Of a stretch of 24,508 nt of DNA, positions 1 to 24,508 are shown in pieces. Position numbers and translations under genes: made by a program. The stretch covers positions 27,877-52,384 of the forward strand of contig FR887325.1 of NCBI GenBank assembly GCA_000436755.1, in the 5' to 3' direction. Source of the DNA: Clostridium sp. CAG:253. Its GTDB lineage: Bacteria > Bacillota > Clostridia > Lachnospirales > Lachnospiraceae. How positions within the stretch are numbered: position 1 is the stretch's first letter; every line of letters begins with the position of its first letter. A model generated the notes under the pieces. The model did not search any database. It was not told where the DNA came from and was given only the letters and a program-made list of their open reading frames with translations.

Positions 1-1446
1 TCTTCCCGACATAAGTGTTATTTTTATATCTGTTATTGAAGAACCCGTCAAAACTCCGGGATGTTCTCTCTCGTCTATATGCGTCATTATAAGACGCTGC
101 CAGTTCTTATCAAGCTTATCTTCACTAGCCTGTGACTCAACAACTATTCCACTGTCAGGCTCTCCTGGTTCAAGTTTTAAATGTACTTCAGCATAATGTC
201 TCAACGGTTCAAAGTGACCAACACCCTCTACCGTATTTGCGATTGTCTCTTTATAGACTATACTTCCCTCTCCAAATTCAACTCTCGTATGAAACCTTTC
301 CCATATAAGATTTTTAAATACGTCAATCTGAACTTCACCCATAATTCCCGTATGAATTTCCTGCAGTTCTTCATTCCACACTACATGCAGACCCGGTTCT
401 TCCTGTTCAAGTGTCTTCATGTCATCATAAAGCTTGTGTATATCGTCATTTTCCTGCGGTGTAACTTTGTATGTCATAACCGGTTCAAGTACAGGCATTT
501 CAGAATTTTTCTCAACACCCAGTCCCATGCCCGGATAAGTCTTTTCAAGTCCTGTTACAGCACATATCTGTCCTGCCTTAACCTCATCAACAGAATTAAA
601 TTTATTTCCGGAATAAATCCTAATCTGATCCGCTTTTTCGTCAAGCTGTTCAATATACATCTTAGCTTTGAGTTCTCCGCCTGTCACTTTAAGATATGTC
701 AGCCTTTTATTTTTATCATCTCTTGATACCTTATATACTTTCGCTCCAAATTCATTAGGATACTCTTTTTTCAATGTATATTTCTCAAGACCGTCAAGAA
801 TTTCTTCTACTCCATCAAGTTTTAATGCCGAGCCAAAATAACAAGGAACTAATTTCCTCTCAAAAATCAGTTTTCTTATATCCTCATCATCTATATTTCC
901 GGAGTCCATATATTTTTCAAGTACATCCTCATCGCACATTGCGATATTCTCAAAAAATTCATCACCGGTTTCACATGTGAAATCTACACATTCACTTCCG
1001 AATCTCTCTATAATACCTGACATTATTTCGTCTTTCTGACAATCACCGATATCCATTTTATTCACAAAAATAAAAACCGGTACATTATATCTTTTCAGTA
1101 ATCTCCATACTGTCTCAGTGTGGCTTTGTATTCCTGCCGGCCCGCTTATCACAAGTATTGCATAGTCAAGTACCTGCAGTGTTCTCTCCATTTCGGCAGA
1201 AAAATCAACATGTCCCGGTGTATCAAGCAAGGCTATGTCAAGGTCTTTCCACCCAAACATAGCCTGCTTAGAAAATATTGTTATTCCTCTGTCTTTCTCC
1301 ATTGAATATGTGTCAAGGAAAGCATCTTTGTGGTCAACCCTTCCAAGTTTCCTTATACTTCCCGAAAGATAAAGCATCGCTTCCGAAAGCGTTGTCTTGC
1401 CCGAATCAACATGGGCAAGCATCGCCAAAACAATATTATTTTTCAA
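1..1446 (-). CDS. Tet(M)-like ribosomal protection GTPase, partial (C-terminus outside window)
   Basis: This is an EF-G/Tet(M)-type translational GTPase, expected to bind the ribosome. The first 482 codons are open to the window edge. Seen: P-loop AHVDSGKT near residue 13, switch motif [20 protein letters not shown] and a GSALK G5-like motif, followed by domains II and III; at the window edge the domain IV stretch [16 protein letters not shown] matches Tet(M)-type proteins. The start is TTG at 1446-1444, chosen because GGAGG lies at 1457-1453 with a 6-base gap and the GTPase domain begins at once. It overlaps the end of the upstream chemoreceptor gene by 11 bases, so the two are probably translationally coupled. 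Many residues differ from classical Tet(M), so tetracycline resistance should not be assumed; a housekeeping or stress role in translation is equally possible. Confidence 0.85.
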
Positions 1447-2875
1447 AATGTTCCTCCAATTTATCTGACAGTGAACTTATATTTTTAATATATTCCACAA
1501 CCCCCGAAATAGCATTTGTCTGGCTTTTTACACTGGCAAAAACATTTTCTATCATTGCAGAATTTTCTTCTGATGTGGATACCAAAGTCTCAATCTCATC
1601 ATGTATTGACTTAAAATTATTCTGAACCGACTCTATAAGTTCATACTCATTTTTAACAAATGCATTGGCATTGTCCGTGGCATCATTTATCTTATCAAAA
1701 CAGCCTGCAAGTTCCGTCACCTTGTCAACACCCTCGATTGCCGCATTAGCACCGTCACTAATCTTGTCCGCAACATCATTTATTGACTCTGCGAGTTTTC
1801 CAAGAATCTGCTGGATGTTTCCTGCTGCCTGTGCACTCTGCTCTGACAATCCGCGTATCTCATCGGCAACAACAGCAAAACCTTTACCGTGTTCTCCTGC
1901 CCTCGCTGCTTCTATAGAAGCATTGAGAGACAAAAGATTTGTCTGTGATGCAATAGAATTTATCTCTGCAAGAATATCCTTAATCCTATCCATCTCATTT
2001 ATAAGAGAAAGTGTGGCATCCTTTGCTTCCAAAACTGTTCCTGACATTCTGCCAAGTTCCGTTTTTACATACCCTGCCTCTTTGTTTCCTGTATCTACTG
2101 CGCTATTTACATCCTCAAAACTTTCTTCAAGTTTTTTGGCATACTCAAGATTTTCATTTATATCATCTGCAGCATGTCCAATCTTTTCACTTACAGCTAT
2201 CGTTGCCTGAGATGTACTGTCTGTTGCCTCATTCATCTGCTCTGTTGCCTGTCCTACATTCTGTGCATTTTCATCAAGCGAATTCACCTCATTACGGCAT
2301 TCTGCTATCACACCTCTAAGCTCATCAGCAATTGACATAGCTACATTTTCATTATTCTTAATCTCATCTCTAGCCTTCTCAGATTTATTTAAGAGATTTC
2401 TGCCTCTCTTTGTCGCATTTACAAGAACTGCACCGGTAAATGCGAAAAATAGTACTTTCATAAAAGCTGATGTGCGGCTTTCCTTTGTTCCTGCTATAAC
2501 TACCGGATTTATAATTGTAAATATAAGACCCAGCACACCAACGGGTATTGCAAAATATAACACATATGTACTTTCAAAATACATTGCCATCATCGCAAGA
2601 AACACATAATTTGCAAGGAACGTTATCGGATTTCCACCCATTACAAATGCATATGCAAATGTTCCAACCGAAGGTATTACTGTTATCATAAGTGCCGTTG
2701 CCAAATCATTCTTTATGTACTTATATCCAACGAATACAAGTAAACCGCACAATATCAAAATTGCTGTACCTATATAACTTTTAACTGATACACCATAGCT
2801 CACAAAAGTCATGATAACCAATAATAAAACTCCTACCTCTACAATCAACATGTTTTTTTCATGAAGTTCCCGCAT
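1436..2875 (-). CDS. methyl-accepting chemotaxis protein with six-helix membrane domain
   Basis: This is a chemoreceptor that would signal to CheA/CheW from the membrane. The N-terminal 155 residues show about six hydrophobic segments (roughly 9-29, 33-52, 57-79, 86-100, 104-125, 137-153) with short loops and no large periplasmic sensing domain; no HAMP domain is apparent. The rest is a long coiled coil whose signalling tip is at about residues 302-350 (motif [20 protein letters not shown], then [12 protein letters not shown]). Such receptors may sense the membrane state or ligands within the bilayer. The start ATG follows AAGGAGA and lies 13 bases after the RNase H stop. The end overlaps the TTG start of the downstream GTPase. 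The gene is the fourth in the gltX operon. Confidence 0.92.
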
Positions 2876-2888
2876 ATATAATCTCCTT

Positions 2889-3485
2889 TTAATTTAAGCC
2901 TAAAGCTTCCTTTGCCAATATATCAGCCATATCATTGTACCTGTCATTTGAATGCCCTTTTACCTTTACAAATCTTATATTTATATGATTTTTTATACTG
3001 TCAAAATATGCCTTATATGCCTTTGTTCCATCTTTGTTTGCTTTCCATTCACCGAGGCACCATCTTGCTATCCCCTCATAATCGTGATATATCGCAATAG
3101 ACTTATATCCGTTTTCTAAGGCATATTTCATTGCTGCCTCGGCACCTTTTATCTCCCCTGCAACATTCCGCATAGACGCAAGATTTTTATCATCCATCCT
3201 GCCATTGAATTTAGTAATAACTTCATTTTCTTTCAATATAACAACCCCATAAGAAAATTCATTTGTGGCTATATTGTAACTTCCATCCACATATGCCGTA
3301 ATCTCATCTGCATCATTTGCACATGCTCCTTTTGTACTATCCAGATATTCCATAGCTTCTTTTCTGCTTTTAAAGCTTTTGTACTTTGCTCCTGAATACC
3401 CGTCAACCTGTTTCTTGCAATCAATCCAGCTTTCAAAAATTCCGATGTTTCTTCCTTCTTTTACAGCATAAAACTTTCCAGCCAT
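2889..3485 (-). CDS. ribonuclease H with N-terminal viroplasmin-like domain
   Basis: This is an RNase HI-type enzyme that would cut RNA in RNA-DNA hybrids. Residues 1-50 ([16 protein letters not shown], then [13 protein letters not shown]) form the viroplasmin-like nucleic-acid-binding domain found in eukaryotic RNase H1 and many Firmicutes enzymes. The catalytic domain follows, with the acidic residues in place: Asp67 (AYVDGSYN), Glu111 (GEIKGAEAA), Asp135 (IYHDYEG) and Asp185 (DRYNDMAD). The length of 198 residues is normal for this form. The start ATG is preceded by AGGAGG. The gene lies between the HPt gene (50 bases) and the chemoreceptor (13 bases), so it is probably co-transcribed with gltX. 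Confidence 0.93.
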
Positions 3486-3535
3486 AACCCTCCTCTCTAT
3501 TTCTCCTAAACCTGCATGGGAAAATATTTTATTTT

Positions 3536-3883
3536 TTATGCATCTAAAAACTTATCGTATTCTTTCTTTTCCTCCATAAGCTTCAGATATATGACATCCA
3601 TTCCATCTAAAATACCGTTTCTTAACGGTTCCACAAGTTCAACAACTATATCAAGCATTGGATCAAGTCCCATATTGGCAGCTAATCCCTTTAATGTATG
3701 TGCACTCTCAAAAGCTGCTTTTACATCATTTGCTTCAATTGCTTTGCCAAGTTCTTCAAAACTTGAATCATTAAGCATTTCTCTAAGACACTTTTCATAG
3801 AAATCTTCGTCACCTAAAAATCTTTCCAAAGTCACTTTCATATCACAGCCATGGTTTGAAAGTTCTTCCGTAAGCTTGCTCAT
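3536..3883 (-). CDS. stand-alone HPt (histidine phosphotransfer) domain protein
   Basis: This is a small cytoplasmic phosphotransfer protein of 115 residues. The HPt motif AHTLKGLAAN holds the expected phospho-accepting His62. The whole protein fits one four-helix HPt domain, with no receiver or kinase domain attached. It would shuttle phosphate between a hybrid sensor kinase and a response regulator, none of which is in this operon. The start ATG follows GGAGG by 8 bases. The gene is 49 bases after gltX and 50 bases before RNase H. Its partner is unknown; a chemosensory or multi-step relay is plausible but not shown. Confidence 0.88.
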   Translation of the reverse strand: MSKLTEELSNHGCDMKVTLERFLGDEDFYEKCLREMLNDSSFEELGKAIEANDVKAAFESAHTLKGLAANMGLDPMLDIVVELVEPLRNGILDGMDVIYLKLMEEKKEYDKFLDA

Positions 3884-3932
3884 CCAAATTTCCTCCTGTG
3901 TATTTTCATTTTAAATATTGCTTTTCTGCTGC

Positions 3933-5591
3933 CTACTGTGTTATAACAGCGTTTATTCTGTCATTCATCTGCTCTTCACCCATAATGTGAACTATAGACC
4001 AAAGATCAGGAGTATTTGCTCTGCCTGTAATTGCAATTCTTACAATTTCTGCTATATCAGAAACATTTCCCTTATACTTCTCAGGCTCAGCTTTGTATGC
4101 TTTCATGTCTGACGCATATCCAAGCTTGTCTGCTATCTCTTTAAGTTTGTTAAACCACTGTGAATTATCATCATCATGACTGTAAAGTGCCTGATATTCT
4201 TTTAATACTTCGTTTACAGTTTCCTTATCTGCTCTAAATTCATCTTTTTCCTGTTCCTGCTCAATATCAAAGAAATAAGAAATCATCTCAAATACCTGTT
4301 TTGCATAAACAAGGTCTTTTCTTCTGCGCTTCATTCCGACACCCATATAAAGTCTCAATATAGCAAGCATTTTTTCTTTATCTGCAAACCATACTTTACT
4401 CTTCTCAGGTTCATTTTCGCATGCCCAATCATATAAAAAATCATAAACTTCATTCTCCGAAAGTTTTGAAAGCTCATTTTTACAAATGTTGTGAAGTTTG
4501 TCCTTGTCAAACAAAGCACCTGACTTGCTCATGTTGTCAACAGAGAACGGAAATTCATTTATATCCTTGTCAGGGAATTTGTCGTGCCATTCTTCAAAGT
4601 TTGAATTGAGCAATGTAAGAAGATATACTTTCATACAATATGGATGATATCCGTCTTTTCTATAATAATCAAGTGAAAGTTCAGGATCCTTTCTCTTTGA
4701 AAGCTTTCTCTTTCCACCTGTCTCCTCATCAAATTTCATAAGATGTGCTGTATGACCGTATTTTGGCATCTTAAATCCAAGAAGATGGAAAAGCTCATAA
4801 TGTGTAGGAACTGATGCAAGCCACTCACCGCCTCTGATAACCATTGTCGTTCTCATAAGATGGTCGTCAACCGCATGTGCAAAGTGGTAAGTAGGCACAC
4901 CATCCTGCTTCAATATAACAATATCATGTATATTCTCAGGAAGTTTTATCTCTCCCTTTATGCTGTCAACAAATGTGATTTCCCTGTCGGGCTGTCCCTG
5001 TGAACGAAGTCTGACAACATACGGCTTACCTTCTTTTATATTTTTCTCTATCTCTTCATATGAGAGATTGCGGCATGTCGCATATTTTCCGTAATAACCT
5101 GTAAGCACCTTGTCGGCTTCCTGCTGTTCCCTGACTTTTGAAAGTTCATCTTCTGTACAAAAACAAGGATAAGCAAGACCTTTTTTCACGAGTTCCTTGA
5201 CATATGTGTGATATATCTCAACTCTCTGTCTCTGGAAATATGGTCCATATGCATTTCCTTCATCCGAGCCCTCAAATCCGGCACCCTCATCAAATTCTAT
5301 GTCGAAATAACGAAGTACATTTATAATAGTCTCAACTGCACCTTCTACCTTTCTCTTTGCATCAGTATCTTCTATACGAAGATAAAATACACCTTTTTTT
5401 CTGTGTGCTATACGCTCGTCAGCCAAAGCACTGTATAAATTGCCAAGATGTATAAAACCTGTAGGGCTTGGCGCCATTCTTGTAACTTCTGCACCCTTTG
5501 GCAGTTTTCTATATGGAAATTTCTCCTCGTAGTATTCCGGTGTCTCTAATTTCTCCGGGAACAATAAATCCGCTAACTTCTGATTGTCCAT
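3933..5591 (-). CDS. gltX: glutamate--tRNA ligase
   Basis: Class I aminoacyl-tRNA synthetase that charges tRNA-Glu with glutamate in the cytoplasm. The nucleotide-binding motif is PSPTGFIHLGN at residues 41-51, a HIGH-type signature with HLGN; RIEDTD follows at 72-77. Cysteines 143, 145 and 173 lie where many GluRS enzymes bind zinc. The KMSKS-type loop is KLSKR at 296-300. The protein is 552 residues, slightly longer than typical bacterial GluRS of about 480, as in a clostridial subgroup. A good promoter lies about 90 bases upstream and the leader is too short for a T-box. It is the first gene of a five-gene run with HPt, RNase H, chemoreceptor and GTPase genes. Confidence 0.95.
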   Translation of the reverse strand: MDNQKLADLLFPEKLETPEYYEEKFPYRKLPKGAEVTRMAPSPTGFIHLGNLYSALADERIAHRKKGVFYLRIEDTDAKRKVEGAVETIINVLRYFDIEFDEGAGFEGSDEGNAYGPYFQRQRVEIYHTYVKELVKKGLAYPCFCTEDELSKVREQQEADKVLTGYYGKYATCRNLSYEEIEKNIKEGKPYVVRLRSQGQPDREITFVDSIKGEIKLPENIHDIVILKQDGVPTYHFAHAVDDHLMRTTMVIRGGEWLASVPTHYELFHLLGFKMPKYGHTAHLMKFDEETGGKRKLSKRKDPELSLDYYRKDGYHPYCMKVYLLTLLNSNFEEWHDKFPDKDINEFPFSVDNMSKSGALFDKDKLHNICKNELSKLSENEVYDFLYDWACENEPEKSKVWFADKEKMLAILRLYMGVGMKRRRKDLVYAKQVFEMISYFFDIEQEQEKDEFRADKETVNEVLKEYQALYSHDDDNSQWFNKLKEIADKLGYASDMKAYKAEPEKYKGNVSDIAEIVRIAITGRANTPDLWSIVHIMGEEQMNDRINAVITQ

Positions 5592-5659
5592 TTTGTCTCT
5601 CCATTTCTAACTGTTTTTAAATATCTTTTCGCTTCAGATATTCAATCTATATATATCCT

Positions 5660-5688
5660 ATTTTACACATAGACACCCCATTTGTAAA
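5660..5688 (-). promoter_or_regulatory. sigma-A type promoter for the gltX operon
   Basis: On the minus strand, TTTACA (5688-5683) and TAAAAT (5665-5660) are separated by 17 bases. Transcription would start near 5653, about 60 bases before the gltX start. Confidence 0.65.
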
Positions 5689-5753
5689 GAACGACAGCAA
5701 AATCCTGAAAGTATTTGTAACAGCTAAACCTTGCACTTCCTGCATTCACAAAA

Positions 5754-7001
5754 CTATGCTTTCCATATTGATTTTATTATGTCAAATGGTTTTGGAGCTT
5801 TTCCGTATAACAACACACCTACCCTGTAAATCTTAGCTGATATGACACCTGTTCCAATGACTGATGCAATAAGTATCACAATGGAGATTATTATTTCATA
5901 AAAAGGTACTGTTGTCATTGCTATCCTTGTAAACATAGCCATAGGTGATGTAAACGGTACAAACGAACATATCTTTACAAGCAGTGTATCAACACTTCCA
6001 CCCGACATAGCAGATACCACAACCACAAATCCAACAATGAATATAAGACTTATAGGCATAACTGCCGTATTTATATCCTCAAGTTTTGACACTGTTGAAC
6101 CGACTGCACCATATAAAAAAGCATATATTAAAAAGCCAAGTATGAAGAATACAAGCATATATACAAACAGCTCAGCAGGTATGTCAAATATTGACTTTAT
6201 CAAACCGTTATCCGTCCAGTATGATTTATTTATGTTAAAGCATAAAAGGGATGCTCCAAATATGGCTGCTATCTGTATAAATCCCGCTATGCAGGATGCA
6301 ATGACTTTTCCAAACATCATTGCAACAGGCTTTGCACTCGTTATAAGAAGTTCCATTGCACGCGAACTCTTTTCGGATGCAACATTTGTGGCAACCATCT
6401 GTCCATATAAAAGTATTACCATATAAAGTGCAAACACCATTATGTATGTATAGAGAAAATACTGCATCTGATTCTTGCCAAGTTCCTTTGTATTACCGTC
6501 AATCTGTTTTGTAAGTATGGCATTTACCTGGCTTTCAGACAATCCGCTTTTAAGCATTTCATTTGAACGATAAACTTCTTTAAGAATTTCTTCCACTGCC
6601 TCCTGATTATTGTCATACATTGAAAGATTTTCTACATAATATGTATAAGAAGTAAGACCTTTAAGCACAAACGCACAGTCTGCATCACCATCAGTTATCT
6701 GCTTTTTGATGCTCTTTATGTCATTGTCCACAATTTTTATTTCATAGTCAGAAAATACATTTGCAAATGCTTCTTTTGCGATTTTTTCATTTTCCTTATT
6801 ATCTCCTGCAAGCAGCATTACCTCAGTTGGATTTTCAATCGACTTATCATCACTTTCATCTCCACTCTGATTCAAAATACGCGGCATAAACATAACAACA
6901 GCTATTATCACCACAAGCAATACCGTAACGCCCACAAAAACCTTGTTTTTCATATAATTTTTTAATTCAAACTTTAATATTTTTCCAAACTGTTTCATCA
7001 T
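5754..7001 (-). CDS. ABC transporter permease, NatB-like
   Basis: This is the membrane subunit of an ABC-2 type exporter. There is one N-terminal membrane helix (about residues 20-39), an extracytoplasmic region of about 140 residues, then further membrane segments at roughly 181-206, 230-255, 276-300, 314-332 and 366-389. The motif EKSSRAMELLITSAKP between helices is typical of NatB/YhaP-like permeases. The ORF opens with two ATG codons: the first overlaps the stop of the ATPase gene (ATGA), while the second (6998) has better spacing to the GGGGGAG ribosome binding site. The family includes Na+ exporters and antimicrobial or toxic-compound exporters; the substrate cannot be told from sequence. 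Confidence 0.88.
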   Translation of the reverse strand: MMKQFGKILKFELKNYMKNKVFVGVTVLLVVIIAVVMFMPRILNQSGDESDDKSIENPTEVMLLAGDNKENEKIAKEAFANVFSDYEIKIVDNDIKSIKKQITDGDADCAFVLKGLTSYTYYVENLSMYDNNQEAVEEILKEVYRSNEMLKSGLSESQVNAILTKQIDGNTKELGKNQMQYFLYTYIMVFALYMVILLYGQMVATNVASEKSSRAMELLITSAKPVAMMFGKVIASCIAGFIQIAAIFGASLLCFNINKSYWTDNGLIKSIFDIPAELFVYMLVFFILGFLIYAFLYGAVGSTVSKLEDINTAVMPISLIFIVGFVVVVSAMSGGSVDTLLVKICSFVPFTSPMAMFTRIAMTTVPFYEIIISIVILIASVIGTGVISAKIYRVGVLLYGKAPKPFDIIKSIWKA

Positions 7002-7900
7002 TCTCCCCCCTGTTTATTATCGCTTGTATATTCCACAAATATATCATTTAACGCAGGCTCATAAACTTTTATCTCATCAACATCATATTTATCAGTAATA
7101 TTTTTCATGACAGCTTTCTTTTCATCCGGTGCTTTAAGAGTAATGATAAGTTCTCCACTCTCTCCCCTGCTGCACATTTCTCCATATTCTGCAGCTATCT
7201 CACTATCCTGTACTGAGCGCACTACAAGACGATTGCGTGGATAATTGTGCTTTATCTCATGCAGGTCACCTGTAAGTACAACCTCCCCACCGTTTATAAT
7301 AGCTATATTGTCACAAAATTCTTCTATATAATTCATCTGATGGCTTGAAAATAATACAATCTTTCCTTTTTGTATAGTTTCTTTAACCACATCTTTAAGT
7401 AACATTGCATTTACAGGATCAAGTCCCGAAAACGGCTCATCAAGAATAACTATTTCCGGATTGTGCGCCAGTGCCGTGATAAGCTGTATCTTCTGCTGAT
7501 TTCCCTTTGACAATGTATCAAGACGCTTATTGCGATATTTCTTCATATCAAGCCTGTCAAGCCAGTAATCTATCTCCTTTACGGCATCGCTCTTTTTCAT
7601 TCCTTTAAGTTCAGCAAAATAAACAAGCTGCTCTATTATCTTCTTTTTTGGATATAAACCTCTTTCTTCCGGCAGATATCCAAAACCCACCTTGTCATAG
7701 TCTATCGGTCTGCCATCAAACAGCACCTCTCCGCTGTCTGCCGGGAATACATCCATCATAATACGGATAGATGTTGTTTTTCCAGCTCCGTTTCGTCCAA
7801 GCATTCCAAAAGCCTTTCCACTCTCAGCTCTTAATGACACACCCTTTAAGACTTTTTTGTCACCGAAAGACTTTTCAATGTTTTTTAATTCAAGTATCAT
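6998..7900 (-). CDS. ABC transporter ATP-binding protein, NatA-like
   Basis: ATPase subunit that powers the adjacent permease. Seen: Walker A GRNGAGKT (residues 35-42), signature LSKGNQQ (130-136, a SKG variant of LSGGQ usual in this family), Walker B IVILDEP (150-156), D-loop GLDP and H-loop His187. A C-terminal extension of about 80 residues follows, as in NatA-type ATPases. The length of 300 residues is normal. The start ATG is preceded by GGGAGGGAG. The stop codon overlaps the permease start by 4 bases, which indicates translational coupling. A promoter lies just upstream. Whether the pair exports sodium, a peptide or a drug is not decidable here. Confidence 0.92.
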   Translation of the reverse strand: MILELKNIEKSFGDKKVLKGVSLRAESGKAFGMLGRNGAGKTTSIRIMMDVFPADSGEVLFDGRPIDYDKVGFGYLPEERGLYPKKKIIEQLVYFAELKGMKKSDAVKEIDYWLDRLDMKKYRNKRLDTLSKGNQQKIQLITALAHNPEIVILDEPFSGLDPVNAMLLKDVVKETIQKGKIVLFSSHQMNYIEEFCDNIAIINGGEVVLTGDLHEIKHNYPRNRLVVRSVQDSEIAAEYGEMCSRGESGELIITLKAPDEKKAVMKNITDKYDVDEIKVYEPALNDIFVEYTSDNKQGGE

Positions 7901-7928
7901 TCATTTCTCCCTCCCTGATAATACATTT

Positions 7929-7957
7929 ATTATGTATATCATTTTATTTTTTTTCAA
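7929..7957 (-). promoter_or_regulatory. sigma-A type promoter for the ABC exporter operon
   Basis: On the minus strand, TTGAAA (7957-7952) and CATAAT (7934-7929) are 17 bases apart. The predicted start near 7922 leaves a leader of about 20 bases before the ATPase gene. Confidence 0.55.
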
Positions 7958-8019
7958 ATAATCTTATATAGTTTACCATAAAAACAATTCATTAGCAAAA
8001 AATATAGACAAATCATATT

Positions 8020-8904
8020 CTATATGGATTTACGATATTTTTTCGGTGTTATATTCATCTTATCTCCAAATACCCTGTAAAAATAACTCATGTTCTTAAA
8101 TCCACAGTCAAATGCAATATCTGTTACACTTTCTTTTGTTTTCCTTAGTTTCATACAGGCATGTTCTATCCTTACCGCATTGATATATTCTGTCGGCGTC
8201 ATATGATAAGTTTCCTTAAATATTCTCAAAAAATGCCTCTCGGAATACCCTGCTCTTTCTGAAAGCTGTTCTACCGATATTTCCTGTCTGAAATTCTTAT
8301 CTATCCATGTTATGACTTCGCCAAGTTTCAATGGTGAAATCTTATCTTCCCCCCTGTCTCTGTTTGTTTTATAAATTCTTGATAATCTCACCAGAAGTTC
8401 CATAAATTTTGATGTGATAAATGTTTTATACCCCTCTTTTTTTTGTTTATACTCATTATTCATGACAGCTATCGTTGCTTTAACCTGCTCAAATTCTTCT
8501 TTTTCAAGCGACATCCTCCCTGTGAAATGATGATTTTTCACAAGTCCCGGTTCAATATAAAACATTGCCTGAAAACCGCTCATTGTACTTATATCATACT
8601 TTTTAAGATTAAAATAATCTTCTCTGAACATAATATTGCATATTCTGAAATTATGCGTGTCTGTATACCCGTGTTTTGTATCTCCGTGTACAATAAATAC
8701 ATCGCCTTTTTTTACAGGCATCTTCTCATCTTCCACAATATGACATGCTTCTCCCGACAGAACTATCGTAAGCTCCGAAAAATCTTTATGACTGTGAATA
8801 AACAGTTCATTATCATGCCTGCCATATTGAATAAAAAACGGAAAACTGCTGTCATTTGTAAACTCACTCAGTTCATATATTTTATAATCATTACTCCCCT
8901 GCAT
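8020..8904 (-). CDS. AraC-family transcriptional regulator with cupin sensor domain
   Basis: DNA-binding regulator, probably controlling carbohydrate use. The N-terminal half is a cupin/AraC-type ligand-binding domain (FIHSHKDFSELTIVLSGEA, then KKGDVFIVHGDTKHG). The C-terminal 100 residues hold two helix-turn-helix motifs (VEQLSERAGYSERHFLRIF and VTDIAFDCGFKNMSYFYRVF) and end as usual for AraC proteins. The ORF is open to a GTG at 8919, but ATG at 8904 has GAAGGAG at an ideal 6-base distance, so I prefer 8904 (294 residues). The gene is divergent from the GH43 glycosidase across about 215 bases, which points to the glycosidase as its target. Confidence 0.92.
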   Translation of the reverse strand: MQGSNDYKIYELSEFTNDSSFPFFIQYGRHDNELFIHSHKDFSELTIVLSGEACHIVEDEKMPVKKGDVFIVHGDTKHGYTDTHNFRICNIMFREDYFNLKKYDISTMSGFQAMFYIEPGLVKNHHFTGRMSLEKEEFEQVKATIAVMNNEYKQKKEGYKTFITSKFMELLVRLSRIYKTNRDRGEDKISPLKLGEVITWIDKNFRQEISVEQLSERAGYSERHFLRIFKETYHMTPTEYINAVRIEHACMKLRKTKESVTDIAFDCGFKNMSYFYRVFGDKMNITPKKYRKSI

Positions 8905-8919
8905 CTTTTTCTCCTTCAC

Positions 8920-9121
8920 CGTTTCCTTATCTTTTTACTGATGTCCGATTTGTATATTTTTATGTCTTAATAATTGATGAAAACTGCTGTTTTTACTGCT
9001 ATCTTGTTTGTAGAATATATTATATAAATTATTGTCCCCGTTCTCAAGGGATAACACAATTTTTATAAAAACTAAATAACATTATACAACGCAAAATAAA
9101 AAGAAAGAGGTAAAATAACAT
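8920..9121. promoter_or_regulatory. divergent intergenic region between the AraC regulator and GH43 genes
   Basis: About 200 AT-rich bases that must hold both promoters and the AraC-type operator. A perfect 12-base palindrome, TTTTTATAAAAA, lies at 9060-9071. A ribosome binding site GAAAGAGG is at 9103-9110, 11 bases before the GH43 ATG. I could not choose convincing -35/-10 pairs here. Confidence 0.45.
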
Positions 9122-10624
9122 ATGAAATACTTAAATCCAATTGTAAGAGGTTTCTATCCTGACCCAAGCATCTGCGCTGCAAACGGAAAATATTATATGG
9201 TATGCAGTTCAATGCACATTTTCCCCGGTGTTCCGCTTTTTGAAAGCACTGATATGGTAAACTGGAAACAAATCGGTCATTGTCTCACAAGAGCTTCACA
9301 GATTGACCTTTACACTGTACGCAGTTCAGGCGGTGTCTTTGCGCCTACTATCAGATACAACAACGGCAGATTTTATATGGTAACAACCAATGACAGTTAT
9401 CATCAAAATTTCTATGTATATACTGATGATATTTATGGAGAATGGTCTGAACCTGTTATTGTAGACCAGGACGGTATTGACCCGTCACTCTATTTTGAGG
9501 ATGACAAATGCTATTTTATAAGCAATGGAAATGATGCTGACGGCAGAGGATGCATCCAGATGTGCCAGATTGATATTGATACAGGCAAAAAGCTTTCCGA
9601 GAGCAAATTCCTTTGGCACGGAACAGGCGGCCGTTTCCTCGAAGCACCACACATCTATAAATTCGGTGAATACTACTATCTTCTCGAAGCCGAGGGCGGT
9701 ACAGAATATGGTCATATGGTAAATTACTCACGCAGTAAAAATATCTGGGGACCATACACTCCATATCCTAATAATCCGGTTCTCACAAACAGAAATCTCG
9801 GCGGATACCAGATTCAGGCTGCCGGTCACGGAGATATTCTTGAAGATAACGACGGAAACTGGTGGTTTGCACATCTCGCTTTCAGACAGATACATATGTG
9901 GCAGACATATCATCACCTTGGAAGAGAGGTATGTCTTGTCCCTGTCAAATGGAATGATGACGGATGGTTTGAGATTGGTGTAAACGGTACAACACCTATA
10001 GAAGTTGAACTTCCTGACAATATTAAATTTGCCCCACAGGAATTATCTTACAACAAAACTTTTGAAAATCTTAATGAAAAACTTGACTGGTGCTATATAA
10101 GAATTCCGAACACTGATAATTATAAGTTTGATAAAAACGGTCTTGAATTAAAAGGAACTAATGTAACTATTGATGATGTTGCTTCACCTACTTTCGCCGG
10201 CATAAGACAGACTGAGTTTGACCTCGATATAACATGTGATGTAATACCGGGAAGTGAAAAATCAGGTATATCATTTTATATGGATGAAAAACATCACTAT
10301 GAAGTTGTTGTTGAGAAAAACGAAAACAAGACATATGTGTACAGCCGCCAGACAATCGGATGTATCTGGCAGGAAAGCACACACTATGAGATAAATTCAG
10401 ATAAGGTAACACTCCATATTAAATCTGAACCTTTGCAGTATCATTTCTTCTTTAAAGATGAAAACGGTCATGATGTATTCCTTAGCAATGCTGAGACACG
10501 CTACCTTTCATCAGAAGTTGCCGGTGGCTTTACCGGAACCATTATCGGACTTTTTGCCATAAACGAAAATGGTGACGGTATCAGCAGATTTGAAAATCTG
10601 TCTGTTAAGCACGATGCTGACTAA
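9122..10624 (+). CDS. glycoside hydrolase family 43 enzyme (beta-xylosidase / arabinofuranosidase type)
   Basis: Intracellular glycosidase (no signal peptide) that would release xylose or arabinose from short xylan-derived oligosaccharides by an inverting mechanism. The five-bladed propeller fills residues 1-290. The expected acidic residues are visible: Asp14 (YPDPS, general base), Asp120 (GIDPSLYF, pKa modulator) and Glu174 (FLEAPHIYK, general acid). The remaining 200 residues look like the beta-sandwich C-terminal domain of GH43 xylosidases. The 500-residue length is normal. It is the only plus-strand gene in the window and is paired with a divergent AraC regulator. Its last 20 bases overlap a convergent gene. 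Xylosidase versus arabinofuranosidase is not settled by sequence. Confidence 0.93.
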   Translation: MKYLNPIVRGFYPDPSICAANGKYYMVCSSMHIFPGVPLFESTDMVNWKQIGHCLTRASQIDLYTVRSSGGVFAPTIRYNNGRFYMVTTNDSYHQNFYVYTDDIYGEWSEPVIVDQDGIDPSLYFEDDKCYFISNGNDADGRGCIQMCQIDIDTGKKLSESKFLWHGTGGRFLEAPHIYKFGEYYYLLEAEGGTEYGHMVNYSRSKNIWGPYTPYPNNPVLTNRNLGGYQIQAAGHGDILEDNDGNWWFAHLAFRQIHMWQTYHHLGREVCLVPVKWNDDGWFEIGVNGTTPIEVELPDNIKFAPQELSYNKTFENLNEKLDWCYIRIPNTDNYKFDKNGLELKGTNVTIDDVASPTFAGIRQTEFDLDITCDVIPGSEKSGISFYMDEKHHYEVVVEKNENKTYVYSRQTIGCIWQESTHYEINSDKVTLHIKSEPLQYHFFFKDENGHDVFLSNAETRYLSSEVAGGFTGTIIGLFAINENGDGISRFENLSVKHDAD

Positions 10625-11264
10625 AGTTATCAAACGCCGGTTTCAATGTCATATTTAATGAATTCATTCTCATGTCACTGCCATAATTTTCTGATGGCAG
10701 TGGCGATTTTTTTTCTTCATCTTTATCTTCATCAACCCTTAATTTTTTTATTTTCTTACCCTTTTTCCTCTTTTCTTCTGCTTCTCTGTTTGTGTCAGGC
10801 AGTGCCGCATATGACGGCGATTTTCTTATATTCTGTGCTTCATATGATATAGCCGCCTGTATATATTCTTTCATCGGGTCTTGTTCAACTGTTTTCATGT
10901 TGTTGCCTACCAATGTCTGAAATTCCTCTTTTGATTTACAGTGTTTTGCCTGCTCAACAAATCTTTTTCTGCTCATTTCCACACGGAGAGCAACTTTGTA
11001 CATTTCAGGGTCATGTATCTGAAGATAATTCTTTTCTTCCGTTGTCAACCGGCGTCCTTGTCTTAATTTTCTAAGTATCTTGTTATGATATTCTTTTTCC
11101 TCGGCTTCTGACATTTTGCTTGTCGGGTCTAAAATGTCCTCCAAAGCCTGTTTCCATATATCAGCTAAAACTGTTTTCTTGTTTTCTGTTTCACCTGACA
11201 TTTTCTTTTCATTCAACAAATCATTCTTTAATTTTGATATTTCCGTTATATTAAAAGCTTCCAT
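10605..11264 (-). CDS. uncharacterised charged helical protein
   Basis: I do not recognise a named family. The 219-residue product is soluble, rich in Lys and Glu, and probably largely helical. Its central part reads LRQGRRLTTEEKNYLQIHDPEMY and continues with KCKSKEEFQTLV-like text; similar 'G..L...E..YL....PE.Y' patterns occur in small Lachnospiraceae proteins of unknown role. A very basic stretch (EEKRKKGKKIKKLR) lies at about residue 165. The start ATG at 11264 is preceded by GGAGG at 11 bases. The 3' end overlaps the 3' end of the GH43 gene by 20 bases in convergent orientation, and the GH43 terminator lies inside this coding region. Function is not assigned. Confidence 0.75.
   Translation of the reverse strand: MEAFNITEISKLKNDLLNEKKMSGETENKKTVLADIWKQALEDILDPTSKMSEAEEKEYHNKILRKLRQGRRLTTEEKNYLQIHDPEMYKVALRVEMSRKRFVEQAKHCKSKEEFQTLVGNNMKTVEQDPMKEYIQAAISYEAQNIRKSPSYAALPDTNREAEEKRKKGKKIKKLRVDEDKDEEKKSPLPSENYGSDMRMNSLNMTLKPAFDNFSQHRA
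10674..10714 (+). terminator. Rho-independent terminator of the GH43 gene
   Basis: An 11-pair stem with one G-U (GTCACTGCCAT, 10674-10684; ATGGCAGTGGC, 10694-10704) with a 9-base loop is followed after two bases by eight T (10707-10714). It acts on plus-strand transcripts, 50 bases past the GH43 stop, and lies inside the convergent minus-strand gene. Confidence 0.85.
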
Positions 11265-11386
11265 ATTAAGGTAAACCTCCCATTTTAATATCCTATTTAC
11301 ACTACAATAAATATGTTTTCTTTTAATATATATCGTACCGCTTTCTATTTTTATGAATATGCTTTCTATTTTTTATGAATTCCCTA

Positions 11387-12163
11387 TTATCCCAAAGCTA
11401 CATCTAACACCATCATAAGTGCAAATCCAAATGCAGTCCCTATTGTTCCTATATTACTGTGTTCTCCTCTCTGAGCCTCCGGTATGAGTTCCTCGACAAC
11501 CACATACAGCATTGCTCCTGCGGCAAACGAAAGAAAATACGGAAGTATCGGTGAAATTTTGCCGGCAATAAGTATAGTTATAAATCCACCTACAGGCTCT
11601 ACCACTCCCGACATCACACCGTAGAAAAATGCCCTCTTTTTGCCTATGCCCTCACTACACAAAGGCATTGAAATTATTGCACCCTCCGGAAAATTCTGTA
11701 TTGCTATTCCCACTGCCAAAGCAAGTGCCGCTGCTTTTGTAATCCCGCTCCCCTCCATCGCTGCTCCTGCAAATGCAACTCCTACCGACATTCCCTCAGG
11801 AATATTGTGCAGTGTAACGGCTAATAACATCATCGTCATTTTTGATGCGCCAAGTTTCAGTCCTTCCGGCTTATCGCTCTCAAGGTGAAGATGTGGAATA
11901 ACCGTGTCTAACAAAAGTAAAAATCCTATTCCAAACATAAAACCTATCAACGCCGGAAACCACTCTATCGTATTCTGCTTTTCTGCCATCTCTATTGACG
12001 GTATCAGAAGTGACCAGACGGATGCCGCTATCATCACACCTGCCGCAAATCCAAGCAAAAACTTTTCAAATTTTGGTGCTATCTGCTTTTTCAAAAAAAA
12101 TACCATTGCTGCTCCAAGCGATGTGCCCAAAAATGGAATCGCCAATATTATAAATTCATTCAC
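11387..12163 (-). CDS. ZIP-family divalent metal transporter
   Basis: Membrane transporter expected to import zinc or related divalent metals. The 258-residue protein has about eight hydrophobic segments. The two ZIP signature helices are present: TLHNIPEGMSVG (residues 117-128) and AIQNFPEGA (154-162), which supply the His, Asn and Glu metal ligands. The loop before the first signature (HLHLESDKPEG) is short and has two His residues. The start is GTG at 12163, with GGAGG six bases upstream; the ATG two codons on is out of frame. The gene is preceded by a strong terminator, so it has its own promoter. No metal-responsive regulator is next to it. Confidence 0.93.
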   Translation of the reverse strand: MNEFIILAIPFLGTSLGAAMVFFLKKQIAPKFEKFLLGFAAGVMIAASVWSLLIPSIEMAEKQNTIEWFPALIGFMFGIGFLLLLDTVIPHLHLESDKPEGLKLGASKMTMMLLAVTLHNIPEGMSVGVAFAGAAMEGSGITKAAALALAVGIAIQNFPEGAIISMPLCSEGIGKKRAFFYGVMSGVVEPVGGFITILIAGKISPILPYFLSFAAGAMLYVVVEELIPEAQRGEHSNIGTIGTAFGFALMMVLDVALG

Positions 12164-12195
12164 TTTTTTCCTCCCTGCTGATTAAATACAAAGAC

Positions 12196-12230
12196 AAAAA
12201 AGCATATATCCTAAAATATATGCTTTTTTT
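12196..12230 (-). terminator. terminator after the chemoreceptor gene
   Basis: The hairpin arms GCATATAT (12202-12209) and ATATATGC (12216-12223) are flanked by six A and seven T, so the stem can extend and work in both directions. It separates the broken chemoreceptor from the ZIP transporter gene. Confidence 0.8.
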
Positions 12231-12325
12231 ATTATTATGTTACAGCAATAGTATAACATTGAATTTTATGTATACAAGTTATTTTACTGTTGTTAGAAAA
12301 CTTTTATCATCTATCCTGTCAATCT

Positions 12326-14030
12326 TTAATCTCTTAACCTAAATTTAGATACAAGTCCGCTAAGAGCAGTTGCCTGTGCTGTAAGTTCTTCGCTTGTAGC
12401 TGATGTTTCCTGTGCTGCTGCTGAGTTGTTCTGTACAATCTCTGCAATTTTAGCTGTTGCTAAATCTGCCTGATCCATACTCTCTGCCTGATTAAGGGAT
12501 ATCGCTTTCATCTTCTTTGCATTTTCTGCAACGGTATGCACACCCACAACCACTTCGTTCAATGATTCTGAAACCCTCGTTGCATTTCTGTCACCTTCAT
12601 CAACTTCATGAACAGATGCTTCAATAAGTGCTTTTGAATCAACTGCTGACTGTGCACTTTGCTCTGCAAGATTACGAATCTGATCCGCAACAACCGCAAA
12701 GCCTTTTCCTGCCTCACCTGCTCTTGCAGCCTCTATAGATGCATTCAATGACAATAGATTTGTCTGACTTGCTATATCCTCAATCTGTGCAATAATATCA
12801 CCAATCTTTTCAGATGTCTCACTGATTCGCTGCATTGATGTCATCATAGCTGTCATATCCGTACGGCTATGCTCCGCAAATTCTGCATATTTGTATGCCT
12901 CTTTGTAAGATTCGTCAAGTTCATCTGCTGTAGCTCTTATTCCATTACTCAATTCATCAATAGTGGCCTGCAATTCCTCTACTGCTGCCGCCTGATCCGT
13001 TGCTCCTTCTGCTACAGACTGCGATGCCTGAGCAAGGTTTTCTGAACCTGCAAGTACCTGCTCTGATGCATCATTTACACCTTTCATAGTTGAATCTATC
13101 TGACGGTTCATGTTTCTCATTCCGAGAAGCAATGCATTAAAGGCTCCTGTATACTGTTCTTCATACTCAGTTGAAACAACAAAATTTCCTTCTGCCATCT
13201 CATTCAACATTCTTCCTGCATCTTCTATAATTATATGTATCCTTTTTGCCATATCTTCTACGTTCTTGACAAGTTCCGCTATCTCATCTTCCGTTTCGAC
13301 AACAGGCATAGGCGAATCTAAATCGCCTTTGGCAAAAGTAATGAATCTCTCACCCAACTCATTTAATGGTTTTTCTATACCATTTGATATCTTCACTGCA
13401 AGCCTCGTTGAGTAAACTGCTACAATTACGCAGACAATAACTAATCACTATGAGTACAATCAGCACAACCTCAATTTTAACTCTTTCCGTATTGCCTTTA
13501 GATACATTAATTGACATCAAATTCTTTAGAGTCTTATCTAAAGCTTCATATTTTGGAGCCAACTCATCAAACATCATTTTCTGTGCCTCCAATGACTGTG
13601 CATCATCTGTTGTTGCTCCTTTTTCTATAACAGTTTCATCAATCTGTTTGTATTCTTTCCATGCTTTATCAATGGCACTCATGCATTCTTTGCCCTCTTT
13701 TGTGACCATCGTTGTACGAATATCTTCTATTTTTGCATCAAAATTCTTAATAGCTTCCTCATGCTGCTCTTTCATCTGATTTATGTATTCATCAGAATCA
13801 TAACCAACAGTACCTCTTGTTGAAGAACGTACTTCAGCCGCATAGTTCATAGCCATTGCTATGTCTCCCTGAGGATAAGCATATTTGTCTAATACTTTTG
13901 AGTAATCTTTTACTATATATACCATAGCTATTACTATGATAATCAATAAAATCATAAAGTCTATAATTACATGTTTAAAAGATTCTTTTAAGCGCTGCCC
14001 AATTTTCATTTTGTCAAGTTTTTTTAACAC
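12326..14030 (-). pseudogene. methyl-accepting chemotaxis protein, split by a one-base frameshift
   Basis: One chemoreceptor gene lies in two overlapping frames: the first half is 14030-13359 and the second 13396-12326. The N-terminal half has a membrane helix (about residues 20-40), a helical sensory domain of the four-helix-bundle type, and the start of a second membrane helix (VVLIVLIVI). It then shifts into junk. The other frame carries the helix on, followed by HAMP ([19 protein letters not shown]), a second HAMP-like unit and the signalling tip [20 protein letters not shown]. Removing one base near 13442 gives a perfect continuous receptor of about 570 residues. The start is GTG 14030, nine bases after GGAGG. 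It is either a recent inactivation, a phase-variable lesion or a sequencing error. Confidence 0.85.
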
Positions 14031-14081
14031 TCTAACCAACCTCCTTTTATCTTACGTTTTACACTTCTCTTTAAAGGTTTA

Positions 14082-14121
14082 ACCCCATGATTATATATTA
14101 TGTCAAATATAACCATGGGGT
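14082..14121 (-). terminator. hairpin after pckA, possible terminator
   Basis: The arms ACCCCATG (14082-14089) and CATGGGGT (14114-14121) pair perfectly, and more AT pairs follow inside after one mismatch. It starts 28 bases after the pckA stop. The run of T after it is poor, so termination may be partial. Confidence 0.45.
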
Positions 14122-14148
14122 CACTCTTCTGCTTAATTAAATTTTAAA

Positions 14149-15753
14149 TTATTTCTGAGGTCCTGCTGCTACTAAAGCTTTGCCAGCATCGTTTCCTTCG
14201 TATTTAGCGAAGTTTTTGATAAATCTGTCTGCAAGATCATCAGCTTTCTTTTCCCACTCAGAAACATCTGCATATGTGTCACGAGGATCGAGAATACCTG
14301 TGTCTACGCCATTAAGCTCTGTTGGTACTTCAAAATTGAATACAGGAATAGTCTTTGTTGGAGCATTGTTGATGTCTCCGTTAAGGATAGCATCAATGAT
14401 TCCACGAGTATCTTTGATAGAGATACGTTTTCCTGTTCCGTTCCATCCTGTGTTTACAAGATAAGCCTTAGCTCCGCTCTTCTCCATCTTCTTAACAAGT
14501 TCCTCAGCATATTTTGTTGGATGAAGTTCAAGGAATGCCTGTCCGAAGCAAGCAGAGAATGTAGGTGTTGGCTCTGTGATTCCACGCTCTGTACCTGCAA
14601 GCTTAGCTGTAAATCCTGAAAGGAAGTAGTACTGTGTCTGCTCCGGTGTAAGGATAGATACAGGAGGAAGTACTCCAAATGCATCTGCTGAAAGGAAGAT
14701 AACATTCTTTGCAGCCGGTGCTGAAGAGATAGGACGAACAATGTTTTTGATATGGTCGATTGGGTAAGATACACGAGTGTTCTCTGTTACACTCTTGTCA
14801 TCGAAATCAATCTTTCCGTCTTTGTCAAGTGTAACGTTCTCAAGAAGAGCGTTTCTCTTGATAGCATTGTAAATGTCAGGCTCTGACTCTTTGTCAAGGT
14901 TGATAACCTTAGCGTAGCATCCACCTTCAAAGTTGAATACTCCATTGTCATCCCAGCCGTGCTCATCATCACCGATAAGAAGTCTCTTAGGGTCTGTTGA
15001 GAGTGTTGTCTTACCTGTTCCTGAAAGACCAAAGAAGATTGCTGTATTCTCACCGTTTAAGTCAGTATTTGCTGAACAATGCATAGAAGCCATTCCGTTA
15101 AGTGGAAGGAAGTAGTTCATCATAGAGAACATACCTTTCTTCATCTCTCCGCCATACCATGTGTTGATGATAACCTGTTCTTTGCTTGTGATGTTGAATG
15201 CTACACAAGTCTCTGAATTAAGTCCTAACTCTTTAAAGTTCTCAACTTTTGCTTTTGATGCATTGTAAACTACGAAATCAGGCTCAAAGTTCTCAAGTTC
15301 TTCTGCTGAAGGTTTGATGAACATGTTAGTAACAAAATGTGCCTGCCATGCAACTTCAACGATAAAACGGATAGCCATACGAGTATCTTTATTTGCTCCA
15401 CAGAAAGCATCTACTACGAAAAGCTTCTTGTTGCAAAGCTCTTTCTTAGCAATATCCTTAACAACTGCCCATGTATCTTCTGTCATTGGATGATTGTCGT
15501 TCTTGTACTCGTCTGTTGTCCACCATACAGTGTCTTTTGAGTTCTCATCAACAACGATGTATTTGTCTTTAGGTGAACGACCTGTATAAATACCTGTCAT
15601 TACGTTAACTGCACCGAGTTCACTTTCCTGACCAACTTCATATCCTTCAAGACCTGCTTTTGTCTCTTCCTCATATAATGTCTCATAAGAAGGGTTGTGC
15701 ACGATCTCTGTAGTTCCTGTAATGCCATACTTACTTAAATCAATGTTTGCCAT
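14149..15753 (-). CDS. pckA: phosphoenolpyruvate carboxykinase (ATP)
   Basis: Cytoplasmic enzyme that interconverts oxaloacetate and PEP with ATP/ADP. In fermentative gut Clostridia it often runs in the CO2-fixing direction. Seen: TGRSPKDKY (residues 57-65), [10 protein letters not shown] with the metal-ligand Lys region (201-210), the kinase P-loop [11 protein letters not shown] (242-252) and the metal-binding GDDEHGWD (261-268). The length of 534 residues is typical. The ATG follows AGAGG by 8 bases. It appears to be a single-gene unit with its own promoter about 130 bases upstream and a hairpin downstream. The coding sequence uses more frequent codons than its neighbours, which suggests strong expression. 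Confidence 0.97.
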
Positions 15754-15881
15754 CTTTTTAACCTCTTTTCTTAAAATTTACTTAAATCCATAATGTGATA
15801 TTGTGTCAAAAACACTTTTGATGTATGCACAGATAAATCAATACACCCATATCACAGTACAGAATTTAACCTACATAAATA

Positions 15882-15910
15882 ATTATATACAATTGGTCGA
15901 AAAAAGCAAT
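15882..15910 (-). promoter_or_regulatory. sigma-A type promoter for pckA
   Basis: On the minus strand, TTGCTT (15910-15905) and a perfect TATAAT (15887-15882) are 17 bases apart. The leader would be about 120 bases. Nothing else is evident in the 229-base gap between pckA and the protease fragment. Confidence 0.5.
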
Positions 15911-15982
15911 ATAATAGAGAGCGTTTTTTTGCTTAACAAAGAAAATTCACATTTTATTTACTTAATTTACATCTTTTTACAG

Positions 15983-17311
15983 CTAAATAAGTCCCCACCC
16001 CTGTCTTATTCCCGGCATTTCCTCCCCCTCTATTCCGACTGCGTATCTTGTCATATACGCAATAAGTTTTTCACCGTACATATTCTCATCATTTCTTCTT
16101 ACAATCCCCCATTCCATTATGCATGCGGCATATCCCGATATTTTAGGTGCCGCAAATGATGTGCCTGTTTTTCTAACATATCCGCCGCCATATCCTGCTG
16201 CCGTTACATCAACTCCATATGCCACAATAAGCGGTACAAGCCGCCCGTCCGCCGTATAGCCTCTGCCTGAAAACGGTGCCATGCTGCCCGCATCCTGATT
16301 GAATGCACCGACAGAAAGCACTTTTCTCGCCGTGGCAGGTATTGTCACGGTTGTATCAGGTGACGGTCTTAAAAAGCCCGTTGACAATCCAATGGCTTCT
16401 ATAGTCGGAAGCCACATATCCACAATTCCGCATTTTATAGTTCCCGTAACAGCAAATTCTATGCTCCATATACCTGAAATCACATAATCTAAGCTATTTC
16501 CCGGTCTTATCGACACTTCCACAAGCTGTTTCGATGTGTACGGTGTCGGCATAGCCAAAACACTCTCTATATTTTCCCTCTGTGAACTCACTGTAACATC
16601 ATTTGAAATATTTATCCGTTTTCCTGACGGTGTATTTAAATATATCTCAAACTCATCCTGAAAATATTTCCATATAAACAACCTTATATTTTTCTCATTA
16701 TCACCTATCGCAAATTCTGTCCTGTTAATATTACTGCTTACATCTGTTCTTACATGATGCCTTGAGTCCCCCTCGTTTCCGGCAGCTACCACGACTATAT
16801 TTTTCCAAATTCCGTTTATATCGGTAATATAATTTTCAAACAATGTATTTCCATCGTGAGCCCCTTCGTTCGTCCCAAAACTCAGATTTATCACAATCGG
16901 CATATTTAATTCTATGGCTTTTCTAAGTGCATAATCAATTCCTTCCATAATATCGATTGTTCTTGTGTAACCCCCGTCACTTCCGCCTGTTCTTTTAAGA
17001 GCAACTGCTATGATTTCACTTTCGTATGCAATCCCACCTGACTGACTGTTTCTGCTTCCTGCCGCTATTGATGCTACCGCTGTTCCGTGACCGCTAAGTC
17101 CGTCACTCGCCGGTACAAGCATTTCCGAAAACCCACGGTTTCCCGTATCCAGTGCACTGTTTATGTCAGAACTGTCATACTGTGCACCGTACCCATATCC
17201 CAAAGGTTCTCTGCCCTCTGCACTCTCACCGTCAATGTTTTGATTCCACAGATAAAGTATTCTTGTTTTTCCGTCTTCATCCCTGAATGCAGGATGAAAA
17301 TAATCAATCCC
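15983..17311 (-). pseudogene. Csp-like S8 subtilisin protease, C-terminal part of an interrupted gene
   Basis: This is the larger piece of a subtilisin-like serine protease, homologous in layout to the Csp germination proteases and relatives of Clostridia. Coding sense runs without a break from 17308 (IDYFHPAFRDEDGKTR) to the stop at 15983, 441 codons. In the rejoined protein the catalytic residues would be Asp109 (in the other piece), His185 (SGHGTAVAS), oxyanion Asn289 (VAAGNEG) and Ser495 (GTSFAAPKISG). As it stands this piece has no good start: a stop lies just upstream, and the first start codon is a TTG at 17203 without a ribosome binding site. It should be silent unless the element between the pieces is removed. 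Confidence 0.9.
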
Positions 17312-18065
17312 CCCTTGTGTTAATTTTTTTATCTGTCAAAATTTTTCTTACTGAACTTTCGCACCATCTTTTTGCATTTATATCAACAATTTTCCCGCTT
17401 TTTAAATATTCTCCCGGCGGATTTATTTTTTTATAATAAAGGATTTCTGCAATTTTTTTTACGCTCTTTCCTTCCCTTTTCATTCTTCTTATAAAACATA
17501 CCACCTCATAAGATTTTTCTTCCTCTTTTAAAATTCTTATCCCGTTTTCACTGACTATCTTAAAACCATAGGGAGCGACACTGCCAAGATAATTTCCCTC
17601 CCTCCGCTTTATTTCTTTTGCATTTTTCACTTTAACTGATATATCCGCCGCATAAAGTTCATTCACAAGATTTTTTAAATTAACACTGAATTCCTTTCTC
17701 CCGTATGTATCATAGAGAGAGTCATATCCGTCAGTTACAGATATAAAACGCACCCCCAAAGCCGGAAATATCTTCTGGATATATTCTCCGACATCAATGT
17801 GGTTTCTGCCAAAACGGGATAAATCCTTTACTATCACGCAATTTACCTTCCCCGCAGCAATATCTTTATACATTCTTTTAAATTCCGGCCTGTCAAAATT
17901 CATTCCGCTTTTTCCGTAATCACTGTAACATTCACTCAACGTTATATCATTATTTACTCTGATATACTCCTTACATATCATAATCTGATTTTTTATCGAC
18001 TGTGCCTTTTTTTCACATCCTTTTACCGAAAGTCTTGCATATATGCCCGCACAATATCTGTTCAC
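17304..18065 (-). CDS. small serine recombinase C, inside the element
   Basis: Site-specific serine recombinase of 253 residues. The resolvase-type catalytic domain has YARLS with the nucleophile Ser near residue 13, DRPEFKRM and VKDLSRFGRN. A compact DNA-binding 'recombinase' domain follows (NYLGSVAPYGF, then RWCESSVRKIL). There is no zinc ribbon or coiled coil, so it is far smaller than typical large serine integrases. The start is GTG 18065, ten bases after AGAGG and 13 bases after the stop of recombinase B. The last codons and the TGA stop lie on the element/host junction. With the circular attP I infer, the same frame would instead end in TAA within the inverted repeat. It probably works with recombinase B. 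Confidence 0.9.
   Translation of the reverse strand: MNRYCAGIYARLSVKGCEKKAQSIKNQIMICKEYIRVNNDITLSECYSDYGKSGMNFDRPEFKRMYKDIAAGKVNCVIVKDLSRFGRNHIDVGEYIQKIFPALGVRFISVTDGYDSLYDTYGRKEFSVNLKNLVNELYAADISVKVKNAKEIKRREGNYLGSVAPYGFKIVSENGIRILKEEEKSYEVVCFIRRMKREGKSVKKIAEILYYKKINPPGEYLKSGKIVDINAKRWCESSVRKILTDKKINTRGD
17305..17323. other. element junction, low-coordinate end (attachment site)
   Basis: CAATCCCCCC (17305-17314) followed by the inverted repeat arm TTGTGTTAA (17315-17323). On the minus strand this reads as repeat arm, six G, then protease codons. It also supplies the stop codon of recombinase C. Confidence 0.8.
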
Positions 18066-19092
18066 AACAATTTTACCTCTATTTTTTATTTACCTTCATA
18101 TACAATTCATTTTCTACGACAGCCAGTTCTTTCTTTTCACATACAACCCATTTTTCTCTGTCCTCTTTCACGGTTTTTCCTAATTTATAACTTATTTTTC
18201 TGTTTTTTCCCTGAGAGAGAACACCTGCATATATTTCATTACTCAGTATTCTGCTTACTGTCTGCGGATACCATTTTCTCTTTTTCTCCGATAATTCAGT
18301 ATTTTTTTGAAATGGTGTCCTGAATTTTTCTTTATTTTTTTTCCTAAGTTCAAATGGTGTCAGAACTTTTTTGTCATTTAAACAATCAGCAATCTTTTTA
18401 AGTGAATATCCCTGACTTCTCAAATAAAATATATCATTTATTGTGTCTGTCACTTCCTTGTCAGGTATAAGCTTATTCTTATCTTTGCATGATTTTTTAT
18501 ATCCATATGGAGCAAATGCCCCGACATAATTTCCCTTTCTCATGCTTGCATAAAGCTGTGACCTAACTTTCACTGATATATCCCTCGAATATTCATCATT
18601 TATTATACTTTTCATCTGAATATACATCTGCGTCTGAAAAATATCTGTATCATTTTTAGTGTCATAAACATCTGCAATTGATATAAGTCTTATTTTTCTT
18701 TTTCTCAAATAATATTTCAGAAATCTGCCAACCTCTATATAATCCCTGCCAATTCTTGATAAATCTTTTACGACTATGCAGTTTATATAATTATCTTCTA
18801 TATCATATATCATTCTTTTAAACTCCGGTCTGTCAAAATTCTGACCGCTGTACCCATCATCAATGTAAATATCACAAATCGAAATACTGTCCCCGTTTAC
18901 TTTATTATAATTTTCTATATATTCATTTATTATTTTGCTCTGACTGTAAATGCTTTCACTATAAAAGCCAGTATTCTCTTTATCCTTTCTGCTAAGTCTT
19001 ATATAAATTGCAGCCCTGTACACATCCTTTCTATTTATATTTCCAAAACTGTTATTTCTAAAGTTTCCGATATTTTTCTTAACACAATCCCC
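17312..19092 (-). mobile_element. 1.78 kb serine-recombinase element inserted in the S8 protease gene
   Basis: The element is bounded by inverted repeats TTGTGTTAA (17315-17323) and TTAACACAA (19079-19087), each next to a C/G tract shared with the target. It holds only recombinases B and C. If a circular attP has 9-base arms around GGGGGGGA and crossover is at the central GG, the two junctions observed (six G at the low end, five at the high end on the minus strand) imply a target with four G. That target is exactly what rejoins the protease frame as D-S-G-I-D-Y. The insertion is therefore precise and site-specific, next to the codon of the catalytic Asp. Excision itself is inferred. Confidence 0.85.
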
Positions 19093-19422
19093 CGAATCTA
19101 TAATCCCCATTATAACCCCTTTTCCGCTGAGCTCATTTTCAGTTATGCGGTTCTGCATAATCTCCACTTTTTCCTGTGTATCTTTTGGGGCATTTTTTAA
19201 AATTTGATTCATTTTTCCGGTATCTGATTTATCTGCCTTTGTTGGATAAACTCTCCCTGGCTCTTCAATATAAATTATCTCCGGTACATTTCTTAATTCA
19301 TCGAGCAATTCATATGCAATGTCAACTATCGCATACTGTGCAAGCAGTTCTGATACTTTTACACTTTCGTCAATCTCTCTCACCCTGTCAAGACTTCCAT
19401 AATATTTGACTATTACCTTCAC
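18079..19422 (-). CDS. serine recombinase B fused in frame to the protease propeptide
   Basis: The 447-residue ORF is a chimera. Residues 1-111 are the propeptide and catalytic-Asp motif of the S8 protease (…VIMGIIDSG). Residues 112-133 come from the element's end, and from 134 it is a serine recombinase. The catalytic domain has YIRLS (Ser144), DRPEFKRM and VKDLSRIGRD, followed by a recombinase DNA-binding domain (NYVGAFAPYGY, then KWYPQTVSRIL). It lacks a zinc ribbon. The recombinase's own start is probably GTG 19023 (314 residues), which aligns with the start of recombinase C, although its AGAAAGGA box is very close. The GTG at 19422 has GGGAGG eight bases upstream and is the protease's start. 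Integration thus places recombinase B under protease expression signals. Confidence 0.88.
   Translation of the reverse strand: MKVIVKYYGSLDRVREIDESVKVSELLAQYAIVDIAYELLDELRNVPEIIYIEEPGRVYPTKADKSDTGKMNQILKNAPKDTQEKVEIMQNRITENELSGKGVIMGIIDSGDCVKKNIGNFRNNSFGNINRKDVYRAAIYIRLSRKDKENTGFYSESIYSQSKIINEYIENYNKVNGDSISICDIYIDDGYSGQNFDRPEFKRMIYDIEDNYINCIVVKDLSRIGRDYIEVGRFLKYYLRKRKIRLISIADVYDTKNDTDIFQTQMYIQMKSIINDEYSRDISVKVRSQLYASMRKGNYVGAFAPYGYKKSCKDKNKLIPDKEVTDTINDIFYLRSQGYSLKKIADCLNDKKVLTPFELRKKNKEKFRTPFQKNTELSEKKRKWYPQTVSRILSNEIYAGVLSQGKNRKISYKLGKTVKEDREKWVVCEKKELAVVENELYMKVNKK
19079..19094. other. element junction, high-coordinate end (attachment site)
   Basis: Inverted repeat arm TTAACACAA (19079-19087), then T and five C (19088-19093), then protease sequence. 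CAATCCCCC (19085-19093) is also found at the other junction (17305-17313). Confidence 0.8.
19093..19422 (-). pseudogene. Csp-like S8 protease, N-terminal part (propeptide and catalytic Asp)
   Basis: Codons 1-110 of the interrupted protease. The region LLAQYAIVDIAYELLDELRN followed by VPEIIYIEEPGRVY matches the propeptide layout of Csp-type subtilisins (an 'EI.YIE.P.R' block before the protease core). GKGVIMGIIDSG then begins the core, with Asp109 as the first member of the catalytic triad. Start GTG 19422 with GGGAGG; it lies 15 bases after the stop of recombinase A, so the two may share a transcript. Joined to 17311-15983 it gives 552 residues, the usual size for the family. Whether this is CspA, CspB or CspC-like, or a non-spore paralogue, cannot be said. 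Confidence 0.88.
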
Positions 19423-19437
19423 TCTAAAAGCCTCCCA

Positions 19438-20631
19438 TCATCTCTTAAAACGCCAAAATATAACTATATTTTCGTTCTCGCCGACAAATATCTTCTTTAC
19501 AAATATATTCAGCAACATTTCTCTTTCCACATTCGTACTTAAATTATTTTGATTTTTTTTAACGTACTCACAAATATTACTTTCTTTTCCACTGCTTTTT
19601 GTTTCCTCTGTCAAAAAAATATCCAGTCTGTCAAAAAAAAGCTGATATAACCTCTCGGTTTTTATCAGCTTTTTTTCTCTTCCGGTACAGTTTCTGCAGC
19701 AGAGCCATCCCTTTTTTGCCCTATCCGTTACAAGTGCCTTTTTACATATCATACATTTTGTAAGTCCATGAAAAATATGTCTTGGCTCCTTCCTTTTGTG
19801 ATTTTTTCCATAATACTTTATTATATCCTCTGAGAGCATTGTTTTGTCTACTATAGCAATGTCATTCTCTGTGTCTCTGCTTATCTTCCACTGCTCCGGG
19901 TATTGTTTAGTCCTTTTTTTAGGCAGAACAATTTCATTTTCATATCTGTGCCAGACATGATACCCGAGATATGACGGTTCATGAAGTATTCTCCACACCA
20001 TCGATACAGTCATATCAAATGTATGTGCAATCTTTTCGTATGTAATGCCGTCACATCTCATTTTATACATCATTCTTATATCTTCCGCTTTTCTTTCGTC
20101 TATCACTATTTTCCCGTTTTCCGCCTTATAACCATACGGAAGTTTTGCAACAGCATATTCACCAGCATTTTTCTTTGCCTCAAGTGCACTTCTCACCTTT
20201 CTTGAAATATCACTGCAGTAATACTCGTTAAATAATGTTTTAAACGGATGTATAATGCCCGCATCCTCTGCGCTGTCACTGTCGTAACTGTCCAATATGG
20301 CTATAAATCTTACCTGTTTTAAAGGAAAGTATTTTTCACGTAATTCTGATACAAGCAGATGTTCCCTGCTAAGTCTTGAAAAATCTTTTACTATGACAAT
20401 ATGTGCCTGTTTAAGTTCCACACATGCAAGCATTTTCATAAATGCCGGTCTTTTCCTGTCCGTTCCGCTAAATCCTTCATCCACAAATTCACATATGCTT
20501 TCATTGTCTGAACATAAATCATTATCACTGACATAACTTCTCAAAAGAAACATCTGGTTCTCGATAGTATTGCTTACCGAATTTTTTCTTTTATCTTTTT
20601 TGGATATTCTCGCATATAACGCTATCACGCT
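19438..20631 (-). CDS. serine recombinase A with zinc ribbon, outside the element
   Basis: Site-specific recombinase of 397 residues with the full set of domains. The catalytic domain has YARIS near the start, DRKRPAFMKM and VKDFSRLSRE. A recombinase domain follows (EYAVAKLPYGY, then TVSMVWRIL), then a zinc ribbon with CMIC and CCRNC at about residues 300-325, and a C-terminal helical tail. The ORF is open to a TTG at 20643, but GTG 20631 has GGAG six bases upstream and matches family starts, so I prefer it. It begins about 40 bases after the lipoprotein gene and ends 15 bases before the protease start. It is outside the inverted repeats that bound the element, so it would stay after excision. 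Confidence 0.9.
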   Translation of the reverse strand, partial: SVIALYARISKKDKRKNSVSNTIENQMFLLRSYVSDNDLCSDNESICEFVDEGFSGTDRKRPAFMKMLACVELKQAHIVIVKDFSRLSREHLLVSELREKYFPLKQVRFIAILDSYDSDSAEDAGIIHPFKTLFNEYYCSDISRKVRSALEAKKNAGEYAVAKLPYGYKAENGKIVIDERKAEDIRMMYKMRCDGITYEKIAHTFDMTVSMVWRILHEPSYLGYHVWHRYENEIVLPKKRTKQYPEQWKISRDTENDIAIVDKTMLSEDIIKYYGKNHKRKEPRHIFHGLTKCMICKKALVTDRAKKGWLCCRNCTGREKKLIKTERLYQLFFDRLDIFLTEETKSSGKESNICEYVKKNQNNLSTNVEREMLLNIFVKKIFVGENENIVIFWRFKR

Positions 20632-20670
20632 TTTCTCCAACAAATTTTTTCTTATCTCATACTATGCAGC

Positions 20671-21267
20671 CTAGTTTGTACTATTTCCGCTGCCTGAAGT
20701 TTCCTTATCAGTGTTTTTTGCATTTTTTCCTGTCTCTTCTCTTATAAGCACTTTGGAAACATTATCTCCGTCTAATGCAATTTCTATTATGCATCCTTTT
20801 TTTATATCTGAAACTGATGCATCTGTTTTTTCCTGATTCATTCCAGCCTTTTGAACAATAACATTATCACCTAACGTAACAGTTGAAGTTTCTCCTGTGC
20901 TCTTAAACCCTGGCATACCACCTTTTGCATCAGGTGCTCCGCTTCCATGCGGCTTCTGTGGCTTCTCACCATTCTTTGCGTCAGGTGCTCCACTTCCATG
21001 CGGCTTCTGTGGTTGATTTTCATCTCTTGATAAAACCTCATAAGTAATTTTGCCGTCATCGCTTACGCTCTTAACTTTTCCATATATAGTATATTCGCTT
21101 ACTTCTGCACTTGTATAACTGTTTGAATTATCTGAATTTGAAGATGATGCAGCATCGGATGAAGCAGTATTAGAACTGCTGTCTGAACTGTTTTTTTCTG
21201 AGCATCCTGTAATCATTGATACAGTAATCACAAGCCCCATCACTACAGCTAAAAATCTTTTTTTCAT
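20671..21267 (-). CDS. lipoprotein with internal repeat, function unknown
   Basis: Predicted secreted, membrane-anchored lipoprotein of 198 residues. The N-terminus is a signal peptide ending in the lipobox MITGC (Cys22). A Ser/Asn-rich linker follows, then a small beta-rich domain (YTIYGKVKSVSDDGKITYEV … TVTLGDNVIVQKAG … DIKKGCIIEIALDG). Related arrangements, with a Pro/Gly-rich insert between the two halves of an OB-like domain, occur in other Firmicutes lipoproteins of unknown role. The insert here is two copies of QKPHGSGAPDAK. The ribosome binding site (AGGGA) is weak. A tandem 11-base repeat lies upstream and may be a regulator site. The next gene is recombinase A. Confidence 0.8.
   Translation of the reverse strand: MKKRFLAVVMGLVITVSMITGCSEKNSSDSSSNTASSDAASSSNSDNSNSYTSAEVSEYTIYGKVKSVSDDGKITYEVLSRDENQPQKPHGSGAPDAKNGEKPQKPHGSGAPDAKGGMPGFKSTGETSTVTLGDNVIVQKAGMNQEKTDASVSDIKKGCIIEIALDGDNVSKVLIREETGKNAKNTDKETSGSGNSTN
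20924..21012. repeat. 51-base-period direct repeat inside the lipoprotein gene
   Basis: Two 38-base copies (20924-20961 and 20975-21012) with two mismatches. The period is 17 codons, so gain or loss of a copy keeps the frame. They encode the repeated QKPHGSGAPDAK segment. Confidence 0.85.
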
Positions 21268-21334
21268 ATAAAATCCCTGCCTTTCTGTTCCTGATACAGT
21301 TATTCTATATAAAGATTTTTAACAAAAAGTGATG

Positions 21335-21356
21335 ATTCTGTGTTTATTCTGTGTTT
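21335..21356. repeat. tandem 11-base direct repeat upstream of the lipoprotein gene
   Basis: ATTCTGTGTTT occurs twice in a row (21335-21345, 21346-21356), about 70-90 bases before the lipoprotein start. A possible promoter TTGTTA/TAACTG with a 17-base gap lies just downstream on the minus strand. An 11-base period fits one helical turn, as in OmpR/PhoB-type sites. Confidence 0.55.
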
Positions 21357-21366
21357 TTTATAAATT

Positions 21367-21388
21367 AAAACTTTTTATTTAAAGTTTT
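21367..21388 (-). terminator. hairpin after citrate synthase, probable terminator
   Basis: AAAACTTT (21367-21374) and AAAGTTTT (21381-21388) form an 8-pair stem with a 6-base loop, six bases past the citrate synthase stop. It is AT-rich, so of modest strength. Confidence 0.5.
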
Positions 21389-21394
21389 CCAAAG

Positions 21395-22771
21395 CTATTT
21401 TCTCTCTTCCAACTCAACATACTCTTTATGATGACCGACATATTTGTATGCAGGTCTTATAATCTTTTCTTTATTTACAAGCTCTTCAAGTCTGTGTGCA
21501 CTCCAGCCTGCAATTCTTGAAAGTGCAAATAACGGTGTAAATAATTCTTCCGGTATTCCAAGCATTGTATATATAAGACCACTGTAAAAATCTACATTTG
21601 CACATACAGGTTTGATAACATGTCTTCTTGCCATGATAAGTTCCGCTGCGATTCTCTCTACTGAATCGTGAAGCAAAAACTCATCCTCCATACCCTTTTC
21701 TTTGGCAAGTTTTTCTGCAAAGCTTTTCAAAATAAGCTCTCTTGGATCTGATATTGTGTATACGGCATGTCCCATACCATAAATAAGACCTGAACCGTCA
21801 AATGCCTCACCCTTAAGAACTTTTTTCAAGTAGCTCTCTATCTGTGCATCATCCTTTGTATCACTAACTTTTTCCTTTATATCAGCAAACATCTGCTGAA
21901 CTTTTAAGTTTGCTCCACCATGACGCGGACCCTTAAGTGATGCAATAGATGCGGCTACTGCCGAATATGTATCTGTTCCTGATGATGTTACAACATGGTT
22001 TGTAAATGTTGAGTTATTTCCACCACCGTGTTCTGCATGAAGAACAAGTGCTGCATCAAGAACTCTCGCTTCAAGCTCTGTATACTTTCCATCCGGTCTC
22101 AACATCTGCAGAATGTTTTCTGCAGTTGATAATCCCTTTATAGGCGGTTTGATAACCAGACTCTCAAGGAAATTGAAATGTCTGTATGCATGATAATTGT
22201 ATACTGCAATCAATGGAAGTTTCGCAATAAGCTGAAGTGACTGTCTTAATACATTTGGTATCGAAATATCATCCGGATTACTGTCATAAGAATATAGTGT
22301 AAGAACACTCTTCTGAAGACCATTCATAAGATTTGCACTAGGTGCTTTCATGATAACATCTCTTACAAACTGTCCTGACAATTCCTGAAGACTGCCTACA
22401 ATCTCTATAAACACTTCCAACTGCTCTGCTGTAGGAAGCTTTCCAAATAAAAGAAGATATGTAGTCTCCTCAAATGCAAATTTCTTTTTAATGCCGTAAC
22501 CTACAAGATTCTTAACATCATATCCCTGATAAAAAAGTTTTCCATCTGCCGGCTCCTTAACACCATTTACAACATCATAACCGGTAACGTCCGAAATCTC
22601 CGTAAGTCCCGTCAATACACCTTTTCCGGAACTGTCTCTAAGACCTCTTTTTACATCATATTCCTGATATAAGTTCAGATCTATGGCTCCTGAAACCAAA
22701 CAATTTTCAACCAGGCTGTCAAACTCAACTTCAAGCTGTTTACTTAAAGCCATCATAGATTCATTATCCAT
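21395..22771 (-). CDS. citrate synthase
   Basis: Condenses acetyl-CoA with oxaloacetate to citrate, the entry to the oxidative branch that supplies 2-oxoglutarate for glutamate. The three catalytic residues are visible: His248 (LHAEHGGGNNSTF), His335 (YGMGHAVYTISDPRE) and Asp394 (NVDFYSG), counted from the ATG at 22771. The CoA/oxaloacetate region GPRHGGAN is present. The protein has 458 residues, with an N-terminal extension of about 60-80 residues compared with short bacterial types, as in other Clostridia. The ORF is open to a GTG at 22789, but ATG 22771 follows GGAGG by 7 bases and is the better start. It has its own promoter. Confidence 0.95.
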   Translation of the reverse strand: MDNESMMALSKQLEVEFDSLVENCLVSGAIDLNLYQEYDVKRGLRDSSGKGVLTGLTEISDVTGYDVVNGVKEPADGKLFYQGYDVKNLVGYGIKKKFAFEETTYLLLFGKLPTAEQLEVFIEIVGSLQELSGQFVRDVIMKAPSANLMNGLQKSVLTLYSYDSNPDDISIPNVLRQSLQLIAKLPLIAVYNYHAYRHFNFLESLVIKPPIKGLSTAENILQMLRPDGKYTELEARVLDAALVLHAEHGGGNNSTFTNHVVTSSGTDTYSAVAASIASLKGPRHGGANLKVQQMFADIKEKVSDTKDDAQIESYLKKVLKGEAFDGSGLIYGMGHAVYTISDPRELILKSFAEKLAKEKGMEDEFLLHDSVERIAAELIMARRHVIKPVCANVDFYSGLIYTMLGIPEELFTPLFALSRIAGWSAHRLEELVNKEKIIRPAYKYVGHHKEYVELEERK

Positions 22772-22800
22772 TATGGCACCTCCATTCACTTTTTCTCACC

Positions 22801-22830
22801 ATTTTACATCAAAATAGTAGGTATAGTCAA
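22801..22830 (-). promoter_or_regulatory. sigma-A type promoter for citrate synthase
   Basis: On the minus strand, TTGACT (22830-22825) and TAAAAT (22806-22801) are 18 bases apart. The transcript would start near 22795, about 24 bases before the ATG. Confidence 0.65.
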
Positions 22831-22843
22831 GTTTACAGTCTTT

Positions 22844-22868
22844 AAATATACATATTATATGTATATTT
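22844..22868. promoter_or_regulatory. AT-rich inverted repeat between spo0A and citrate synthase
   Basis: A perfect 10-base inverted repeat (AAATATACAT, 22844-22853; ATGTATATTT, 22859-22868) with a 5-base centre. It starts 8 bases after the spo0A stop and ends 13 bases before the citrate synthase -35 box. It could be a weak terminator or an operator. Confidence 0.45.
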
Positions 22869-22876
22869 ATTTAGAA

Positions 22877-23707
22877 TTAAGATGCATTGCATGCACAATA
22901 CTCCAATCTCAATTTATCAGTGAGCAGTGCTATAAATTCTGAATTTGTCGGCTTGCTTTTCTTTGAATTGATTGTGATAAATATTTCCTCCAGCATCTCT
23001 CTGTTTCCCCTCCTGAATGCAACTTCTATTGCATGTCTTATCGTTCTCTCGACACTGCTTGATGTTGTATTATATTTCTTAGCTATCGCCGGATATAAAC
23101 ACTTTGTTATGAAATGCAGCATATTCTTATCATAAAATGCAAGCATTATCCCCTCTCTGATATACTGGTATCCTTTAATGTGAGCCGGAATACCAATCTC
23201 TAACAAAAGATTTGTCACATCCACTTCAAGATTTACGGTTCGGACATCATCGGATGATTTTACCGCCTCATACTCTTTTACATTTTTTAACAAACTGCCT
23301 CTTGATAAATGCCCGTTTTCTCTGATATATCTCTTATTCACAAGCTGCAAAACCCTTGCTATAAGCATCTGATTAGATACAGGCTTCATCATATAATAAT
23401 CAGCACCGTATTTTATTGCCTGCTCAACAAGATTTTCCATTCTCAATGCTGTCTGAATAATGAAAATCGGCTTTCTACCTGACATATTGGAACATTCTTC
23501 TAATATTCCAATGCCGTCTAACCCTGATAGTATCATATCCATCACAATAACATCTGCCTTTCCATCACTAACTGCTCTAAGAACCTTGTTACCATCACCT
23601 GTCGACAATATCACTTCCATTCCTTTTGATTCCATTGAAAGCTGTTTGCTTTCCCTATCCTGTACATTACTGTCTGCTATAATTACTTTTAACTGCGTAT
23701 CTTTCAT
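22877..23707 (-). CDS. spo0A: sporulation master regulator Spo0A
   Basis: Response regulator that starts sporulation when phosphorylated. The receiver domain (residues 1-120) has the acidic pocket at Asp12, phospho-acceptor Asp57 (IVMDMILSGLDG), Thr86 and Lys108 (MMKPVS). The C-terminal domain is the distinctive Spo0A effector: VTNLLLEIGIPAHIKGYQYI at about 164-183, then YPAIAKKYNTTSSSVERTIRHAIE at about 205-228, which is the DNA-recognition helix-turn-helix. The length of 276 residues is normal. The ATG follows AAGGAG by 6 bases. The usual neighbour spoIVB is absent; instead a response regulator gene lies upstream and citrate synthase downstream. Its presence indicates a spore-forming lineage. 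Confidence 0.97.
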   Translation of the reverse strand: MKDTQLKVIIADSNVQDRESKQLSMESKGMEVILSTGDGNKVLRAVSDGKADVIVMDMILSGLDGIGILEECSNMSGRKPIFIIQTALRMENLVEQAIKYGADYYMMKPVSNQMLIARVLQLVNKRYIRENGHLSRGSLLKNVKEYEAVKSSDDVRTVNLEVDVTNLLLEIGIPAHIKGYQYIREGIMLAFYDKNMLHFITKCLYPAIAKKYNTTSSSVERTIRHAIEVAFRRGNREMLEEIFITINSKKSKPTNSEFIALLTDKLRLEYCACNAS

Positions 23708-23866
23708 TATTCTCTCCTTTTCGATATACTTTTCCTCTACCCACTTTGTTAAAAAACTCTACCCACACTATTAAATATAAAAGTAATGTTTTTTGCATTC
23801 ACATATAATTATACATACGAAAAGGGAATGCTTATGTATTTAAAAAGGAATTGAAATGGAATTTAA

Positions 23867-24508
23867 CTAAATATATTTTGCAAGAAGTGCCATTCTGGCT
23901 TCCGCCCAGCTGTAATCAAGCATATATTCTCCTAAAAATTTTTCTGCTGCCCTCTCATCTCCGTCAAGCAGATCATAAAGGTCACAGTCAAAAAGTGCTG
24001 TATTTACCCTCTTTATACCTCTCGATGATACAAGTATGTCTCCTATATCATTTTCTTTGAGTTCTTTTTCGAGCGTTTTTCCAATCTTGCTGCACAAATT
24101 TTGTGTGTAAGAGTCATTGGGTCTTTCCTCCCACAATGTTCCGATAATCTGATCCGTTGTGACGGTTCCTCCACGTCTGTCTACAAGCAGTGCCAGCAGT
24201 TCTTTTGCTTTATTGCTCTTAAACATAACAGGATTTTCATTTACAAAAATATCAAAATGCCCGAAGGTTCTCACATAAATTCTGCTTTTTCTTCTTTTTG
24301 AAAGTAATCTTGCCGATTCTACGGCATATTCAAGCTGTTCACTTGAAAAAGGTTTTACAAGGTATGCCGCCGCATGCAATTTTATTGCCTCATACGCATA
24401 TTTTTCATACCCTGTTATATAAATGAGCATAATATCAGGATTTATATCTCTAAAAATACTTCCAAGATTTATCCCGTCAATGCCTTTCATTTTCACATCA
24501 AGTATTGC
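23867..24508 (-). CDS. response regulator with winged-helix and activator-type output domain, partial
   Basis: The 5' end lies beyond the window; 213 codons are open from the edge. The remaining receiver begins at the phospho-acceptor region (ILDVKMKGIDG) and includes the conserved Thr (YITGYEKYA) and Lys (AYLVKPFS). The output part starts with RTFGHFDIFVNE and a winged-helix DNA-binding segment (KAKELLALLVDRRGG … IIGTLWEE), then a short helical region ending LDYSWAEARMALL, as in SARP/BTAD-type activators common in Lachnospiraceae. The gene lies 159 bases before spo0A on the same strand. Its sensor kinase is not in view, and its target is unknown. Confidence 0.85.
   Translation of the reverse strand, partial: AILDVKMKGIDGINLGSIFRDINPDIMLIYITGYEKYAYEAIKLHAAAYLVKPFSSEQLEYAVESARLLSKRRKSRIYVRTFGHFDIFVNENPVMFKSNKAKELLALLVDRRGGTVTTDQIIGTLWEERPNDSYTQNLCSKIGKTLEKELKENDIGDILVSSRGIKRVNTALFDCDLYDLLDGDERAAEKFLGEYMLDYSWAEARMALLAKYI

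What the first reader, a model, noticed from the sequence alone, without database searches (positions are those of the whole stretch)
15983..19422. A Csp-like protease gene interrupted by a precisely removable 1.78 kb recombinase element
Seen: the two protease pieces are complementary and together make one 552-codon S8 protease. They are separated at the DSG|IDY motif by DNA with 9-base terminal inverted repeats. The G counts at the junctions (five and six) fit a four-G attB and seven-G attP with crossover at a central GG. The rejoined target restores TCG GGG ATT GAT in frame. Known: serine recombinases cross over at a central dinucleotide, and in Bacillus and Clostridium some sporulation genes (sigK and others) carry intervening elements removed during sporulation. 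Inferred: this element may be a developmental switch for a germination-type protease, here in a genome with spo0A a few kb away.
Basis: partly seen in the sequence, partly recalled or inferred. Interest (0 to 1): 0.93.

Follow-up and report, generated by a model that had tools for sequence, protein, structure and literature searches.

The report
Self-cutting insert in spore germination gene
In a group of gut bacteria a gene for a spore-germination protease is split by a 1.8-kb piece of DNA that carries its own cutting enzymes, and the split has been kept in good order over long evolution, which suggests that the bacteria cut the piece out when they make spores.

Summary
On the minus strand a Csp-type germination protease gene (111 + 441 codons) is split at the catalytic DSG|IDY motif by a 1,781-bp element holding two serine recombinases. 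Eubacterium sp. MSJ-13 and Butyribacter intestini carry the same interruption, with intact recombinases and purifying selection on both protease halves although synonymous sites are near saturation. In the window and B. intestini the conserved first ~35 codons of the C-half follow no start codon, so they seem readable only from a rejoined gene. Recombinase B has no conserved start of its own: it is an in-frame extension of the protease N-half (15 aligned sequences, linkers of 7-70 residues). A third recombinase lies just upstream, behind a sigma-E-like promoter candidate. And larger elements (8 to 26 kb where measured) with related recombinases sit at the same codon in other genomes of the family; this one looks like a stripped-down relative whose recombinases lack coiled coils. 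Best explanation: a domesticated excision cassette, switched on with csp in the sporulating mother cell, that removes itself and rebuilds csp. Excision was not observed. New variant of a known kind (skin, gin, yin elements).

The parts
19090..19422 (-). csp N-half: GTG start, CspB-type prodomain and the catalytic Asp motif up to DSG (111 codons)
   Evidence: PF18425 hit; dN/dS 0.09-0.21 among three species
18079..19089 (-). recombinase SR-B, in-frame continuation of the csp N-half; resolvase and recombinase domains, no zinc ribbon, no coiled coil
   Evidence: dN/dS 0.19-0.24
17304..18065 (-). recombinase SR-C; catalytic domain plus most of the recombinase domain, ends at attR
   Evidence: PF00239; alignment to rec2; AlphaFold2 model mean pLDDT 82.3, matches serine integrase 9dxd over 254 columns, TM-score 0.76 by query length
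15983..17311 (-). csp C-half (441 codons after the Gly codon): GHGTAV His and GTSFAAP Ser motifs, no ATG, GTG or TTG in frame between the upstream stop and a TTG 35 codons in
   Evidence: PF00082, CspB structures, dN/dS 0.06-0.09, starts
19078..19098 (-). attL; crossover GG at 19092-19091
   Evidence: first 20 nt identical in MSJ-13 and B. intestini
17300..17323 (-). attR; crossover GG at 17311-17310; inner arm TTAACACAA, inverted repeat of the attL arm
19438..20643 (-). recombinase SR-A, outside the element, 15 bp upstream of csp; zinc-ribbon cysteines, no coiled coil
   Evidence: same place in MSJ-13 and B. intestini
20659..20684 (-). sigma-E-like promoter candidate ATA-N15-CATAGTAT upstream of SR-A
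   Evidence: 1 match, 0.12 expected; same spacing in the same place in L001 and L002; pattern taken from the alignment, so post hoc
22877..23707 (-). spo0A (context)
   Evidence: PF08769 E 6.4e-40

Best explanation
A domesticated, excision-only gene-intervening cassette in a Csp germination protease gene. Shown in sequence: csp is split at the Gly codon of its catalytic Asp motif by a 1.78-kb element bounded by attL and attR; the first element gene (SR-B) continues the reading frame of the csp N-half in each of the 15 aligned copies; SR-C follows, and SR-A precedes csp in what looks like one operon behind a sigma-E-like promoter candidate. Inferred: in the mother cell of a sporulating cell the operon is transcribed, the CspN-SR-B fusion together with SR-C and probably SR-A assembles on attL and attR, and crosses over at the GG. 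The 1.78-kb circle is lost, csp is rebuilt in frame, and SR-B is cut off from its start codon, so the switch turns itself off. The mother cell dies, so the forespore germline keeps the element. All three recombinases lack the coiled coil that hinders attL x attR recombination in full-size integrases, so a directionality factor should not be needed and reinsertion elsewhere should be lost.
For: Same interruption in three species without decay; dS 1.03 or more with low dN/dS on both csp halves and on SR-A, SR-B and SR-C. First 35 codons of the C-half conserved 28-30 of 35, with 15-19 of 20-27 differences at third positions, although no start codon precedes them in frame in the window or B. intestini. 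attL core identical. Fusion frame kept in 15 aligned sequences with ten different linker lengths; in MSJ-13 the linker has no ATG, GTG or TTG at all. The nine listed proteins that match the C-half at 73-99% identity over at least 84% of it all lack the prodomain, i.e. come from split genes. Related larger elements share att arms, the codon and recombinases of the same three groups. csp is a sigma-E operon in C. difficile, with an ATA -35 motif and ATA-N16-CATATATA mapped at spoIIID (passages of PMC3789822); an ATA-N15-CATANTAT site lies upstream of SR-A in all three species. LI integrase without its coiled coil recombines attL x attR and attB x attP alike, at low efficiency, with no intermolecular reaction detected (passages of PMC10754689 and PMC5814800).
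Against: No excised junction or circle was seen: no intact csp of this clade among the 120 listed of 2,478 relatives and no attP in viral contigs, which is also what a never-excised element would give. phiC31 integrase without its coiled coil is inactive. The csp stem branch of this clade is long (1.25 changes per column), so its function may have shifted. SpoIVA was not found in the fragmentary MSJ-13 genome. The CspN-SR-B fusion could not be modelled with confidence (mean pLDDT 48.4). In-frame start codons do occur in the SR-B linker of the window (one GTG) and B. intestini (two TTG, one GTG). The MSJ-13 C-half has an upstream GTG inside SR-C and an ATG 28 codons in. The promoter pattern was chosen after seeing the alignment.
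Confidence: 0.76

Rival explanations
1. A fixed split gene: the element no longer moves and csp is either dead or works as two separately made chains.
For: No excised form is seen among listed relatives; the element keeps only truncated recombinases; the G310 csp C-half stands without an N-half or a recombinase hit within 18.5 kb.
Against: Both halves and all three recombinases are under purifying selection at near-saturated dS; in the window and B. intestini conserved C-half codons lie upstream of any in-frame start and after in-frame stops; the attL core stays identical. A dead gene would decay; a two-chain protease would need a start. MSJ-13, which has possible starts, is less clear.
Confidence: 0.12
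2. Phase variation rather than development: the element leaves at random in growing cells, giving germination-proficient and deficient variants.
For: LI integrase without a coiled coil reacts both ways intramolecularly; yin in C. botulinum is excised in part of the population at all time points.
Against: The element has no room for a replication gene beside its two recombinase ORFs, so loss would be final, yet no listed close relative is intact; the operon has a sigma-E-like promoter candidate; vegetative promoters were not scanned for.
Confidence: 0.08
3. Independent recent insertions in each species, csp having been intact for most of its history, so that purifying selection says nothing about the split state.
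For: Interruption is recurrent on the csp tree (at least 7-8 changes) and larger related elements use the same site.
Against: The three species share derived features: fusion to SR-B, the same truncations and SR-A upstream. The element genes are about as diverged at synonymous sites as csp (dS 1.03 or more). SR-B, SR-C and csp each put the window nearer to MSJ-13 than to B. intestini (SH-aLRT 88, 97, 82); SR-A does not resolve it, though its path lengths agree. This fits one old insertion.
Confidence: 0.04

Closest known systems
gin element in gerE, Bacillus cereus ATCC10987 (PMC5595907: abstract, sections 5 and 11)
   Same: Non-phage element in a sporulation gene, three serine recombinases, short shared core, inverted-repeat att, excised at mid-sporulation
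   Different: gin has 31 genes and needs the directionality factor GirX; here 1.8 kb, two recombinases inside and one outside, one of them fused to the target gene, no directionality gene found; target is csp
skin elements in sigK (B. subtilis, C. difficile; PMC5025042 passages, PMC10747680 passages)
   Same: Serine recombinase excises an element from a mother-cell gene; spoIVCA of B. subtilis also lies after the 5' gene half in similar orientation
   Different: Prophage-like; in C. difficile the recombinase is constitutive and needs the directionality factor CD1234
yin element in yabG, C. botulinum (PMC10747680 passages)
   Same: Sits in a gene for a sporulation protease, one that processes CspBA in C. 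difficile; recombinase lies after the 5' gene half in similar orientation
   Different: Prophage-like, reported as unique to one strain, with its own putative directionality factor
Larger csp-site elements found here (G003, G004, G007, G014, G020, G021, G223, G278, G366)
   Same: Same codon, similar att arms, recombinases of the same three groups
   Different: About 8.4, 15.8 and 26 kb where both halves lie on one contig; recombinases with zinc ribbon and coiled coil in the two genomes aligned (G014, G223); csp N-half runs into a stop, no fusion, in the 7 with attL seen
fdxN excision recombinase XisF and SCC cassette recombinases CcrA/CcrB
   Same: Serine recombinases; developmental excision (XisF) and paired recombinases (Ccr) are recalled
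   Different: Scores far below the curated cut-offs

Membership tests
Sporulation gene-intervening (skin-like) elements | Interrupts a sporulation or germination gene | tested here: met
   Csp prodomain and S8 domain, CspB structures; function in this organism not tested
Sporulation gene-intervening (skin-like) elements | Flanked by att sites with a shared core, predicted rejoining restores the frame | tested here: met
   frame by reading
Sporulation gene-intervening (skin-like) elements | Carries its site-specific recombinase | tested here: met
Sporulation gene-intervening (skin-like) elements | Excised as a circle, gene reconstituted | not testable with these tools
   No reads or cultures; no attP in viral contigs
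Sporulation gene-intervening (skin-like) elements | Excision restricted to sporulation (mother cell) | tested here: inconclusive
   sigma-E-like site in three species, post hoc pattern
Sporulation gene-intervening (skin-like) elements | Recombination directionality factor (known for skinCd, SPbeta, gin; not identified for skinBs, PMC5025042 passage) | tested here: not met
   No further sense-strand ORF of 60 aa or more in the element; shorter ORFs were not listed
Csp germination proteases | CspB prodomain and S8 catalytic triad | tested here: met
   Asp motif in the N-half, His and Ser motifs in the C-half read from the translations
Csp germination proteases | Needed for germination (cleaves pro-SleC) | not tested
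   Known for CspB of C. perfringens and C. difficile (PMC3789822 passage)
Large serine recombinases | Catalytic domain with Y-x-R-x-S and the DLSR/DFSR motif | tested here: met
   the motifs' meaning is recalled
Large serine recombinases | Recombinase domain, zinc ribbon and coiled coil | tested here: not met
   SR-B stops before the zinc ribbon, SR-C inside the recombinase domain, SR-A has zinc-ribbon cysteines but no coiled coil; they derive from the family but are truncated

The most novel reading that the evidence does not exclude
A self-erasing recombinase: the integrase of an ancient csp element has lost its own start codon and is made only as a C-terminal extension of the protein it interrupts, so its expression is bound to the developmental expression of its target and is ended by its own reaction. 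With two partner recombinases, all stripped of coiled coils, it forms a directionality-factor-free, three-recombinase excision machine that acts like a DNA-level intron and has been inherited vertically through several species.
Probability: 0.5. Interest if true: 0.92.

Novelty: new variant of a known kind. Interest (0 to 1): 0.85.

Why it matters
If true, germination capacity in a group of gut spore-formers depends on a programmed DNA cut in csp, a gene for which the listings of my paper searches showed no intervening element. It also shows how a mobile element can be pared down to a resident switch: start codon borrowed from the target gene, directionality module lost, cargo lost, att site kept. 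Larger relatives at the same codon (8 of 28 genomes of the genus-level set hold an interrupted copy, the window's two close relatives included) give a series from mobile element to domesticated cassette in which this can be tested, and suggest compact excision-only recombinases as tools.

Tried and rejected
Rejected: two-chain protease (no usable start in the C-half of the window and B. intestini); dead relic (dN/dS); phage origin of the small element (only two sense ORFs, no phage gene); SR-B translated from a private start: MSJ-13 has no ATG, GTG or TTG in the linker, the window has one GTG and B. intestini two TTG and one GTG, none in common, so a private start in single species is not excluded; the database proteins P0257, P0258 and P0259 are listed with starts downstream of the csp start, P0258 inside the linker.

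SR-A homologues elsewhere in the genus-level set (12 of 28 genomes have a match) were looked at for a neighbouring csp: besides MSJ-13 and B. intestini, G012 has an intact csp directly after it; in G013 an intact csp lies about 2 kb further on, behind a polymerase-like ORF; in the other eight no csp N-half was hit in the fetched flanks of up to about 1.5 kb.

First dN/dS run for window SR-B was mis-framed, as was the SR-B query; both were redone. The AlphaFold2 model of the fusion was too poor to use. attP pattern in viral contigs: 0 matches.

Dropped rows: G310 (L073) has a C-half with no N-half and no recombinase hit within 18.5 kb and was left out of the csp tree; L004 and L005 were also left out. 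P0244 and P0256 (fragment, chimera) were left out of the fusion alignment, 14 of the 16 listed prodomain-resolvase clusters being used. Two recombinase ORFs (L034 at 11636, L035 at 16128) were left out of the tree. In the tree L047/L077 are one gene, L024/L038 are identical, and L071, L072, L074 were chosen because their frames were short, so its share of interrupted genes is not a frequency. In the family search (397 genomes, 260 with a match at E 1e-40, list cut off) I followed up 10 places and 3 were interrupted. Both trees are quick trees with SH-aLRT only.

Papers fetched: PMC5595907 (abstract, sections 5 and 11); passages only of PMC10747680, PMC5025042, PMC3789822, PMC10754689, PMC5814800, PMC5553647, PMC11170972, PMC12880746; all others as search listings.
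Full report
What is there. Read on the minus strand, the window holds, in order: a sigma-E-like promoter candidate (20684-20659), recombinase SR-A (20643-19438), a csp N-half that runs in frame into recombinase SR-B (19422-18079), SR-C (18065-17304) and a csp C-half (17311-15983). The N-half has the CspB prodomain and ends with the catalytic DSG; the C-half has the GHGTAV and GTSFAAP motifs. The nearest solved structures are germination proteases, among them CspB 4i0w. attL and attR share GGGGGATTG and carry 9-bp inverted arms; their centre puts the crossover on the GG of the glycine codon and the element at 1,781 bp.

It is old and cared for. No genome is held for the window, but a scan of species genomes gave five loci, two of them close: Eubacterium sp. 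MSJ-13 (81% identity) and Butyribacter intestini TF01-11 (76%). Both have the same order of genes, the same split and open frames. The first 20 nt of attL are identical in the three; attR is identical in the window and MSJ-13 but for one synonymous base, and has three changes in the inner arm in B. intestini that keep the spacing. Pairwise dS is 1.03 or more, in some pairs saturated, yet dN/dS is 0.06-0.09 for the C-half, 0.09-0.21 for the N-half, 0.19-0.24 for SR-B, 0.17-0.20 for SR-A and 0.15 for the one SR-C pair that is not saturated. The six codons DSGDCV across attL are identical at every base, tied with three other runs for the longest in the operon.

The C-half can hardly be made alone. 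In the window an in-frame stop lies shortly upstream and the first start is a TTG 35 codons in; in B. intestini there is none in 60 codons; MSJ-13 has an ATG 28 codons in, and its frame is also open upstream with a GTG inside SR-C. Yet the first 35 codons are conserved 28-30 of 35, with differences mostly in third positions. Rejoining the gene is the simplest way to read them.

SR-B has no conserved start of its own. A protein search with the fused ORF gave 3,518 hits, 120 listed; 16 of the 120 carry the Csp prodomain together with a resolvase domain. Fourteen of them plus the window align with an invariant DSG and Val-Lys at the junction and with linkers of 7 to 70 residues in ten different lengths, all in frame; one, P0241, is nearly identical to the window. 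Prodomain-less hits P0257 and P0259 begin inside the same frame. The search was made with the fused ORF and so favours fused copies; the three DNA loci are an independent check, and the MSJ-13 linker holds no ATG, GTG or TTG.

Where it comes from. In the genus-level set of 28 genomes, 27 have a csp match and 8 hold a copy interrupted at exactly this codon: G001, G002, G003, G004, G007, G014, G020, G021; G003 also has an intact copy, and its interrupted one is identical to that of G004 over the stretch compared, so contamination is possible. Three more were found in the family set (G223, G278, G366). Outside the window clade the elements are larger: 8.4 kb in G007, about 15.8 kb in G366 and about 26 kb in G021, where both halves lie on one contig. 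Their att arms resemble the window's: attL GGGGAGCGTGTTATTATA or variants in 7 of 7 seen, attR TTTAACA or TTGACA, then two bases, then AGAG before GG. G014, G223 and G366 show three full-length recombinase frames; in G007 and G021 frames look partly broken, and the others are cut by contig ends. In a quick tree SR-B falls in a broad group with rec1 (93), SR-C with rec2 (89) and SR-A with rec3 (98); the first two groups also hold other database recombinases, so descent from a csp-site element is my reading, not shown. SR-B and SR-C have lost the zinc ribbon and coiled coil that rec1 and rec2 of G014 and G223 keep, and SR-A lacks the coiled coil of their rec3. The csp N-half of the larger elements runs into a stop soon after attL in 7 of 7, so the fusion is special to the small one. 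On the csp tree interruption needs at least 7-8 changes, so the site has been used, or vacated, again and again.

How it probably works. csp is a sigma-E (mother cell) operon in C. difficile, whose sigma-E promoters have an ATA -35 motif (passages of PMC3789822). An ATA-N15-CATANTAT site lies upstream of SR-A in all three species (1 match each; 0.12, 0.02 and 0.14 expected by chance), though I built the pattern from their alignment. B. intestini has SpoIVA; it was not found in the MSJ-13 draft. I infer that the operon is switched on in the mother cell, the recombinases cut at attL and attR, csp is rebuilt and SR-B is severed from its start. Deleting the coiled coil lets LI integrase recombine attL x attR and attB x attP alike, weakly, with no intermolecular reaction detected, whereas it kills phiC31 integrase (passages of PMC10754689 and PMC5814800). 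So an excision-only enzyme without a directionality factor is plausible but not shown. The roles of the three recombinases are unknown; the SR-C model (mean pLDDT 82.3) fits serine integrases over catalytic and DNA-binding parts.

What is missing. No tool here gave reads. The nine listed C-half relatives with 73-99% identity over at least 84% of the query all lack the prodomain; of the other 111 listed, 93 have it, beginning with P0130 at 52% identity. That fits a germline that is always interrupted, but also an element that never leaves; the database is clustered at 90% and only 120 of 2,478 hits were listed, so a joined form could be hidden.

Known or new. It belongs with the sporulation gene-intervening elements skin, gin and yin in place and anatomy, but excision is untested and no directionality factor was found. 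The listings of six literature searches showed no report of an intervening element in csp or of a recombinase translated from its target gene; the library lacks most subscription papers. I rate it a new variant of a known kind.

Noticed in passing
L002:6896-7106: B. intestini has about 200 bp between SR-B and SR-C with long inverted ends, like a small MITE, and its SR-C ends before attR (seen by eye).
   Followed up: no
L039:2494-5353 (G012): An SR-A-type recombinase lies directly upstream of an intact csp; possibly a healed descendant or an independent association.
   Followed up: partly
L086 and L031 (G013), L089 (G011): SR-A-type genes in G013 and G011 are followed by a similar polymerase-like (DinB-type, by eye) gene; in G013 an intact csp lies beyond it.
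   Followed up: partly
L073 (G310): A csp C-half with an attR-like stretch before it but no N-half and no recombinase hit within 18.5 kb.
   Followed up: partly
L084, L085, L087, L088, L090-L092: SR-A-type recombinases of about 330-450 aa stand alone beside unrelated genes in the genus-level set; their targets are unknown.
   Followed up: partly
window 20671-21267: Lipoprotein-like gene with PHGSGAPDAK-type repeats whose number differs among species, just upstream of SR-A.
   Followed up: no
window 14149-15753: The pckA-like neighbour shows far fewer synonymous changes (dS 0.26) than csp C-half or spo0A (above 2) between the window and B. intestini, perhaps codon bias.
   Followed up: no
window 1-1446: EF-G-like GTPase resembling the ribosomal protection family, cut by the window end (by eye).
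   Followed up: no
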